From Fluviicola sp. (lineage in GTDB: Bacteria > Bacteroidota > Bacteroidia > Flavobacteriales_D > Crocinitomicaceae), in contig JAGOAZ010000004.1 of assembly GCA_017983675.1 (NCBI GenBank), forward strand, positions 1 through 64,000: DNA of 64,000 nt, written 5' to 3'. Made by a program: the position numbers and the translations under genes. A model generated the notes under the pieces. That model ran no database searches and was not told where the DNA came from. It saw only the letters and a program-made list of their open reading frames with translations. This document shows positions 1 to 64,000 of the stretch, piece by piece; within the stretch, counting starts at the first letter, position 1; each line of letters starts with the position of its first letter.

Positions 1-204
1 ATCTTAGATTTAGCAAAGTTAATAAAGCAAATTATCGGTTACGAAGGTGAGATTATTATAGATCAAACAATGCCAGATGGCATGGAGCGAAAGTTGTTGG
101 ATAGTTCGAAGTTAACCAATCTAGGTTGGAGCGCTAAGATTTCTTTATTAGACGGATTAAAAAATGTGGTTGAAGAAATAAAAAATAAAGATTGGTCGAT
201 TTAA
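1..204 (+). CDS. fcl: GDP-L-fucose synthase, C-terminal fragment (partial)
   Basis: The reading frame is open from base 1 and stops at 204, so only the last 67 residues are visible. They match the C-terminus of GDP-L-fucose synthase (GDP-4-keto-6-deoxymannose epimerase/reductase, extended SDR family). The family's substrate-binding tail is recognisable as PDGMERKLLDSSKL, followed by a LGW..KISLLDGL helix. The enzyme makes GDP-L-fucose from GDP-mannose for surface polysaccharide. The next gene, a mannose-6-phosphate-isomerase-like cupin, starts 9 bases downstream, which fits a GDP-mannose/fucose operon. The catalytic N-terminus lies outside the window. The identification rests on the tail motif. 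Confidence 0.8.
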   Translation: MLDLAKLIKQIIGYEGEIIIDQTMPDGMERKLLDSSKLTNLGWSAKISLLDGLKNVVEEIKNKDWSI

Positions 205-213
205 TTGTGAAAT

Positions 214-705
214 ATGATTTTTAAAAAAATACAAAACGAATTGGCAGCACATTCATTTGAAATTGTTGCCCACGATCATAACCGTCCTTGGGGTGGTTTT
301 TTTGTTATTGCAGAAGCGCAAGCGCAAGCTTTTGCGGATGCGTATTTTGAAGGATTAGATGTTTCGACTTTGAAAATTGGCGGACAATTGAGTCCGAAGA
401 TTTTAGTGGTAGCACCAGATAAACGTTTGTCGTGGCAATACCATCACCGCAGAGCGGAGATTTGGCGTGTTATTCAAGGTCAGGCTGGCGTAGTTACGAG
501 TGACACAGACGAAGAAGGCGCATTACAAGTACTCAATGTTGGCGATACAATTACGCTAAAACAAGGAGAACGCCACCGTCTGATCGGTTTGAGTGATTAT
601 GCGGTTATTGCAGAAATTTGGCAACACACCGATGCGGAGCATCCTTCAGATGAAGCTGATATTGTAAGGGTGCAAGATGATTTTGGCAGAGCGAAGCCAA
701 TTTAG
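214..705 (+). CDS. Cupin-domain mannose-6-phosphate isomerase-like protein
   Basis: This 163-residue single-domain cupin resembles the C-terminal isomerase part of type II phosphomannose isomerases. Visible features are the RPWGGFF start, the YHHRRAEIWRVIQG metal-binding cupin motif 1 at about residues 75-88, and GDTITLKQGERHRL as cupin motif 2 at about 109-122. The family interconverts fructose-6-phosphate and mannose-6-phosphate, which would feed GDP-mannose and GDP-fucose synthesis. It starts 9 bases after the fucose synthase, so the two are probably co-transcribed, and a strong terminator follows. Activity is inferred; some family members only bind sugar phosphates or have other roles. 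Confidence 0.75.
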   Translation: MIFKKIQNELAAHSFEIVAHDHNRPWGGFFVIAEAQAQAFADAYFEGLDVSTLKIGGQLSPKILVVAPDKRLSWQYHHRRAEIWRVIQGQAGVVTSDTDEEGALQVLNVGDTITLKQGERHRLIGLSDYAVIAEIWQHTDAEHPSDEADIVRVQDDFGRAKPI

Positions 706-765
706 AAGGAAGAATTAAGAATGCAGAGAAGGTTCTAGTTTTAGAAAGAGATAAATCGCAATAAT

Positions 766-803
766 AAAATCCCGGTTGAACGTGTTTCAGTCGGGATTTT
801 TTT
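766..803 (+). terminator. Rho-independent terminator after the fucose/cupin genes
   Basis: The arm at 766-774 (AAAATCCCG) pairs perfectly with 792-800, with weaker inner pairing of 776-780 with 786-790. A run of T at 797-803 follows. It closes the operon that ends at 705. Confidence 0.85.
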
Positions 804-941
804 AATAATGCATTTAAAAAGTGCAAAAAACATCAAAAAATCCACTGTAATAGTGCAACACCTCTTTTTTAAGGACTCTATTTAAAATCGTTTCAATTTT
901 AGGAGAAGCTTACCGCTTAACTACGAAATAAAAAAAATGAA

Positions 942-973
942 TTTGTAACTTAATTCGTTAATTTGTATATTTA
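942..973 (+). promoter_or_regulatory. Possible promoter of the toxin-antitoxin pair
   Basis: TTTG at 942-945 lies 20 bases before TATATTTA at 966-973, one mismatch from the Bacteroidota -7 consensus TAnnTTTG. The antitoxin ATG is at 986, so the leader would be only about 6 bases. Confidence 0.35.
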
Positions 974-985
974 AAACAAAAACCG

Positions 986-1222
986 ATGGACTTACAAGCC
1001 AGAAAAAAAGCTTTTATTCTCAATTTTCTTCAATTAGAGAGTGAAAAAGTGATTATTGAATTTGAAAAATTATTAAAAAAACAGATGGACGTTTCAAATA
1101 AAATGTCACCGATGTCTCTTTCAGATTTTCAAAATAGAATCAATCAATCAGTTAACGATTCTGATAATGGAAAATTAACATCTTCTGAGAATTTTTTAGA
1201 TGAAATAGCTGAATGGAAATAA
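986..1222 (+). CDS. Putative antitoxin of a ParE/RelE-type module
   Basis: This 78-residue, mostly helical, charged protein shows no DNA-binding domain I can name. An N-terminal helical stretch (about residues 1-35) is followed by a serine/asparagine-rich region and a C-terminal acidic segment ending DEIAEWK. The toxin gene begins at 1213, inside the last codons of this one (10-base overlap), which is the usual translationally coupled antitoxin-first layout. The antitoxin call rests on size, order and overlap, not on family recognition. The C-terminal disordered-looking part would be the expected toxin-binding segment. Confidence 0.6.
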   Translation: MDLQARKKAFILNFLQLESEKVIIEFEKLLKKQMDVSNKMSPMSLSDFQNRINQSVNDSDNGKLTSSENFLDEIAEWK

Positions 1223-1533
1223 AAATCTTTTGGACAGATTTTGCAAAAGCAGCAGTTCGTGCGATTTATGATTATCATGTACTACATGCTAGTAGGAAAG
1301 TAGCGATTAAATTAGTTACTGGAATAGTGGCTGAAACCACACAACTTATCCAACATCCTTCTATTGGTTCTTTTGAACCTTTGTTAGCAAATGACGAAAG
1401 AAATTTCCGTTATCTTATTCATAAATCCTACAAAATAATTTATTGGCATAACAAAAAACGTGAAGTCATTGAAATTATTGATGTTTTCGATTGTCGTCAA
1501 AATCCAATAAAAATAAAAAAAGGTACGCTTTGA
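1213..1533 (+). CDS. ParE/RelE superfamily toxin
   Basis: This 106-residue protein has the ParE/RelE toxin pattern: an IFWTDFAKAAVRAIYDY helix at the N-terminus, a central helix ending in QLIQHPSIGSFEPLL, and C-terminal strands NFRYLIHKSYKIIYWH and VIEIIDVFDCRQNP. The last motif is the conserved FdcRqnP end of Bacteroidota ParE-like toxins. ParE members poison DNA gyrase and RelE members cleave mRNA on the ribosome; the subtype cannot be decided here. It overlaps the antitoxin by 10 bases. The pair sits between the end of a polysaccharide operon and a long repeat block, a typical accessory location. Confidence 0.8.
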   Translation: MEIKIFWTDFAKAAVRAIYDYHVLHASRKVAIKLVTGIVAETTQLIQHPSIGSFEPLLANDERNFRYLIHKSYKIIYWHNKKREVIEIIDVFDCRQNPIKIKKGTL

Positions 1534-1770
1534 TGTTATTACTTCGGATAAAACTTCCAGTCAATTAAGATTAATCATAGCGTATAAAAAAAGCAAGAGA
1601 TAACTTTTGACTTCCAGTTGAAATTCATTTCCAATGAATTTCCCTTACCCATAGTGGTGTTTGTAGACTGGTCCCGACGCTTCAGGATCGAAGTCTACTT
1701 TCCCTCAGTTATCGGAATATCGCTCGAAGCTCCGTACAACATATAAACCTCTTTCGAAGGCAAAAATATA

Positions 1771-1909
1771 AAACCGGGCCTTTGAAACATCCGCAAGGAA
1801 ACAAGCTAAAATGGAGGACAAGTGAACCCAGTGTCTGAGGAGGCACGACGAGTTGGGGTGAACGTCCAGAATGTAGCGTAGCTTTCCGAGGACGGTTTTT
1901 CGGCCCTAG
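1771..1909 (+). other. Conserved core of the composite repeat, copy A (candidate structured RNA)
   Basis: This 139-base segment differs from copy B at only about three positions by eye. GGGCC at 1776-1780 is complementary to GGCCC at 1902-1906 and could close the element. Inside are a TCC-GCAA-GGA hairpin with a GNRA-type tetraloop, a GTGTC/GGCAC hairpin with a six-base loop, and a CGTCC/GGACG stem near the 3' end. No known RNA family is recognised and transcription is not shown. Confidence 0.5.
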
Positions 1910-1918
1910 ACCTTTTTG

Positions 1919-1947
1919 TTACTTTTTGGGGCAATGCCAAAAAGTAA
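1919..1947. repeat. 29-base perfect hairpin module (copy A, first)
   Basis: An 11-base perfect stem (TTACTTTTTGG with CCAAAAAGTAA) surrounds a 7-base loop GGCAATG. The same 29 bases recur at 2103-2131 and 4210-4238, and a decayed form lies at about 5506-5534. Confidence 0.85.
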
Positions 1948-2102
1948 GAAGAAAATAATTGTATTCAATTTAAGAAGTTTTCGGAATGCAGCGTAGCTTT
2001 CCGAGGACGGTTTTTCGGCCCTAGCTTCTAGTGAGACAGATTTTCTTATGAAAATCGTTTTCGAACTGTCCCGATTGAAACTTGTTTCATATTCGGGATT
2101 GG

Positions 2103-2131
2103 TTACTTTTTGGGGCAATGCCAAAAAGTAA
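2103..2131. repeat. 29-base perfect hairpin module (copy A, second)
   Basis: Same 11-bp stem and GGCAATG loop as at 1919-1947. It follows the second, truncated copy of the core 3' end. Confidence 0.85.
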
Positions 2132-2297
2132 AAGAGAATCTTTTTAATCTGAGCAATTAATTGGCTTGTTTTTAGTTAATTTTGGGGCATTAATTTTTCA
2201 ATATTCAACAATTGTAAATTCGATTCGTTACTAGCTGTTTTCATTAAAATAGCTTACGAGATTAAACCGAACTTCAGGGAATAAAAAGATAAGAAAC

Positions 2298-3935
2298 ATG
2301 GCATTAAAAGCAATCAATCCTACAGCTACTGCAGCATGGCAACAACTAGCCGCGCATTTTGAACAAGTGAATCAGGTGCACATGCACGAATTGTTTGCTG
2401 CTGATCCGTTGCGGACGGAGAAAATGCACATCGAATGGAATGATTTCTTAGTCGATTATTCTAAAAATAGAGTAACCGATGAAACAATGTCGTTGTTGTT
2501 GTCATTGGCGAAAGAAGTTGATTTAGCGGACGCAATCCAAAAATATTTTGCTGGCGATTGTATCAATCAAACAGAAAACAGAGCGGTATTACATACTGCT
2601 TTACGAGCAACCGAAAAAGAAGCAATCTTGGTCGATGGTGTGAATGTGTTACCGGAAATAACTGCGGTAAAAAATAACATCAAACAGTTTTCTGATGAGG
2701 TTATATCGGGAAAACGCTTAGGATTTTCGGGCAAGCCTTTTACAGATGTTGTCAATATCGGTATCGGAGGTTCTGATTTGGGTCCAGCGATGATTGTGGA
2801 GGCCTTACAATTTTATAAAAACCACTTGAATGTTCACTTCGTCTCCAATGTAGATGGCGACCATGTTCAGGAAGTATTGAAGCGATTAAATCCCGAGACA
2901 ACACTTTTTGTGGTTGTTTCGAAAACGTTTACCACGCAAGAAACTTTAACGAATGCTGAAACGATTCGTTCTTGGTTTTTACAATCGGGAACACAAGCTG
3001 CAGTTGCGCAACATTTTGTTGCTGTATCGACGAATATTCAAAAAGTAACCGAATTCGGCATCAGTCCTGACGCTATTTTCCCGATGTGGGATTGGGTAGG
3101 TGGTCGTTTTTCATTGTGGAGCGCTGTTGGTTTATCGATCAGTCTTGCAGTTGGCTATGACCATTTTGAAAGTTTGTTAACTGGTGCAAACAAAATGGAC
3201 GAACATTTCAAAAACGAAGCGTTTGAGAAAAATATTCCAGTTGTTTTAGCACTGTTAAGTATTTGGTACAATAATTTTTACGGTGCTGAAAGCGAAGCAT
3301 TGATTCCGTATACGCAATATTTGCAAAAATTAGCGCCGTATTTGCAACAAGGCATCATGGAAAGCAACGGAAAGCGTGTTGGTCGCGATGGAAAGCCCGT
3401 CTCTTACCAAACGGGAACCATTATTTGGGGTGAACCTGGAACGAATTCACAACACGCATTTTTTCAATTGATTCACCAAGGAACAAAGTTAATACCTACA
3501 GATTTCATTGGATTTAAACAATCCTTGTATGGCAACAAAGTCCATCACGATAAATTAATGTCGAATTTCTTTGCCCAAACAGAGGCCTTGTTAATGGGAA
3601 AAACAGCAGAACAAGTTACGGATGAGTTTGTCAAACAACAACTTCCAAGCGAAACAGCTGATTTCTTGCTTCCATTTAAAGTGTTTGAAGGGAATAAACC
3701 AACGAATACTTTGTTAATCGACCAATTAACACCTACAAGTTTGGGTTCTTTGGTTGCATTGTACGAGCACAAATTGTTTGTTCAGGGCGTTATTTGGAAC
3801 ATTTTCAGTTACGACCAGTGGGGGGTAGAGTTAGGTAAGCAATTAGCAAGTAGTATTTTGGGAGAAATCGACAGCCAACAAATCTCCCAACACGATGCTT
3901 CGACTACTTTCTTGCTGAACAAGTATTTGAAATAA
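2298..3935 (+). CDS. pgi: Glucose-6-phosphate isomerase
   Basis: This full-length 545-residue protein of the SIS-fold PGI family interconverts glucose-6-phosphate and fructose-6-phosphate in cytosolic glycolysis and gluconeogenesis. It also links central metabolism to the mannose/fucose genes upstream. Visible motifs are [13 protein letters not shown] (about residues 153-165), [10 protein letters not shown] (208-217), the signature [14 protein letters not shown] (about 268-281) and [16 protein letters not shown] (about 382-397), which carries the catalytic histidine. Length matches bacterial PGI. It stands alone between repeat copies A and B, so it is probably transcribed by itself; no clear TAnnTTTG box is seen before it. 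Confidence 0.97.
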
Positions 3936-4061
3936 ATAATCCCTTGCCTTTGATCCCGAGACGTCGGGAACAATTCTTTTTCAATGAACTTTCCTCAGTC
4001 AACGGGAATATCCTTCGAAGTTCCGGACAACATGTAAACCTTTTTCGAAGGCAGAAATATA

Positions 4062-4200
4062 AAACCGGGCCTTTGAAACATCCGCAAGGAAACCAGCTAA
4101 AATGGAGGACAAGTGAACCCAGTGTCTGAGGAGGCACGACGAGTTGGGGTGAACGTCCGGAATGCAGCGTAGCTTTCCGAGGACGGTTTTTCGGCCCTAG
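4062..4200 (+). other. Conserved core of the composite repeat, copy B (candidate structured RNA)
   Basis: This copy has the same length as copy A and about three differences. Here the 3' hairpin is fully paired: CGTCC-GGAA opposite TTCC-GA-GGACG. GGGCC at 4067-4071 and GGCCC at 4193-4197 are the complementary ends. It contains short open frames but none looks like a protein. Confidence 0.5.
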
Positions 4201-4209
4201 ACTTTTTTG

Positions 4210-4238
4210 TTACTTTTTGGGGCAATGCCAAAAAGTAA
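4210..4238. repeat. 29-base perfect hairpin module (copy B)
   Basis: Identical in stem and loop to the modules at 1919-1947 and 2103-2131, and placed 9 bases after the end of the core, as in copy A. Confidence 0.85.
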
Positions 4239-4516
4239 GAGGAAACCTCTGCCTTCGAGTTGGAATTCATTTTCAATGAATTTCCCTCAGTCATCGTGGT
4301 GTTTGTAGACTGAGGTTCTTGAAGTCTACTATCCCTTGCCTTTGAGTTGGAATTCATTTTCAATGAATTTCCCTGAGTCATCGGGTATATAGCTCGAAGC
4401 TCCGTACAACACATAAACCTCTTTCGAAGGCAGAAATATAAAACCGGGACTTTCAAATATCCACAAGGAAACAAACTTAATCCCAAAGGCCATCTCTGTT
4501 ATTTATTTCACCGCAT

Positions 4517-4553
4517 AAAAAAAGTCCTCTGCTAACAAACAGAGGACTTTTTT
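4517..4553 (-). terminator. Terminator of the outer-membrane barrel gene
   Basis: AAAGTCCTCT (4521-4530) pairs with AGAGGACTTT (4541-4550) around a 10-base loop, with A/T tracts on both sides. It lies 17 bases past the stop of the minus-strand gene and could also stop plus-strand readthrough from the repeat block. Confidence 0.85.
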
Positions 4554-4569
4554 AATACTTTAAGTAAGC

Positions 4570-5088
4570 TTAGAACTTATAAGAAATTCCAATTGTAGTA
4601 TTTAAATAATTTTTTAAATCAGTATTACTTTTAAATAATAAAATGTAAGAAGCATCCATTTGAATACTCATTTTATCGTTTAATTTATACGAAGGAGTTA
4701 AACCAAACATCGTGTTTATCATTGCGTCTCCAGATATACGGTAATTATCTTTGAATAATAAGTCATTGACACGATTTGAAACACCTGCCCCTAAATGAGC
4801 GGTCAAACCATAGTTAGATTCCGTTAATTTTAACATGTTAGTTAAGTTAACTAGACCATTTAAATTTACACGAGTCATATTGTTATCACCAAACTGGTCC
4901 AAACCAGCATCCAAACGCGCACTGAATAAAGGAGTGATTTTATATGCAACTCCTATATTGGCTGCTATACCTGTGTTCACACCACTTCCTGCATGAGCAC
5001 CAAGATTTAAATCAGCAGTGATTTTTTGTCCAAAAGATACACTTGATAGTGCAAGGAAGATAGGTAAAATAATTTTTTTCATAGACAT
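4570..5088 (-). CDS. Outer-membrane beta-barrel protein
   Basis: This 172-residue protein has a signal peptide (MKKIILPIFLALSSVSFGQ; start possible at 5088 or at the second Met, 5082). It is followed by alternating amphipathic strands and ends in GISYKF, a C-terminal aromatic residue typical of outer-membrane barrels. Motifs such as NIGVAYKITPLFSARLDAG resemble small OmpA-like or OprF-type 8-strand barrels of Bacteroidota. No peptidoglycan-binding domain is attached. Function is unknown; a structural or porin-like role in the outer membrane is inferred. It is a single gene bounded by repeat copies B and C with its own terminator. Confidence 0.7.
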   Translation of the reverse strand: MSMKKIILPIFLALSSVSFGQKITADLNLGAHAGSGVNTGIAANIGVAYKITPLFSARLDAGLDQFGDNNMTRVNLNGLVNLTNMLKLTESNYGLTAHLGAGVSNRVNDLLFKDNYRISGDAMINTMFGLTPSYKLNDKMSIQMDASYILLFKSNTDLKNYLNTTIGISYKF

Positions 5089-5204
5089 GATTTTTTTTTA
5101 AATATACGTATAGTTGTTAAAAAGGTTACTATTAAGTACAGTTTTCTGTAAAAATTTCATTTTAGTTCACTGAGTTTTATAAAAACACGAGGTTTCATTG
5201 TTTA

Positions 5205-5541
5205 CTATTCCTAAGTCATCGGGAATATCGCTCGAAGCTACGTACAACATATAAATTTCTTTCGAAGTTAGGAATATAAAACCGGGCATTTGAAACATCC
5301 GCAAGGATACAAGCTAAATACCGAACCGTCGGGAGGAGAAGTGAACCCAGTGTCTGAGGAGGCACGACGGGTTTGGGTGAACGTCCGGAATGTAGCGTAG
5401 TTTTCAGAGGACGGTTTTTCGGCCCTAGTTTCTAGGGAGATAGATTTTCATTCGAAAATCGTTGGCGAACTGTCCCGATTGAATTTTTTTTCATATTCGG
5501 GATTTGTTACTATTTTGGTAATGAAAAAAGTAAGAGAAAAC
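5205..5541 (+). repeat. Composite dispersed repeat, copy C
   Basis: This occupies most of the gap 5089-5562. The module order matches copies A and B: a TAAGTCATCGGGAATATCGCTCGAAGC segment split over the 5' part, CTTTCGAAG, core (5279-5428), the GATTTTC/GAAAATC and TCCCGA/TCGGGA hairpins (about 5440-5504), then a degenerate terminal hairpin (5506-5534). It is more diverged than A and B and looks like an older copy. Confidence 0.8.
5279..5428 (+). other. Conserved core of the composite repeat, copy C (candidate structured RNA)
   Basis: The closing arm has changed (GGGCA instead of GGGCC), while the GCAA tetraloop hairpin, the GTGTC/GGCAC hairpin and the CGTCC/GGACG stem are intact. The internal part between the first two hairpins is rearranged (ACCGAACCGTCGGGAGG), which makes it about 10 bases longer than A and B. 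Confidence 0.45.
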
Positions 5542-5562
5542 CATAGGTTATAAAAATCTATT

Positions 5563-6027
5563 TTAATCTTCCAGTTGAACGGTTAAAACAAGTCCCAATT
5601 CATCCAACTTTATTTTCACTGATTTACCTCTGACTTCTTCAATCAATCCTTTTTTATCTTTAAACACACCAGATGGAATAAGGAATTCATCTCCCTTTTT
5701 TAGGTGATCAACTGTAAAACTGCAAACGGTATTTTTTGATAATTCTTTTAATACCTCAATTTCACTGTCGCGAACAATAGCAGGATTTTTTAACCAATGC
5801 ACGTAGCGAACTACACCAGGTACGTCGAATACCTTAAAACGATGTACTTCGTCAAGTTGTACAAAAACATATGAATTAATTAAAGGAATAGTGACTTTCT
5901 TTTTACGATCCGACCATTGTTTGATTGTCGTTATCATCGGGCAAAAAGCTTCAATTCCGATAGCGAGTAGTTGTTCGGTTACTTTTTTTTCGTTTCGGGG
6001 TTTCGTGTAAATAACAAACCAAGGCAT
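5563..6027 (-). CDS. UpxY/NusG-like transcription antiterminator
   Basis: This 154-residue NusG paralogue has an NGN domain starting MPWFVIYTKPRNEKKV, with the NusG-type PLINSYVFVQ strand at about residues 49-58. A C-terminal KOW motif is at about 110-140 (GDEFLIPSGVFKDKKGLIEEV). Length and composition fit UpxY or RfaH-type specialised elongation factors, which bind RNA polymerase and let long surface-polysaccharide operons be transcribed past early terminators. It sits divergent to the SLBB export gene and inside a polysaccharide region, in keeping with that role. Its target operon is not shown by the sequence. Confidence 0.85.
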   Translation of the reverse strand: MPWFVIYTKPRNEKKVTEQLLAIGIEAFCPMITTIKQWSDRKKKVTIPLINSYVFVQLDEVHRFKVFDVPGVVRYVHWLKNPAIVRDSEIEVLKELSKNTVCSFTVDHLKKGDEFLIPSGVFKDKKGLIEEVRGKSVKIKLDELGLVLTVQLED

Positions 6028-6050
6028 TTAAAGGCGTTTTCTGATTTACG

Positions 6051-6058
6051 CAAAAATA
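6051..6058 (-). promoter_or_regulatory. -7 box of the UpxY-like gene
   Basis: On the minus strand this reads TATTTTTG, a perfect match to the Bacteroidota -7 consensus TAnnTTTG. The start codon is 24 bases downstream (6027). No good -33 TTG is seen. Confidence 0.5.
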
Positions 6059-6098
6059 GTATAATCTTCTAATTAATGTCTTTCCTTCATTAATTACC

Positions 6099-6176
6099 TT
6101 CGGAATCGAAGTCTACTTTCCCTCAGTCATCGGTGTATCTGTAAACTAAGGTTAACGAAGTATACTATCTCTAAGT
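6099..6176 (+). repeat. Relic of the composite repeat, fragment D
   Basis: The segment carries the TCGAAGTCTACTTTCCCTCAG and TCATCGG modules seen in copy A at about 1688-1716, and a mutated GTAAACT/AGTATAC version of the GTAGACT/AGTCTAC stem. No core or 29-base hairpin follows. Confidence 0.6.
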
Positions 6177-6263
6177 CTTGAAGATTTTCAACCATACTTT
6201 CCAAGATTTTAAAAGTTAACAAGGAATATTTTATCTCTAATAAAGGTATTACAATCTTTTCCT

Positions 6264-6271
6264 TACCTTTG
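6264..6271 (+). promoter_or_regulatory. -7 box of the SLBB export gene
   Basis: TACCTTTG is a perfect TAnnTTTG. The ATG at 6285 follows within 14 bases, so the leader is very short; the in-frame Met at 6291 is an alternative start. Confidence 0.6.
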
Positions 6272-6284
6272 CTTTGTTAAAAAA

Positions 6285-8615
6285 ATGAATATGACAATCA
6301 CTATCAAACTGTACAAGCTTCATCATCTTTATCTTTTATTAATTTGTTTACTTTTTTCTTTTTTAGGTTTTTCTCAAGGAGCACTTAATGCATCCAATTT
6401 GAGCACATTTAAAGCTGGAAGTTTATCAGAAGCTGAGATAATTCAAATTCAAAAAGAATTAGCGAATAATAACATGACTTTTGATCAAGCAGCACAATTA
6501 GCAATAGCAAAAGGTGCACCAGCTGGAGAAGTTGAACAATTAAGAGGTCGATTACAAAGTGCTCCTGCTCCTGTTGCGACTGCAACCATTGACCCAACGG
6601 TTCAGGCTGAGGTTGCACCAGTAGTTACAGCAACGAAAGCAGTATCGAAAGACCTATCATTGTTTGGTTCTGAGTTGTTTGGTTCTCCGAATTTAAGTTT
6701 TGAACCCAATACAAACATCCCTGCTTCTCCTAATTATGTGTTGGGAATTAATGATGTACTTGAATTGAATGTTTGGGGTGTACAACAGTTATCGTACAGC
6801 GGCAAAATTTCTAATAGAGGAATTATCGCTGTCCCTAATGTTGGGGAGGTTTTTGTTAGTGGATTAACCTTAGATGCTGCAGAAACAAAATTAAAAGCAG
6901 CTGTTTCACGGATCTATTCAACTGTTGGTTCAGGAAGTAAATTTTCTGTCAATGTATCCAGTTTTCGAACGATTTCGATTACAATCATAGGTGCAAGCCA
7001 ACCTGGAAATTACAAAGTAAGTTCCATGAGTACGGTATTTAATGCGTTACACATTGCTGGTGGACCAAGTGGTATAGGTTCGTATAGAAACATTGAAGTC
7101 ATTCGGAACGATAAGGTTATTCGTGTTGTTGATTTGTACAAGTTTTTAACGCGTGGTGATCAATCAGATAATATTGGGTTGAAAGATAATGATGTGATTC
7201 GTATTCCAGCTTACAAAGCACGTATTTCGTTGGAAGGGGAGGTGAAACGTCCTGGTATTTTTGAATTAGCAGCAGGTGAAAACTTGGAGCGCATTTTAGA
7301 GTATGCTGGCTGGTTTACCGAAGATGCTTACATAAATCGCATTGCAATTGAACAAAAAACGGGTAAAGAGCGCAAAGTAGCAGATTTAACTGCAACAACG
7401 TATGCGGCATATATCCCGCAAGCTGGGGATGTGATTTCTGTAGCCAAAATTTTAGATCGTTACGAAAATAGAGTTCAAGTTCGCGGTGCAGTTTTCCGTC
7501 CAGGTACATATAGTATCGAAGAAGGAATGACTGTTAAATCGTTGATTGAAAAAGCGAACGGTGTTGTTGAAAACGTGTTTTTAGATCGCGCTACCTTAAT
7601 TCGTGAGTTAACCGATTTAACAAAAACATACGTTACAATAAATTTAAAAGCTGCTTTAGCAGGTGATGCACAACAAAATATTTCCCTACAAAAAGAAGAC
7701 GAGTTAGTCGTTTACTTTAATTACGACTTACTTGAAAAACATACTGTTTCAATTAGTGGTGAAGTTAGAAAACCAGGTGGCTATCCGTTTACTCCTGAAA
7801 TTACTTTGCAGAATTTAATCATGGAAGCAGAAGGTTTAACAGATTTAGCTGCGAAAAAAATTGAAATTTCACGTGTTCGTAAAGATTCGTTGTACGATGA
7901 GAAAGATCCAAATCGTATTATTCACTTTAATTTAGTGTATGATCCAATTTCAAATACAGATGCTGCAACGTTTAAATTAGAACCAGAAGACAATGTTATT
8001 GTGCGTAGAATTGAAGTGTACGAAACACAACAACAGGTTTCAGTTTCAGGAACGGTCTTGTATCCAGGTCCTTATTCATTGATTACGAAAGACGAGCGTG
8101 TGTCAGATTTATTAGCGCGTACGGGTGGTTTTACAAAAGAAGCAAATTTGAGCCAAATGCATTTATTAAGAAATGGATTTATGATTCCTATTACTTGGAG
8201 AAATGGAGTAGCAAAACCAACACGCCGATCTGATTTGATATTAAAACCAGGAGATCAGTTAATTGTTCCGAGTTTCGAATCGACTGTAACAATAACGGGT
8301 GCTGTTTTGTATCCAACAATTGTTCCATTAGAAGGAAAAAAAGGAGTCCGTTTTTACATAAACGCAGCTGGGGGTGATACAGAAAATGCAGATTTGAAAC
8401 GTGTGTATGTGGTGAGTCAAAATGGACGAGTGGTTTCCACAAAACAATTCTTGTTCATCCGAAATTACCCAGAACTAGCAGGAGGTGCTCAAGTCGTGGT
8501 TCCACAAAAAGAAGAGAAAAAGGTGAAAGAAAAAGTCGATGGCACAGCTCTAATTGCATATTCTACAGCATTTGCGAGTGTAGCAAGTATAATTATTGCA
8601 ATTTTAAGATTATAA
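6285..8615 (+). CDS. SLBB-domain polysaccharide export protein (Wza-like)
   Basis: This 776-residue protein has a signal sequence (hydrophobic residues 14-29, ending FLGFSQ), a linker rich in Ala/Gln/Val, and a Poly_export domain beginning at about residue 148 (PNYVLGINDVLELNVWG). About six SLBB-type repeats follow, near residues 230, 315, 395, 490, 585 and 670, each with a G.V..PG.Y/F pattern. The end is hydrophobic (about 755-776). Wza-family proteins form the outer-membrane or periplasmic channel for capsule or exopolysaccharide. The repeat number exceeds that of E. coli Wza and fits the long Bacteroidota versions. The final hydrophobic segment may be the membrane anchor. Confidence 0.9.
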   Translation: MNMTITIKLYKLHHLYLLLICLLFSFLGFSQGALNASNLSTFKAGSLSEAEIIQIQKELANNNMTFDQAAQLAIAKGAPAGEVEQLRGRLQSAPAPVATATIDPTVQAEVAPVVTATKAVSKDLSLFGSELFGSPNLSFEPNTNIPASPNYVLGINDVLELNVWGVQQLSYSGKISNRGIIAVPNVGEVFVSGLTLDAAETKLKAAVSRIYSTVGSGSKFSVNVSSFRTISITIIGASQPGNYKVSSMSTVFNALHIAGGPSGIGSYRNIEVIRNDKVIRVVDLYKFLTRGDQSDNIGLKDNDVIRIPAYKARISLEGEVKRPGIFELAAGENLERILEYAGWFTEDAYINRIAIEQKTGKERKVADLTATTYAAYIPQAGDVISVAKILDRYENRVQVRGAVFRPGTYSIEEGMTVKSLIEKANGVVENVFLDRATLIRELTDLTKTYVTINLKAALAGDAQQNISLQKEDELVVYFNYDLLEKHTVSISGEVRKPGGYPFTPEITLQNLIMEAEGLTDLAAKKIEISRVRKDSLYDEKDPNRIIHFNLVYDPISNTDAATFKLEPEDNVIVRRIEVYETQQQVSVSGTVLYPGPYSLITKDERVSDLLARTGGFTKEANLSQMHLLRNGFMIPITWRNGVAKPTRRSDLILKPGDQLIVPSFESTVTITGAVLYPTIVPLEGKKGVRFYINAAGGDTENADLKRVYVVSQNGRVVSTKQFLFIRNYPELAGGAQVVVPQKEEKKVKEKVDGTALIAYSTAFASVASIIIAILRL

Positions 8616-8632
8616 CATTTTAAAAGTAGTAG

Positions 8633-8665
8633 AAAGTGGGTTTATTAATAAGCTCACTTTTTTTA
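8633..8665 (+). terminator. Terminator between the SLBB and Kelch genes
   Basis: AAAGTGGG (8633-8640) pairs with CTCACTTT (8653-8660), including one G-U pair, around a 12-base loop. It is followed by T at 8658-8664. It ends only 5 bases before the next ATG (8670), so it would overlap the ribosome-binding region of that gene. Confidence 0.75.
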
Positions 8666-8669
8666 TTTT

Positions 8670-10061
8670 ATGGTCAAACTAAAAATCATAGCGTGTTTTC
8701 TTTTCTTGTTTGTGTTTCAACCGCACTTACAAGCAGCTATTCATCCAACACAAAAAATAACGTTTAATTCTCAACCGCTACTTGCATACAATAAGTATTC
8801 AAATTTGTTTTATGCATTTGAAGATTCGAGCTATTATTGGGAATATTCACTAAGAACTAATTCATGGATAAAAAAAGATTTATTTTCAAACATTGATATT
8901 CCATTTCAACAATTAAAAGACGAGTTTGCACCAATGGGTGTCAATAAAAACGAATTGTTATTTGTTCATAAAAGTTGTGGTTCAGTATATTCCTTTAGGA
9001 ACGGCAGAATAAAGCGTATAGACAATAGTTTTATTCATAAAAACCAATATGGTGCTGCAATTTATGAGACAAACGGAACAGTTTACTTTTTTGGAGGATA
9101 TGGTTTTTTTGAAACAAAAAACACACATGATTTCTATTTGCGTTCAGCTAATGAATGGTTTGCAGTTTCAAAATCAACGAATCAAAAACCTTCCCCAAGA
9201 GCAACTATTAATTATATTATTAGTGAAAATAATGTCTACTTTTTTGGCGGTCAATTTTCATCTAATAACGGAAATGTTATGTTGTCAGATTGTTGGAAAT
9301 ATAAGCTAACGACCAATGAGTGGGAGATGATTGGTTATATGAATGAAAAGTTGTCAAGACAAATCAATAATGCACGATTTCTGACGAATGTGTCAGCTGA
9401 ATTTATTTTATTAAGCGATCATTTAATTCATTTATCGCCAGTATCCAATCATTATGCTATTTATTCAAATCCTTATTTTCATGCAATTCAATATATTATA
9501 AATGATAAAGAAAGTAAACAATTACTTGTACTTGAAAAGTCCTCTGATGGAAATAAATATAAGTTGTATGTAGTACCAACGGAAAGAATTTTAACAAATA
9601 AAATCGAACAAGGTAAAATCGTTGAGAACACCTTTCAATTTGTTCAATTAAATTTTAAAAATCTTTTTTACGGATCAATTATCATCATTGTTGTTTTATT
9701 ACTTTTACTAGTTTATAAACCTAATTTAATTGCTAATCGACTCAACCGAAATTCGCTTCTTTTAAGAGAATCTTTTAATGAAAAAGAATGGCAAGTATTG
9801 TTACATATCTTTCAGCATCCAAATTTGGAATTATCGGATTTGAATCAATATTTTGATGAAGAGCAACTCAATTTCGAAACACTAAAAAAACGTAGAGAAT
9901 CGTTTTTGAAACATTTGAGAAAGAAAATAGCATATCTTACTCCTATAAATTACAGTGATATTTTTATTGAATTGAAACACGAATCAGATAAACGGATAAA
10001 ATGCATCTCCTTGAATAAAAACATTAAAATAGCTGAATATCAAGACGATAAAATAGGGTAA
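8670..10061 (+). CDS. Kelch-repeat, single-span membrane protein with a C-terminal HTH-like domain
   Basis: This 463-residue protein starts with a signal peptide (residues 1-22, LQAA cleavage region). The extracytoplasmic part holds at least two Kelch-type blades: VYFFGGYGF..NEW at about 138-163 and VYFFGGQ..NEW at about 189-218. One membrane span lies at about 331-349 (YGSIIIIVVLLLLLVYK). The cytoplasmic tail of about 110 residues is charged and helical (NEKEWQVLLHIFQ, LKKRRESFLKHLRKKI), suggesting a winged-helix or similar DNA-binding fold. The topology suggests a membrane-bound one-component regulator sensing an envelope signal, perhaps for the export gene upstream. This is inference; no family is recognised with confidence. 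Confidence 0.65.
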   Translation: MVKLKIIACFLFLFVFQPHLQAAIHPTQKITFNSQPLLAYNKYSNLFYAFEDSSYYWEYSLRTNSWIKKDLFSNIDIPFQQLKDEFAPMGVNKNELLFVHKSCGSVYSFRNGRIKRIDNSFIHKNQYGAAIYETNGTVYFFGGYGFFETKNTHDFYLRSANEWFAVSKSTNQKPSPRATINYIISENNVYFFGGQFSSNNGNVMLSDCWKYKLTTNEWEMIGYMNEKLSRQINNARFLTNVSAEFILLSDHLIHLSPVSNHYAIYSNPYFHAIQYIINDKESKQLLVLEKSSDGNKYKLYVVPTERILTNKIEQGKIVENTFQFVQLNFKNLFYGSIIIIVVLLLLLVYKPNLIANRLNRNSLLLRESFNEKEWQVLLHIFQHPNLELSDLNQYFDEEQLNFETLKKRRESFLKHLRKKIAYLTPINYSDIFIELKHESDKRIKCISLNKNIKIAEYQDDKIG

Positions 10062-10115
10062 AATAAGCGAAGCAACCTTTTTACTATTTATTCGTTTAGA
10101 TATAAGACTATAGAG

Positions 10116-10145
10116 TTGATATATTAAAAGAATTATCTAATTTTG
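10116..10145 (+). promoter_or_regulatory. Promoter of the WecA-like gene
   Basis: TTG at 10116-10118 and a perfect -7 box TAATTTTG at 10138-10145 are separated by 19 bases, the spacing expected in Bacteroidota. The leader to the ATG at 10191 is about 40 bases. Confidence 0.6.
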
Positions 10146-10190
10146 TATCAACTTACCAATAACTAAGAATACACGATTAAAGCCTAAAGT

Positions 10191-11273
10191 ATGAATTTTC
10201 AAATTGAAGACGTATTGTTTTTGTCTCCCTTATTTCTATTATTTGGGTTTGCTGTAGCTTATTTAATTTTACCTGTCATTATTAATGTAGTTAAAATTAA
10301 ACGCCTTTTTGAAAAAGTTTCAGATAGAAGTTCTCACACAACACCTGTACCTAGTTTTGGAGGAGTCGCCTTTTTTATCGTTATTTTATTATCCTTAAGT
10401 TTTGCAGGACAGATCTATTCAGGAAATCAAGTGTTAGCATTGTTACCAGGTGTAATTGTCGTTTTTTTTACGGGATTGAAAGATGACATGACGGGCACAA
10501 AACCAACAACAAAAATTTACGCACAGTTAATCGCTGGAATTTCCTTAATACTTTACCCTCAATTTGACATTAGTAACTTGAATGGTTTTTTAGGGATTTT
10601 TGAAATTTCTGAATGGGTGGTGATTCCAGTAGCATTATTAATCATTGTTTTCTTCATCAATGCATTTAATCTAATTGATGGAATAGATGGTTTAGCATCA
10701 TTAATTGGAATTGTTATTTTCTTGTTTTATGGAGTGATCTTCGCTTTAGTAGGTGACTGGTTAATGTTGAGTGTTAGTTTATCGTTAATTGGTGCATTTA
10801 TTGCGTTTTTACGTTATAATTTTTCTAGAAACGGAAAAAAAATATTTTTAGGAGACACCGGAAGTTTATTAATTGGTTTTACGATTATCTCTTTTGTATT
10901 TTATATCATGTCAAAAGAATACGCTTCACAGTTAACAACGATAGTTCCTGTCCAAAATTTGCCTTTGGTTTTAATTGCCATCTTATTTGTTCCGATTTAT
11001 GATGCGTTACGCATTTTTATTGACCGCATATCTCAAGGAAGAAGTCCTTTTAGTGCTGATAGAGGACACTTGCACCACATTGTGTTAGATAGTTTTGCGT
11101 TGTCTCACAGAAGAACATCATTTATTATTGCAATTCTGAATGTTTTGCTTGTATTGACAATGGCCATTGTTTGCCATTACAATTCTCAGTTGATTTCTGC
11201 ACTTGTTTTTGTGCTCATTATCACGCTTATTTCAGTTTATCTTTTTTCATTAGCAAAAAAATTGAAAGCTTAA
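10191..11273 (+). CDS. wecA: Undecaprenyl-phosphate sugar-1-phosphate transferase (WecA/MraY family)
   Basis: This 360-residue polytopic membrane protein has about ten or eleven hydrophobic spans. Family motifs visible are SSHTTPVPSFGGVAFF (about residues 47-62), LKDDMTGTKPTTK (the DD motif, about 97-109), the NAFNLIDGIDGLA motif (about 157-169), FLGDTGSL (about 218-225) and the cytoplasmic SADRGHLHH (about 288-296). The HLHH form is typical of WecA/TagO enzymes rather than MraY. It transfers a sugar-1-phosphate, usually GlcNAc, to undecaprenyl phosphate to start O-antigen, ECA-like or capsule synthesis. This fits the polysaccharide genes upstream. Sugar specificity is not determined. Confidence 0.88.
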   Translation: MNFQIEDVLFLSPLFLLFGFAVAYLILPVIINVVKIKRLFEKVSDRSSHTTPVPSFGGVAFFIVILLSLSFAGQIYSGNQVLALLPGVIVVFFTGLKDDMTGTKPTTKIYAQLIAGISLILYPQFDISNLNGFLGIFEISEWVVIPVALLIIVFFINAFNLIDGIDGLASLIGIVIFLFYGVIFALVGDWLMLSVSLSLIGAFIAFLRYNFSRNGKKIFLGDTGSLLIGFTIISFVFYIMSKEYASQLTTIVPVQNLPLVLIAILFVPIYDALRIFIDRISQGRSPFSADRGHLHHIVLDSFALSHRRTSFIIAILNVLLVLTMAIVCHYNSQLISALVFVLIITLISVYLFSLAKKLKA

Positions 11274-11295
11274 TTTTCGATCGGTTCTTTTTTAA

Positions 11296-11392
11296 CCCTT
11301 TGCCTTCGATCCCTCCGACTTCGAGAACCTCAGTCATCGGGAGCAGTCATCGGGAGCATCTTTCGAAGTACCGTACAACTTATATAGAATCA
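11296..11392 (+). repeat. Relic of the composite repeat, fragment E, in a 488-base gap
   Basis: CCTTTGCCTTCGATCC, a CCTCAGTCATCGGGAG module (with GCAGTCATCGGGA duplicated in tandem) and CTTTCGAAGTACCGTACAAC match the 5' modules of copies A-C. The rest of the gap 11274-11761 has only short open frames (for example a 54-codon frame at 11433-11597) that I do not accept as genes. Confidence 0.6.
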
Positions 11393-11761
11393 ATCTCAAA
11401 AGTTTGCGAGAAAAAAATTATAGCTTTTACAAATGAAATCTAACCCACTAATTGAATCATTGAAATTGGTCACTCTTGATTTATTGGTTAATCTTTTGAC
11501 ATTGCAACTTCTCCTTCAAAAGTCCCATAGGAACGGTTGGTCCTACTGCTTTGGATTTCAATCCATTGCAGGAAGAGGATGGATTTCAATTCAATAAAAT
11601 TATTGATCCATTTTTTTAGATTAACCCAAATTTATGCCTAATCCCCAACTTTTGGTCTTGATCATTGATCCGCTGTTTTTTTATTTCTCCCTCACTTGAG
11701 TAAACTCAAATTCAGTACAAATAAAAAAGCATCATTCTTTCGAATAATGCTTTTATCAGAG

Positions 11762-11836
11762 TGGGAAATGAGGGATTCGAACCCCCGACATCCTGCTTGT
11801 AAGGCAGGCGCTCTGAACCAACTGAGCTAATCTCCC
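11762..11836 (-). tRNA. tRNA-Val (anticodon TAC)
   Basis: The reverse complement folds as a full cloverleaf. The acceptor arm GGGAGAT/ATTTCCC has one G-U pair, the D arm is GCTC/GAGC, the anticodon stem CCTGC/GCAGG has loop CTTACAA (anticodon TAC), and the T arm GGGGG/CCCTC contains TTCGAAT. Discriminator A is at 11762. CCA is not encoded. It reads valine codon GTA. Confidence 0.95.
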
Positions 11837-11894
11837 GATTATTTTTGTCTTTTCGCCGTTGCTGTTAGACGGGTGCAAATATAAGGGATAAATT

Positions 11895-13130
11895 CTATTC
11901 TGCAAGGTTTTTTTGAAAAAAAAGTTCAAAAAAATCATGGATCAAAAAGAACGATCCAAAAATTACACAGGTATCGTTCTTGTTTGCAGCATGTTGCATG
12001 GCTTCATAGGCAACAATCGGATTTTCAAAAAAAGTTGCTTTTTCACCGATTCCAATAAAACTTGACTGCAATTGCGCTGTGGTTGCAGAACGGTCATTTG
12101 AAAACGAGGTAAAGTAATAATGAGCATTGCTAGGTAACAAAGGAGCAATTTCCGCTAAATCTTTGTCGGAACTTGTACCGTACAACAAATGAAGTTTTCC
12201 TTTGCTTGGAGGAATGCTTTGAAATAACTCAGCTATTCCATGTGCGTTATGTGCACAATCGATATAGACGTTCGGTAATGTGTCTACTAGTTCTAGTCGA
12301 CCAATGAAACCCGTATTTTGTTTCAAGCGCTGTATTCCCTTTAAAATGCGTTCATCGTTGATCTGAAAACCGTTTTGCTTCAGGTGGTTGCAAGCTGTTA
12401 CGACAAGTTGATAGTTTTTTTTCTGGTATCCTATAATTCCTGCTGGAAAGTCAGAGACAGGAACTGTTGGTATGCGTGTTGAACCGACTTGTTGAATGAT
12501 GTTATCAAATTGCTGATTTAACGCACTATCTGGCTCGCCAATGATAACGGGAATGTCTTTTTTGATAATCCCAGCTTTTTCTTGAGCAATGGCAGCTTTC
12601 GTATCGCCTAAAAGATGCGTGTGATCTAGTCCGATATTGGTTATGACAGCCAAGAGTGGTTGAATGATGTTCGTTGCATCTAAACGTCCTCCTAGGCCAA
12701 CTTCAGCAATCACAACGCTACATTTCATCGCTTCAAAATAGCTTAAGGCCATCATCCAAGTGATTTCAAAAAAAGACGGTTGTATTGTCCACTTGTGTGA
12801 ACGTACTTTTTCACAAAAGGAAATTACAAAATCTGAATCGATTAGTTGACCGTTGATGCGTATACGTTCGGTAAAATCAAAGAGGTGAGGAGAGGTGAAT
12901 AATCCCACTTTTTCTCCAGATTCAGTCAAAATCGATGCAAGCATATTCGAAGTGGAGCCTTTGCCATTTGTTCCGCCCACATGAATGAATCTGAGTGATT
13001 CGTGTGGATTTCCAAAAAAAGAAGCTAATTCCTCGGTGTTTTTTAAACCTGGATTGTATGCTTGTTGACCCAATAAGTGATACGCTGGGAATTGCTGAAA
13101 TAGCCAATCGATTGTTTCGGAATAATTCAC
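11895..13130 (-). CDS. folC: Folylpolyglutamate synthase / dihydrofolate synthase
   Basis: This 411-residue Mur-ligase-superfamily enzyme adds glutamate to dihydropteroate and/or folates in the cytosol. Motifs are the P-loop VGGTNGKGSTSNML (about residues 51-64), TSPHLFDFTERIRING (about 79-94), AEVGLGGRLDATN (about 141-153), NIGLDHTHLLG and YIDCAHNAHG (about 290-299). Length fits FolC. It is the last gene of the ExbB-ExbD-TonB-TonB-FolC run, starting 10 bases after the second TonB, so it is probably co-transcribed. Confidence 0.95.
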   Translation of the reverse strand: MNYSETIDWLFQQFPAYHLLGQQAYNPGLKNTEELASFFGNPHESLRFIHVGGTNGKGSTSNMLASILTESGEKVGLFTSPHLFDFTERIRINGQLIDSDFVISFCEKVRSHKWTIQPSFFEITWMMALSYFEAMKCSVVIAEVGLGGRLDATNIIQPLLAVITNIGLDHTHLLGDTKAAIAQEKAGIIKKDIPVIIGEPDSALNQQFDNIIQQVGSTRIPTVPVSDFPAGIIGYQKKNYQLVVTACNHLKQNGFQINDERILKGIQRLKQNTGFIGRLELVDTLPNVYIDCAHNAHGIAELFQSIPPSKGKLHLLYGTSSDKDLAEIAPLLPSNAHYYFTSFSNDRSATTAQLQSSFIGIGEKATFFENPIVAYEAMQHAANKNDTCVIFGSFFLIHDFFELFFQKNLAE

Positions 13131-13140
13131 AAGTAATGTA

Positions 13141-14121
13141 TTATTGTGATTTAAATGTGTACGTTATTGTTCCTTCTTGTAGTGATTTTGATGCGTATTC
13201 AAACCGCGATTTTTTTGCGTAAGCTTCTGCTTTGTCCACACAACATGGATTGGTTCCTTCAGGGGAAATGCTCTTTGCAAAAATAACATCGCCATTCGCA
13301 TTAACTTTTATCCGAACCGTCACTTTTGCATTGATTCCTTTTCCGCAGGTGTAACCGGGTATTTTGACATTGGAATTGTCGTCTTGATGTGCTTTTCTGC
13401 CATCTAAATCCCAGGTAACTAATGTTTTTCCGTCAACGCCACTATTTGTACCTGCAACACCACCATTTCCGCCAGTGATGGCTGGCTTTTGTTTTTCTTT
13501 GTTTTCGCGTTGCCGTTTGCGCTCATCCCATTCTTTTTGAATTCGTTCCCGTTCTGCATTTCCGCCAGCTTGTTCTTTCAATTGGCGTTCGAAATCATAA
13601 ATCGATTGTTCTGCACTTGTGCGTTTGTTCGGTTTTTGTCCCGAATTACTGGTGTTTTCTGTTGGAGTAGTAGAATTTGATGATGTCGTTTGAGGTCGCT
13701 CGCTTTCTCCATCTTCCTCGGACTCTGAACCATTTTGTGCTACAGGTTGGTTATCGCCATTATTCCCTTGATAATTGAATGCACTTGGAGGTGTTTCAAC
13801 GGTGTTTTGCACATTATTCAAAACAAACATGGTTGTGTCACTGACTTCGTTAGCAATGTTCGCCAAATTGGTTTCGGGTAATAAATCAACCTTTTTCAAG
13901 GTGATTAACCCAGCTGTTGCTATAACGAAAACAAAAATAATTGTTGTGAGTAAACCTGCTGCGTTTTTGCGTAATTGAAAAGCACCGTATTGCTTGTTTT
14001 TTTCGTCGAAAAGTGATCGGTATAACAAATTTGCATTCAAGAAATTCCACTCCTCGTTATCAACGTACAAGAACAAGGAAAATCCCAAAACAATTAAACC
14101 AATGATGAGTAAGACGAACAT
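13141..14121 (-). CDS. TonB-family energy transducer, second of two
   Basis: This 326-residue protein has an N-terminal hydrophobic segment (about 1-18), a SLFDEKNKQYGAFQLRKN motif (about 37-54) typical of Bacteroidota TonB, and a second span (about 56-75). A long Ser/Thr/Pro/Asn- and Lys/Arg-rich periplasmic linker follows. The C-terminal domain (about 245-326) includes VTVRIKVNANGDVI and SRFEYASK. TonB couples the ExbBD proton motor to outer-membrane receptors. The extra N-terminal span makes it a two-span variant. It lies 48 bases after the first tonB gene and 10 bases before folC. Confidence 0.8.
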   Translation of the reverse strand: MFVLLIIGLIVLGFSLFLYVDNEEWNFLNANLLYRSLFDEKNKQYGAFQLRKNAAGLLTTIIFVFVIATAGLITLKKVDLLPETNLANIANEVSDTTMFVLNNVQNTVETPPSAFNYQGNNGDNQPVAQNGSESEEDGESERPQTTSSNSTTPTENTSNSGQKPNKRTSAEQSIYDFERQLKEQAGGNAERERIQKEWDERKRQRENKEKQKPAITGGNGGVAGTNSGVDGKTLVTWDLDGRKAHQDDNSNVKIPGYTCGKGINAKVTVRIKVNANGDVIFAKSISPEGTNPCCVDKAEAYAKKSRFEYASKSLQEGTITYTFKSQ

Positions 14122-14169
14122 CTGCTTTGCTAATTGTTATAAAAGTAGGAAGAATTAAAGAGAGTTGAC

Positions 14170-14937
14170 CTATTTTGGCGATAAACTAACTGTTACTGCT
14201 GTCGTAAATATTTTCGCGCCAGGTGCACGGTTCCATTTCGCTTGTTCTTTTACCAATTGTACTACTTTATTGATGACAATGGTATTCGAAATTGTCGTTA
14301 AGTTACGATCGTATGTTGGCACGCCAACAACATCGCCATATTGGTCGACATTCACGCGTACAACCACATTTCCACGTTCATCTGAAGCAATTCTATTTGA
14401 ATTGGGATCTTTGATGCGTTCGCGTTTAATATTTCCACCTGTACCTTCGCCACGACCAGGTCCTTTTCCGTCTCCTTCATCGTTTCCGACACCACGGCCA
14501 ATTCCACCTTGGTCACCACCACCGCTTCCGCCAGTTCCAAATGGATTGTTACTGGTTTGTTGCGCGCTTGTTGGGTTGTTTGAAGTACGATTTGTGTTGT
14601 TGATTGTTGAAGCTCCAGAACGCACATTCGAACTGCTCGAAGATTGTGTTAATACTTGTTGTGTTTGCGGAACATACTCATCTGTTTGTTGGGCATCAGC
14701 AGGTGTGCCAGAACCACCGCCACCTGTTCCTTCTTCAATCAAGACATCTTCTAATGGAATCAATTCCAATTCGGCGTCTTTGTATAATAACTGTTCAGGA
14801 ATTGGAGGAGTAGGAATAGAGAATCCAAATAAATAAAGCGCAACAAGAACAACTAAAAACGTTGTACCTGAAACGATTGCTGCGATTTTTCTATCTTTAC
14901 TATCAGCATTATTATTTTGTTGAATATTCATTTCCAT
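14170..14937 (-). CDS. TonB-family energy transducer, first of two
   Basis: This 255-residue protein has one N-terminal span (about residues 18-40), then a Gly/Asn/Ser/Gln-rich linker with GGGGSG and repeated SNN/TSNN stretches. The C-terminal TonB-like domain of about 90 residues contains VVVRVNVDQYGDVVGVPTYDR and ends in VTVSLSPK. There is no classical proline-rich XP repeat; the linker is glycine-rich, as in many Bacteroidota TolA/TonB-like proteins, so a TolA-like role is an alternative. It starts 14 bases after exbD. Confidence 0.75.
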   Translation of the reverse strand: MEMNIQQNNNADSKDRKIAAIVSGTTFLVVLVALYLFGFSIPTPPIPEQLLYKDAELELIPLEDVLIEEGTGGGGSGTPADAQQTDEYVPQTQQVLTQSSSSSNVRSGASTINNTNRTSNNPTSAQQTSNNPFGTGGSGGGDQGGIGRGVGNDEGDGKGPGRGEGTGGNIKRERIKDPNSNRIASDERGNVVVRVNVDQYGDVVGVPTYDRNLTTISNTIVINKVVQLVKEQAKWNRAPGAKIFTTAVTVSLSPK

Positions 14938-14951
14938 TAGTTCCTAATTTT

Positions 14952-15347
14952 TTATCCTGCTTTCGTAGCAATGACAAATTTCAATTGATTTTTCAATCCT
15001 AATTGAAGAATGTCGATCAATATTTGAACATCTAAATCATTCGCAGGACGAATAACTACTGTTTCATCATTTCGTTTTTTTACTTCTTGGAGCAAACGTG
15101 TTTCTAAATCACCGCTACTCACTTCTTCTTTGTCCAAGTAATATTGTTTGTCACTTGTAATGGACAAGGTAAGGTGTTGTTTTGGTGTATTATCCGTATT
15201 GTTTGCCTCCGGAAGTGGGACTTTAATCACATTCGGATTTGCTAGCGTTGAAATGATCAAAAAGAACAAGAGCAAAAAGAACATGATGTCACTCATGGAA
15301 GAGGTTTCAATCCCAACGTGAAACCTATTTTTTCTTTTTATTGCCAT
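14952..15347 (-). CDS. exbD: ExbD/TolR family biopolymer transport protein
   Basis: This 131-residue protein has one membrane span (about residues 20-37, MSDIMFFLLLFFLIIST). The Asp in SMSDIMFF is the proton-path residue of ExbD/TolR. A periplasmic domain of about 90 residues follows, ending QLKFVIATKAG. With ExbB it forms the proton-driven stator that energises TonB. It overlaps the end of exbB by 10 bases, which implies translational coupling. Confidence 0.9.
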   Translation of the reverse strand: MAIKRKNRFHVGIETSSMSDIMFFLLLFFLIISTLANPNVIKVPLPEANNTDNTPKQHLTLSITSDKQYYLDKEEVSSGDLETRLLQEVKKRNDETVVIRPANDLDVQILIDILQLGLKNQLKFVIATKAG

Positions 15348-16081
15348 TTTTCTGGACGTTGAATGATGTTAACGAATTTCAAGTTTGTTGTTTGAATTTT
15401 CAAGGTGTAGCTATCAATCAAAGCGTTTAATAAGTGGAATGACGAATAAGCAATGATACCAACTACTAATCCTGCTCCAGAACTAATCATTTTTTCGTAC
15501 AAACCACCTGATATATTTCCAATACTAACGTTTTCAGAAATTGAGATGTTGTAGAAAATTTTAATTACCCCAGCAATCGTTCCAATAAAACCGAATGTTG
15601 GTGCAATACCTGCGATCAAACCAAGGTGGCTCAATCCTTTTTCCATTTTACCAATTTCAATATTGACTACTTTTTCCATGTTAGATTCAATCTCAGAAAC
15701 TGGACGACCAATCGTTTGAATACCTTCAGCAATAACAGAACCAAACGCTGTTTGATCGTTTTTTACTTGATTCAATGCGTCTTGCAAGTTTCCTTTCTCC
15801 AAGTTCGGACGGATATCATTCAATAAATTCGCATTGTGCGTTGTAACGCGTTTGATGTAACGGTAACGTTCAACTACCACATAAATCGTGTAAAACAACA
15901 AAAGGACAATTGGTATGATGAACACACCACCCTTCATGATGAACGACAAGATTGATATTTCTTCCCCTGGGACAGCTTCAGCAGTTGCCGCTGCTACATC
16001 AGCGCCAGATTCAGTAATTTGTGCGATACTCAACAAAGGAGTAGCTAGGAATGCAAGTGTAAATAATTTCGCTTTTTTCAT
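15338..16081 (-). CDS. exbB: ExbB/TolQ/MotA-family proton channel
   Basis: I place the start at 16081 (MKKAKLFTLAFLATPLLSIAQ) because the upstream Met at 16102 falls at or before the likely transcript start of the -7 box at 16110-16117. The protein has a signal-peptide-like first segment and a short Ala/Glu-rich periplasmic stretch. The first ExbB span is at about residues 45-65, and the two conserved spans SHLGLIAGIAPTFGFIGTIAGVI and SSGAGLVVGIIAYSSF follow. It powers TonB-dependent uptake together with ExbD. The N-terminal extension is longer than in E. coli ExbB but is seen in other Bacteroidota. Confidence 0.88.
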   Translation of the reverse strand: MKKAKLFTLAFLATPLLSIAQITESGADVAAATAEAVPGEEISILSFIMKGGVFIIPIVLLLFYTIYVVVERYRYIKRVTTHNANLLNDIRPNLEKGNLQDALNQVKNDQTAFGSVIAEGIQTIGRPVSEIESNMEKVVNIEIGKMEKGLSHLGLIAGIAPTFGFIGTIAGVIKIFYNISISENVSIGNISGGLYEKMISSGAGLVVGIIAYSSFHLLNALIDSYTLKIQTTNLKFVNIIQRPEKWQ

Positions 16082-16109
16082 TTTTTTCTCGAATGAATAC
16101 AATATTTAC

Positions 16110-16117
16110 CAAAATTA
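16110..16117 (-). promoter_or_regulatory. -7 box of the exbB operon
   Basis: Reads TAATTTTG on the minus strand. The transcript would start near 16103, leaving a leader of about 22 bases to the start at 16081. Confidence 0.6.
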
Positions 16118-16250
16118 GCTTACGTTTCTCCACATTTGAGCTATTCTCGAAAGAGATATTCACACTCATTTGTTTACGAAGGAAAATAAACGATGAGCTA
16201 TTAAACGTAAAATGCGGATGTTTGAAAAAGTTACAAGCAATGAATACTGC

Positions 16251-17399
16251 TTATTTTTTCGTTTTCAATGAGAAAGAAAGCCAAATAAAACCGATTAATC
16301 CCGCAATAAGTGATGAAATAAGAATAGCGAATTTACCGTGATTGATTACTAGTGAACTATCAAATGCGAGCAAAGTAACAAAGATGGACATGGTAAATCC
16401 AATTCCTCCCAATGCGCCAACGCCCAACAATTGATTCCATGTAACTCCCGTAGGTTTTTCAGCAATTTTTATTTGAACGGCTAACCAGGTGAACAATAAA
16501 ATTCCCAGCGGTTTACCAATGATTAATCCGAATGCGATACCTTGACTTGCAGGAAAAGAAAGCGATTCAAGCCAATTGTCATCAATGATTATCGCTGTAT
16601 TCGCCAAGGCAAACAACGGTAAAATGAGAAAAGGAACAGGGTAGTGCAGAAAACGTTGCGTAATTTCAGCAGGGGAAGCCAATTTTTTTGATGGTTTTGT
16701 CGGAATTGCAAATGCTAATAAAACACCTGTAATTGTTGCGTGAATGCCAGAATGATGCATGAAGTACCACATGACGATTCCCACAGGAATATACACTAGT
16801 AAACTCTTGATTTTTAATTTGTTGAATAATAACAACAAACCAAACAAACCGAGAGAAGCAAGTAAATTCAACCAAATAATTGTTTTGGTGTAAAACAATG
16901 CAATGACCATTATTGCGCCTAAATCATCAATGACTGCAAGTGCTGTCAAGAAAATTTTTAGACTCAATGGAACACGATTTCCTAACAAGGATAGAATACC
17001 CAAAGCAAAGGCAATATCAGTTGCCATTGGGATACCGAATCCATTACTAGTTGGTTGGTTGTAATTGAATAACAGATAAATAAGCGCTGGAACGAGCATG
17101 CCTCCTGCTGCACTTACTAATGGTAAAGCAGCTTTTTTGATGGAAGAAAGTTCCCCAATTTGAAATTCGCGTTTTAATTCTAGTCCAATTAACAAGAAAA
17201 AAATCGCCATCAACGCATCGTTGATCCAATGTTCCAACGACATTCCAGCAAAGGACTTTTCCCAAATGGCTAAGTAATCGTGTTGAAACGATGAATTTGT
17301 TAAGATCAATGAAATTACCGTGAAGAATATCAACGTTAATCCACCGGATTTCTCACTTTCAAAAAAATCTTTGAATACTTTTTTTGAATGCGCTAACAT
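16251..17399 (-). CDS. nhaA: Na+/H+ antiporter NhaA
   Basis: This 382-residue inner-membrane antiporter has about 11-12 spans. Conserved NhaA features are WINDALMAIFFLLIGLELKREF (split by the reader at the GLELK motif, about residues 59-80), MATDIAFALGILSLLG (about 123-138) and the catalytic aspartate pair in FLTALAVIDDLGAI (about 149-162). It exchanges external protons for internal sodium to control pH and salt. Length matches the family. It ends 148 bases before the exbB promoter region and starts one base after the upstream dehydrogenase stop, so the two may be co-transcribed. Confidence 0.95.
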   Translation of the reverse strand: MLAHSKKVFKDFFESEKSGGLTLIFFTVISLILTNSSFQHDYLAIWEKSFAGMSLEHWINDALMAIFFLLIGLELKREFQIGELSSIKKAALPLVSAAGGMLVPALIYLLFNYNQPTSNGFGIPMATDIAFALGILSLLGNRVPLSLKIFLTALAVIDDLGAIMVIALFYTKTIIWLNLLASLGLFGLLLLFNKLKIKSLLVYIPVGIVMWYFMHHSGIHATITGVLLAFAIPTKPSKKLASPAEITQRFLHYPVPFLILPLFALANTAIIIDDNWLESLSFPASQGIAFGLIIGKPLGILLFTWLAVQIKIAEKPTGVTWNQLLGVGALGGIGFTMSIFVTLLAFDSSLVINHGKFAILISSLIAGLIGFIWLSFSLKTKK

Positions 17400-17400
17400 T

Positions 17401-18654
17401 TTAAACGAGTTGTTTCAAAGCTATTTCGAAAGCTGTTTTTGCAATACCGTTTTTAGTTGGGTTTGTTGCATGTGCAGCAACCAAAGCATTTTTAATGATT
17501 TCACTTGTGTCCTCAAAAATCCCTTTGTCCGTTAATTCTTTGATGTCATTACTCATTAAATAAGCAAAAACACGTGCCATTCCACAGTTTGAAATGAAAT
17601 CTGGAATAACTGATAATTGGTTATCTGCGAAATCTGCAATTGGTCCAAAGAAAATTTCTTTGTCAGCAAACGGAACATTTGCTCCAGCTGCGATGACCTC
17701 CATTCCAGCGGCAATCATTTTTGTGACTTGATCTTGCGTGATCAAGCGTGATGCGGCACAAGGAATAAATATTTCAGCTTTGGTTGACCAAATTCGGTCA
17801 TTTACTTCTTCATAAGAAAGCATGTTCGAAGCAACTAATTCGTTTCCGTTTTTAGCTAAGAATAATGCTTTTATTTCTTCGAAAGTAAATCCGTCTTCGT
17901 TGATTAACCCACCAACACGATCGATGATACCGACAATTTTAGCGCCTTGTTGCGCCAAATAGTATGCTGCTGCTGAACCAACATTCCCCCAACCTTGAAC
18001 GATTACTCGTTTTCCTTCAACTGAATTTTGGGTTGCTGAGCCTGACGAAGCACCCCAGATGGAATAGTAATGCGCAATCGATTGGGCAACACCGAATCCA
18101 GTAATCATGTCTGCAACAACGTATTTTTTAGCAGGATCAGGAGAGTAGTTTTTATCTTCAATTGCTTTTAAAACCCCTTGACGTAATTGTCCTATGCGGT
18201 TGATTTTTTGTGCTTCTTTGGGTTGGAAGTGACCATTGAAAACGCCTTCTTGAGGATGCCAAATACCACAAGCTTCTGTCATCGGAATGACTTCGTGAAT
18301 TTCGTCCACATTTAAGTCGCCTCCTGTACCGTAGTAATGTTTCAAAAGCGGAGTTACTGCCGCGTACCAGCGTTTCAGAACGCCTTCTTTTCGTGGGTCT
18401 TTCGGATCAAAATTGATTCCGGATTTCGCTCCACCAATAGCAGGACCTGCAACAGTAAATTTCACTTCCATTGTTTTCGCAAGCGATTCTACTTCACGTT
18501 TATCCAAACCGACACGCATACGTGTTCCACCACCTGCTGCTCCACCACGAAGTGAGTTGATAACTACCCAACCTTCTGCTTCTGTTTCAGCATCTTTCCA
18601 TTCAAAAACGATTTCAGGGCGTTTGGTTTCAAATTTGTGAAGTAAATCTTTCAT
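17401..18654 (-). CDS. Glu/Leu/Phe/Val dehydrogenase family protein
   Basis: I start it at 18654 (MKDLLHKFETKRPEIVFEW). The longer frame to 18741 would overlap anmK by 44 bases and adds an unlikely leader. The 417-residue protein has the ELFV dimerisation domain with the substrate and catalytic lysine region (GGGTRMRVG, MEVKFTVAGPAIGGAKSG). Its NAD-binding Rossmann domain contains VIVQGWGNVGSAAAYYLA. It oxidatively deaminates an amino acid or runs in reverse. The motif spacing is somewhat unlike classical glutamate dehydrogenases, so a leucine/valine-type substrate is possible and the exact substrate is left open. Confidence 0.85.
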   Translation of the reverse strand: MKDLLHKFETKRPEIVFEWKDAETEAEGWVVINSLRGGAAGGGTRMRVGLDKREVESLAKTMEVKFTVAGPAIGGAKSGINFDPKDPRKEGVLKRWYAAVTPLLKHYYGTGGDLNVDEIHEVIPMTEACGIWHPQEGVFNGHFQPKEAQKINRIGQLRQGVLKAIEDKNYSPDPAKKYVVADMITGFGVAQSIAHYYSIWGASSGSATQNSVEGKRVIVQGWGNVGSAAAYYLAQQGAKIVGIIDRVGGLINEDGFTFEEIKALFLAKNGNELVASNMLSYEEVNDRIWSTKAEIFIPCAASRLITQDQVTKMIAAGMEVIAAGANVPFADKEIFFGPIADFADNQLSVIPDFISNCGMARVFAYLMSNDIKELTDKGIFEDTSEIIKNALVAAHATNPTKNGIAKTAFEIALKQLV

Positions 18655-18697
18655 TGCTTGTTTTTTCAATTGTGGCACAAAAATAGACATTTTCTTG

Positions 18698-19768
18698 TTA
18701 AGGACGGTGTAAAACACCTCCAATAACATCTTTTGAAGCACCCGTTACGCTTGATAGGCAATTTGGTTCATTGTTCAAATGTAAGGCGCCCAACAAACCA
18801 AAAATCAATGCTTCTTTGAAATCGATGATTTCATCACTTACTGGTACGATTTCTCCTTTAAAATAACGTTGTAGACGTTCAATTAAAAACGTGTTTTTTG
18901 CTCCGCCTCCAGTAATCATTAATTTAGTTATGGCAAGGGTGTTTAATTCATGTGCAATTTTATCTGCAATGTGTTCAACGACTGTTGCTAAATTATTTTC
19001 AATGTCTTTGTCAAATTTCAGTAACGGATAAAATTCATTTTCCAACCATTCAACACCAAGCGATTTAGGCCCTACCTGAGCATAATAATCCAAGCTGTTT
19101 AATAAATCCAACAAGAAATAATTAATCGTTCCAGTTCGAGCCAAGTCGCCATTTTTATCGTAGGACAATTCTTTTGCACGGGCTAATTTATTCAAAGGTA
19201 AATTGGCAGGGCATACATCAAAAGCTTTCATCACGCCATTTTGATAAGCTGAAATATTTGCAAAACCTCCGATGTTTAAAAACGCATCAGCTTGCTCACC
19301 AAACAAATAACGATCACCAATTGGGACAAGTGGCGCACCTTGCCCACCATACAACACATCTTTTGTTCGAAAATCACCAATAGTTGGAATTCCTGTTTTT
19401 ACTGCAATCACAGCTGGATTAGCAATTTGTAACGTAAAACCTTTAGCTGGTTGATGAAATATCGTTTGTCCATGAGATGCGATAGCATCAAAATCGCTTG
19501 CTGAAAAATTATTTTTTTCAATAAAATCAGTAACACACGATCCGAAATACAGACCTAATTCATGGTCAAGAAAGGCTAATTTTGCTCCTGATAAGTTTGT
19601 AGCATCAAATAATGACGTAATTAAAACATCAGAAAACGGATAAGTATCAGCGGCATAAATGTTGAAATCCCATCTATCTTCAGCTACCTTGCTATATTGA
19701 GCTGCTACAATATCGATACCATCTAAAGAGGTGCCCGACATGATTCCAATAATTTTGTATGTATTCAT
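18698..19768 (-). CDS. anmK: Anhydro-N-acetylmuramic acid kinase
   Basis: This 356-residue ASKHA-fold kinase opens with the family signature YKIIGIMSGTSLDGIDIV (about residues 4-21). Other motifs are ASHGQTIFHQP (about 92-102), FLNIGGFANIS (about 164-174) and the phosphate-binding MITGGGAKNTFLIERL (about 287-302). It phosphorylates 1,6-anhydroMurNAc released during peptidoglycan turnover to MurNAc-6-phosphate. Its partner, a MurQ etherase, is not in this window. It is transcribed divergently from the acyl-CoA dehydrogenase. Confidence 0.95.
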   Translation of the reverse strand: MNTYKIIGIMSGTSLDGIDIVAAQYSKVAEDRWDFNIYAADTYPFSDVLITSLFDATNLSGAKLAFLDHELGLYFGSCVTDFIEKNNFSASDFDAIASHGQTIFHQPAKGFTLQIANPAVIAVKTGIPTIGDFRTKDVLYGGQGAPLVPIGDRYLFGEQADAFLNIGGFANISAYQNGVMKAFDVCPANLPLNKLARAKELSYDKNGDLARTGTINYFLLDLLNSLDYYAQVGPKSLGVEWLENEFYPLLKFDKDIENNLATVVEHIADKIAHELNTLAITKLMITGGGAKNTFLIERLQRYFKGEIVPVSDEIIDFKEALIFGLLGALHLNNEPNCLSSVTGASKDVIGGVLHRP

Positions 19769-19794
19769 AGCGATGAAATTAAACTTTTTATAGG

Positions 19795-19802
19795 TACATT
19801 TG
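19795..19802 (+). promoter_or_regulatory. -7 box of the acyl-CoA dehydrogenase gene
   Basis: TACATTTG is a perfect match to TAnnTTTG, with a leader of about 31 bases to the ATG at 19839. It overlaps the footprint of the opposing anmK promoter. Confidence 0.55.
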
Positions 19803-19812
19803 TCTTATCGAA

Positions 19813-19820
19813 CAAATATA
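19813..19820 (-). promoter_or_regulatory. -7 box of anmK
   Basis: Reads TATATTTG on the minus strand, about 45 bases before the anmK start. The predicted transcript start (about 19807) nearly coincides with that of the opposite promoter. Confidence 0.5.
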
Positions 19821-19838
19821 AAATAAACTCCGAAACTG

Positions 19839-20981
19839 ATGAATTTCGAATTGACTGAAGAACAAAAAGCTGTACGCGATGCAGCTCGTGATTTTGCACA
19901 AAATGTATTGAAACCAGGCGTGATTGAACGCGACCGTGATCAACGTTTTCCTATTGAAGAAGTAAAACAATTGGGTGAACTTGGTTTTATGGGGATGATG
20001 GTGGATCCAAAATACGGCGGAGGCGGTATGGATACGATGTCTTATGCTTTAGCAATGGAAGAAATTTCCAAAGTTGACGCGTCTACATCGGTATGTATGT
20101 CTGTTAACAATTCGTTGGTTTGTTGGGGATTAGAAAAATTTGCAAACGAAGAACAAAAACAAAAATTCTTAGTTCCGTTGGCAACAGGAGAGAAAATTGG
20201 TGCTTTTTGTTTGTCTGAGCCAGAAGCTGGATCAGATGCAACTTCGCAACGTACAACTGCTATTGACATGGGGGATTACTATTTGTTAAACGGTACAAAA
20301 AACTGGATTACAAATGGATCAACTGCTTCGACATACATTGTTATTGCGCAGACAAATCCTGAATTAGGACACAGAGGAATCAATGCGTTGATTGTTGAGC
20401 GTGGAATGGAAGGTTTCATCGTTGGTGCAAAAGAAGATAAATTAGGAATTAGAGGAAGTGATACACACACATTGTTGTTCAACGATGTGAAAGTACCGAA
20501 AGCAAACAGAATAGGGGAAGATGGATTTGGTTTTAAATTCGCTATGAAAACACTTTCTGGTGGACGTATTGGTATTGCTGCTCAAGCATTAGGAATTGCT
20601 GCTGGAGCATTTGAATTAGCAACCGCTTATTCGAAAGAGCGTAAAGCATTTGGAAAAGAAATTTACAAACACCAAGCAATTGCTTTTAAAATTGCTGATA
20701 TGGCAACAGAAATTGAAGCAGCTCGTTTGTTGGTTTACCGTTCTGCTGCTGACAAAGATGCTGGTCGTAACTTCGATCAATCATCTGCAATGGCGAAATT
20801 GTATGCTTCGAAAGTAGCAATGGAACAAACAGTTGAAGCAGTTCAAATTCACGGTGGATACGGATTTGTGAAAGAATACCACGTTGAGCGTTTGATGCGC
20901 GATGCGAAAATCACACAAATTTATGAAGGAACTTCTGAAGTTCAGAAAATTGTTATTTCAAGAGGAATCTTAGCTGATTAA
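19839..20981 (+). CDS. Acyl-CoA dehydrogenase (short/branched-chain type)
   Basis: This 380-residue FAD-dependent acyl-CoA dehydrogenase spans the usual three domains. Visible are CLSEPEAGSDATSQRTTA (about residues 123-140) and WITNGSTA in the FAD/substrate region. The C-terminal domain has QTVEAVQIHGGYGFVKEYHVER (cited by its HGGYGF centre, about 339-344) and IYEGTSEVQKIVISR, with the catalytic glutamate of the YEGT motif. It introduces the alpha-beta double bond in fatty-acid or branched-chain amino-acid breakdown; chain-length preference cannot be read. A terminator follows at once, so it is a single-gene unit. Confidence 0.95.
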   Translation: MNFELTEEQKAVRDAARDFAQNVLKPGVIERDRDQRFPIEEVKQLGELGFMGMMVDPKYGGGGMDTMSYALAMEEISKVDASTSVCMSVNNSLVCWGLEKFANEEQKQKFLVPLATGEKIGAFCLSEPEAGSDATSQRTTAIDMGDYYLLNGTKNWITNGSTASTYIVIAQTNPELGHRGINALIVERGMEGFIVGAKEDKLGIRGSDTHTLLFNDVKVPKANRIGEDGFGFKFAMKTLSGGRIGIAAQALGIAAGAFELATAYSKERKAFGKEIYKHQAIAFKIADMATEIEAARLLVYRSAADKDAGRNFDQSSAMAKLYASKVAMEQTVEAVQIHGGYGFVKEYHVERLMRDAKITQIYEGTSEVQKIVISRGILAD

Positions 20982-21000
20982 GCAAACAAAACGATAAATG

Positions 21001-21033
21001 AAAAGGATGAGCAAACTGTTCATCCTTTTTTTT
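21001..21033. terminator. Bidirectional terminator between the acyl-CoA dehydrogenase and murF
   Basis: AAAAGGATGA (21001-21010) pairs with TCATCCTTTT (21020-21029), and T continues to 21033. The two genes converge here, so one hairpin serves both. Confidence 0.85.
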
Positions 21034-21043
21034 GTCGAATAAT

Positions 21044-22327
21044 TTATAAATAAGGAATTACCTTTTCCAGAGAAATTCCGCGTGAACCTTTCAGTAGAAT
21101 CAATAAATCCGCAGGTGGATTATGTTCAAAGTGTTCAATCAATGGTTCCACCGATTTTAGAAAAATTGCTTGTGGATGAATTCCTTTGAAACGTAAAAAC
21201 TCTTCACCAATAAAAAAACCACTTAAGCGTAAGTCAATTGTTTGTTGAACGACTTCTTCGTGAACCATCGCAGCATCTTGGCCCATTTCACGCATATCAC
21301 CTAAGATGAAAATTTTTGCATGATTATCTATTTTGGCAAAACTTGAAAGTGCAACCGACATACTTGTTGGATTTGCATTGTAGCAATCAACAATCAGCGT
21401 GTTTTTTGCTGTTTTACTCACTTGTGAGCGATTATTCGTTGGCTGGTATTCAGTTATTGCTTTGTTACAATTTTCACGCGTGACACCAAAAAACCGTCCG
21501 ATGCGAATAGCCGCTAAGAAATTGGTAAAATTATATTCACCGACTAATTGAGTAGTAAGTAGGGGACTTGTATAATCGTTTTCCTGCCATGTCATCTCTA
21601 CGAAAGGCGTTAATTGAACGAGTTCCCCAGTTAACTCACTTCCTTCGCCGTAAAATTTTACGTTGCAAGTCGTTGGTATTTGATTGAAAATCGTTTCGTC
21701 GCCTTTATTGACAAAAATCGTTTGTGCATCAGTTGCTAAAAAGCGAAATAATTCTGTTTTCGTTTGAATAACACCATCGAGATTTCCAAAACCTTCTAAA
21801 TGGGCACGACCAATATTGGTGATGATTCCGTGAGTAGGGTGGGCGATGTTGACCAATTCATGAATGTCACCTGGTTTGTTTGCTCCCATTTCAATAACAG
21901 CAATTTCATGTTCAGAAGTTAATTCCAATAAGGAAAGTGGCACTCCAATATGATTGTTCAGGTTACCTTTTGTGAAATAGGTATTGAATTGTGTCGCAAG
22001 TACAGCGCCAATCAATTCTTTGCTCGTCGTTTTTCCATTACTGCCCGTTATTCCGATAATTGGAATAGTAAGAGACATACGGTGTTCATGTGCTAGTTGC
22101 TGTAAACTGGTTAACACATCGTCAACAAGTATTGTTTTTCCTGTAATTTCATAGCTTGCATCGTCAATAACCGCTTTTAACGCACCTTTAGCAAGGGCTT
22201 CTTCTGCAAATGTGTTTCCATTAAAGTTGGCTCCTTTCAAGCAGAAGAACAAGCAATTTTCGGTTATTTTTCGTGTATCTGTTTGTACACCACTACTAGT
22301 TAAAAAGTCGGAATAGAGTTGAGTCAT
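21044..22327 (-). CDS. murF: UDP-N-acetylmuramoyl-tripeptide--D-alanyl-D-alanine ligase
   Basis: The start is placed at 22327 (MTQLYSDFLTSSGVQTDTRK). The frame to 22351 would run into the gldJ terminator stem. This 427-residue Mur ligase has the N-terminal UDP-binding part with DTRKITENCLFFCLKGANFNG, ATP loop ITGSNGKTTSKE (about residues 99-110), AVIEMGANKPGDI (about 150-162), NIGRAHLEGFG and the C-terminal DCYNANPTSM. It adds D-Ala-D-Ala to the peptidoglycan precursor in the cytoplasm. murF beside gldJ is a common Bacteroidota arrangement, though a terminator separates them here. Confidence 0.95.
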   Translation of the reverse strand: MTQLYSDFLTSSGVQTDTRKITENCLFFCLKGANFNGNTFAEEALAKGALKAVIDDASYEITGKTILVDDVLTSLQQLAHEHRMSLTIPIIGITGSNGKTTSKELIGAVLATQFNTYFTKGNLNNHIGVPLSLLELTSEHEIAVIEMGANKPGDIHELVNIAHPTHGIITNIGRAHLEGFGNLDGVIQTKTELFRFLATDAQTIFVNKGDETIFNQIPTTCNVKFYGEGSELTGELVQLTPFVEMTWQENDYTSPLLTTQLVGEYNFTNFLAAIRIGRFFGVTRENCNKAITEYQPTNNRSQVSKTAKNTLIVDCYNANPTSMSVALSSFAKIDNHAKIFILGDMREMGQDAAMVHEEVVQQTIDLRLSGFFIGEEFLRFKGIHPQAIFLKSVEPLIEHFEHNPPADLLILLKGSRGISLEKVIPYL

Positions 22328-22340
22328 TTTATTAGGTATA

Positions 22341-22373
22341 AAAAAACCCACATCTCTTGCGAAGTGTGGGTTT
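22341..22373 (-). terminator. Terminator after gldJ
   Basis: TGTGGGTTT (22365-22373) pairs with AAACCCACA (22344-22352) around a 12-base loop, followed on the minus strand by a T run. It lies 17 bases after the gldJ stop and 14 bases before the murF ATG. Confidence 0.85.
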
Positions 22374-22389
22374 CAGTTATCAAATAAAT

Positions 22390-24432
22390 TTATTTCTTTT
22401 TTTCTTTTTTCTTGTTGTAGTTTTGTCCAACAGGACTTCCTACACGATCCATTGCACATCGGAATCCGATAGCTGCAGTAGATTTATCTTCGTCTAAGAA
22501 ACGACGTGTTCCAACTGCTAGCCAGTATGCGCGGTCTTTCCAAGAACCACCTTTGTATACACGTGATTTATCAGAAATCAATGTAGTAGGCCAAGATGTT
22601 TTATCACTAGGTTTTAATGGTTTACCATCTAAACCGTACGTTTCAAATTCACTTTGATAAACAAGTAATTTAGGATCAACAGAAGCTTGATTAATTTTGT
22701 TTTTGATATCATCGTTGTTAAAGTAAATTGAACTCTCAATATCTCCATCTAAATAATCGATGTAATCATCTTTTCTGTAATTCAAACGACCGATGTTTTC
22801 TTCTTCCGTTACATTTCGGTATTTCAATTTACCAGGAGTATTGATAATGAATTCAGAGAAACCTTCACGTAACATTGTAATGATTTCATAAGGGTATTCA
22901 TTATCACGACCTTGACGTGTTCTGTCAGATGCAAAAACACCTTCAAAAATTTCTTCTTGTATACGTGTATTAGCTTCTATTTCATATTTATCGTTTACAT
23001 CTATGATTGCTAAATCCAATATTTTATTCAATTCATCAATCATCGCTAATTCTGCAGAATCCTTTTTGTTGTTATGTGAAACATAAAATGGATCTGGTGC
23101 ATATCCGCTGTTAGCTGATAAACCTTTGTTGTGTTTAGCTTTGTTTTTCAATGCAATACCACTTACAGAATCCATAGGATTGTGATTTGCAGCAGAAATA
23201 CGTTGGAAACGAACACGTTCAAATTCATTCAAGTATTCTTTCATTCCATGAATATCATACAATACTTGCCCATTTTTCTCATCAATCACACCATCATTGT
23301 TCAATACTTTTGTTTGGTAAACATTTCCTCTGAATGGTCTGAATTCGTTGTAGTCCTCAGAAGTTAACGGACGATATACATCCATCACCCATTCTGAAAC
23401 ATTTCCAGCCATGTGGTATAAACCGTAATCATTTGGCCAGAAAGATTCAACTGGAGCAGTCACATCAGCACCGTCGTTTAATTGACCAGCAACCCCCATG
23501 TAATCACCACGACCTCTAACAAAGTTAGCACGCATAGCACCTTGGAATTCAGCATTGTCTTGACGAACATAGTGTCCATTCCAAGGGTATTGGCGACGTT
23601 CAGTAATAACTTCTGATCCGGGCGTTAAATTTCCAATTAATCCAGCTGCTGCATATTCCCATTCAGCTTCTGTTGGGAGTCTGTAACGTGGAAGTAACAC
23701 TCCGTCTTCCATCATAACAATACGATCAGCTAATTTTTTACCATCTCCTTTAACAGGATCTAAATTTTTGAATTTTTTACCTCCCAATTCTTCACTTTGT
23801 TCAAATTTACCAGCTAAATATGCATCGGTATTAAAAGTTGCTTCGTTTGTTGCAGCAACATCCCAACCTAAAACGCCTTCACGCACTAAAATAAATTCGT
23901 TCACACGATCCGTTCTCCATTTACAGAAATCAGATGCTTGTAACCAAGAAACACCAACCACAGGATAATCTCTGTACGCAGGATGACGTAAGTAGTAATC
24001 AACATTTTTCTCCATGAACGCTAATGGACTTCTCCAAGCTAGCGTATCTGGCAAAGCGTTTTTGTATACCATCGTGTAGTTTTCATACGATCTTTTCAAC
24101 CAGTATAAATATTCTAACCAGTGAAAATTAGTAACCTCAGTTTGGTCAATGTAGAAAGAAGATACAGTTACACGAGCCGGACGATTATTCCAGTCGAACA
24201 TCACATCTTGTTCCACCATTCCCATTGTGAACGTTCCACCTTCAATCATAATTAATCCTGGACCAGTTTCTTGGTCAACAAAAGGTACTTTTTGAAAGCC
24301 ACCTTGTTCTGGACTATTATAATCCCAGCCAGTTGATGAAGATACATCATGACTACAAGAAACAACCGTTGCTCCAACGATTGCCATTGCTAATAAACGC
24401 AACATTTTCATATGCTTGGTTTGTTTTTTCAT
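22390..24432 (-). CDS. gldJ: Gliding motility / T9SS lipoprotein GldJ
   Basis: This 680-residue lipoprotein has a signal sequence ending in the lipobox VVSC (Cys at about 26). A formylglycine-generating-enzyme-like (FGE-sulfatase) domain begins GLIMIEGGTFTMGMVEQD (about residues 58-75). Motifs are FYIDQTEVTNFHWLEYLYW, YRLPTEAEWEYAA (about 250-262), HMAGNVSEWVMDVYRP and the C-terminal SRVYKGGSWKDRAYWL..GFRCAMD. GldJ and its relative GldK form the outer-membrane ring parts of T9SS and gliding. Proximity to porU, porV and murF favours GldJ over GldK. It is longer than the F. johnsoniae protein, with a charged insertion between about residues 385 and 590. Confidence 0.9.
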   Translation of the reverse strand: MKKQTKHMKMLRLLAMAIVGATVVSCSHDVSSSTGWDYNSPEQGGFQKVPFVDQETGPGLIMIEGGTFTMGMVEQDVMFDWNNRPARVTVSSFYIDQTEVTNFHWLEYLYWLKRSYENYTMVYKNALPDTLAWRSPLAFMEKNVDYYLRHPAYRDYPVVGVSWLQASDFCKWRTDRVNEFILVREGVLGWDVAATNEATFNTDAYLAGKFEQSEELGGKKFKNLDPVKGDGKKLADRIVMMEDGVLLPRYRLPTEAEWEYAAAGLIGNLTPGSEVITERRQYPWNGHYVRQDNAEFQGAMRANFVRGRGDYMGVAGQLNDGADVTAPVESFWPNDYGLYHMAGNVSEWVMDVYRPLTSEDYNEFRPFRGNVYQTKVLNNDGVIDEKNGQVLYDIHGMKEYLNEFERVRFQRISAANHNPMDSVSGIALKNKAKHNKGLSANSGYAPDPFYVSHNNKKDSAELAMIDELNKILDLAIIDVNDKYEIEANTRIQEEIFEGVFASDRTRQGRDNEYPYEIITMLREGFSEFIINTPGKLKYRNVTEEENIGRLNYRKDDYIDYLDGDIESSIYFNNDDIKNKINQASVDPKLLVYQSEFETYGLDGKPLKPSDKTSWPTTLISDKSRVYKGGSWKDRAYWLAVGTRRFLDEDKSTAAIGFRCAMDRVGSPVGQNYNKKKEKKK

Positions 24433-24446
24433 TTTTTTTGGAGTCC

Positions 24447-24454
24447 CAAAGTTA
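24447..24454 (-). promoter_or_regulatory. -7 box of gldJ
   Basis: Reads TAACTTTG on the minus strand, 14 bases before the gldJ ATG at 24432, so the leader is under 10 bases. No -33 TTG at normal spacing. Confidence 0.6.
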
Positions 24455-24494
24455 ATCTATTTAACGTATTTCACGTAAAAGGTTACAAAAATAA

Positions 24495-25460
24495 TTAGAA
24501 AGAAGGACAAACGATCATCTTAAATGGACGAACATTTGGTTTACAAACAGGATAAATACCTAAAGAAATTTCATGTGAACCTCCTGATTTACCGCTGTTT
24601 AAAGGAGATACAGTTACGTCGTAACTATATCCAATTCTTAATTTTCCAGTGTTAATACCAACTGTTAAGATAAATGCATCACGATTTCTATACCATACAC
24701 CTGCTTGGAAAGAGCCGTATTTTACATAAGTCCCCAAGTTTAATTCTTGAAAACCTTGTTGATATTGATAAATAATGTTCGGCATAATCGTCGTGTTGGT
24801 GTTGTATTTTGATTTACCACCAACTGGGATTTCAGCTCCAGCATGCGCAGTTAAGCGAATTGGCATGGGAGAATTACCGATAATAACCGATTCATTTGGT
24901 CTATTTAAGTGATGCGCTGCTGCTCCAAAGAAAAAACGTTTTGAGAAACCAACAAATCCTGCTGATGCATCAAAGAAACCACGTGAACCACCACGAGGAA
25001 CATCATTTGTTCCAAGTACAAATCCTCTTCTAGGATCAATCATGTCACCAAATGTCAGCTTATCCCAATCTAAGAATTTTTGATACCAAGCAGCTCGAAC
25101 ACCAAATAGCATAGCAAATTTTCTGTTAATTTTTAAGTGATAAGAGTAAACTAATCCTAACATTGAAGTATTGATTGTTCCTTTTCCTTGAATATCATTA
25201 GTAGCAAGAACACCAAAACCTCCAGAGATATTTTTGAAATATTGATCGTATGATACACTTGAAGTAATATAATTATTCGTCAAGCTAGGCCATTCATTTC
25301 GAAAGTTCACATTGTATCGTGGACAACCATTTGAACCCGCAAATGCAGGATTCAAGTATATTGGGTTTGCATAGAACTGCGTAAAAGTTGGATCTTGTGC
25401 AAGTAATTTACCTGAACAAAACAGTACTCCAAAAATTACTAAAATTTTAACATTTCTCAT
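24495..25460 (-). CDS. PorP/SprF family T9SS outer-membrane protein
   Basis: This 321-residue protein has a signal peptide (to about residue 21, KLLAQ) and the family start DPTFTQFYANPIYLNPAFAGS (cited by its QFYANPIYLNPAFAG motif, about residues 26-40). A run of beta-strand pairs forms an outer-membrane barrel, with IMPNIIYQYQQG and LRIGYSYDVTVSPL near the C-terminus. PorP/SprF proteins work with T9SS substrates such as SprB or with the PorK/N/L/M machine. No SprB-type adhesin is next to it, so it may belong to the core apparatus. It lies 62 bases upstream of gldJ in the same direction and divergent to porU. Confidence 0.88.
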   Translation of the reverse strand: MRNVKILVIFGVLFCSGKLLAQDPTFTQFYANPIYLNPAFAGSNGCPRYNVNFRNEWPSLTNNYITSSVSYDQYFKNISGGFGVLATNDIQGKGTINTSMLGLVYSYHLKINRKFAMLFGVRAAWYQKFLDWDKLTFGDMIDPRRGFVLGTNDVPRGGSRGFFDASAGFVGFSKRFFFGAAAHHLNRPNESVIIGNSPMPIRLTAHAGAEIPVGGKSKYNTNTTIMPNIIYQYQQGFQELNLGTYVKYGSFQAGVWYRNRDAFILTVGINTGKLRIGYSYDVTVSPLNSGKSGGSHEISLGIYPVCKPNVRPFKMIVCPSF

Positions 25461-25603
25461 TCGAATTCGAAACTATTAATGCTTAATTGATGAATTTTAC
25501 GCCAATAATACGAAAAAAAATCGCAATGGTTTCAAATAAATCTCCGAAACACAAAAATAAAAAAATAGAATATACGTTTTAATGAACATTACAATCTATT
25601 TTA

Positions 25604-25611
25604 CATTTTTG
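25604..25611 (+). promoter_or_regulatory. Possible -7 box of porU
   Basis: CATTTTTG is one mismatch from TAnnTTTG. It lies 5 bases before the first ATG (25616), so the transcript would be nearly leaderless or start at the second ATG (25619). Confidence 0.35.
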
Positions 25612-25615
25612 CATT

Positions 25616-28600
25616 ATGATGAACAAATTGATTATTTCAAAATATAATAAAACCATTGTTTTAACTGCTTTTTCTTGCTTTTTTACAATTGTAACATTAT
25701 TTGCTCAAAATGTTACATATACTATTCCTTGGTCCAATCCATTAATATTGACAGAAGATGGTATACAACGCTCAATTCCTACTATTGAACAAGGATCGTT
25801 TCAAGATGGGTTACCTTTGTTTTCCTCTTCAATTAATTTGATCAGAGGTAATTATGAGGTGTCATATTCTATAATTGGAACCGAACCTGCAAGTGATTTG
25901 GATGCGCAATTAATAGCATCCTCTCCCATTGTCATAGGAAAAGATCCCGTTATTAAATTAATTCCGCACAACACAAAAAAAGGAACCACGATTGCAGTAG
26001 CTTTAATTCCCTATTTTTTATCCAACGGTCAATTAACAAAAATTACCGCTTTTTCTGTTGCTTATTCGTTCAAAGAAACTAGTCCTGTTGTTCAGGTGAA
26101 AGATTATGTGACAAACTCTGTTTTATCAGGTGGAAGTTGGTATAAAATTGCAGTTGCAGCTGATGGTATCTACAAAATAGATAAACATTTTTTACAAGAT
26201 TTAGGTGTAGATGTAGCCAATTTATCACCAAGTTCATTAAACGTTTATGGGAATGCAAATGGGAAATTATCTGAATCAAATGCTGGTTTTTATTACGATG
26301 ACTTAGTGAAAAATCCAATTATGGCAGTGGGAGAGTCAGATGGTGTTTTTAATGATGGTGACTACTTTGTTTTTTATGCCGCAGGACCACATCGTTGGGA
26401 TTACACAAATTTATTTGGTTTTGATCGCACCCAACATTTGTATTCCGACGTAGCTCATTACTTTATTCATATTGATGCTACAGATGCGCCAAGTAGAATT
26501 CAAACGATTGATAATTCATCATTAGTTGAAACAACAACTGTTTCAGATTACAATTACTATGCTATTCACGAAGTGGAAAAGTACAACTTAGTAAAAGGTG
26601 GTCAACGTTGGTATGGCGAACTGTTTGATGGTGAATTAACTCAATCTTTCAGTTTTTCTGTACCAGATATCGCACTCAATCAAGCTGTAACGATTAAATA
26701 TGCGTTAGCTACCAATGCGCGCACAGGGGGTAACTTTTTTCAATTCAAACAAAATAATCAATTACTAGCAACACAAAACGCATCTGCTGTTTCGGGTGAT
26801 TATGCTCGAAATATTGGATCGTTTTCTTATCAACCAACTTCAACCAACCAAGATTTTACAGTAGTATTCAATCGTGTCAATCCAACAATAAAAGGTTATT
26901 TGGATTATTTGACGTTGACTTGTAAAAGAAAGCTAGTTTTTAATGGTAGTCAATTTCAATTTCGAGACTTAACGAGTGTTGGCCTTGGGAATATAGCAAA
27001 GTTTAGTTTTTCATCGGTAAATTCTGGAATGTTAGTTTGGGATATAACGAATAAACGTAGTCCGATTTCTCTTTCTACATCTATTTCAGGTTCAACGATG
27101 GAATTTAAGCAACATTCAGATACTTTGCATGAATTTATTGCTTTTTCGTTAGGGAATTTATTATCTCCGACAAGCATTGGTTTGGTGCAAAATCAAAACA
27201 TTCATGGTCTTCCTAATAAGGATTATGTAATTGTAACTCATCCAAATTTCATCAGTCAAGCAGAACGATTAGCGGCGTTACATGAGGCGAATGGGACGTC
27301 AACACATGTTGTCACAACAGATCAAGTTTACAATGAATTTTCATGTGGAACACCTGATGCTACGGCAATTCGTCGCATGATGAAAATGTTTTACGATCGT
27401 GCTGGTGCGGTTGATTCATTAAAACCAAAACATTTGTTATTGTTTGGTGATGTAACTTACGATCCAAAAAACAGAGTAGGTGACAATAATTATTTTGTTC
27501 CTTCTTTTCAAGTTTTAAATTCAGAGAATCACATTTCGGCTTTAATAACAGATGATTATTTTGGTTTGCTGGATGATAATGCAAGTATCAATGGTTCGGA
27601 TCAAATGCGTATCGGTGTTGGTCGTTTATTGATATCAACGCAAGAACACGCCGTGCAACAAGTTAACAAAATTGAGCATTACATGAAAAATGGAAGTCAA
27701 TTTTTTACAGGTGGCCCCAATGATTGTTGTTCTGGTGACTTGTCCTCAAGTTTTGGTGATTGGCGCACAAATTACACCATGATTACAGATGATGAAGAGG
27801 GTGGCTATTTTATTAACGTTGATGCTGAACCCGTTGCAACAAATGTTTATGCAGCCCATCCAGAAATGAATAGTGATAAAATTTATTCGGATGCTTTTGT
27901 GCAAAAATCGGGAGCAGGAGGCGAGCGTTATCCTGCGGTTTATGATGCAATTACTGATCGTATAGAGCGCGGAAGTTTGATTACCAATTATGTAGGTCAT
28001 GGCGGTGAGGTTGGCGCAGCAGAGGAGCGTATTATCACTATTCCTCAAATTCAATCCTGGACAAATATTAACAAATTAGGTTTGTTTGTAACTGCGACGT
28101 GTGAGTTTACTAAGTTTGATGATCCGAGTCGGGTTTCGGCAGGTGAGTGGGTTTCATTGAATCCAACGGGTGGGGCAATTGCTTTAATGACAACAACGCG
28201 TTCGGTTTATTTTGGTGTTAATTCAACAACGATAGATGCTTTTTACAACTATGTTTTCGCACGTGAAGCAACAGGTGAACCGATGACTTTTGGTAAAATA
28301 ATTCAATTGACGAAAAATAATTCACAATTTTCTGAAAATCGTCGTTGCTTCAGTTTGATTGGTGATCCAGCCTTGCAGATTGCTTTGCCTCGATTTAAAA
28401 TAGTTACCGATTCAATCAATAACACAGCAGTTGGTCAGTTTCAAGACACGATTACTGCGTTGAGTAAAATGCGTGTTGTAGGACATGTGGAGGATGCGTT
28501 TGGCAACAAATTAACCAATTTTAATGGGGTTGTAGCACCAACTATTTTTGATAAAGTAAAAATCAATTCGACCTTGATGAACGATCCTGAATCCCCACAA

Positions 28601-29473
28601 ATTGCTTTTAAAACACAGAAAAACGCTTTGTACAAAGGAAAAGCAACAATCGTAAACGGTGAATTTCAGTTTGAGTTTTTAGTACCCAAAGATATCGATT
28701 ATAGTTTTGGAAAAGGGCGCATTAGTTATTATGCAAATGATGCGACAACAGATGCGATTGGCTACGATACCAACTTTGTTGTTGGAGGAATCAATACAAA
28801 TGCGGCAATTGACAATCAAGGACCGACAGTTCAAGTTTATTTGAATGATAATAATTTTGTGAACGGAGGAACGACAAGTTCAACACCACTATTGATAGTA
28901 GAAGCGTTCGACGAATCGGGTATTAATACAGTTGGGAATGGAATTGGACATGATTTGATTGCTATTTTAGATGCGAAAACAGGAGATCCAATTGTTTTGA
29001 ATAATTATTATTCAGCAAATTTAGATAGTTATCAGTCAGGTAAAATTAATTACACTCTCCGCAATTTAACACCTGGTCTTCATACGTTGGATGTGGTGAT
29101 TTGGGATGTCAATAATAATTCATCTGTTCAACGAATCAATTTTACTGTGGTAGATGAAGAAGAAGTTGCTTTGCAACATGTGATGAATTACCCCAATCCG
29201 TTTACGACAAAAACAACATTTTTCTTTGAGCACAATCAATCGTGCTCCTCTTTAGAAACACAAATTCAAGTGTTTAGTGTTTCGGGTAAATTAGTACGTA
29301 CGATTAATCAAACAGTTCCCACAGCAGGATTCCGCATTGATGGAATAGAATGGGATGGGAAAGATGATTTTGGCGATCAGTTAGCTAAGGGAGTGTATAT
29401 TTATCGTGTTTCGATAGCACTTCCTGCTGGTGGACGAGCAGAAAAAGTAGAAAAATTAGTACTTTTAAGGTAG
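25616..29473 (+). CDS. porU: T9SS sortase PorU (gingipain family, C25)
   Basis: This 1285-residue secreted or surface cysteine protease has a signal peptide (about residues 1-31), a long beta-rich N-terminal half, and a C25 peptidase domain at about 530-925. The likely catalytic pair is His in NYVGHGGEVGAAEERII (about residue 797) and Cys in LFVTATCEFTKF (about 827). A T9SS type-A-like C-terminal domain begins MNYPNPF and ends GVYIYRVSI..KLVLLR. PorU removes the C-terminal signal from cargo and attaches it to lipopolysaccharide on the outer surface. It is followed by its partner porV 55 bases downstream. Confidence 0.95.
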   Translation: MMNKLIISKYNKTIVLTAFSCFFTIVTLFAQNVTYTIPWSNPLILTEDGIQRSIPTIEQGSFQDGLPLFSSSINLIRGNYEVSYSIIGTEPASDLDAQLIASSPIVIGKDPVIKLIPHNTKKGTTIAVALIPYFLSNGQLTKITAFSVAYSFKETSPVVQVKDYVTNSVLSGGSWYKIAVAADGIYKIDKHFLQDLGVDVANLSPSSLNVYGNANGKLSESNAGFYYDDLVKNPIMAVGESDGVFNDGDYFVFYAAGPHRWDYTNLFGFDRTQHLYSDVAHYFIHIDATDAPSRIQTIDNSSLVETTTVSDYNYYAIHEVEKYNLVKGGQRWYGELFDGELTQSFSFSVPDIALNQAVTIKYALATNARTGGNFFQFKQNNQLLATQNASAVSGDYARNIGSFSYQPTSTNQDFTVVFNRVNPTIKGYLDYLTLTCKRKLVFNGSQFQFRDLTSVGLGNIAKFSFSSVNSGMLVWDITNKRSPISLSTSISGSTMEFKQHSDTLHEFIAFSLGNLLSPTSIGLVQNQNIHGLPNKDYVIVTHPNFISQAERLAALHEANGTSTHVVTTDQVYNEFSCGTPDATAIRRMMKMFYDRAGAVDSLKPKHLLLFGDVTYDPKNRVGDNNYFVPSFQVLNSENHISALITDDYFGLLDDNASINGSDQMRIGVGRLLISTQEHAVQQVNKIEHYMKNGSQFFTGGPNDCCSGDLSSSFGDWRTNYTMITDDEEGGYFINVDAEPVATNVYAAHPEMNSDKIYSDAFVQKSGAGGERYPAVYDAITDRIERGSLITNYVGHGGEVGAAEERIITIPQIQSWTNINKLGLFVTATCEFTKFDDPSRVSAGEWVSLNPTGGAIALMTTTRSVYFGVNSTTIDAFYNYVFAREATGEPMTFGKIIQLTKNNSQFSENRRCFSLIGDPALQIALPRFKIVTDSINNTAVGQFQDTITALSKMRVVGHVEDAFGNKLTNFNGVVAPTIFDKVKINSTLMNDPESPQIAFKTQKNALYKGKATIVNGEFQFEFLVPKDIDYSFGKGRISYYANDATTDAIGYDTNFVVGGINTNAAIDNQGPTVQVYLNDNNFVNGGTTSSTPLLIVEAFDESGINTVGNGIGHDLIAILDAKTGDPIVLNNYYSANLDSYQSGKINYTLRNLTPGLHTLDVVIWDVNNNSSVQRINFTVVDEEEVALQHVMNYPNPFTTKTTFFFEHNQSCSSLETQIQVFSVSGKLVRTINQTVPTAGFRIDGIEWDGKDDFGDQLAKGVYIYRVSIALPAGGRAEKVEKLVLLR

Positions 29474-29500
29474 TTATACAATAAAAGTAATTTAAAAACG

Positions 29501-29508
29501 TATTTTTG
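29501..29508 (+). promoter_or_regulatory. -7 box of porV
   Basis: TATTTTTG is a perfect TAnnTTTG in the porU-porV gap, 21 bases before the porV ATG. It suggests porV-ispF can be transcribed separately from porU. Confidence 0.6.
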
Positions 29509-29528
29509 TTTCAACAATCAAAAAGAAG

Positions 29529-30779
29529 ATGAATTTTCATAAAATTATATTCGTTTCTATGTGTGCTCCTTTTTTGTCCTTTGGTCAAGGAAGTGGAGTA
29601 ACAGATGAACAATTACAATTAAATACGATAACAACATCAATGCCATTCTTGTCCATTACACCTGAATCACGTGGTGGTGCGATGGGGGATGCAGGTACTG
29701 CTTTGAGTGCAAATTCATCATCTATTTTTTGGAACACAGCCATGATAAATTTCGCAGAAGACGATGCGGAAATCAGTGTAAGTTATACCCCTTGGTTAAG
29801 AAAATTGACAAACGACATTCATTTATCATACCTATCTGGTTACAAACGCTTAGGTTCGAAACAAGCAATTGCAGCATCGTTGCGTTATTTTAGTTTAGGT
29901 GAAATTACATTTACTGATGCCAATGCACAATTTATTCGCGAAGATAAACCAAGTGAATTTGAAATAGCAGTAGGATATGCTTTTCGTTTAGCTGAAAAAC
30001 ATAGCATTGGTGTAAATGGCAAATTTGCTTATTCTAATTTAACCGGAGGATTAGTTGTTGCAGGTGCGCAAACAAAAGCAGGAATCGCAGGAATTGCTGA
30101 CATTTCTTATGCATTTAGAAATGATGATATTGATTGGTTCGGAAAACGAGGAACCTATACATTAGGAGTAACATTAAACAATATCGGAAATAAAATTGCT
30201 TATTCTGAAACTTCTCGTCGCGATTTTCTGCCAATGAATTTAAAAGTTGGTAATGCATACACAGTTGAAATTGACAAGTATAATAAATTCACCTATAGCC
30301 TTGATTTACAGAAGTTATTGGTTCCAACTCCAGGGATCTATGATAATGGAGTACTGATCTCTGGAAAATCTAGTGATGTTGGTGTTATTGCAGGATTAGT
30401 TCAGTCGTTTTATGATGCTCCTGGAGTAGTCTCTCTCGATGACAATGGTGATTATCTTCAAAATGCAGATGGTTCTTACGCAGTAGTAAAAGGATCTAAG
30501 TTCAAAGAGGAATTAACTGAAATAAATATTGCTACCGGTTTTGAATACTGGTATGCAAATTCATTTGCGTTACGTGGTGGTTTCTTTTATGAAAACAGAA
30601 ACAAAGGAGATCGTAAATATTTCACTGCAGGAATTGCGTTGCAATATAATTTATTTGGAGTGGACATCTCTTATCTTGCAGCATTAAAACGCGATAACCC
30701 GTTAGCAAACACCTTGCGTTTTACATTGCGCTTTAAATTAGGCGAAAATAGAACGGGTGCTGATAAAAAACCTGAGTAA
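29529..30779 (+). CDS. porV: T9SS outer-membrane shuttle protein PorV (LptO)
   Basis: This 416-residue FadL-like outer-membrane barrel has a signal peptide ending SFGQG (about residues 1-20) and the PorV/PorQ-family N-terminal motif FLSITPESRGGAMGDAGTA (about 39-57). Repeated beta strands follow, including YWYANSFALRGGFFYENR and the C-terminal TLRFTLRFKLGEN. PorV receives cargo at the SprA translocon and delivers it to PorU. It ends with TAATG, overlapping the ispF start by one base, so the two are translationally coupled. Confidence 0.95.
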   Translation: MNFHKIIFVSMCAPFLSFGQGSGVTDEQLQLNTITTSMPFLSITPESRGGAMGDAGTALSANSSSIFWNTAMINFAEDDAEISVSYTPWLRKLTNDIHLSYLSGYKRLGSKQAIAASLRYFSLGEITFTDANAQFIREDKPSEFEIAVGYAFRLAEKHSIGVNGKFAYSNLTGGLVVAGAQTKAGIAGIADISYAFRNDDIDWFGKRGTYTLGVTLNNIGNKIAYSETSRRDFLPMNLKVGNAYTVEIDKYNKFTYSLDLQKLLVPTPGIYDNGVLISGKSSDVGVIAGLVQSFYDAPGVVSLDDNGDYLQNADGSYAVVKGSKFKEELTEINIATGFEYWYANSFALRGGFFYENRNKGDRKYFTAGIALQYNLFGVDISYLAALKRDNPLANTLRFTLRFKLGENRTGADKKPE

Positions 30780-31255
30780 TGGATATTCGTATAGGCTTTG
30801 GCGTTGATGTTCATCGTTTAGAAGAAGGACGTGAATTTGTATTAGGCGGAGTAAAACTTCCTGCAACTTTCGGAGCCGTTGGTCATTCAGATGCTGATGT
30901 CTTGATACACGCCATTTGCGATGCTTTATTAGGAGCATTAAATCTTCGCGATATCGGTTTTCATTTTTCAGATTCAGATCCACAATACAAAGGCATTGAT
31001 TCCTCGATTTTATTGAAAAATGTGATGAAATTGATAACCGAAAAAGGATTTCATGTGGTCAATATTGATGCAACTGTGATATTGGAACAACCAAAAATAA
31101 ATCCACATATACCTGCAATGCAAGCAATTTTAGCCGAACTTTTACAGGTGACAGTTGATCGTGTTTCAATTAAAGCCACTACGCACGAAAAGGTCGATTC
31201 TTTTGGTGCAGGAGAAGCGGTGAAAGCATACGCTGTTTGTTTGCTTTCAGCTTAA
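30779..31255 (+). CDS. ispF: 2-C-methyl-D-erythritol 2,4-cyclodiphosphate synthase
   Basis: This 158-residue protein is full length for IspF. The metal-binding N-terminus IRIGFGVDVHRLEEG (Asp and His at about 10 and 12), the signature SDADVLIHAICDALLGA (about 38-54) and DIGFHFSDSDP are clear, as is KATTHEKVDSFGAGEA near the end. It makes MEcPP in the MEP isoprenoid pathway in the cytosol. Coupling to porV is probably positional, since no functional link is known to me. Confidence 0.97.
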   Translation: MDIRIGFGVDVHRLEEGREFVLGGVKLPATFGAVGHSDADVLIHAICDALLGALNLRDIGFHFSDSDPQYKGIDSSILLKNVMKLITEKGFHVVNIDATVILEQPKINPHIPAMQAILAELLQVTVDRVSIKATTHEKVDSFGAGEAVKAYAVCLLSA

Positions 31256-31264
31256 TTTTTGAAG

Positions 31265-32041
31265 TTAAGTTGTAGTCACAGCTTTAAGAACACCATCCCA
31301 TAAGATTATTCTACTTTCCAACGAACGAAGGACGTAACTTTTGGCTTCTTCCCATTTTTCGTTGTCATCGCCACACAATTCTGAAACCATTTCGAGTGCC
31401 AAATGACTGTGGTGATCCCCATCTACTTCAATATGTCTGTCCAAATAATACTTAAACGTAGCTATTTGATTGGGAAATTGTTCGTTGATATCATTTACAA
31501 TGGATAAAAACATGTTTGGAATCAAGTCTTCGCGACCAAAAGTAAACACAGCAGCAATAATGTGAGGCTTGTTTGTTGCGATGACTTCAAATGTGAAATT
31601 GAGGAAGTGTTGTGCGTGCTCTGGGATGTTCGATTGAGTAATTGCAGTGTGAAGCGGTATTCCTGCTTGTAATTGTTGTAATAATAGATCAATACTTTCT
31701 CGTGATGCACCAATTTGCGCCATAGCTTCTAAATACAACTCAAAGTGACTGATATTTCCTTCGCGTTGAAAAGCGACATCAGATTCTTCTCCACAAACGA
31801 TTTCGTTTATAAGAAAACGAACTTTTGCAGATCCAACAGGGAACCAAGGCACTTGTGTACAAGTTAAACTTGTTTGCAAAGATTTCAATAACGACATGAA
31901 ATCCCAAACTGCATAGATATGATGCTCCATGAAGTGTTTGACATCATCAATTGTTTTGATTGATTTGTATGCTGGATGGTTTACAATTTTGTTTTGTAAT
32001 TCAGCAGATGCTTCTTGGATGTTGGTAATGTGTGCGTTCAT
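31265..32041 (-). CDS. DUF3050 family protein (heme-oxygenase-like fold)
   Basis: This 258-residue, all-helical protein of the DUF3050 family, placed in the heme-oxygenase-like/TenA superfamily, has recognisable stretches. These are FMEHHIYAVWDFMSLLKSLQ (about residues 38-57), EIVCGEESD, LEAMAQIGAS and YLDRHIEVDGDHHSHLALE (about 203-221). The His/Glu/Asp pattern could form a di-metal site like that of heme-oxygenase-like diiron proteins, but the reaction is unknown. It converges on ispF with a 9-base gap and no clear terminator. Confidence 0.8.
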   Translation of the reverse strand: MNAHITNIQEASAELQNKIVNHPAYKSIKTIDDVKHFMEHHIYAVWDFMSLLKSLQTSLTCTQVPWFPVGSAKVRFLINEIVCGEESDVAFQREGNISHFELYLEAMAQIGASRESIDLLLQQLQAGIPLHTAITQSNIPEHAQHFLNFTFEVIATNKPHIIAAVFTFGREDLIPNMFLSIVNDINEQFPNQIATFKYYLDRHIEVDGDHHSHLALEMVSELCGDDNEKWEEAKSYVLRSLESRIILWDGVLKAVTTT

Positions 32042-32086
32042 TTTTGTTTTTTAATTATAACAGCTATAAATCAAAATTGTTTTTTA

Positions 32087-33343
32087 TTAACTTGAGACGA
32101 TCGGATAACACAAACAAAATTTCTCCACAGGCTGCGCAAGGGCAGAGATGTTTAAATTGTCGGAGGCTTTTGAAACGTCTATTATCGTTTTATCTTTCAT
32201 TAACAGATTAATCGTTTGTTTTACTTGACTATATGCATTGTTCGTTAACGATTCCGAATAGATAAAATACTTTAATTCATCTTCATTTAAATCAAGCTCA
32301 TTGCGCACTAGTTCCAATTCAAATTGAATCCGATCGGGACTAAATGGTTCTTTAGCAATTTCAACTTTGTGCAATTTACGTTGAACCAATCGTTGTGAAA
32401 GCAGAGATAGTACTTTGTCATCGCAAGTTTGCCATACTTTTACAGCACCCATGATATCGAAATCGTCCAATTGCGCAAAAGTTGCTAAGACAGCAGGATT
32501 GTTTTCAAAATCAGCTTGTGTGATGGTATTGTCCAAGAAATATTTCAAAGCTGGACTAGCAAACAATGTTACGCCGTTTGTAGCGAGTTCTTTCGCTCTT
32601 CGCAGAATATTGATGAGCATAAATTCCGCTGAAACAACTGTTTTGTGCATGTAGACTTGCCAATACATGACGCGTCGTGAAACGATGAATTTTTCAATCG
32701 AATAAATTCCTTTTTCTTCGACAACTAATTGGTCGTGGTGTACATTCAACATTTCGATCAAACGCTCGGTTCCAACAATTCCCTCCGATACACCGGTGAA
32801 AAAGCTGTCGCGCGTCAAATAATCCAATCGATCCATATCTAATTGGCTGGAAACCAGTTGGTGTAAAAACTTTTTGTGGTATTGATTGCTGAAAATAAGT
32901 AAGGCACGTTGTAAATCGTCAATATTTTCTGGAAATTCTTTTTTTAATGCTTCTATGAAATACGCAGAGATTTTTTCATGGCTAACCCCGCTAACAATAT
33001 CGTATTCCAAAGCATGACTGAAAGGTCCGTGACCGATATCATGCAGTAAAATAGCAATTAAAACCGCACGTTCTTCTTCCATGCTAATTGGATGGCCTTT
33101 TTTGCGAATGACGCCAATTGCGAGTGTCATCAAGTGCATAGCGCCAATTACGTGGTGAAAACGCGTATGAAGTGCTCCTGGATAGACCAAATGCGTCATA
33201 CCCAATTGCTTGATATAACGTAAACGTTGAATGTATGGGTGTTCAATCAAATCGAAAATAAATTCGTCTGGAATTGAAATAAAACCATACACTGGATCGT
33301 TAATGATTTTCTTTTTATTATTTCTGTGCGTGTTTGTTCTCAA
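32087..33343 (-). CDS. HD-domain phosphohydrolase (dGTPase/SAMHD1-like)
   Basis: This 418-residue cytosolic protein has the HD motif set: TRFHHVIGAMHLM (first His, about residues 60-72), LLHDIGHGPFSHALEYD (HD pair, about 104-120) and the later DMDRLDYLTRDSFFTGV (about 172-188). The last resembles SAMHD1-type deoxynucleotide triphosphohydrolases. The substrate is likely a (deoxy)nucleoside phosphate. It is divergent from porX with a 46-base gap, an arrangement common in Bacteroidota genomes. Confidence 0.88.
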   Translation of the reverse strand: MRTNTHRNNKKKIINDPVYGFISIPDEFIFDLIEHPYIQRLRYIKQLGMTHLVYPGALHTRFHHVIGAMHLMTLAIGVIRKKGHPISMEEERAVLIAILLHDIGHGPFSHALEYDIVSGVSHEKISAYFIEALKKEFPENIDDLQRALLIFSNQYHKKFLHQLVSSQLDMDRLDYLTRDSFFTGVSEGIVGTERLIEMLNVHHDQLVVEEKGIYSIEKFIVSRRVMYWQVYMHKTVVSAEFMLINILRRAKELATNGVTLFASPALKYFLDNTITQADFENNPAVLATFAQLDDFDIMGAVKVWQTCDDKVLSLLSQRLVQRKLHKVEIAKEPFSPDRIQFELELVRNELDLNEDELKYFIYSESLTNNAYSQVKQTINLLMKDKTIIDVSKASDNLNISALAQPVEKFCLCYPIVSS

Positions 33344-33366
33344 ATCTTTAATTTTAAAAACTTATT

Positions 33367-33374
33367 CAAATCTA
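33367..33374 (-). promoter_or_regulatory. -7 box of the HD hydrolase gene
   Basis: Reads TAGATTTG on the minus strand, with a leader of about 18 bases. It lies within the 46-base gap shared with the divergent porX gene. Confidence 0.5.
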
Positions 33375-33389
33375 ATTAAACTTTAGGAT

Positions 33390-34931
33390 ATGCAAGCAAA
33401 GATTCTTTGGGCAGACGATGAAATCGACTATTTAAAACCTCACGTATTATTTTTAGAATCGAAAGGTTACTCGATTGATCTCATCAACAATGGATCAGAG
33501 GCTGTTGAAATGTGCCGTGAAAACAGTTACGACATTGTTTTTTTAGATGAAAATATGCCAGGAATTTCTGGATTGGAAACCTTGTCTCAAATCAAAGAAG
33601 AACATCCGCAATTGCCAATCGTCATGATAACAAAATCAGAAGAAGAATCGATTATGGAAGAAGCGATTGGTAGTAAAATTGCGGATTATCTTATAAAACC
33701 GGTTCATCCCAATCAATTATTGTTGTGTTTGAAGAAAAACTTGGATCACCGTAAATTAGTTTCTCAAAAAACCAATTCCAATTACCAACAAGAATTCCGT
33801 CAATTAGGCATGCAGCTGAATGGCCGATTGAATGCGGAAGAATGGAAAGATGTTTTCAAGAAATTGACGTTTTGGGACTTGGAATTTCAAGGATTGCAAG
33901 ATCAAGGAATGCGTGAAATTTTAAATGCGCAACGCAAAGAGGCGAACGATTTATTTTGTCGTTTTGTCGAAAACAACTACGAAGATTGGTTTGATGGCGA
34001 TGATGATGCACCTGATATGGTTCATCAATTGCTGCGCGAACGTGTTTTTCCATTATTGGATGAACCAGTTTATTTGTTGGTGATTGATAACTTGCGTTAC
34101 GACCAATGGCAAGTCTTGAAACCAATCATTTCGGCCTATTTCACGATAGAAAAAGAAGATATTGTTTATTCCATTTTACCTACAGCGACACATTATGCAC
34201 GAAATGCACTTTTCGCTGGTGTTATGCCGTCAGAAATTGCAAAACGTTTTCCAAATCATTGGTTGAACGAGGAAGATGAAGGCGGAAAAAACATGCAAGA
34301 AGCTGTTTTTTTAGAAGGAAATTTAAAGCGTAACGGTAAAAATGTCAAATGGTCGTACAACAAAATAACCAACCTAGATGCTGGAAAGAGATTAGTAGAT
34401 AATTTTCACACCTTGAAAGAAAATCAACTCAATGCAATTGTGTACAATTTTGTGGATATGCTTTCGCACGCCCGAACAGAAATGGACATGATCAAGGAAT
34501 TGGCAAGTGACGAAGCAGCTTATCGTTCGTTAACTGTTTCATGGTTTGAGCATTCACCACTACAGGAAATTATCAAGAAAATTGCTGACCGCAAAGGGAA
34601 ATTGGTTATTACTACCGATCACGGAACTGTTCGCGTAACAAATCCAGTAAAAATTGTAGGCGATAAAAGTACCAACACCAATTTACGTTATAAAACAGGT
34701 CGAAACTTGAATTACAAGGAAAAAGACGTGTTTGCAATAAGTAATCCTGAAAGTGTTGGTTTGCCCAAATCACGCCTCTCAAGTGAGTTTGTGTTTGCTC
34801 GTGAGCATGACTTTTTAGTTTACCCGAATAATTACAATCATTTTGTACATTATTTCATGGATTCTTTCCAACATGGTGGAATTTCAATGGAAGAAATGTT
34901 GATTCCTTTTGTAATTTTACAGGCAAAATGA
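33390..34931 (+). CDS. porX: T9SS response regulator PorX (receiver + PglZ domain)
   Basis: This 513-residue protein has an N-terminal receiver domain (about 1-120) with the acidic pair DDE at 9-11, phosphoacceptor Asp at about 53 (IVFLDENMPG) and Lys in YLIKPVHP (about 103). A helical linker and a PglZ/alkaline-phosphatase-superfamily domain (about 200-513) follow. That domain has metal and catalytic motifs LVIDNLRYDQW, PTATHYARNALFAG and VITTDHGTV. PorX with the kinase PorY controls T9SS gene expression, and the PglZ part hydrolyses oligonucleotides in characterised homologues. No porY is in the window. It overlaps tsaE by 4 bases. Confidence 0.95.
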   Translation: MQAKILWADDEIDYLKPHVLFLESKGYSIDLINNGSEAVEMCRENSYDIVFLDENMPGISGLETLSQIKEEHPQLPIVMITKSEEESIMEEAIGSKIADYLIKPVHPNQLLLCLKKNLDHRKLVSQKTNSNYQQEFRQLGMQLNGRLNAEEWKDVFKKLTFWDLEFQGLQDQGMREILNAQRKEANDLFCRFVENNYEDWFDGDDDAPDMVHQLLRERVFPLLDEPVYLLVIDNLRYDQWQVLKPIISAYFTIEKEDIVYSILPTATHYARNALFAGVMPSEIAKRFPNHWLNEEDEGGKNMQEAVFLEGNLKRNGKNVKWSYNKITNLDAGKRLVDNFHTLKENQLNAIVYNFVDMLSHARTEMDMIKELASDEAAYRSLTVSWFEHSPLQEIIKKIADRKGKLVITTDHGTVRVTNPVKIVGDKSTNTNLRYKTGRNLNYKEKDVFAISNPESVGLPKSRLSSEFVFAREHDFLVYPNNYNHFVHYFMDSFQHGGISMEEMLIPFVILQAK

Positions 34932-35356
34932 GTGAAATAGTTGTACATGATTTAGCCGATTTACCTTTTGCGGCGAAACAATTTTTAGAATTAATTGGGC
35001 AGCAAAAGATTGTTTTATTTCGCGCAGAAATGGGCGCTGGAAAGACGACATTCATCAATGCTGTTCTTCGTGCAATGGGCATTCAGCAAACAGAAGGCTC
35101 ACCGACTTATTCCATTGTTCATTCATATGATTCACCTTATTTTGGTGAAATTTTTCATTTTGATTTATACCGATTACAATCATTAGAAGAAGCCCTTGCT
35201 ATTGGTATTGAAGAGATGATTTATTCTGATGCATATTGCTTTATTGAATGGCCAACTATTGTGCTCGATATTTTACCTGAAAATATTATTGATGTTGCAA
35301 TTTCAGTTTCTGAAAATGGAGACAGAATCATAATTGTTAATGATTTGTTAAAATAA
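34928..35356 (+). CDS. tsaE: tRNA threonylcarbamoyladenosine biosynthesis ATPase TsaE
   Basis: This 142-residue protein has the P-loop FRAEMGAGKTTFINAVL (about residues 35-51), the GSPTYSIVHSY motif (about 61-71) and FHFDLYRL (about 79-86), followed by CFIEWP. TsaE is the ATPase of the TsaBDE complex that makes t6A37 in tRNAs reading ANN codons. The ATGA overlap with porX implies coupled translation. The next native gene in many relatives is ald, but here about 1.5 kb of other DNA intervenes. Confidence 0.95.
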   Translation: MSEIVVHDLADLPFAAKQFLELIGQQKIVLFRAEMGAGKTTFINAVLRAMGIQQTEGSPTYSIVHSYDSPYFGEIFHFDLYRLQSLEEALAIGIEEMIYSDAYCFIEWPTIVLDILPENIIDVAISVSENGDRIIIVNDLLK

Positions 35357-35388
35357 CGCATACTCCTTATTTTAAAAGGGTTTTAATT

Positions 35389-35655
35389 GTGTAATTTCAA
35401 AGTTAAGTATCGTGTAATTTCAAATTTATTAATTACGCAATTTCAAAGTTATATGTTGTGTAATTTCAAAATAATAAGTTATGTATTTTCAAAATATATT
35501 ACTATTTTATTTGAAAGTTTAATATTGTGTAATTTCAAAATATTATGTCTGTATTTTTAAAATAATATTACGTGTAATATAAAAATAACTATATTTGTTT
35601 TTTCAAAATAGGTTGATTGTTTTTTTAAAATAACTAATTGTTTTATTTTAAAATT
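35389..35655 (+). repeat. Degenerate tandem array, 12 units with a 23-bp period
   Basis: The 325-base gap 35357-35681 is almost entirely this array. Each unit is an 11-base block near GTAATTTCAAA plus about 12 variable, A/T-only or nearly so, bases. Unit anchors are 35391, 35414, 35437, 35460, 35483, 35506, 35529, 35551, 35574, 35597, 35619 and about 35642, so spacings are 23 six times, then 22 or 23. The first seven keep the block well; the last five decay towards T-tract plus AAA. The array ends about 30 bases before the ATPase start. Confidence 0.85.
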
Positions 35656-35681
35656 GCATCGAGATCAAATCAATTAAATAG

Positions 35682-36848
35682 ATGGTTATGAGTGTTTTAC
35701 GGACGATAAAAAAAGAAATGGATATTTACAAGCAAAAGTATCCAATCTTGGCATTGACAGGTCCGCGGCAATCTGGGAAAACTACATTTTTGAAAAAGGA
35801 TTTTGCTGATTACCGTTATGTCAATCTTGAAAATCCCGATTTCAGAAGTTTTGCTGAAGAAGATCCGAATGGTTTTTTAAAAAAATACGATAAATACGTC
35901 ATCTTTGATGAAGTTCAGCGTGTTCCGTTTCTGTTTTCTTATTTACAGACAAAAGTAGATGAGGATCAAATTATGGGACAATATATTATTTCTGGTTCGC
36001 AAAATTTCCATTTATTGCAGAACATCACGCAAAGTTTAGCTGGTCGCGTGGCGATTTTTAAATTACTACCCTTTGATATCAGTGAAATGCGTTCTGCGGA
36101 TTTATTACCAGATGATTACGCTGTACTTGTTCAAAGAGGAAGTTACCCTGCAATTTATGACAGAGATATTGCTTCAAAAGTTTTTTACTCCAATTATATT
36201 CAAACGTATATTGAAAGAGATTTATCAGAATTAATTCATGTTAAAGATTTGCGCTTGTTTCGAAATTTCATATCACTTTGCGCTGGTCGAGCTGGTCAAT
36301 TATTGAATTTGAATGCGTTGGCAAATGAATGTGGAATTTCTCAACCGACAGCCAAAGCTTGGTTATCTGTATTGGAGAGTAGTTTTATTGTTTTTCAAAT
36401 TCAACCTTATTTTTCAAACTTTAATAAGCGAATTACAAAAAGTTCCAAGCTGTTTTTCTATGATTCCGGCTTGCTATCTTTTTTATTGAAAATAAAAGAT
36501 GCTGACAGCTTGAAAATCAGCAAACACAAAGGAGCTGTTTTTGAAAATTTCATAGTTTCAGAGTTTGTTAAATTGAATTATCACCAAAATAAATTGCGGG
36601 ACATATTCTTTTGGCGTGATGCAGTTGGTCATGAAGTCGATCTTATTTGGCAAGATGACGAACAGTTGCATTTGATGGAAATCAAAGCATCTGAAACGAT
36701 TGTTCCATCCATGTTCAAAGGTTTGGAATATTTTGATAGCAAAGCAGCGTCGTTGGTGAAATCAAAAATGTTAGTACACACAGGTTCGTTTCATCAAGAT
36801 AGAACAACTGTTGTTGTACAGAGTTGGTCCAATTTAGATGCGGTATAA
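35682..36848 (+). CDS. AAA ATPase with DUF4143 and a PD-(D/E)xK-like C-terminal domain
   Basis: This 388-residue protein has Walker A ALTGPRQSGKTT (about residues 24-35), Walker B KYVIFDEVQRVP (about 71-82) and the sensor IISGSQNF. A DUF4143 region (about 190-370) has a helix-turn-helix-like NECGISQPTAKAWLSVLE. The C-terminal stretch GHEVDLIWQDDEQLHLMEIK looks like a restriction-endonuclease-fold core (D..x10..E-K), though nuclease activity is not established for this family. These ATPases are common, often multicopy accessory genes of unknown role. It sits between tsaE and ald behind the 23-bp array; start 35682 or the second Met 35688. Confidence 0.85.
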   Translation: MVMSVLRTIKKEMDIYKQKYPILALTGPRQSGKTTFLKKDFADYRYVNLENPDFRSFAEEDPNGFLKKYDKYVIFDEVQRVPFLFSYLQTKVDEDQIMGQYIISGSQNFHLLQNITQSLAGRVAIFKLLPFDISEMRSADLLPDDYAVLVQRGSYPAIYDRDIASKVFYSNYIQTYIERDLSELIHVKDLRLFRNFISLCAGRAGQLLNLNALANECGISQPTAKAWLSVLESSFIVFQIQPYFSNFNKRITKSSKLFFYDSGLLSFLLKIKDADSLKISKHKGAVFENFIVSEFVKLNYHQNKLRDIFFWRDAVGHEVDLIWQDDEQLHLMEIKASETIVPSMFKGLEYFDSKAASLVKSKMLVHTGSFHQDRTTVVVQSWSNLDAV

Positions 36849-36856
36849 TTCATTTT

Positions 36857-36890
36857 TTTGAAGAATGAAACAAGAAATATCGTAACTTCG
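36857..36890 (+). promoter_or_regulatory. Possible promoter of ald
   Basis: TTTG at 36857-36860 and TAACTTCG at 36883-36890 (one mismatch from TAnnTTTG) are 22 bases apart. The ald ATG is at 36918. Confidence 0.4.
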
Positions 36891-36917
36891 TAATGCATCA
36901 CATCGAAAGGTACTAGT

Positions 36918-38144
36918 ATGATTAAGGATCCAGAATTATTAAAGCAATTATTGAAAGAAGGAAACATCCTTCCAATGGAAGAAATGTTGGAAATTTCTAA
37001 AAAGAAAGGTAGCTTAATAATTGGGATACCTAAAGAAACTTCTTTTCAAGAAAAACGAGTTGCATTAGTTCCAGAAGCAGTTTCATTTTTAATTACGAAT
37101 GGTCATCAAGTGCGTATTGAACAGAATGCAGGTGCTGCGAGTCATTTTTCGGATCAAGAATACAGTGAAGCAGGTGCAGAAATTTGCCCTAGTGCAAAAG
37201 ATGTTTTTCAATGTGATATCATTTTAAAAGTAACTCCTCCTTCTGAAGAAGAGGTCGATTATATGCCAGGAAGTCAAACATTGATTTCTGCTTTGCAATT
37301 AAGTATTCAACCAAAAATTATCCTTCAAAAGTTAATTAACAAGAAAATTACAGCTGTATCTTGGGATTACATCCGCGATAGTGAAGGTGTTTTTCCTGTT
37401 GTTCGATCGATGGGAGAAATTGCAGGTACGACTTCGATTTTAATTGCTGGTGAATTGTTATCCTCATTTAATGATGGAAAGGGTATGATGCTTGGCGGCA
37501 TTGCAGGCGTTCAACCAACAGAAGTAGTTGTCATTGGCGCAGGAACAGTTGGCGAGTATGCAACTCGTTCAGCATTAGGATTAGGGGCTTCTGTGAAAGT
37601 TTTCGATAACAGTTTATCGCGCTTAAGAAGATTGCAAAACGATATTGGAACGCGTGTTTACACTTCCGTTTTACAACCAAAAGTGTTGGCAAAAGCTGTG
37701 ATGCGTGCAGATGTTGTTATCGGTGCAATTCGTTCATCAATTGGCAGAACTCCATGTGTTGTATCTGAAGAAATGATTCAAAACATGAAAGAAGGTTCTG
37801 TAATAGTTGACGTGAGTATTGATCAAGGAGGTTGTTTCGAAACATCGCGCATTACGAATCACAACGACCCAACTTTTGTGAAACATGGGATTGTCCATTA
37901 TTGTGTGCCGAATATCGCATCACGTGTACCACGAACGGCTTCTTTTGCCTTGTCAAATATCTTTGCGCCAATTCTTATGTCAATGGGCGATTCGGGAGGT
38001 TGTCAAGATTTAATTCGCAACGATCATGGATTCCGATCGGGAGTTTATATCTATCGAGGAATTTTAGTAAGCGAAGTTTTAGGGAAGGTATTTGATTTAA
38101 AATACAAAGATATTGAACTGATAATTATGGGTTTAAAAGGGTAG
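36918..38144 (+). CDS. ald: Alanine dehydrogenase / transhydrogenase-alpha-like protein
   Basis: This 408-residue protein has the alanine dehydrogenase/PntA fold. The N-terminal substrate domain opens GIPKETSFQEKRVALVPE (about residues 35-52), with VTPPSEEEVD further on. The NAD-binding part has GGIAGVQPTEVVVIGAGTVGEYA (cited by its IGAGTVGEYA motif, about 207-216) and VIVDVSIDQGGCFETSR (about 294-310), with HYCVPNIASRVPRTAS. It interconverts alanine and pyruvate plus ammonia. It is longer than the roughly 370-residue classical Ald owing to about 30 N-terminal residues, a form I associate with Bacteroidota. Confidence 0.9.
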   Translation: MIKDPELLKQLLKEGNILPMEEMLEISKKKGSLIIGIPKETSFQEKRVALVPEAVSFLITNGHQVRIEQNAGAASHFSDQEYSEAGAEICPSAKDVFQCDIILKVTPPSEEEVDYMPGSQTLISALQLSIQPKIILQKLINKKITAVSWDYIRDSEGVFPVVRSMGEIAGTTSILIAGELLSSFNDGKGMMLGGIAGVQPTEVVVIGAGTVGEYATRSALGLGASVKVFDNSLSRLRRLQNDIGTRVYTSVLQPKVLAKAVMRADVVIGAIRSSIGRTPCVVSEEMIQNMKEGSVIVDVSIDQGGCFETSRITNHNDPTFVKHGIVHYCVPNIASRVPRTASFALSNIFAPILMSMGDSGGCQDLIRNDHGFRSGVYIYRGILVSEVLGKVFDLKYKDIELIIMGLKG

Positions 38145-39935
38145 TTAATAGTCAGAAAAACGTTCCCATACACTTTCGTAGTTGTTGGAGTTCTCAAAAT
38201 GACGAATTAATTCACTGTAAAATTTATCACCGCCGATTGTTGCACTATCACCAATCAAGTAACATTTCTTTTTTGCACGAGAAATCGCAACGTTTGTTCT
38301 GCGGTAATCTTTTAAAAAACCGATTTCTTGCTCTTCGTTACTTCTCGTGAAACAAATAACAATGTTCTCCATTTCACTCCCTTGAACGGCATCTATTGTA
38401 GCAACGTTCCAAGTTGGACCTAAAACTGTTTTTAATGCAGCTATTTGAGCGCTATAGGGGGAAAGAATGATTGTCTCTTTCGGATCAAATCTATCTACCA
38501 AAAGCAATTGTTGAATGACAGAAACAGCTGAACTATTCGAAATGCTCCCGCTCAATTCATTCCTTGTTTCTCCTTCTCCAAATCCTGCCAGATCGATAAA
38601 ACGAATTGTTCCCTCCGAAAGAGTTGAAGGTGTTTGTAATTGATTGTTGTAAAAATAGGGATTGATAAGGTCTACAATTGCTGGAGCCATTCGGTATTGC
38701 GTATTGAGCAACAACGGTGGTGACAGTTGTGTGACCTGTTCCAATAAACTCATTCCAAGACCTAAACGCTTTGCTTTCTCCGAAAAAACGACTGGAGGTA
38801 ATTGTTGTGGGTCGCCACATAAAACGAATTGTTTTCCAAAAGAAGCGCATAACCATGCTAAAGGCGCAAGAGCTTGTCCAGCTTCATCGATAATGACATA
38901 ATCTGTCACAAAATCTTTTGGTAATTCATTAAATAAAGCAACGGGTGTCCCAGCAATGATAGGAACATTTTCCAGTAATGAAAGAATTGTTGCACGTTTT
39001 ATTTGCCTTATTTCTTTGCGTAATTGCCGGAGTTCATTGCGTGCATTTCTTTTTTCTTCAGCTAATTCTTTGGAAAAACTCCGACTATGTTTGTTCGCAA
39101 TGTGACTTGCTTGTTGGAGCGATTTTTCCAAATGTGCTAAAACTTTTGCTTGACTTCCCTTTTCGAGATAACCGTCAATGGTATATGCTAATAAGCGTTC
39201 ATCAAATTTTGTTTCATTCCCTATCCGAAGAACAGGTGTACCAAGTGAAATCAATTTGAGACAAAGTTGATCTACTGCAGTATTACTTGGGGCAGCGATA
39301 ATCACTTTTTTATCTCGTTTGATAATTTCCTGAATAGCTATTGCTAAGGTGTGTGATTTTCCCGTTCCAGGAGGACCTTGAATGACAGTTGTTTGTTTGT
39401 CAGATAAGATAGCGCCCACAACGTTTTGTTGTGATTCATTTAACGAAGCATGCAAAAAAGCAGTTGCGTTTTCCGTAAGCTCAAAATCACTTCGAAACAC
39501 GTCAATTTGGGGATGTTCTTTAACTATTTTCACCCCCAAACGCATGGCAGTTAATGTTCTGTCGTCGGGGATGTAATGGACAGCAATGGTTTTTACATCA
39601 TCTGGTAATTCCTCTGTAAGAAAGATACTTCCATTTTGAGCTTCTAATTCTACAAGTCGACCCTTTAAGAGCTTGTTGTCAACTGAAATTGCAACTTGAC
39701 ATCCTTTTTTAAAATACGCGTCATTAATAGGGTATGATGTTTGAAAAACAATTGTTTCTCCTTCGTCCGTTGCAACTTGTTGTTTAATAGTTACAGGAGA
39801 CAGAACCAACCCTAATTTGCGCAATTCATTAAGTGGAAGTACCGCCTGTTTTTTTTCTTCTTCGTATTGAAATTGAATTTCCGCTTCAACGGCTTGCGCA
39901 AGTTGTTCGGTATATGTTTGCCAATCAAATTGCAT
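38145..39935 (-). CDS. Superfamily 1 DNA/RNA helicase (SMUBP2/Upf1-like)
   Basis: This 596-residue helicase has an N-terminal beta-rich domain (about 1-150), then AAA_11/AAA_12 cores. Motif I is VIQGPPGTGKSHTLAIA (about residues 184-200) and motif Ia AAPSNTAVDQL. Motif II is YVIIDEAGQAL, motif III CGDPQQLPPVV, then LNTQYRMAP, motif V TIDAVQGSEMENIV and motif VI RRTNVAISRAKKK (about 546-558). A coiled, charged segment at about 285-325 (RNELRQLRKEIRQIKR) is inserted. It unwinds nucleic acid; whether DNA or RNA is not clear. Its start overlaps the stop of the ABC permease by one base. Confidence 0.9.
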   Translation of the reverse strand: MQFDWQTYTEQLAQAVEAEIQFQYEEEKKQAVLPLNELRKLGLVLSPVTIKQQVATDEGETIVFQTSYPINDAYFKKGCQVAISVDNKLLKGRLVELEAQNGSIFLTEELPDDVKTIAVHYIPDDRTLTAMRLGVKIVKEHPQIDVFRSDFELTENATAFLHASLNESQQNVVGAILSDKQTTVIQGPPGTGKSHTLAIAIQEIIKRDKKVIIAAPSNTAVDQLCLKLISLGTPVLRIGNETKFDERLLAYTIDGYLEKGSQAKVLAHLEKSLQQASHIANKHSRSFSKELAEEKRNARNELRQLRKEIRQIKRATILSLLENVPIIAGTPVALFNELPKDFVTDYVIIDEAGQALAPLAWLCASFGKQFVLCGDPQQLPPVVFSEKAKRLGLGMSLLEQVTQLSPPLLLNTQYRMAPAIVDLINPYFYNNQLQTPSTLSEGTIRFIDLAGFGEGETRNELSGSISNSSAVSVIQQLLLVDRFDPKETIILSPYSAQIAALKTVLGPTWNVATIDAVQGSEMENIVICFTRSNEEQEIGFLKDYRRTNVAISRAKKKCYLIGDSATIGGDKFYSELIRHFENSNNYESVWERFSDY

Positions 39936-41128
39936 TAGGCAATTAATGTTGATTCGCTTTCAAACTTCTTATACGAAAGGAAAATCGCACCAATTGCAAA
40001 TAAAACCATGATACCAAATGAAAGTGCGACCAAATGCCATTCCAATGTTCCTGCCATTAATTCTTTTGTTGCTAAAACAATGTTTACAATAGGAATCATT
40101 GCTGTCATTTCATTCAATTCAAATCCTGGGAAAACCCCACTCATTGCGGGTAAAACTACAAGGATGTTTAACGGAGATAAGAGGCTTTGTGCTTCTTTGA
40201 ACGTTTTAGCACGAACAGTGATGACAATCATTAGACCTGCGAAAAACACAACCAATGGAAGTAATAACAAATAGAGCATGCCAATAAATGCAGGAGAAAG
40301 GATGTCTTTTATCGCTGCTAATATTTCGGGGTTTTCAACAAGATCAAACACTTCAATGGATAGATATATTCCGATAAAACTAAATGTTGACGCCATTAAT
40401 CCTGAAAAAACAACAACGCCCATTTTCCCAAACAATATTTTCCAACGTGCAACAGGAACAGTTAACAAGGTTTCGATTGTTCCACGTTCGCGTTCGCCTG
40501 TAAACAAATCGATTGCTGGGAACATACACCCCATGAATGCAAAAGATATGATCAAATAAGGTAAAAATCCCCCAATTAATTTCCCAATCATCTCTTGGTT
40601 TGAAGCAACATTGGTGTATTTTTTGGCAATTGGATTAATTGTTGATTCATTGATTTTTAACGTTTTGTAGCGTTCTTTTTGCCATTTATTATGAATGTAA
40701 TCCAAGTAATTATCAGCACGATCTTGCATTCCTAAATCTGTTCCGTCATGAAAAACAGTGACGGATATTGGTTGCATTTTTTCTTTCAATTCAGCGACAT
40801 TCGTTGGGACATAGAATCCGATTTGAATGGAATCGTTCTTCAAATCCGTTTTCATGGAACTTGAATCCTTGTAGTAAACAAATGATTTCGCTCCCAATGT
40901 TTTTGGCACATTTTTCAATTCTTGCATCAACTCATTTTGATTTGAAACGACACCTATTGTTAAGGGTTTTTCAGCAGCTTCTTGCTCAAAATTGTGCGAA
41001 ATTTTAGTTACAACTGATAAAATTAGCGGTAAAACAAGCGTTGGAATAATGATCATCATTCGAACAGTTCTTTTATCACGCAGGGTGTCTTTTAATTCTT
41101 TGAGAAATATAGTAAATATCATAATCAA
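39935..41128 (-). CDS. ABC-2 type transporter permease (NatB-like)
   Basis: This 397-residue protein has one N-terminal span (about 23-43), a large extracytoplasmic loop (about 50-185, including VTVFHDGTD), then five or six spans beginning about 190. The cytoplasmic motif FTGERERGTIETLLTVPVARWKILFGK (cited by GERERGTIETLL, about 215-226) is typical of NatB/ABC-2 exporters. It pairs with the ATPase whose gene ends at 41125, overlapping this ORF's first 4 bases. NatAB exports sodium in Bacillus; here the substrate is unknown. Confidence 0.9.
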   Translation of the reverse strand: MIMIFTIFLKELKDTLRDKRTVRMMIIIPTLVLPLILSVVTKISHNFEQEAAEKPLTIGVVSNQNELMQELKNVPKTLGAKSFVYYKDSSSMKTDLKNDSIQIGFYVPTNVAELKEKMQPISVTVFHDGTDLGMQDRADNYLDYIHNKWQKERYKTLKINESTINPIAKKYTNVASNQEMIGKLIGGFLPYLIISFAFMGCMFPAIDLFTGERERGTIETLLTVPVARWKILFGKMGVVVFSGLMASTFSFIGIYLSIEVFDLVENPEILAAIKDILSPAFIGMLYLLLLPLVVFFAGLMIVITVRAKTFKEAQSLLSPLNILVVLPAMSGVFPGFELNEMTAMIPIVNIVLATKELMAGTLEWHLVALSFGIMVLFAIGAIFLSYKKFESESTLIA

Positions 41129-41895
41129 TTGATTGTTTCTTGTTGGACAATGCGAATAAACTCTGCTGTTAAATTAGGTGCAAGCATTTGATTTCTAAAA
41201 GCTTCCATGGTGTCATTGAATAAAACTTTGCCTTTATGGATAATGGTGATATCGTCGCACAACAAATCAACTTCTCCCATAATATGGGATGAAAAGATAA
41301 CTGTTTTTCCTTCGTTTTTACAATTTTGAATCAAACGAATAATGTTTTCTGCAGTTATCACATCTAGTCCACTTGTTGGTTCATCGAAAATTACAACTTG
41401 GGGATCGTGTATCATGGTGCGACAAATCGATACTTTTTGTTTCATCCCCGTACTCAATTTACCAATGCGCTTGTCTTTGAAAGCATGCATGTCCAATAAA
41501 TCGAATAATTCATTTTTGCGCTTGTCAATGAGGTTTTTAGAAACACCGTATAATTTCCCGAAATAATCGATTAATTCATTGGGAGTCAAACGTGCATAAA
41601 GTCCCGCAGAACCTGTTAAAAAGCCAATTTGACTGCGTGCTTCACCTGGACTTTTCGTTACATCGATTCCATTGATAGTTATCGTTCCTTTGCTTGGTTT
41701 GAAAATGGTAGACAACATACGAAGCGTTGTTGTTTTTCCAGCACCGTTCGCGCCCAACAAAGCATGAACGCGTCCAGGTTGACATTCAAAAGAAACGTCA
41801 TCGACAGCTAAGACTGTTTTTTCTTTTGTCCCGAATTCCTTTTGTTGTTTTTTAGAAAGGTCAAAAGATTTTGATAGATTTTTTACGACAATCAT
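41125..41895 (-). CDS. ABC transporter ATP-binding protein (NatA-like)
   Basis: This 256-residue nucleotide-binding domain has Walker [17 protein letters not shown] (about residues 47-62), Q-loop [17 protein letters not shown], signature [19 protein letters not shown] (about 142-160), Walker [14 protein letters not shown] (about 163-175) and the switch histidine in [11 protein letters not shown]. The signature is LSTGM instead of LSGGQ, as is usual in NatA-type exporters. It forms the energising half of the exporter with the next gene. The three genes down to the helicase overlap by 1-4 bases and form one operon. Confidence 0.93.
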
Positions 41896-41925
41896 TTGTA
41901 CAAATTGAACTACTAATATACAAAG

Positions 41926-42327
41926 TCAAATTGAATATTGTCGTTTCTTTTTGTGAATTTTTTGAATTTCGATTGAACAAATCACCCAATAAAAGATAGT
42001 CAAGATGGTTCCAATGATTAGACAGGAGGAAATAAAGAAATCTTCGAAATCACTAGCATCTTCGGTAAAGAAGAAAACGACTAATCCCATAATTTCTAAA
42101 ACTAATTGAACAATAAGGACATAGCTGTACCAACTACGCGCTGTTTTTAAATACCAAAATTCTTTTTTTGCAGGTAAGTGAAGAAATAAACTCATGATTT
42201 GTGAAAAGGCAATTCCTGTCGCACCAATGTAAAATCCCATCCAAAAATTTGAATAGAAGGCAATGAACGTACCGAAAATTGGTAACAATAACTGGATAAA
42301 TAAATCGAGTCGTTTGAGGTAAAGCAT
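41926..42327 (-). CDS. Hypothetical four-span membrane protein
   Basis: The start is placed at 42327 (MLYLKRLDLF), because the Met at 42366 lies upstream of the -7 box at 42345-42352. The 133-residue protein has four hydrophobic segments of about 18-22 residues and a basic C-terminal tail (IQKIHKKKRQYSI). I see no family motif. An inner-membrane location with both ends cytoplasmic is likely from the positive-inside pattern. It is 30 bases upstream of the ABC ATPase in the same direction, so it may share that operon or start it. Confidence 0.65.
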   Translation of the reverse strand: MLYLKRLDLFIQLLLPIFGTFIAFYSNFWMGFYIGATGIAFSQIMSLFLHLPAKKEFWYLKTARSWYSYVLIVQLVLEIMGLVVFFFTEDASDFEDFFISSCLIIGTILTIFYWVICSIEIQKIHKKKRQYSI

Positions 42328-42344
42328 GTGTGTGTTCTGTTGTT

Positions 42345-42352
42345 CAAATATA
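42345..42352 (-). promoter_or_regulatory. -7 box of the four-span protein gene
   Basis: Reads TATATTTG on the minus strand, 18 bases before the ATG at 42327. It argues against the longer frame starting at 42366. Confidence 0.55.
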
Positions 42353-42382
42353 TAACATTTTTTCACATTTTAAAATAAATTC

Positions 42383-42414
42383 AAAAAAAGAGACTATCAA
42401 AAACGATAGTCTCT
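42383..42414 (-). terminator. Terminator after the FKBP gene
   Basis: AGAGACTATC (42389-42398) pairs with GATAGTCTCT (42405-42414) with a six-base loop. A run of T follows on the minus strand (42389-42383). It lies 50 bases past the FKBP stop. Confidence 0.9.
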
Positions 42415-42463
42415 ATGAAAAAAATATAAATTTCGCTAGTTAAAGTGCGAATACTTTTAGCTA

Positions 42464-42970
42464 TTAATGGTGATGGCCATGAGCACCATGAGAGTGACCA
42501 TGAGCAATTTCATCAGCTGTAGCTTGTCTAACTTCGATGATTTCACCATCAAAATTCAAATCGATTCCAGCTAACGGATGATTGAAGTCCATTTTTACGA
42601 TTTCCTCTGAAATTTCTAAAACAAGACCTCTTAAATGATTGCCTTCACTATCTGACATTGGAACCAATGCACCAACGAAAATATGTTCTTCGTTCATTTT
42701 TCCTGACTCATCAAAGAAAACTGAAGTTGGAATTGCTGCGATTTGATCTTCGTTACGTTGTCCGTATGCTTCGTCTGAAACAATCGAGAAATTAAATTTA
42801 TCTCCTGCTTTTAAGCCGTGTACGCTTTCTTCAAATTTCGGAATAATACGTTCAATCCCGTATAAGAATTCCATTGGACGATCTTGAGAAGTTTCCTCAA
42901 TTTTCTCACCTGTTTGGTGATTGGTTAGCTTGTAGTGCAAGGAAACCACCGTGTTGATGTCTACTGTCAT
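42464..42970 (-). CDS. slyD: FKBP-type peptidyl-prolyl isomerase (SlyD-like)
   Basis: This 168-residue protein has the SlyD layout. FKBP halves are VVSLHYKLTNHQTGEKIEET (about residues 8-27) and the later VKMDFNHPLAGIDLNFDGEI (about 124-143), flanking an insert-in-flap chaperone domain (about 75-120). The C-terminus is histidine-rich (HGHSHGAHGHHH), a metal-binding tail as in SlyD, which handles nickel. The motif FNHPLAG is the SlyD/FKBP hallmark. It is a cytoplasmic folding helper and isomerase, with its own terminator. Confidence 0.9.
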   Translation of the reverse strand: MTVDINTVVSLHYKLTNHQTGEKIEETSQDRPMEFLYGIERIIPKFEESVHGLKAGDKFNFSIVSDEAYGQRNEDQIAAIPTSVFFDESGKMNEEHIFVGALVPMSDSEGNHLRGLVLEISEEIVKMDFNHPLAGIDLNFDGEIIEVRQATADEIAHGHSHGAHGHHH

Positions 42971-43019
42971 AAAAATAAAATATTGGGTAAAGATAGTGGA
43001 AACTTAGCGCAACTCAAAT

Positions 43020-44057
43020 TTAGTCGTCACAAATTGTCCCTTTGTGTTCCGATTTTTGATAGCTTTCATTGAGTAATTCTAGTTCTTTCAATAATTCAGG
43101 ACTTGGCGGTGTACTTGTTAATTCATTCAAATTTGGTTGTCCAGCATCGACCCAAGCTGTGTACCAAACAGAACCAACAGCAATGATCGCATCCCGCATA
43201 CGTCGTTCAATCATTCCGTTTAATCGCAGCTGATATTCAGTGCAAAATGCTTCAGAATATACTTGGATGACAGCTTGACCTCTTGTTTCATAAGCATATT
43301 TTTTATCGCTTGGGAAAACTGCCGTCAATTCACGTTCAAAACGAAGTACGGAATCGACTGCCATGTGTGACGTATAAACTGCATTCCATGCAAAATTAAG
43401 CATATTTGGTATGTATTTTCCTTTTCCGACAAAATAGTCATACGCTTCTGCATCCATTTCTACGATGCGACTTTCCCAAAGTCCATGAATACCACGTTGA
43501 CCGGTTAATTGACCGTTATAATTTTCAGTCGTGTGTAACGGTACATGTGCATCGCCAATGTAGTGTCCGATTTCTGAAGCATACTTTAGAATTAAGTCCA
43601 CATTTTTAGTTTCAAAAGCTTTTTGCAATTGGTATTTCATAACTAAAATATGCCAAGGAACGATACCATAAGCTTGCAATGTGTCTTCTGAAAATTTGGC
43701 AACTGCATCTTTCCATTTTTTCGGAACTTCCTCAAACGGATTTTTCCCTCCTAGTGCGTAATGATCGATATCAATGTAATGGCGTTGTGCTTCGCCTTCA
43801 ACAGCATAGCGTCTTTTATCAGGGTCCGTTGCATGTTCTGTTAGAAATTCAATGTTTTCTTTGAAAAAACCAAACATTGGGGGAGGTAAGGTGAATATCG
43901 CAACCCGATTGATGCGTTTATGTCCAAAAAATCCCCAAAGATTGTTGGTGTGATTTAGCCAAAACAATCCTGAGTTTGCATTACAATGAAATGCGAGTAA
44001 ACATGTTGCAATTAAAACGTTCTTTTTACTCTTCAATAAAGTTAACCAATTTCCCAT
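43020..44057 (-). CDS. Secreted S1/P1-type nuclease or zinc phospholipase C family protein
   Basis: This 345-residue protein has a signal peptide (KKNVLIATCLLAFHCNA, about residues 12-28). The mature part begins with the zinc-ligand pattern LWGFFGHKRINR (Trp/His, about 41-52), then YIDIDHYALGG, EIGHYIGDAHVPLHTTENY (about 165-183), and RGIHGLWESRIVE with the His/Glu ligands (about 191-203). This spacing fits the S1-P1 nuclease / phospholipase C fold with a trinuclear zinc site. The substrate, nucleic acid or phospholipid, is unknown. It overlaps comB by 32 bases; a TTG at 44036 would shorten this to 11. Confidence 0.85.
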   Translation of the reverse strand: MGNWLTLLKSKKNVLIATCLLAFHCNANSGLFWLNHTNNLWGFFGHKRINRVAIFTLPPPMFGFFKENIEFLTEHATDPDKRRYAVEGEAQRHYIDIDHYALGGKNPFEEVPKKWKDAVAKFSEDTLQAYGIVPWHILVMKYQLQKAFETKNVDLILKYASEIGHYIGDAHVPLHTTENYNGQLTGQRGIHGLWESRIVEMDAEAYDYFVGKGKYIPNMLNFAWNAVYTSHMAVDSVLRFERELTAVFPSDKKYAYETRGQAVIQVYSEAFCTEYQLRLNGMIERRMRDAIIAVGSVWYTAWVDAGQPNLNELTSTPPSPELLKELELLNESYQKSEHKGTICDD

Positions 44058-44754
44058 CTTTCATCATCGGAATTACTGCTGTTTGGTTTGGTGTCAAACA
44101 GTATTTAATGTCTTCATTCAGATTCAGATTTTTTAATCTTCGACGGTGTGAACTCGATTTTAAAAAGCCCATATAATTATCCTTAGCAGAAAGATACAAA
44201 TATTTTGCAGAAATAGACGAATCTTCTGTTGAGGTAAAATTTCCTGTATTAATTAAGTGCTCACAAATTGCGCCAGCGCAAATGGTGTCTTCTAGGTTGA
44301 ATTTATCTTGCCATCCTGAGCACAAGCACAAAATGTTTTTCTCTTGCTTGGCTAACCATTGATTCAAGTGATCCAAATTCAAAAAAGATCCAACAACTAC
44401 TGTTTCTGCATCTTTCGCTACATCCAATGATTTTGTTCCATTGGTTGTTGTCAACACAACTTCTTTTCCTTTGAAATCGGGTTTCATGTAACTAAATGGT
44501 GAGTTTCCAAAGTCGAAACCTTCCACAATTTGTCCTTTGCGTTCAGCTCCAGCTAAGAATCCTTTTTGCTTGTATTCCCAAGCCTCTTCAACAGTTGGTA
44601 CTGGAATAATAGATGCGATTCCGTTGTCAAAAGCAGCGCAAATTGCACTTGTTGCACGCAACACATCAATCACAACTACAATTTCAAATTCATTTTTAAA
44701 ATAAGCGTACTCTCCGGGAGTAAAACAAACCTCAACTCTTTTTCTCGTATCCAT
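44026..44754 (-). CDS. comB: 2-phosphosulfolactate phosphatase family protein
   Basis: This 242-residue protein is of the ComB family. Motifs are VVIDVLRATSAICAAFDNG (about residues 27-45), AGAERKGQIVEGFDFGNSP (about 74-92) and VVLTTTNGTKSLDVAK (about 103-118), with the LCSGWQDKFNLEDTICAGA acid patch (about 146-164). ComB hydrolyses 2-phosphosulfolactate in coenzyme M synthesis, but no other coenzyme M gene is here and Bacteroidota are not known to me to make it. The natural substrate is therefore uncertain. It lies in a minus-strand run uvrB-lipoprotein-DUF3817-comB-nuclease. Confidence 0.88.
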   Translation of the reverse strand: MDTRKRVEVCFTPGEYAYFKNEFEIVVVIDVLRATSAICAAFDNGIASIIPVPTVEEAWEYKQKGFLAGAERKGQIVEGFDFGNSPFSYMKPDFKGKEVVLTTTNGTKSLDVAKDAETVVVGSFLNLDHLNQWLAKQEKNILCLCSGWQDKFNLEDTICAGAICEHLINTGNFTSTEDSSISAKYLYLSAKDNYMGFLKSSSHRRRLKNLNLNEDIKYCLTPNQTAVIPMMKDGKLVNFIEE

Positions 44755-44762
44755 AAGTGCTG

Positions 44763-44770
44763 CGAAGGTA
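44763..44770 (-). promoter_or_regulatory. Possible -7 box of comB
   Basis: Reads TACCTTCG on the minus strand (one mismatch), 9 bases before the comB ATG, so the leader would be a few bases at most. Confidence 0.4.
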
Positions 44771-44789
44771 AGAAAAATGATTGGAGCAA

Positions 44790-45080
44790 TTATTTTAACT
44801 TAAAAATCTTCTTTTCAGCAACAAATGTTCCAAAAGGAATCAACGAAGCGATGTACGCATAGAATTGTATTTTCAACGACCATTTTTGATGGTTGTTTGC
44901 TAGAAAAACAAGTAAAATGTATGCGATAAACAGAACACCATGTGCTAGTCCAACAAAAAAATTAGGCATCGAAAATTTATAGTAATATTTTATAGGCATT
45001 GTGATAAATAGCAATAAATAGGATATTCCTTCTAAAATTGCAACGATACTAAGTATTCTTAAAATTGAATTTGCAGACAT
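44790..45080 (-). CDS. DUF3817 family integral membrane protein
   Basis: This 96-residue protein has three hydrophobic spans. It begins LRILSIVAILEGISYLLLFI, with the DUF3817-type GISYLLL and the later GLAHGVLFIAYI (about residues 43-54) and SLIPFGTFVAEKK at the C-terminus. The family has no known function. It starts 3 bases after the lipoprotein stop, so the two are almost certainly co-transcribed. Confidence 0.85.
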   Translation of the reverse strand: MSANSILRILSIVAILEGISYLLLFITMPIKYYYKFSMPNFFVGLAHGVLFIAYILLVFLANNHQKWSLKIQFYAYIASLIPFGTFVAEKKIFKLK

Positions 45081-45083
45081 GTT

Positions 45084-45473
45084 TTATTGTTTGATAAATG
45101 TTAAACCATATATTTTCATTTTCCAAGTACCATTGTTATCTTGAAATGGCTCTTGGTCTATTGTTAATGGAAAGGAGCTTGTTAAACCGATTTTCAATTG
45201 CGTTTTCGTCGAATTCATAACTGCTTTTCCTACTTGTGTGATGTTACAATCGCATAATTCACTGCCACAAATTGTTTCACAGGCATAACTAAAACGACCG
45301 TCTTTCCCTTGAATAACGATTTCGCTCGTTACGACTTTATTAAACGTACTATCAAATTGGGTAACTGTACGCCACGTACCTTCGAAATCTGCATTGTATT
45401 TGTAAACTGGTTTGTCACACGATCCAAGTGCAACCAACAGTACAAATGTGAAAATGGTGAAAAGTAATTTCAT
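45084..45473 (-). CDS. Hypothetical lipoprotein
   Basis: I start it at 45473 (MKLLFTIFTFVLLVALGSC), since the longer frame to 45587 overlaps uvrB and has no signal. The 129-residue protein has a lipobox LGSC with lipid-accepting Cys at about 19. The mature part contains four further cysteines in a tight group (CETICGSELCDC, about residues 61-72) that could form disulphides or bind metal, and beta-strand-like stretches EGTWRTVTQF and NGTWKMKIYGL suggestive of a lipocalin-like barrel. No family is recognised. It begins one base after the uvrB stop. Confidence 0.7.
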   Translation of the reverse strand: MKLLFTIFTFVLLVALGSCDKPVYKYNADFEGTWRTVTQFDSTFNKVVTSEIVIQGKDGRFSYACETICGSELCDCNITQVGKAVMNSTKTQLKIGLTSSFPLTIDQEPFQDNNGTWKMKIYGLTFIKQ

Positions 45474-45474
45474 C

Positions 45475-47496
45475 TTATTTTTTTTGAGCTTGTAATTCAA
45501 ATAATTCATCACGGTATCGTGCAGCTTGTATAAAGTCCAAGTCTTTGGCTGCTTTTTCCATCTGTTTCCTTTTGGATGCAATAGCATGATCTAATTCAGC
45601 AGGATTCATGTAATTTACTTTCACATCTGCTGCAATAGCGTTTGATTCTTGAATCGAGTATTCTTTTGGAGCGCGTACATTCGGATCGCCATCAGCAACT
45701 TTGGTGGATTGCATGATTTTGTCTTTCGATTTGTTTAGTGCAGTAGGAGTGAGACCGTGTGCTTCGTTGTAAGCGATTTGCATTGCTCTGCGACGTTCCG
45801 TTTCCTCAATGGTTTTCAGCATCGAATCGGTCATTTTATCGGCATACATGATGACTTTTCCATTGACATTACGCGCTGCACGACCAACAGTTTGCACTAA
45901 GGAACGGACATTTCTTAAGAAACCTTCTTTGTCAGCATCAATAATTGCAACAAGACTAACTTCTGGTAAATCCAATCCTTCACGTAAAAGATTTACCCCA
46001 ATTAACACATCAAATTCGCCTAAACGCAATTGACGAAGTATTTCTACACGTTCGATGGTATCAATGTCAGAGTGAATATAGCGACAAGGAATACCCATTT
46101 TATCGAGGTATTTCTGTAATTCCTCCGCCATTCGTTTGGTCAATGTCGTAACTAACGTACGTTCATCTAATTCAATGCGTTGTTGAATTTCTTCGATGAG
46201 GTCGTCAATTTGATTGTTACTTGGACGAACTGTAATAATTGGATCTAAAAGACCTGTGGGACGAATCAATTGTTCCACAACAACACCTTCAGAAATCGCC
46301 AATTCATAATCGGCTGGAGTAGCTGAAACATAAACAATTTGATTAACAATTTGCTCAAATTCTTCAAATTTCAATGGTCGATTGTCCATTGCTGCTTGCA
46401 AGCGGAAACCGAAGTCAACCAAATTGATTTTTCGTGCACGGTCACCACCATACATAGCACGGATTTGCGGAATGGTCACGTGACTTTCGTCGATGATCAT
46501 TAAAAAATCGTTCGGGAAATAGTCCAACAAACAAAAAGGGCGAGACCCAGGTTCACGCTGATCAAAATAACGTGAGTAATTTTCAATTCCTGAACAATAG
46601 CCTAATTCACGCATCATTTCTAAGTCGAAATTTGTGCGTTCCTCCAAGCGTTTTGCTTCCATTAATTTTCCAGCATTCCGAAAATTCTCCACTTGAATCG
46701 CCATGTCTTCACCTATGTGATCGATTGCTTTTCGGGTCGTTTCAGGACTGGAAACAAATATATTAGCAGGATAAATGGTGATTTCTTCGTAGCGTTCTAT
46801 TTCGTTGTGGAATTCCGGGTCAATAGCTCGGATTTGTTCGATTTCATCCCCCCAAAATTCGATACGAATTGCGTAATCAGCATAAGCTAAATAAATGTCA
46901 ACGGTATCACCTTTTACACGAAACGTTCCGCGTTTAAATTCAGTTTCTGTTCGTGCATAAAGATTTTCAACCAAACGCAATAGAAATTTGTTGCGTGAGA
47001 CAGATTCACCTTTTTTCAAATAAATGATTGAATTGGCAAATTCATTCGGATTTCCGATACCATAAATACACGAAACAGAAGAAACGACGATCACGTCTTT
47101 ACGTCCCGATAAAAGGGCGGAAGTCGCAGAAAGACGTAATTTTTCAATCTCTTCGTTGATTGCTAAATCCTTTTCTATGTATGTGTCCGTAGTTGGTAAG
47201 TAGGCCTCTGGCTGATAATAATCGTAGTAACTCACAAAATATTCTACGGAATTATTAGGGAAAAATTGTTTGAATTCACCATAGAGCTGTGCAGCTAATG
47301 TTTTGTTGTGAGAAAGGATTAACGTTGGTTTTCCTGTTTGTTGTATGACGTTAGCCATGGTAAATGTTTTACCAGAACCAGTAACACCTAATAAAGTTTG
47401 TGCTTGCACACCAGCATTGATTCCTTCAACCAATTCTTTGATGGCTGTCGGTTGGTCACCTGTGGGTGAAAAGTCAGCAACAAGTTGAAAATCCAT
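45475..47496 (-). CDS. uvrB: Excinuclease ABC subunit B
   Basis: This 673-residue helicase-like damage-verification subunit of UvrABC nucleotide excision repair has several clear motifs. They are Walker A LLGVTGSGKTFTMANVI (about residues 35-51), the beta-hairpin YYDYYQPEAYLP (about 91-102), DESHV (about 339-343), QTVGRAARNVNGKVIMYAD (about 538-556) and the C-terminal UVR motif LDHAIASKRKQMEKAAKDLD (about 631-650). Length is typical. It appears to head a minus-strand run of five genes. Confidence 0.98.
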   Translation of the reverse strand: MDFQLVADFSPTGDQPTAIKELVEGINAGVQAQTLLGVTGSGKTFTMANVIQQTGKPTLILSHNKTLAAQLYGEFKQFFPNNSVEYFVSYYDYYQPEAYLPTTDTYIEKDLAINEEIEKLRLSATSALLSGRKDVIVVSSVSCIYGIGNPNEFANSIIYLKKGESVSRNKFLLRLVENLYARTETEFKRGTFRVKGDTVDIYLAYADYAIRIEFWGDEIEQIRAIDPEFHNEIERYEEITIYPANIFVSSPETTRKAIDHIGEDMAIQVENFRNAGKLMEAKRLEERTNFDLEMMRELGYCSGIENYSRYFDQREPGSRPFCLLDYFPNDFLMIIDESHVTIPQIRAMYGGDRARKINLVDFGFRLQAAMDNRPLKFEEFEQIVNQIVYVSATPADYELAISEGVVVEQLIRPTGLLDPIITVRPSNNQIDDLIEEIQQRIELDERTLVTTLTKRMAEELQKYLDKMGIPCRYIHSDIDTIERVEILRQLRLGEFDVLIGVNLLREGLDLPEVSLVAIIDADKEGFLRNVRSLVQTVGRAARNVNGKVIMYADKMTDSMLKTIEETERRRAMQIAYNEAHGLTPTALNKSKDKIMQSTKVADGDPNVRAPKEYSIQESNAIAADVKVNYMNPAELDHAIASKRKQMEKAAKDLDFIQAARYRDELFELQAQKK

Positions 47497-47500
47497 GTTT

Positions 47501-47508
47501 CAAAAATA
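47501..47508 (-). promoter_or_regulatory. -7 box of uvrB
   Basis: Reads TATTTTTG on the minus strand and ends only 4 bases before the uvrB ATG. If used, the mRNA would be leaderless or nearly so. Confidence 0.5.
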
Positions 47509-47572
47509 CGACAATTACACATGAAAAACGGAATCTTATGACTGAATTTAAAGCGGAACGAAAAGATAAATG

Positions 47573-47580
47573 TATTTTTG
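47573..47580 (+). promoter_or_regulatory. -7 box of the TerC-family gene
   Basis: TATTTTTG, 21 bases before the ATG at 47602. The in-frame Met at 47578 lies within this box, so 47602 is preferred. Confidence 0.55.
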
Positions 47581-47601
47581 TTGTTTAAAAGTAAATCGAT
47601 T

Positions 47602-48357
47602 ATGACAGAACAATTCAATGATTTCATCACACTTTTTTCGAATAACCCATTGAATGCGGTGTTTTTGATTTTAGGCATACTTTTATTGGAGATTATTTTA
47701 TCATTTGATAATGCAGCTGTTTTGGCAACGATGGTAAAGGATTTGCCTGCTGAGCAGCAATCAAAAGCATTGAAATATGGCATCATCGGAGCTTATGTTT
47801 TTCGAGGAATCGCACTAATTTTAGTTGAATCTATTTTGACTATTTGGTGGTTGAAACCAATTGGAGGTGCTTATTTGTTGTACATGTGTATCAAGCATTT
47901 TACCGCAAAAGAAATTCAAACCGAAATAGACGAAGAAGTAAAAGATACCAAATCCAGCTTTTTGTATAAATACACGGTAGGTGTGTTAGGTGTGTTTTGG
48001 TCGACAGTACTAGCCGTAGAATTCATGGACATTGTTTTTTCAATTGACAATATTTTTGCTGTTGTTGCTTATTCAGACAATATTATTTTGATTTGTATTG
48101 GTGTGTTTATAGGTATTTTAGCAATGCGATATGTTGCAAAGTATTTTGTTGTTTTGATGGAGAAATATCCATTTTTAGAAAAATCAGCATTTCTCGTAAT
48201 CGGGATTTTGGGAGTGAAATTATGCTTGTCTTTGTTGGTTCATTTTGTACCAAGTACGAAGTGGATTGAATCAGAACAGTTTGATTTAGTTATTTCAGGA
48301 TTGACATTAGCAATATTCGTTGTTCCGATTTTGGTTAATCGGTTGATGAACAAATAA
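47602..48357 (+). CDS. TerC family integral membrane protein
   Basis: The start is set at 47602 (MTEQFNDFITLFSNN). This 251-residue protein has seven or so spans. TerC hallmarks are EIILSFDNAAVLATMVKDLP (about residues 30-49) and AVEFMDIVFSIDNIFAVVAYS (cited by its FSIDNIFAV motif, about 150-158), the paired Asp-Asn sites thought to bind a metal ion. TerC proteins are linked to tellurite resistance and to manganese export or metalation of secreted proteins. The precise role here is not known. It is divergent from uvrB. Confidence 0.9.
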   Translation: MTEQFNDFITLFSNNPLNAVFLILGILLLEIILSFDNAAVLATMVKDLPAEQQSKALKYGIIGAYVFRGIALILVESILTIWWLKPIGGAYLLYMCIKHFTAKEIQTEIDEEVKDTKSSFLYKYTVGVLGVFWSTVLAVEFMDIVFSIDNIFAVVAYSDNIILICIGVFIGILAMRYVAKYFVVLMEKYPFLEKSAFLVIGILGVKLCLSLLVHFVPSTKWIESEQFDLVISGLTLAIFVVPILVNRLMNK

Positions 48358-48361
48358 AAAA

Positions 48362-48387
48362 AGCACCTTTCTTTTCAGAAAAGTGCT
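48362..48387 (+). terminator. Weak hairpin after the TerC-family gene
   Basis: AGCAC (48362-48366) pairs with GTGCT (48383-48387) and TTTCT with AGAAA, with one mismatch between. No good T run follows, so terminator function is doubtful. Confidence 0.35.
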
Positions 48388-48398
48388 ATGAATTTGTG

Positions 48399-48480
48399 TG
48401 CGCACGACTGGATTCGAACCAGCACACCTAATGGCACCACCCCCTCAAGATGGCATGTCTACCAATTTCACCACGTGCGC
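48399..48480 (-). tRNA. tRNA-Leu (anticodon GAG)
   Basis: The reverse complement folds as a class II tRNA of 82 bases. It has acceptor GCGCACG/CGTGCGC, D loop AATTGGTAGAC, and anticodon stem CCATC/GGTGG with loop TTGAGGG (anticodon GAG). There is a long variable arm around TGCCATTAGGTG and a TTCGAAT T-loop. Discriminator A, no encoded CCA. Confidence 0.94.
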
Positions 48481-48515
48481 AGTGTTTTTGTGTTACAAAG
48501 ATAGTAAATTCAGGC

Positions 48516-49127
48516 TTATTTGATTTTTAAGTCCAATATTTTTTCAGAACCAATAAATCCTTCAAAGTGATCGCCAATAGTTGTTGGACCGACACCTGCA
48601 GGAGTTCCTGTAAAAATCAAATCACCAGTTTTTAATGTAATAAATTGAGAAACATAACTAATTATCGTTTCGATAGAAAAAATCAGGTCACTCGTATTTC
48701 CATGTTGAACTTGTTTTCCATTCTTGTGTAAGAAAAAGTTTAAGTTCCCAAGATCGATCTCATGTTTTGAAAGAAAACGTTCCCCCATGGGTGCACTATT
48801 GTCAAATCCTTTTGCTTTTTCCCATGGAAGTCCTTTCTTTTTGCATTCTTCTTGAATATCGCGGGCTGTAAAATCAATACCAAGTGTAACCTCATCGAAG
48901 TAATCGCCTGCAAATTTTACTGGAATATTTTTCCCGACTTTTTTGATTTTTACAACGAGTTCACATTCATAGTGCAGATCAGTTGTGAAATCGGGCATGT
49001 AGAATGCATTTCCCGCAGGGAGAAGAGCAGTGTCAGGTTTTAAAAAATACAAAGGTTCAGTTGGCAAATCATTTTTTAATTCTTTTGCATGATCTGCATA
49101 GTTTCTACCAATACAAATGATTTTCAT
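48516..49127 (-). CDS. Fumarylacetoacetate hydrolase family protein
   Basis: This 203-residue FAH-fold protein starts MKIICIGRNYADHAKEL. Metal-site acids and active-site motifs are visible in YECELVVKIKKVGKNI (about residues 53-68), VTLGIDFTARDIQEECKKKG (cited by GIDFTARD, about 88-95), KGFDNSAPMGE (about 106-116) and TGTPAGVGP (about 174-182). Members act as acylpyruvate hydrolase or oxaloacetate decarboxylase. The short single-domain form resembles acylpyruvase/FAHD1-type enzymes. It follows the exonuclease gene by 6 bases and is probably co-transcribed. Confidence 0.88.
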   Translation of the reverse strand: MKIICIGRNYADHAKELKNDLPTEPLYFLKPDTALLPAGNAFYMPDFTTDLHYECELVVKIKKVGKNIPVKFAGDYFDEVTLGIDFTARDIQEECKKKGLPWEKAKGFDNSAPMGERFLSKHEIDLGNLNFFLHKNGKQVQHGNTSDLIFSIETIISYVSQFITLKTGDLIFTGTPAGVGPTTIGDHFEGFIGSEKILDLKIK

Positions 49128-49133
49128 TCGATA

Positions 49134-49988
49134 TTATTTTTTGAATTTATTTTGAAGTGCGATTAATTTTTCTTCAGCTGTTAATTCAGGTTCGTTTTTT
49201 GATTTTTCTGCTCTTTTTTCAGCTTTAAGACGTTCCATTTCTTCGCGCAGAATTTGTTTGGTATACAAAGGGAAATCAGCATCCATCATCCAGCCATAAT
49301 AACCGGGTTCTGTCTGAGCTACTTCTGCGATTGTTTTTCCGCGGTGTTTTCCGAAATTATACGTGATTTGTCCATTTTTTAATTTACCCAAACGACCAGC
49401 GAAATCAGCAATTTCTGTATTTCCTTGTCGCGAAAAATCTGCCAAATCACTTACTGTATCTGCTAAGTCATCGTATTTTTCCAGTTGAGCTTTGAACACT
49501 TCCATCGTTACTTTCGTATCATACATGGCATTGTGTGCATTTTCCATGTCTTTTTCACAATAGAATTTATATGCTGCAACAAGTGTTCGCTGTTCCATTT
49601 TGTGAAAAATATTCTGCACATCAATTAATTTTCGGGAGCGAATATCAAAGACATGATGCGCACGAAGAAATTCTTCCGCTAAAACTGGAATATCAAATTT
49701 ATTGGAGTTGTAGCCTCCTAAATCACTGTCTCCAATAAAAGCAGCAATTTCATCAACTAAATCAACAAATGTCGGTTCGTCTTTGACCATTTCATTTGTT
49801 ATTCCTGTTATTTCAGTCGATTCAGCAGTTATTGGAATTGTAGGGTTAATCCGTCTAAAAAACTCTGTTTCTGTTCCATTTGGTAGGCGCTTTATCATAC
49901 CTATTTCGATGATACGATCTTTTGAAATGTCTAATCCTGTTGTTTCTAAATCAAGCATGACAAAAGGACGTAAAAGGGATAACTTCAT
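49134..49988 (-). CDS. DnaQ-family 3'-5' exonuclease
   Basis: This 284-residue protein has an RNase-T/DnaQ domain with Exo I FVMLDLETTGLDISKDRIIEIG (cited by LDLETTG, about residues 13-19), Exo II GGYNSNKFDIPVL (about 90-102) and Exo III AHNAMYDTKVTMEV (about 151-164, His and Asp). A C-terminal extension contains YNFGKHRGKTIAEVAQTEPGYYGWM, a region seen in some bacterial exonucleases, followed by a charged helix. It probably edits or trims DNA or RNA 3' ends. It is not the replicative epsilon subunit with certainty, because the C-terminal part differs. Confidence 0.87.
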   Translation of the reverse strand: MKLSLLRPFVMLDLETTGLDISKDRIIEIGMIKRLPNGTETEFFRRINPTIPITAESTEITGITNEMVKDEPTFVDLVDEIAAFIGDSDLGGYNSNKFDIPVLAEEFLRAHHVFDIRSRKLIDVQNIFHKMEQRTLVAAYKFYCEKDMENAHNAMYDTKVTMEVFKAQLEKYDDLADTVSDLADFSRQGNTEIADFAGRLGKLKNGQITYNFGKHRGKTIAEVAQTEPGYYGWMMDADFPLYTKQILREEMERLKAEKRAEKSKNEPELTAEEKLIALQNKFKK

Positions 49989-50010
49989 TTTTTATTTTTT
50001 TCAAAGATGC

Positions 50011-50043
50011 AAAAAAAGTCCCAGTAAAACTGAGACTTTTAGA
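50011..50043 (-). terminator. Terminator after the PorE-like gene
   Basis: CTGAGACTTTT (50030-50040) pairs with AAAAGTCCCAG (50014-50024) with one C-A mismatch and a 5-base loop. A T run follows on the minus strand. It lies 25 bases past the stop at 50068. Confidence 0.75.
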
Positions 50044-50067
50044 ATAAAAAAACAAATGGCTTTTTGT

Positions 50068-52422
50068 TTATTTTGGATTATTCGTTATGATAAATTCGGT
50101 ACGTCTGTTCTTTTGATGCGCCACTTCTTTATCACGGTATCTTTTCATACGGTCTACTTTTTCATTCGATACAAGTAATTTTGATTCACCATATCCAACA
50201 GCTGTAATTCGTGAAGCATCAATACCTTTCGAAATGATATAATCAGCAGAAGCTTGAGCACGTTTTTCCGATAAAATTTGATTATTTACATCATCACCTC
50301 TAGCATCTGTATGAGCTCCTAATTCAATAGTAATTGCAGGATTGTTTTTTAATATTGCAACTACTTTATCAAGTTCAATTGCTGCATCTTTTCTAATTTT
50401 ATAATCGTTGTAATTAAAGTAAATTGGCTTCAACGATACACCAATATTATTACCTGGGGTAGCAGCAAGCAATTGAGAATTAATAAGTGTATCTAAATAA
50501 ACAATATGACTCTGACCAACAACAATTGGAATTTCATAGTTGACATTCAAATAACCTTCTTTTTCAAAAACAACTTTATAATTGATAGGGTCATTATTTG
50601 CTCCTGTTTCTAATGTGTCAGAGTAATATTTACCATTTTTATCCGTGAAAGTTGAAGATACTAGCTCATTAGTCGCTTTGTTATAAATTTTAACGGCAAC
50701 GCCTTCTAATTTTTGACGTGAGCCACTCTCCGATATTTTTCCAGCGAGATAAAAGTTTTTACCCATTGTTGTGTCACCAAGATCTAACCAAACATCTCTG
50801 TATATTTCATCACGATTTGCAGTACAATTGGTGTTTATCGCCTCATTATAAATTTCTTTTTTTCCATTATCAAATGAGAAAGAGACTTCGTATTCACGAC
50901 ATGCATCTAGTGTCGCAATATACAATCCATCGGTTAATCGAGGGTACACTTTCTTTTTGGATGTTTCTCCACAATTCAAGCATTGTATGTTTAAGTATAA
51001 ATCCTCTGGTAAAGCTGCACCTTTTTTCACATGAACGCGTCCCTTGAAAACGATCAAGTTTTTAAAACTGTATAAGTTTGAATTTACTTGATAAATATCT
51101 TTGTTTCCATAACTGTCATCACGTTGAGAAGTAAAGTAACCGGTACTACCATCAATTGTTGTCGTATAGAATAAGTCATCACCAGCTGCATTGATCGGAT
51201 AACCCAAATTTATTGGTTGTGACCATGTTCCATCTTCTCCTTGAAGTGACACGAAAATATCGTAACCACCCATGCTTTTTGGACCATTACTCGAGAAATA
51301 CAATGTTTTATGATCAATTGCAATGAAAGGGGAATCTTCGTTCCACTCAGTGTTAATTTGCGGTCCACAGTTAACAGGAATACTCCATTTTCCATCTGGA
51401 AGTTTCACACAACGATAAATATCTGTTCCACCAAAACCACCATTTCTATCAGATACAAAAAACATCACTTTCCCATCAGGTGTAACTGAACAGTGTGGTT
51501 CCCAGTATTTTGTATTGATAAGTGGTTCGTCAAAGTACTCGATATCTTTGAATTTGTTTTTGGCATATTCAGAGTAAAAAATATCACCATTTCCTACTGA
51601 ATCTTCATAAACATAAATACGACGCTCATCGGGACTAATCGACAAGGTTGCTTCGTTGTTGAGGGGTTTATTGAAAGGAGCTTTTATTGGTTCACCCCAA
51701 ACACTGTCTTTTGATAAATAAGAAATGTAAACATCTTCTGGATGCAAATTATAACGGTAATCAAAACTTGGTAAACTTTGATTGTTTTCCCACATTCGTC
51801 GTGATGTGAAGTACAACGATGTTCCATCTAATGAGATAATTGGCGAATATTCTGGTTGTTCAGTATTAATTTTACTTCCCACATTATTGATTTTCACCGT
51901 TTTCGGGAATTGCATTAAATCTTTGGCAATCAAACACTGTTTCAAACCATTTTGAGCCATCACTACAAGTGGTGATTTTGGAAGAGAACGCTCAATAAAG
52001 GCAGTGTAATATTGTTCAGCTAAACTGATTTGATGTTTTAAATGATAGGCTTTTGCTAAGTAATAAAAGGCATCTATTGGTGCGCTTAATTCACTTGCAC
52101 TCTGCATATCATACAATTTGTCTGTATTCAGAATTGCTTTTTCTAAATGCGGAATAGCTGCATTGTAGTTTTGATTCAAACTTAGATGAATATATCCTCG
52201 TCGGTAGTTGTAATTGGAACTTGTGGGGTTGATTTCCAATAATTTATCTGTAATCAAACCCGCTTGATAGTAATAACCTTCTGTCAACATGATAGAACAT
52301 TCCATCACCAATTCTTGTTCAGAAAAAGTTTCGATTTTCAATTCAATCTCCGCTTGAGAGAATTGACTGAAAGCTAATAGTGGGAACACTAGTAGAAAGA
52401 TAGTAGTTTTTATACGATTCAT
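50068..52422 (-). CDS. PorE-like T9SS protein: TPR, PD40 propeller, CRD and OmpA domains
   Basis: I start it at 52422 (MNRIKTTIFLLVFPLLAFSQ), which gives 784 residues with a normal signal peptide. Domains in order are TPR-like helices (about 25-150), a WD40/PD40 beta-propeller with repeats such as YSPIISLDGTSLYFTSRR and HCSVTPDGKVMFFVSDR (about 185-445), and a carboxypeptidase-regulatory-like region (about 555-640). The OmpA C-terminal peptidoglycan-binding domain (about 670-784) has IELGAHTDARGDDVNNQILS. This is the layout of P. gingivalis PorE, which links the T9SS outer-membrane ring to peptidoglycan. Unlike PorE it shows no lipobox. Assignment is by architecture. Confidence 0.8.
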   Translation of the reverse strand: MNRIKTTIFLLVFPLLAFSQFSQAEIELKIETFSEQELVMECSIMLTEGYYYQAGLITDKLLEINPTSSNYNYRRGYIHLSLNQNYNAAIPHLEKAILNTDKLYDMQSASELSAPIDAFYYLAKAYHLKHQISLAEQYYTAFIERSLPKSPLVVMAQNGLKQCLIAKDLMQFPKTVKINNVGSKINTEQPEYSPIISLDGTSLYFTSRRMWENNQSLPSFDYRYNLHPEDVYISYLSKDSVWGEPIKAPFNKPLNNEATLSISPDERRIYVYEDSVGNGDIFYSEYAKNKFKDIEYFDEPLINTKYWEPHCSVTPDGKVMFFVSDRNGGFGGTDIYRCVKLPDGKWSIPVNCGPQINTEWNEDSPFIAIDHKTLYFSSNGPKSMGGYDIFVSLQGEDGTWSQPINLGYPINAAGDDLFYTTTIDGSTGYFTSQRDDSYGNKDIYQVNSNLYSFKNLIVFKGRVHVKKGAALPEDLYLNIQCLNCGETSKKKVYPRLTDGLYIATLDACREYEVSFSFDNGKKEIYNEAINTNCTANRDEIYRDVWLDLGDTTMGKNFYLAGKISESGSRQKLEGVAVKIYNKATNELVSSTFTDKNGKYYSDTLETGANNDPINYKVVFEKEGYLNVNYEIPIVVGQSHIVYLDTLINSQLLAATPGNNIGVSLKPIYFNYNDYKIRKDAAIELDKVVAILKNNPAITIELGAHTDARGDDVNNQILSEKRAQASADYIISKGIDASRITAVGYGESKLLVSNEKVDRMKRYRDKEVAHQKNRRTEFIITNNPK

Positions 52423-52438
52423 TTTTTTTATTTTAAGT

Positions 52439-52467
52439 AACACCGATAGGAATCAACTATCGGTGTT
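52439..52467 (-). terminator. Hairpin terminator after the E2 gene
   Basis: AACACCGATAG (52439-52449) pairs with CTATCGGTGTT (52457-52467), 11 perfect bp with a 7-base loop. The downstream T tract on the minus strand is poor (TTACTTAAAA), so it may act partly as a stabilising 3' end. Confidence 0.65.
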
Positions 52468-52489
52468 CTAAATTACAAGTTTTTTTTGA

Positions 52490-53839
52490 TTACAACTCGC
52501 GATTAACGTCAAATTGTTCCAAATAATCAGCAACTCTTCTAACAAACTGACCTCCTAGTGCGCCATCGACAACACGGTGATCGTACGAGTGAGAGAGGAA
52601 CATTTTCTGACGAATCCCAATGAAATCGCCATTTGGTGTCTCAATTACTGCTGGTACTTTTCTAATCGCACCCAATGCTAAAATTGCAACTTGAGGTTGA
52701 TTAATAATTGGAGTTCCCATTACATTTCCAAATGTTCCTACATTTGTTACGGTATATGTTCCTCCTTGAATATCTTCTGGTTTCAATTTGTTATCACGTG
52801 CATTGCGCGCCAATTGATTCACTGATTTTGCAATACCAGTTAAATTCATTCGGTCAGCATTTTTAATCACGGGAACAATTAAATTTCCAGATGGAAGTGC
52901 TGTCGCCATTCCAATATTGATGTCTTTTCTTTTAATGATTGTCGTACCAGAAACGGAAACGTTAATCATTGGGAAGTCTTTGATTGCTTTCACAATTGCT
53001 TCCATAAATATTGGTGTAAACGTTAAGTTTTCGCCTTCACGTTTTTCAAACTCTTTTTTCGTTTTATTACGCCAGTTTACAATGTTTGTCACATCTGCCT
53101 CTACATATGATGTTACGTGAGGTGAAACATGACTCGACATCACCATGTGTTCAGCGATTATTTTTCGCATGCGGTCCATTTCGATGATTTCATCTCCTGG
53201 ATTCGGAACAACAATCGGTTCTTTTATATTCGACAAAAACGATTTGTTTTCGCTAGCAATAGTTGGTGTTGCAACTGGTTGATTTGTTGAAGCTGTAATC
53301 GTTTCAACAGTAGGAGCAGCAGTTGCTGTTACAGCACCTCTGTTTTCAATGTATGCGATAACATCTTTTTTCGTAACTCTTCCTGCTAATCCAGTACCAG
53401 CAATTTTTTCTAGTTCTGCTGACGAGATTCCTTCTTTCAAAGCAATGCTTTTAACCAAAGGTGAGAAGAATTTATCGGAAGAATTCACGGAATCATTTTC
53501 AACTGTTGCAACGGTGTTTTGAACAGCTGTTGTAACTATTTCTAATGCTTTTTCAGCCATTGCTGGTGTTGAACTAGCTGGAGGTGGGGTAGTGTCTCCA
53601 TCAGTAGAAATAATTGCGATTACATCACCAACTTGTGCAACTTGATCTTTTGAAAATAATTGTTGTACTAAAATACCTGCTGCTTCAGAAGGTAATTCAT
53701 TGTCAACTTTATCTGTTGCAACTTCTACCAATGGTTCATCCATTGCTACAGTGTCGCCAACATTTTTCAACCAATTTGTAATAGTAGCTTCTGTTACGCT
53801 TTCTCCCATTTTAGGAAGACGAATTTCAATTTGTGCCAT
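52490..53839 (-). CDS. 2-oxo acid dehydrogenase E2 (dihydrolipoamide acyltransferase)
   Basis: This 449-residue protein has one lipoyl domain with the lipoylated Lys in VEVATDKVDNELPSE (about residues 38-52). An Ala/Pro/Thr-rich linker, an E3-binding domain (FFSPLVKSIALKEGIS..AGRVTKKDVIAY, about 127-166) and a C-terminal catalytic acyltransferase domain follow. The catalytic motif is SHSYDHRVVDGALGG (about 419-433). Complexes of this type oxidise pyruvate, 2-oxoglutarate or branched 2-oxo acids; DKVDNE in the lipoyl site resembles the branched-chain type in Bacteroidota. No E1 or E3 gene is adjacent, so the partner is unclear. Confidence 0.9.
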   Translation of the reverse strand: MAQIEIRLPKMGESVTEATITNWLKNVGDTVAMDEPLVEVATDKVDNELPSEAAGILVQQLFSKDQVAQVGDVIAIISTDGDTTPPPASSTPAMAEKALEIVTTAVQNTVATVENDSVNSSDKFFSPLVKSIALKEGISSAELEKIAGTGLAGRVTKKDVIAYIENRGAVTATAAPTVETITASTNQPVATPTIASENKSFLSNIKEPIVVPNPGDEIIEMDRMRKIIAEHMVMSSHVSPHVTSYVEADVTNIVNWRNKTKKEFEKREGENLTFTPIFMEAIVKAIKDFPMINVSVSGTTIIKRKDINIGMATALPSGNLIVPVIKNADRMNLTGIAKSVNQLARNARDNKLKPEDIQGGTYTVTNVGTFGNVMGTPIINQPQVAILALGAIRKVPAVIETPNGDFIGIRQKMFLSHSYDHRVVDGALGGQFVRRVADYLEQFDVNREL

Positions 53840-53870
53840 ACGTTATGTACAATTCTCTTAATAGTTGATA

Positions 53871-53878
53871 CAAAAATA
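53871..53878 (-). promoter_or_regulatory. -7 box of the E2 gene
   Basis: Reads TATTTTTG on the minus strand with a leader of about 27 bases to the ATG at 53839. Confidence 0.55.
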
Positions 53879-53910
53879 AGCGAAAAAATAGAATTTAGCT
53901 TCCTTTATTT

Positions 53911-55860
53911 TCAGCGATCCATTTTTTTCCATGAACGGAGTAAAATTCGAACGTCAGATAACAGATTGTATTCGCGTGCATACAATAATTCTAACTTCGT
54001 AATAACTTGCATATCAGTTTCTTGTATGTGTTCGTATGGCGATAAAATTCCAGCTTTTAATTGCGGTAAATTTTGTGCTTTATTATTTCGGTAACTCACC
54101 AATGTTTTACGACCAATCAATAATGCTAGCGCATTTTGAAAGAGACTAAATTTCGCTTTGTAAATCCAACAGATTAGCGGGAATAAAATAATTATAAATA
54201 GACCTGTTACAAAGTCTAACACACGTTTTTGGCGCTGTTTCGTTGGTTGACTTATCGCATTGATATCTAACATGTACAAGTCTCCAGCTCGTTCGATAGA
54301 ATTAGATCCAATTAAAAAGTAACTATCAGGCTGTGCAATTTTAAAGTCGATTGTCTGTAATTGAATTTGAGTCATCCATGCTATTATAGCTTGAGCAGTA
54401 ACATCTTTCGCACAAAAAATAATTTCATCTATTCCATGTATGGAAACGATTTGCTCCAATTGATTACTGTTTCCAATTGCATTATCAGAAAGTGCTTCAT
54501 CTGTTGTTACATGCAGTATCAACTCTGTTTTTGCCTGTGTCTGTTTGAGAATCTCTGAAACACGTTCAAATTCTTCGTGACTACCGACAACTGCAAATTT
54601 ACTGTGAATATGTCCGTTTAACGTGAATTTTTTTCCGATTAGCACATGAAGTGCAATTCGCGTAATTAAATAATAAAGTATAATCCAACTTGTTCCAACC
54701 AAAATAAATAAGCGAGAGAATTGCCATTCTTTTGGGAGCAAGCCATAAAGCATTAGAATTAGTGCAGTACCAAGCAATGAACCGTTAATATACTTTTTAA
54801 GTTTAATTGGTGCGTCGTATCCACCATTCATTAGAATTGTAACAAACCAAACAAGCAGGTAAAACGGAATCATTACATTCACGACATATGCTGGAAAACG
54901 GATGTTGACATGTTGCCAGTAATTAGTCAGAACAAAAAGTCCGGTAGTTACAATTGCCAAATCGAGTACAGGTAAGGTTATGCGTTTGATCAAACGTGAA
55001 ATTATCGCAAGTCCAGCTCTAAAATAAATAGCGCAATGAATCAAGAAAGAAAAAAGTTTTGCGTTTTTTTGCGAGAAATGTTTGCGCGCAAAAATGATCA
55101 TTGCCCGATAAAAAACAAATACATAATTAACGGAACTCTTTTTCGTGCTCTCTCCTTTGTAATGAATGATTCGTGTTTCAGGATAGTAAACATTGGTGTA
55201 GCCTCCCTGAGTTATGCGATAAGATAAATCAATATCTTCTCCATACATAAAAAAAGCTTCATCCAACAAACCTACTTTATCGAGTGCTTCTTTACGCATG
55301 AGCATGAAAGCGCCACTTAAGATTTCAACTTCGTTTATTTCAAATTCACTGAGATAACTCAAGCTATATTTCCCAAATATTTTTGACTTTGGAAACAAGC
55401 GAGATATACCGAAGATTTTGTAAAATGCTACAGCTGGTGTTGGTAAACCTCTTTTTGATTCAGGCAAAAACACGCCTTTCCCGTCAACCATTCGAACACC
55501 TAATCCACCAACTTTCGGATGCGCATTCATGTATTCAACAACTTTTTTTAGCGTGTCTTCTTCAATAACCGTATCAGGATTCAATAATAATTGATACGGG
55601 CACGTCGACAAGCGCATTGCTTGATTATTTGCAGAAGAAAAACCTTTGTTGTCTTTGTTGTCAATGAGTTTTACCCATGGAAATTTTTCACGAACCATCG
55701 CTACTGAACCATCAACAGAATTATTGTCAACTACCCAAACTTCAGCGGGCATAAGCGACATTGCTTTTTGGACAGCATTCAAACACTGCTCTAAAAAGAA
55801 AGCAACATTATAGTTGACAATAATGACAGCAACTTGTGGTTGTTCGTTTGTATTATTCAT
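53911..55860 (-). CDS. GT2 glycosyltransferase fused to a degenerate polyprenyl sugar-transferase-like region
   Basis: This 649-residue protein has a GT2 (GT-A) domain at about 1-260: VAVIIVNYNVAFFLEQCL, VVDNNSVDGS, the nucleotide/metal motif LLLNPDTVIEED, and FMYGEDIDLSYRI with the ED acids. Several membrane spans follow (about 270-415), then a Rossmann-like region (about 420-530, KFAVVGSHEEFERV). A C-terminal part resembles the bacterial sugar transferase family (RVLDFVTGLFIIILFPLICW, LELLYAREYNLLSDVRILL). The catalytic Asp-Glu stretch between those two parts is missing, so the transferase half looks inactive. It is probably an envelope glycan enzyme; GT2 activity is inferred. Its start overlaps the ridA stop by one base. 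Confidence 0.8.
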   Translation of the reverse strand: MNNTNEQPQVAVIIVNYNVAFFLEQCLNAVQKAMSLMPAEVWVVDNNSVDGSVAMVREKFPWVKLIDNKDNKGFSSANNQAMRLSTCPYQLLLNPDTVIEEDTLKKVVEYMNAHPKVGGLGVRMVDGKGVFLPESKRGLPTPAVAFYKIFGISRLFPKSKIFGKYSLSYLSEFEINEVEILSGAFMLMRKEALDKVGLLDEAFFMYGEDIDLSYRITQGGYTNVYYPETRIIHYKGESTKKSSVNYVFVFYRAMIIFARKHFSQKNAKLFSFLIHCAIYFRAGLAIISRLIKRITLPVLDLAIVTTGLFVLTNYWQHVNIRFPAYVVNVMIPFYLLVWFVTILMNGGYDAPIKLKKYINGSLLGTALILMLYGLLPKEWQFSRLFILVGTSWIILYYLITRIALHVLIGKKFTLNGHIHSKFAVVGSHEEFERVSEILKQTQAKTELILHVTTDEALSDNAIGNSNQLEQIVSIHGIDEIIFCAKDVTAQAIIAWMTQIQLQTIDFKIAQPDSYFLIGSNSIERAGDLYMLDINAISQPTKQRQKRVLDFVTGLFIIILFPLICWIYKAKFSLFQNALALLIGRKTLVSYRNNKAQNLPQLKAGILSPYEHIQETDMQVITKLELLYAREYNLLSDVRILLRSWKKMDR

Positions 55861-56243
55861 TATTCGCTTTTAATTGCGATACACGATATTTCTATGGGTA
55901 CATCCATTGGTAATCGACTTACTTGAACTGTTTCTCTTGCTGGAGGAACACCGGTGAAAAAAGAAGCGTAAACTGCATTCATTTCTGCAAAAAGACTCAA
56001 ATCTGTCATAAAAATACTGCATTTAACGACATCATCTAATCCCATGCCAGCCTCAGCTAACAATAATCTAATATTTGTCAGTATTCGATGCGTTGCAGTT
56101 GCAATAGAAGCGACCTCTAATTCACCCGTAAAAGCATTCAACGGTATTTGTCCACTGACATAAATCGTGTTTCCAGAGACGATTGCTTGACTATATGGTC
56201 CAATTGGTGCTGGAGCTCCTGGAATTTGAATTGCTTTTTTCAT
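55860..56243 (-). CDS. ridA: RidA family enamine/imine deaminase
   Basis: The start is placed at 56243 (MKKAIQIPGAPAPIGPYSQA). This 127-residue protein has the RidA signatures APIGPYSQAIVSGNTIYVSGQIP (cited by GPYSQAI, about residues 14-20) and the C-terminal PPARETVQVSRLPMDVPIEI with the catalytic Arg (about residue 103). It hydrolyses reactive 2-aminoacrylate formed by PLP enzymes. Trimeric and cytosolic in its family. It is translationally linked to the GT2 gene (1-base overlap) and divergent from pabA/trpG. Confidence 0.95.
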   Translation of the reverse strand: MKKAIQIPGAPAPIGPYSQAIVSGNTIYVSGQIPLNAFTGELEVASIATATHRILTNIRLLLAEAGMGLDDVVKCSIFMTDLSLFAEMNAVYASFFTGVPPARETVQVSRLPMDVPIEISCIAIKSE

Positions 56244-56264
56244 GATTCTTTTTTGCAAGTTTAC

Positions 56265-56272
56265 TAAATTTG
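56265..56272 (+). promoter_or_regulatory. -7 box of the glutamine amidotransferase gene
   Basis: TAAATTTG overlaps a possible TTG start at 56270. This argues that translation begins at the GTG at 56282, with a leader of only a few bases. Confidence 0.5.
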
Positions 56273-56281
56273 AATCAAAAA

Positions 56282-56854
56282 GTGAAAGTTCTACTCGTTG
56301 ACAATTTCGATTCCTTTACCTATAACATTGCGCATTACCTGGAACAATGCGGAGTGAGCCTCACTATTTGGGATAATTTATCCGTGAAAATTAGTGATTT
56401 AGACCAATTCGATGCGGTTGTGCTATCGCCAGGTCCTGGTTTGCCAGATAAAGCGGGTTTACTAATGAAAACAATCGAAAAAGTAGTTGAACTTCAATTA
56501 CCAATGTTGGGTGTTTGTTTAGGTATGCAAGCGATTGGCAGTTATTTTGGCGCGACTTTGTATAACCAAAAAGAGGTGAAACATGGCGTTGCAACTAATC
56601 TTCAGGTGATTCAAGATTCAGTATTGTATGAAAATTGTCCAACTAATTTTCAAGTTGGATTATATCATTCGTGGGCAGTTGATGTATCAACTTCTGAGCA
56701 GTTAAAAGCAACAGCGCTGTCATCAGAAGCTGTTGTTATGTCTTGTGAACATTTACACTTGCCAATTTATGGAGTACAATTTCACCCTGAAAGTATCTTA
56801 ACAGAAAATGGAATTATTATAATTCGTAATTTTATTCGACAAATAAAAAAATAG
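56282..56854 (+). CDS. Anthranilate/aminodeoxychorismate synthase glutamine amidotransferase
   Basis: I choose the GTG at 56282, giving VKVLLVDNFDSFTYN as the start (read as fMet), the canonical PabA/TrpG beginning. A TTG at 56270 lies inside the -7 box. The 190-residue class I amidotransferase has VVLSPGPGLPD (about residues 49-59), the nucleophile Cys in MLGVCLGMQAIG (about 79-90) and the His/Glu of YGVQFHPESILT (about 167-178). It supplies ammonia to PabB or TrpE. Whether the product goes to folate or tryptophan cannot be told; neither partner is in the window. Confidence 0.92.
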   Translation: MKVLLVDNFDSFTYNIAHYLEQCGVSLTIWDNLSVKISDLDQFDAVVLSPGPGLPDKAGLLMKTIEKVVELQLPMLGVCLGMQAIGSYFGATLYNQKEVKHGVATNLQVIQDSVLYENCPTNFQVGLYHSWAVDVSTSEQLKATALSSEAVVMSCEHLHLPIYGVQFHPESILTENGIIIIRNFIRQIKK

Positions 56855-56859
56855 TATTT

Positions 56860-57291
56860 ATGAAAATAGGTTTATTATTTAGTTTAATGTTGCTTGCATC
56901 TTATTCATTTGCACAATCATGTATTGGAACTTGGATAACAATTGATGATGAAACTGGGAAGAAAAAGTCTAAAGTTGAATTGTACAAACAAGATGGTAAA
57001 TTGTACGGTAAGATTACTTATGTCTATCCGCGACCAGGACTAGAGGAAAATCCGGTTTGTAAAAAATGTCCTGGAGACAGAAAAAATAAACCGCTTGTTG
57101 GGTTACAGATCGTAAGAGGACTTTCATGGAATGGATCTGAGTGGGAGGATGGAACAATCGTTGATCCAGAAAACGGAAAAGTTTATACGTGTTCGATTTG
57201 GTTAGTAGAAGGAAATCCTGACAAACTAAATGTGCGAGGATATGTTGGCCCGTTTTTTAGAACACAAACGTGGATTCGCGTAAAAGAATAA
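56860..57291 (+). CDS. DUF2147 family secreted protein
   Basis: This 143-residue protein has a signal peptide (to about residue 18, SYSFAQ). The DUF2147 pattern follows: CIGTWITIDDETGKKKSKVELY (cited by GTWITIDDETGK, about residues 22-33), YGKITYVYPRPG, CKKCPGDRKNKPLVGLQIV (about 67-85) and the C-terminal WNGSEWEDGTIVDPENGKVYTC. These proteins form small beta barrels of unknown function in the periplasm. The CKKC pair could bind metal or form a disulphide. It begins 5 bases after the amidotransferase stop. Confidence 0.88.
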   Translation: MKIGLLFSLMLLASYSFAQSCIGTWITIDDETGKKKSKVELYKQDGKLYGKITYVYPRPGLEENPVCKKCPGDRKNKPLVGLQIVRGLSWNGSEWEDGTIVDPENGKVYTCSIWLVEGNPDKLNVRGYVGPFFRTQTWIRVKE

Positions 57292-57306
57292 AAAAAAGTA
57301 TAGTCA

Positions 57307-57343
57307 AAAAAAAATCCGATTCAGTAACGAATCGGATTTTTTT
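57307..57343. terminator. Bidirectional terminator
   Basis: AAAATCCGATT (57311-57321) pairs with AATCGGATTTT (57330-57340), 11 perfect bp with an 8-base loop. A and T runs lie on both sides. It serves the DUF2147 gene and the converging small-protein gene. Confidence 0.92.
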
Positions 57344-57355
57344 ATTTTGTGCGAA

Positions 57356-57556
57356 TTAAGCTGCTTTTTTCTGGCAACAAGATCCTGATTTCTCAGAAGA
57401 ACAAGAACCTTTTTTTGCTTTTTTAGTTCTTTTCTTTTTCTTGTCGTCATCTTTTTTAACAACTACTGAGTGAGTTCCGTTGTTTGCAGCGTAAACTGTC
57501 GTTGACATTGAACCTACGAATAATGCTAATGTCATTGCAACTAATACTTTTTTCAT
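57356..57556 (-). CDS. Small secreted lysine- and cysteine-rich protein
   Basis: This 66-residue protein has a clear signal peptide (about residues 1-23, cleavage after VYAA). The mature part of about 42 residues is dominated by Asp/Lys (KKDDDKKKKRTKKAKKG) and ends with a cysteine cluster, CSSEKSGSCCQKK. I know no family for it. The charge and cysteines suggest nucleic-acid, glycan or metal binding at the cell envelope, but that is speculation. It has its own terminator and lies 36 bases after psd in the same direction. Confidence 0.65.
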   Translation of the reverse strand: MKKVLVAMTLALFVGSMSTTVYAANNGTHSVVVKKDDDKKKKRTKKAKKGSCSSEKSGSCCQKKAA

Positions 57557-57592
57557 GATTTTGAGTTTTTTGTTATAACGTAACTAAATTAA

Positions 57593-58270
57593 TTATTTTT
57601 CTGATAGTTGACCCAATTTTGTCAATTTTGCTTGTACTTTTTGACCAATTTTAACATCTATCTGAGTACCAAGCGGTAAAAAGACATCGACACGTGATCC
57701 AAATTTAATAAATCCAAACTCTTCACCCGTACCAGCATTTTGTCCTTCTTTAGCGTAATAACAAATACGACGCGCTAATGCGCCCGCAATTTGTCGGAAT
57801 AAGACTTCCGATCCATTTTTGTGTTCCACAACAACCGTTGAACGTTCATTGTCTGTTGAACTTTTTGGATGCCAAGCGACAAGGAATAATCCTTTGTGGT
57901 AACGAACGTATTTAACAAGTCCGCTTATTGGGAAATAATTGGCATGTACATTTAATGGCGACATAAAAATCGATACTTGAATGCGTTTGTCGTTGAAATA
58001 TTCTGTTTCTTCGACTTCTTCAATCACAACAACTTTTCCATCTGCAGGACAAAGAATGTCATTTTCGTTAAAGGTAAATGTGCGTTTTGGGATGCGAAAA
58101 AATTGAACAATTAAGTAAAACACAGCAATCACACCAAGAGATAAGAGGTAAAATAACCAATCCCAACCTGTTTGTTGTAATAACCAATAATTTCCCCATT
58201 GTATTAGTCCTAAAACGATAATACCTAATATAATTGTTGCAGTTCCTTCTCTGTGTAATGTCATTTTCAA
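57593..58270 (-). CDS. psd: Phosphatidylserine decarboxylase (short, psd-A type)
   Basis: This 225-residue protein has an N-terminal membrane segment region (about 10-55), then the PSD domain: DILCPADGKVVVIEEVEE (about residues 71-88) and FMSPLNVHANYFPISG (about 102-117). The pyruvoyl-forming self-cleavage site lies in GEEFGFIKFGSRVDVFLP (cited by KFGSRVD, about 189-195). It makes phosphatidylethanolamine at the inner membrane. It overlaps cdsA by 4 bases, so the phospholipid genes are coupled. Confidence 0.95.
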   Translation of the reverse strand: MKMTLHREGTATIILGIIVLGLIQWGNYWLLQQTGWDWLFYLLSLGVIAVFYLIVQFFRIPKRTFTFNENDILCPADGKVVVIEEVEETEYFNDKRIQVSIFMSPLNVHANYFPISGLVKYVRYHKGLFLVAWHPKSSTDNERSTVVVEHKNGSEVLFRQIAGALARRICYYAKEGQNAGTGEEFGFIKFGSRVDVFLPLGTQIDVKIGQKVQAKLTKLGQLSEK

Positions 58271-59154
58271 ATAAATATAGTCGTTAAAAATACATATAAA
58301 ACGGGAACTGCAAAAAGCATTGCGTCGATTCGGTCCAAAATACCGCCATGACCAGGAAGTATGTTGCCTGAATCTTTCACTTCTGCCGCACGTTTTAATT
58401 TGCTTTCAAACAAGTCGCCAAGTGTTGCTAGTAATGAAACGAGTAGGGAAACGATGGCCATTAAAACATACGTTTCTGTTGTTCCACCATTCCGGAAATA
58501 AATAAGCACCAGCATTGTTACTGCTGCACCAATTGCACCGCCGATAAATCCTTCCCACGTTTTTTTAGGTGAGACACTTGGAATCAATTTGTGTTTTCCA
58601 AAAAATTTCCCGAAAAGATAAGCTAAGGAATCATTCAAATAGATAGGAAGCAACACAATAAATAAAAGTGATTTGGTTTCAACATCTTTCCCTGTCATGA
58701 CATAACTCACCAAAGCTAATGGAATGATGATGTAAAAGATACTCAACGAAAAAGTGTACTTGAATACCCATTGAATACTTTTTTTATTAAAAATAAGTGC
58801 GGTAAAAACCAAAACACTCATGACTACAAATGCCCACAATCCTTTTTCCAAATGAAGCGTAACAGCATTTATCCAAGCAACGTTTGTTAACGGTTTATCC
58901 AATAAACTAGAAAGAGTTTCTAATAACATGGGTAAAAACAACGCTAAATTCAACAGCAAAGCAGGAATTAACAACGTCGATTTGAAAGGCGTGTTGTTAC
59001 CGATTTTAAATAATTCGTAGGTACTCAACACCGAGAACACAAACAACACCAAATTGAAAAGTTCCGTTCCGTAGCTTAAATCGGTGAAATAAGGTACAAA
59101 AACGAATAGTAGAAAAAGTATTCCGAAGACACTTCGGTTTATCATTTCTTTCAT
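58267..59154 (-). CDS. cdsA: Phosphatidate cytidylyltransferase
   Basis: This 295-residue inner-membrane protein with about eight spans makes CDP-diacylglycerol from phosphatidate and CTP, the precursor used before psd acts. Motifs are SVSPKKTWEGFIGGAIGA (about residues 198-215) and the family signature KRAAEVKDSGNILPGHGGILDR (cited by KDSGNILPGHGG, about 260-271), with metal-binding acids. Length fits CdsA. It lies just after the ftsH terminator. Confidence 0.95.
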   Translation of the reverse strand: MKEMINRSVFGILFLLFVFVPYFTDLSYGTELFNLVLFVFSVLSTYELFKIGNNTPFKSTLLIPALLLNLALFLPMLLETLSSLLDKPLTNVAWINAVTLHLEKGLWAFVVMSVLVFTALIFNKKSIQWVFKYTFSLSIFYIIIPLALVSYVMTGKDVETKSLLFIVLLPIYLNDSLAYLFGKFFGKHKLIPSVSPKKTWEGFIGGAIGAAVTMLVLIYFRNGGTTETYVLMAIVSLLVSLLATLGDLFESKLKRAAEVKDSGNILPGHGGILDRIDAMLFAVPVLYVFLTTIFI

Positions 59155-59159
59155 AAGCA

Positions 59160-59201
59160 GTATAAATAGAAAACTCCCAAAAACAATTGCCTTTGGGAGT
59201 T
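59160..59201 (-). terminator. Terminator after ftsH
   Basis: AACTCCCAAA (59172-59181) pairs with TTTGGGAGTT (59192-59201) around a 10-base loop. The minus strand then reads TTTCTATTT. It lies 10 bases past the ftsH stop. Confidence 0.85.
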
Positions 59202-59210
59202 ACGTATGAA

Positions 59211-61364
59211 TTAATTATTTTCTTCTTCAGTAGTCTGATTGGACTCCGTTGTAGGAGCTTCATCTACTTTATTTTGTGTAGTTTGAACAGCTTCAATTGT
59301 TGTATCTGTAACAGTTGTTGAAGGTTCTTCAGTTGATGAACTGACTTCAATATTCTCAGCTGTTTCTGCTGCATGAGCCGCTATTTCAGCACGTTCGTCT
59401 TCTTCGGCTTGCGCTTCTGAAATCCATTGACGTTTTCCGAAAATTTCTTCCAAATTCTCTTTGAAAATAACTTCCTTCTCCAATAATTTATCAGCTAGCG
59501 TCGTCAATTTGTCTTGATTAGCAGTTAATAATTCAATGGCACGTTGGTATTGCGCTTCAATCAATTTACTCACTTCTTCATCAATAATGCGAGCTGTAAC
59601 CTCAGAATAAGGTTTCGTAAACGATTCACGACCTTGCGAATCGTAATATGAAATATTTCCGATTTTCTCATTCAATCCATAAATAGAAACCATAGCATAC
59701 GCTTGTTTGGTTACTTTTTCTAAATCGCTCAAGGCACCAGTAGAAATTTTACCAAAAATGATTTGCTCTGCAGCACGACCACCTAATGCAGCGCACATTT
59801 CGTCAAGAATTTGCTCTGTTGTTGTAATGCTTCTTTCTTCTGGTAAATACCAAGCTGCACCTAACGAACGACCTCTCGGAACGATTGTAACTTTTACTAA
59901 AGGATGCGCGTGTTCTAATAACCATGAAACAGTTGCGTGACCAGCTTCGTGGAATGCAATTGCTCGTTTTTCACCTTTCGTAATGATTTTATTTTTCTTT
60001 TCAAGTCCACCAATGATTCTATCTACTGCGTCTAAGAAGTCTTGTTTTTCAACAAATTTCTTTTCTTTACGTGCAGCTATCAAAGCAGCTTCGTTACACA
60101 AGTTAGCGATATCAGCTCCAGAGAATCCTGGAGTTTGCTTGCTCAAGAAATCAACATCAACAGAATGATCTAATTTTAACGGCTTCAAGTGAACTTGGAA
60201 AATTTCTTTTCGTTCGTTCAAATCCGGCATGTCCACATAAATTTGGCGGTCAAAACGACCAGCACGCATTAATGCTGCATCCAATACATCAGCTCTGTTT
60301 GTTGCAGCTAAGATGATAACTCCTGAATTCGTTCCGAAACCATCCATTTCTGTCAATAACTGATTCAAGGTGTTTTCGCGTTCGTCATTCGAACTAAATC
60401 CTGCGTTTTTACCACGAGCACGACCAATTGCATCAATCTCATCGATAAAAATGATTGCTGGAGATTTCTCTTTCGCTTGTTTGAACAAATCACGTACTCT
60501 TGACGCTCCAACTCCGACAAACATTTCAACGAAATCTGAACCTGAAAGTGAGAAGAAAGGAACTTTCGCTTCGCCTGCAACAGCTTTCGCTAATAAGGTT
60601 TTTCCTGTTCCTGGAGGGCCAACTAATAAGGCTCCTTTTGGAATTTTAGCTCCAAGTTCGGTATATTTTTTAGGGTTTTTCAAGAATTCAACTATTTCTT
60701 GAATCTCTTCTTTAGCTCCTTCAAGTCCCGCAACATCTTTGAATGTTACATTCGTTGATTTACCTTTTTCGTAGACTTGTGCACGCGATTTACCGATGTT
60801 GAAGATTTGACCGCCAGGGCCACCTCCGCCACCGCCACCCATGCGGCGCATCATGACATTCCAAAGGATGAAAATCACAGCGAAGAAAATCACATAGCCA
60901 AAAATAGTAGACATGTAATCGTGTTCTTCTTCTGGTGGAGCAGCAATAGGTGCTTTTCCTTTTTTCACCAATGAATCATTAATTTGATCCAAACGTTGTT
61001 CAAAGTTCCCTGCATCAACAATTGCGATACCAAATTCCGGACTTTTCTTCGCTCCATATGAACGTGTCGGCTTTGTTAATGCTTTTTTCATTAACGCCAA
61101 GTCACCATTCGATTTGGATTGTTTTTTTATAAAATCTTGCCCTTTTTCGTTTAATTTAAAATCAACGCGAGAACGGTTAACTACAGAAACATCTGTTACA
61201 TAACTTGAATCAGCTAATTCGTAAAACACGCTAATGTCTCTTAACGTCGCACCAGTTGCATTAAAAAGGTAGTTTGCTCCAATTAGAAGCAAAGCAATTC
61301 CACCATAAACCCAATAGATGAAATTTGGATTTCTTTTTGGTTTATTTGTATTGTTTTCTGACAT
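59211..61364 (-). CDS. ftsH: ATP-dependent zinc metalloprotease FtsH
   Basis: This 717-residue protein has an N-terminal span (about 16-32), a periplasmic domain (about 35-150), a second span (about 155-172) followed by a [10 protein letters not shown] stretch, then an AAA domain. Walker A is [19 protein letters not shown] (about residues 252-270), Walker [15 protein letters not shown] region [22 protein letters not shown] protease domain has the zinc motif [11 protein letters not shown] (about 475-485). The C-terminus is acidic and Thr/Glu-rich (about 660-717). It degrades misfolded membrane proteins. It follows rsfS by 13 bases. Confidence 0.97.
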
Positions 61365-61377
61365 TTTCAGCAGTTTT

Positions 61378-61755
61378 TTAGTTTAAATCAGGTATATCCG
61401 TTCGAATAGCATCCGACCAAAGGTCTTCGATGTCGAAAAATCCACGCGCATCTTTGTAAAAGATATGAGCAACAACAGAAACATAATCCAATAAAATCCA
61501 TTCTGAATTTGTTTTTCCTTCAATGTGCCACGGTTTTTCTTTCAAGGCTTCACGTGTGTGACGTGTAACAGTTGAGCTGATACCATCAACTTGTGTTGAT
61601 GAATCACCACTACAGATAACAAAAAAGTCAGTTACAGCGCTAGGGATATTTCTTAAATCTAATACAACAATGTCTTTTGCTTTGTTGTCTTGCATTCCTT
61701 CTACAATTGCGTCACACAATTCTTTGGAATCTATGGTGTTGTTTAATTTATACAT
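61378..61755 (-). CDS. rsfS: Ribosomal silencing factor RsfS
   Basis: The start is set at 61755 (MYKLNNTIDSKELCDAIVE), because the frame to 61785 covers the -7 box at 61773-61780. This 125-residue RsfS/Iojap protein has KAKDIVVLDLRNIPSAVTDFFVICSG (cited by DLRNIPSAVTDFFVI, about residues 33-47) and WHIEGKTNSEWILLDYVSVVAHIF (cited by WILLDYVSVVAHIF, about 84-97). It binds ribosomal protein L14 and blocks subunit joining when nutrients are low. It heads an operon with ftsH and is divergent from birA. Confidence 0.95.
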   Translation of the reverse strand: MYKLNNTIDSKELCDAIVEGMQDNKAKDIVVLDLRNIPSAVTDFFVICSGDSSTQVDGISSTVTRHTREALKEKPWHIEGKTNSEWILLDYVSVVAHIFYKDARGFFDIEDLWSDAIRTDIPDLN

Positions 61756-61772
61756 TCGTAATTTTGTGATTA

Positions 61773-61780
61773 CAAATCTA
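61773..61780 (-). promoter_or_regulatory. -7 box of rsfS-ftsH
   Basis: Reads TAGATTTG on the minus strand, 18 bases before the ATG at 61755. It decides the start site against 61785. Confidence 0.55.
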
Positions 61781-61839
61781 ATCAATTATCGCATAGAATG
61801 GATTGATTAAATTGTGCTAATACTTGTTAATATTTCAAA

Positions 61840-62571
61840 ATGATAGGAAACCGTGTTCATTTTCTGCCCATCGTCGATTCAACCAACAATTATGTTGCCA
61901 ACTTGCTTTCTTCGGGTAATTTGGCACACGGCACTGTTATTTTGGCAGAAACCCAAACAGCTGGAAAGGGACAGCGCGGTAATTCATGGGTTTCTTCGAG
62001 TGGAAAACAGTTCACAGCAAGCATCTATTTGGAAACTGCTTTTTTGTCAGTTGAAGATAGTGTAGCATTGAATATGATGGTTGCATTGTCAGTTCAAGCA
62101 TGTATTGCATCATTTTTAAAGGACGAAGTTTACATAAAATGGCCAAATGATATTTTAGTAAACGACAAGAAAATTGCGGGTATTTTGATTGAAACACAAA
62201 TTGCTGCAGGAAAAGTAAAAGGAGCTATTTGTGGAATTGGCATCAACTTAGTTCCAGAATCGAACGAAAAAGCAAGTACTAATTTAACCGATTTATCCGG
62301 TAATACACAAGTGCCTTTTGTAGTTCTAGATGCTTTATTGCCAGCGTTGAACGCAAATTTTCAACGACTAAAAGCGGGTGATTTTGCTGCACTAAAATCA
62401 AACTATTTAGAAAAACTTTGGCGCATTAATCAGTTACAAGATGTAATTGTTGGAGATGATGAGATGAAAACTGGAAAAATAATTGGTGTTGCTAATTCAG
62501 GCGATTTAATTTTTCAAGTAAACGAAGAAGTGCTGAATTTTGGACTAAAAGAAATTAAATTTCAGTACTAA
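61840..62571 (+). CDS. birA: Biotin--[acetyl-CoA-carboxylase] ligase
   Basis: This 243-residue protein has only the catalytic and C-terminal SH3-like domains and no DNA-binding wHTH, so it is a monofunctional ligase. Motifs are LPIVDSTNNYVANLL (about residues 10-24), AETQTAGKGQRGNSWVSSSGK (cited by AGKGQRGNSW, about 41-50), VYIKWPNDILVNDKKIAGILIE (cited by KWPNDILV, about 107-114) and GIGINLV (about 130-136). It attaches biotin to carboxylase subunits. It converges on the SRPBCC gene, overlapping it by 17 bases. Confidence 0.95.
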   Translation: MIGNRVHFLPIVDSTNNYVANLLSSGNLAHGTVILAETQTAGKGQRGNSWVSSSGKQFTASIYLETAFLSVEDSVALNMMVALSVQACIASFLKDEVYIKWPNDILVNDKKIAGILIETQIAAGKVKGAICGIGINLVPESNEKASTNLTDLSGNTQVPFVVLDALLPALNANFQRLKAGDFAALKSNYLEKLWRINQLQDVIVGDDEMKTGKIIGVANSGDLIFQVNEEVLNFGLKEIKFQY

Positions 62572-62962
62572 AGTGTTGTTGTAATTGTGCAGTCATTCCA
62601 TTGAAAAGTGCATTCAACGGTTTTTCTACCATCATTTTCATGAAAACGGATATTTCTGCATGAAATTCGATATGACCTTCAACAACTTGTGTTAAATCAT
62701 TCAAATGAATTGTCAAGGTATAATGAAACGGAGCTTTTTCTCCTGATTTCATTTCAATGTGCGTAACCGAATCACGATTTGTATAGACTAACGGTATAAG
62801 AATTCCACCTTGCACACGAAAACTACAGCCATTGTCATCAGATTGAAAATCAGAAATTTTATCGTGAGGTAATAAAAGTGCAATGTTTTTTGCGTGGGAT
62901 AAAAAAGCATAAACGTCTACCAGATTGGCAGTTACATATGCTTTTTCACTCGTGATTTTCAT
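62555..62962 (-). CDS. SRPBCC/START-like protein
   Basis: This 135-residue protein opens TSEKAYVTANLVDVYAFLSHAKNIALLLP (cited by VYAFLSHAKNIALLLP, about residues 18-33), the usual helix-grip start of SRPBCC proteins. Beta strands follow (FHYTLTIHLNDLTQVVEGHIEF is the central sheet), and the last helix is KPLNALFNGMTAQLQQHF. Such proteins bind lipids or other hydrophobic ligands; the ligand is unknown. It starts 6 bases after pyrE and overlaps birA tail to tail by 17 bases. Confidence 0.8.
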   Translation of the reverse strand: MKITSEKAYVTANLVDVYAFLSHAKNIALLLPHDKISDFQSDDNGCSFRVQGGILIPLVYTNRDSVTHIEMKSGEKAPFHYTLTIHLNDLTQVVEGHIEFHAEISVFMKMMVEKPLNALFNGMTAQLQQHFSTEI

Positions 62963-62968
62963 AGAAGA

Positions 62969-63610
62969 TTATTTGTTCCAGTTTGCTGGATCGTTTTTCC
63001 ATTTCTTTAACGATGCAACATTGGATTCATTGATGTACTCTAATTTTACTGCTTGGTCGATCAAATGTTCGTAATCAGTTAAGGTAACAAACGGACATTC
63101 TGCGTCTGCAAAGTTTTTCAAAGCGATTTCAAATCCGTAAGTGAAAATAGCTACTAAACCTTTCACTTCGCATCCAGCTTCGCGCAATGCTTCAACGGCA
63201 ACTAATGAACTTCCTCCAGTAGAAATTAAATCTTCGATAACAACCACACGTTGTCCTTTTTCAAAATGACCTTCGATTTGGTTACCCAAACCATGACCTT
63301 TAGCTGAACTACGGACATAAATAAAAGGTATCCCCAATTCTTGAGCTACCAAAGCACCTTGAGCGATACCTCCTGTAGCAACACCTGCAATAACATCAGG
63401 TTTGCCGAAATGATCTAATATAGCTTCAGCGTATCCTTGACGAATATACGTTCGGATGGAAGGAAATGATAACGTTTTTCTATTATCACAATAGATAGGA
63501 GAGGACCAACCAGAAGCCCATGTGAAAGGATCATTCGGTTGTAATTTTACTGCTTTGATTTGAAGCAAAAATTCTGCTACCTTTAGCGCTTTGTCTTTAT
63601 TTAAAATCAT
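62969..63610 (-). CDS. pyrE: Orotate phosphoribosyltransferase
   Basis: This 213-residue protein of the PRTase fold makes OMP from orotate and PRPP in pyrimidine synthesis. Visible are FTWASGWSSPIYCDNRKTLS (about residues 29-48), ATGGIAQGALVAQELGIPFIYVR (cited by GVATGGIAQGAL, about 77-88), GLGNQIEGHFEKGQRVVVIEDLIS (the PRPP motif VVVIEDLISTGGSS, about 121-134). Length is typical. Its start is separated by 8 bases from the divergent NUDIX gene. Confidence 0.97.
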   Translation of the reverse strand: MILNKDKALKVAEFLLQIKAVKLQPNDPFTWASGWSSPIYCDNRKTLSFPSIRTYIRQGYAEAILDHFGKPDVIAGVATGGIAQGALVAQELGIPFIYVRSSAKGHGLGNQIEGHFEKGQRVVVIEDLISTGGSSLVAVEALREAGCEVKGLVAIFTYGFEIALKNFADAECPFVTLTDYEHLIDQAVKLEYINESNVASLKKWKNDPANWNK

Positions 63611-63618
63611 GGCAGCAA

Positions 63619-64000
63619 ATGTACGAAGTTTTTATTGATAACAAGCTAATCGTTTTTTCCGAATTCAACAAAAATGTTAAAATATCATCAAATTTTATTG
63701 AAATTCAAACAGATAATCTTGCTGAAATAGATGTTTTAAGTTTGCGAGCGTCGCTTTCATCTGCAATTACTTTAGTAATTCGATCGTCGACAATTGAAAA
63801 AGACTTTAAACTTGTTTTTAAAAATCATCAGAAAATTGAAGCCGCTGGGGGAATTGTGAAACGTAAGAACGATTACTTGTTTATTGAACGCAATGGCGTT
63901 TGGGACTTGCCAAAAGGAAAAGTTGAAGAAAACGAAACGGTTGAAGAAGCTGCAGTTAGAGAGATTGAAGAGGAATGTGGCATAGAAAAACCTATTATTC
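63619..64000 (+). CDS. NUDIX hydrolase (partial, runs off the window)
   Basis: The frame opens with MYEVFIDNKLIVF at 63619 and is still open at base 64000, giving 127 visible residues. A non-catalytic N-terminal part of about 75 residues precedes the NUDIX fold. The Nudix box is complete: GKVEENETVEEAAVREIEEECGI (cited by its REIEEECG core, about residues 115-122), after WDLPKGKVEE. The family hydrolyses nucleoside diphosphates linked to other moieties; the substrate is unknown. An upstream ATG at 63610 is out of frame with this one. Confidence 0.88.
   Translation, partial: MYEVFIDNKLIVFSEFNKNVKISSNFIEIQTDNLAEIDVLSLRASLSSAITLVIRSSTIEKDFKLVFKNHQKIEAAGGIVKRKNDYLFIERNGVWDLPKGKVEENETVEEAAVREIEEECGIEKPII

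What the first reader, a model, noticed from the sequence alone, without database searches (positions are those of the whole stretch)
4062..4200. The 139-base core may be a new structured RNA
In copies A and B the core has complementary ends (GGGCC with GGCCC). Inside are a UCC-GCAA-GGA hairpin with a GNRA-type tetraloop, a GUGUC/GGCAC hairpin with a UGAGGA loop, and a CGUCC/GGACG stem with an inner GGAA/UUCC helix. Copy C keeps the three internal stems while other positions change and lengths differ, which is the pattern expected when structure is selected. A GNRA loop in a multi-helix element could make a tertiary contact. The pairings were found by eye and no transcription evidence is available.
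Basis: partly seen in the sequence, partly recalled or inferred. Interest (0 to 1): 0.7.

Follow-up and report, generated by a model that had tools for sequence, protein, structure and literature searches.

The report
Dispersed rod-folding RNA repeat in Bacteroidia
The 139-base stretch is one copy of an undescribed repeat, scattered across many Bacteroidia genomes, whose copies keep the same long rod-plus-hairpin fold although their letters differ, so the fold itself is under selection; what it does, and what copies it, is unknown.

Summary
Covariance models built here find homologues in 30 of 200 genomes of the family, 37 of 399 of the order and 17 of 395 of the class, up to 32 per genome. 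32-33 of 38 pairs show two-sided changes (599 covarying cells against 201 shuffled; 445 against 133 on a second set). A U-tract and hairpin follow; in one large class the hairpin loop pairs with the rod's end (pseudoknot). Rfam has no match. Copies lie between genes in either orientation, come and go between species, occur in tandem, and have no protein partner that I could find. Once in place they change about four times less than their flanks (97.2% against 89.2% identity). Best reading: a non-coding dispersed repeat whose folded strand, probably RNA, is the functional form. How it spreads and what it does are inferred, not shown.

The parts
4005..4066 (+). 5' conserved flank of copy B, with a small hairpin (CTTCGAAG...TTTTTCGAAGG); shared by copies A, C and the fragment at 4351-4480
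   Evidence: direct repeats, alignment
4066..4200 (+). copy B, rod: P1 GGGCC 4067-4071/GGCCC 4193-4197, then one nested stem inwards (UCC 4081-4083 pairs with the GGA of the 3' side, GGAAAC 4088-4093 with GCUUUCC near 4173-4179) up to a CCC/GGG stem and a short apical hairpin; ends in CTAG
   Evidence: R1 match 102.6 bits, E 5e-25; covariation; energy
4201..4238 (+). copy B, 3' domain: AC-TTTTTT-G (4201-4209) and hairpin TTACTTTTTGG-GGCAATG-CCAAAAAGTAA (4210-4238), CTAG class with GNRA-type loop
1775..1909 (+). copy A, rod (98% identical to B over the last 97 bases)
1910..1947 (+). copy A, U-tract and 3' hairpin
5283..5428 (+). copy C, rod with an 11-base insertion
   Evidence: R1 72 bits
5429..5533 (+). 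copy C, 3' domain with two extra hairpins before the terminal hairpin TTACTATTTTGGTAATGAAAAAAGTAA (5507-5533)
1982..2134 (+). fragment: last 43 bases of a rod plus a long 3' domain like that of copy C
4351..4480 (+). fragment: 5' flank and first part of a rod only

Best explanation
4066-4238 is one copy of a family of dispersed non-coding repeats of Bacteroidia (about 200-300 bases; in the best-delimited subfamily about 220: a 13-base leader, a rod of about 170 bases, and a U-tract with a hairpin). Shown: the rod fold is conserved by compensatory change; the 3' hairpin loop of one class pairs with the rod's end; copies are present or absent at the same site in related species, stand in non-orthologous gaps between genes in both orientations and in tandem; each copy is then conserved in place more than its surroundings. 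Inferred: the folded single strand, probably RNA read from this strand, is the working form; a factor supplied in trans recognises it and it multiplies as a non-autonomous element (no terminal repeats or target duplication found); copies that still fold keep a use, for the element or for the host, that purges changes. The U-tract next to a U/A stem may form a U.A-U triple helix that protects the 3' end (inferred from the arrangement only).
For: Covariation: 32/38, 33/38, 22/38 and 32/38 pairs with two-sided change, 92.2/91.3/90.9/88.6% of cells paired against 27-51% when slid. Pseudoknot: free position paired in 48 of 50 copies, 0 of 20000 shuffles. Strand asymmetry: G-U/A-C 2.9-3.1 against 1.4-1.5 shuffled. 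Dispersal: 0 to 32 copies among species of one genus; empty orthologous sites in G115 and G142 against three tandem copies in G014 and in G003 against two in G010; 94% identical elements in unrelated flanks. No orientation bias: 22 sense, 19 antisense between tandem genes. In-place constraint: 97.2% against 89.2% (adjacent) and 87.0% (farther), 18 orthologous pairs, ending sharply at the element's borders, not due to gene conversion (paralogues 83.4%).
Against: No mobilising protein, terminal repeat or target duplication was found. Strong conservation in place is not typical of a dead selfish repeat. No conserved upstream promoter in the best-delimited subfamily and no transcription data, so RNA as the working form is not shown. 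Recent differences between orthologues preserve pairing in only 5 of 17 changed pairs.
Confidence: 0.5

Rival explanations
1. A host-useful cis element: each copy is a 3'-UTR or intergenic device (mRNA stabiliser, ribonuclease block, bidirectional terminator) that spread by duplication and is now kept by host selection.
For: In-place constraint; many copies lie close to stop codons, 32 of 84 between convergent genes; stable 3' hairpin or pseudoknot next to a U-tract.
Against: No orientation bias although the fold is strand-asymmetric; most sampled genomes of the class lack it; no shared neighbour genes; the hairpin is preceded, not followed, by the T-run, so it is not a canonical terminator on this strand.
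Confidence: 0.25
2. It is the cognate repeat of a Y1 (HUH) transposase, i.e. a giant REP-like element moved as folded single-stranded DNA by a RAYT, for instance of the Bacteroidetes subclass 2.6.
For: Subclass 2.6 genes are reported to be flanked by atypical secondary structures copied elsewhere in the genome (PMC6006769); such genes occur in G009, G011, G013 and G026; no terminal inverted repeats or target duplications seen, as in IS200/IS605.
Against: No rod within 1.5 kb of any of 30 Y1 loci; the strong structures beside these genes are other, short hairpins; Y1 was not detected in the element carriers G012 and G018 and is present in non-carriers.
Confidence: 0.12
3. A guide or bridge RNA of an RNA-guided enzyme (TnpB/IscB omega RNA, IS110 bridge RNA) scattered without its gene.
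For: Size, structure, pseudoknot and dispersal resemble such RNAs in general terms (general knowledge).
Against: TnpB domain PF07282 absent above cut-off in all 31 genomes; IS110 PF02371 absent from most carriers, including copy-rich G011, G010, G014, G087 and G027; no Rfam match, hence none to HEARO. IscB itself was not searched by protein.
Confidence: 0.03
4. A reverse-transcribed retroelement (group II intron derivative, retron or SINE-like RNA).
For: Would explain an RNA-level fold together with genomic dispersal.
Against: No RVT_1 match in G000, G001, G003, G010 or the complete chromosome of G011 with 32 copies; no rod near reverse-transcriptase genes of other hosts; no intron or retron Rfam hit.
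Confidence: 0.05
5. One reading: a multi-helix RNA of three local hairpins inside a closing stem.
For: It is the minimum-energy fold of copy B alone.
Against: Only 0.9 kcal/mol better than the rod in B and 5.9 worse in A; its local hairpins pair at only 45-53% in homologues.
Confidence: 0.03

Closest known systems
REP/BIME repeats mobilised by RAYT (Y1) transposases (PMC6006769, PMC3733652)
   Same: Dispersed non-coding intergenic copies that fold, often several together, number varying between species, no terminal inverted repeats or target duplications seen
   Different: About 200-300 bases against 20-40; elaborate nested rod plus pseudoknot or GNRA-type hairpin; strong compensatory covariation; no GTAG/CGTC-tagged short palindrome; no rod beside the Y1 genes tested
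ERIC/IRU and BOX elements and prokaryotic MITEs (from general knowledge; reviewed in PMC10969869, not read here)
   Same: Small protein-less repeats, intergenic, palindromic, presumed mobilised in trans
   Different: No terminal inverted repeats found; conserved single-strand motifs (UGUUUGA/CGAGUU, GUAG, CUUGA/UCAAG) and in-place conservation above that of the flanks
Structured RNA families of Rfam
   Same: Covarying secondary structure with conserved loops
   Different: No Rfam 15 family matches; multicopy and dispersed; no conserved upstream promoter in the best-delimited subfamily; transcription untested
Telomerase-RNA-type H-type pseudoknot with U.A-U triples (general knowledge)
   Same: A U-tract placed to cross a U/A stem of an H-type pseudoknot
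   Different: Only the arrangement is alike; no triple helix was shown, and the CTAG class has a GNRA-type loop instead of the knot

Membership tests
Conserved structured RNA/ssDNA family | Compensatory base-pair change beyond shuffled and slid controls | tested here: met
Conserved structured RNA family | The molecule is transcribed | not testable with these tools
   No RNA-seq; only the G-U over A-C asymmetry as a hint
Rfam 15 families (including HEARO, group II introns, GOLLD, ROOL) | Covariance-model match at gathering score | tested here: not met
   relaxed search of 1500-5700 also negative
REP/RAYT | Short palindrome tagged by GTAG or similar tetranucleotide | tested here: not met
   Anatomy
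REP/RAYT | Repeats flank a Y1 (RAYT) gene | tested here: not met
   0 rod matches around 30 Y1 loci; other hairpins flank the subclass 2.6 genes
MITE of a DDE insertion sequence | Terminal inverted repeats and target site duplication | tested here: inconclusive
   None seen when copies were aligned with their flanks or at the empty sites, but intergenic sequence is diverged; weak similarity between ends of one subfamily was not tested further
Dispersed mobile repeat (any) | Presence/absence at orthologous sites and identical elements in unrelated flanks | tested here: met
TnpB omega RNA | Cognate TnpB in the host genome | tested here: not met
   PF07282
IS110 bridge RNA | Cognate IS110 recombinase in the host genome, RNA at the element's end | tested here: not met
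   PF02371 absent from most carriers; no recurring neighbour gene
Y RNA | Ro/TROVE protein in the host | tested here: not met
   PF05731 only in the non-carrier G047
Group II intron/retron | Reverse transcriptase in the host or beside the RNA | tested here: not met
   PF00078 absent from G000, G001, G003, G010, G011; none near rods
Integron attC | RYYYAAC...GTTRRRY ends, cassette array beside an integrase | tested here: not met
   By inspection: rod ends are GGC(C)...G(G)CC and copies are scattered over the chromosome in both orientations; an integrase was not searched

The most novel reading that the evidence does not exclude
A class-wide, protein-less genetic element of Bacteroidia that works and spreads through a folded RNA: a rod with fixed internal-loop motifs and a pseudoknotted, possibly triple-helical, 3' end, kept by selection in place. 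It would be a new kind of structured-RNA repeat with either a host role or an unknown copying route.
Probability: 0.25. Interest if true: 0.85.

Novelty: new variant of a known kind. Interest (0 to 1): 0.66.

Why it matters
Dispersed bacterial repeats are usually short palindromes or decayed insertion-sequence ends. Here one elaborate fold persists by compensatory change across many families of a class, copies come and go, and yet each copy is conserved in place. That combination makes the question 'selfish repeat or working RNA?' directly testable: the covariance model can be searched, and cultured hosts on which to do RNA-seq, pull-down and deletions exist (Fluviicola, Lishizhenia).

Tried and rejected
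Rfam at gathering and relaxed thresholds: nothing relevant. Reverse transcriptase, Y1 transposase, TnpB, IS110 and TROVE as partners: absent, uncorrelated or not adjacent. Recurring neighbour genes: only orthologous loci and antisense frames of the element itself. Viral contigs: no match to the apical pattern or to the exact 3' hairpin. Nucleotide synteny of the window locus in the genus: too diverged. Plain MAFFT plus RNAalifold on 15 raw sequences failed (9 pairs) because of the variable apical hairpin; trimming that hairpin and adding alignment placeholders (N) gave the usable seed. A own-promoter model: no conserved region upstream of the leader in the subfamily with 18 orthologous pairs; a promoter-like string in another subfamily was not tested. 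Literature searches found no description of such a repeat in Fluviicola, Crocinitomicaceae or Bacteroidetes; the library lacks most subscription papers.

Full report
What is there. The named strings sit at the stated places, and the window holds three near-complete copies, A (1775-1909), B (4066-4200) and C (5283-5428), plus two fragments. Rfam finds only tRNAs in the window and nothing relevant at relaxed thresholds. Copies A, B and C are too alike, and single-sequence folding too weak (z -1.2, -1.4, -0.5 for B, A, C), to decide anything on their own.

Homologues. A nucleotide search of 40 genomes of relatives gave faint matches that proved to be diverged full elements. They share GGC(C) ends, a CCCC-UGUUUGAG-[variable hairpin]-CGAGUU-GGGG middle, and a U-tract with a hairpin after the rod. 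A seed alignment of eight sequences with the variable apical hairpin trimmed gave a covariance model of 136 positions and 38 pairs (R1). R1 matched 16 of 59 genomes, with E-values down to 4e-31 and up to 32 copies in one complete chromosome. A second model R2 matched 30 of 200 genomes of the family, 37 of 399 of the order and 17 of 395 of the class. Only 7-14 candidates per genome are scored in these large searches, so copy numbers there are lower bounds. Named hosts include Fluviicola, Lishizhenia, Brumimicrobium and unnamed Crocinitomicaceae. Viral contigs gave none.

The fold. The conserved structure is a nested rod, not three local hairpins. On A4 (69 distinct sequences) 92.2% of cells pair, 32 of 38 pairs have two-sided changes, and 599 cells covary against 201 after shuffling; slid structures pair at 28-46%. 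A5 was collected with a sequence pattern that looks only at the apical part, so it is a fairer test of the outer helices: 33 of 38 pairs, 445 against 133. Distant families of the class (A7) give 32 of 38 and 274 against 85, and one genus alone gives 22 of 38. All alignments were fitted to a model, which leans towards it, and the sequences are related; the slid controls and the size of the effect make these unlikely as the cause. In energy, rod and branched form differ by 0.9 kcal/mol in copy B, and the rod wins by 5.9 in copy A, so the branched form may be an alternative state of B. Non-Watson-Crick cells are asymmetric: G-U over A-C 2.9-3.1, against 1.4-1.5 shuffled, as expected if the + strand RNA is the selected molecule, though single-stranded DNA would lean the same way.

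The 3' domain. Nearly every rod is followed by a U-tract, usually ending in G, and a hairpin with a U/A-rich stem. There are two main classes. Rods that end in CTAG mostly carry a GGYRATG loop (GNRA type); rods that end in CTTGA mostly carry an NTCAAG loop complementary to CTTGAN. The free position is T-A, C-G, A-T or G-T in 48 of 50 copies, and 0 of 20000 shuffles reach this (related copies are not independent). This is an H-type pseudoknot whose first loop is the U-tract and whose second stem is the U/A stem, the arrangement that permits U.A-U triples. The triple helix is inference. Copies A and B are of the CTAG class.

Spread. Copies sit between genes: of 84, 32 between convergent genes, 22 in sense and 19 in antisense between tandem genes, 11 between divergent genes (genes called here from open frames only), so there is no orientation preference. 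G014 has three head-to-tail copies between two genes that stand next to each other without any copy in G115 and in one G142 contig. G010 has two inverted copies beside coaE where G003 has none. Elements 94% alike stand in unrelated flanks. This is dispersal, yet I found no terminal inverted repeats or target duplications, no shared neighbour gene and no protein partner.

In-place conservation. For 18 orthologous pairs in one genus, element identity is 97.2%, against 89.2% in about the adjacent 100 bases and 87.0% farther out, mostly genes. The conserved stretch runs from about -15 to +195 relative to the rod and includes no upstream promoter. Copies within one genome are only 83.4% alike (median), so gene conversion does not explain it. 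Pairs share species, so the p-values are nominal. Recent orthologous changes preserve pairing in only 5 of 17 cases, a small number that does not support ongoing compensation on this time scale.

Partners tested. Reverse transcriptases are absent from several copy-rich genomes. Y1 transposases with the motifs of the Bacteroidetes subclass 2.6, reported to be flanked by atypical structures (PMC6006769), occur in several hosts, but rods are not near them and the strong structures beside them are short hairpins. TnpB, TROVE and IS110 do not track the element.

Verdict. The element is a real, apparently undescribed, class-wide family of structure-conserved dispersed repeats. It behaves like a REP/ERIC/BOX-type repeat in distribution and like a structured RNA in constraint, and it fails the tests for the specific known systems tried. 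Mechanism of spread and function remain inferred.

Noticed in passing
window 867-917: Another short repeat: 86-88% matches on three other contigs of the same genome (C33, C29, C2) and one in G013.
   Followed up: no
window 1588-1670, 4230-4312, 4281-4336, 6117-6172: Further repeated modules (TTTCCCTCAGTCATCG...GTAGACT...) interleaved with the element copies, so the gaps around pgi are a mosaic of local repeats.
   Followed up: no
window 1213-1533: ParE-type toxin gene upstream of copy A; an antitoxin partner was not looked for.
   Followed up: no
window 5563-6027 and 6285-8615: A stand-alone NusG-domain gene (UpxY-like, by position) beside a polysaccharide export (SLBB/Poly_export) gene; copy C lies next to it.
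   Followed up: no
window 4517-4555: Strong bidirectional terminator-like hairpin AAAAAAAGTCCTCTG...CAGAGGACTTTTTTA between copy B and the outer-membrane-type gene.
   Followed up: no
L252 (G115:C116) 1190-1460: Just after the rod's CCTAG, a hairpin start (TCCCGATAGCTATC) is followed by unrelated sequence and an IS110-family transposase gene (domain at G115:C116:7736-7993): an IS110 element seems to have inserted in the 3' domain.
   Followed up: partly
L059, L062, L069, L070 (G011); L031, L035, L028 (G042, G012, G001): Some copies carry an extra module in the 3' domain (ACCTC...GTCTTC with its own hairpins), inserted before or inside the terminal hairpin.
   Followed up: no
L269, L233, L235, L268 upstream of the rod: One subfamily has a conserved string GTTTAGCGTTATTGAAAGAAGATAGACTTG before the leader that loosely resembles a Bacteroidota promoter; not tested.
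   Followed up: no
L165, L162, L166, L168 around the Y1 transposase gene: Subclass 2.6 Y1 genes are flanked by short G+C-rich hairpins (for example CACGCGAAAGGATTCGCGTG-like), probably their own cognate repeats.
   Followed up: partly
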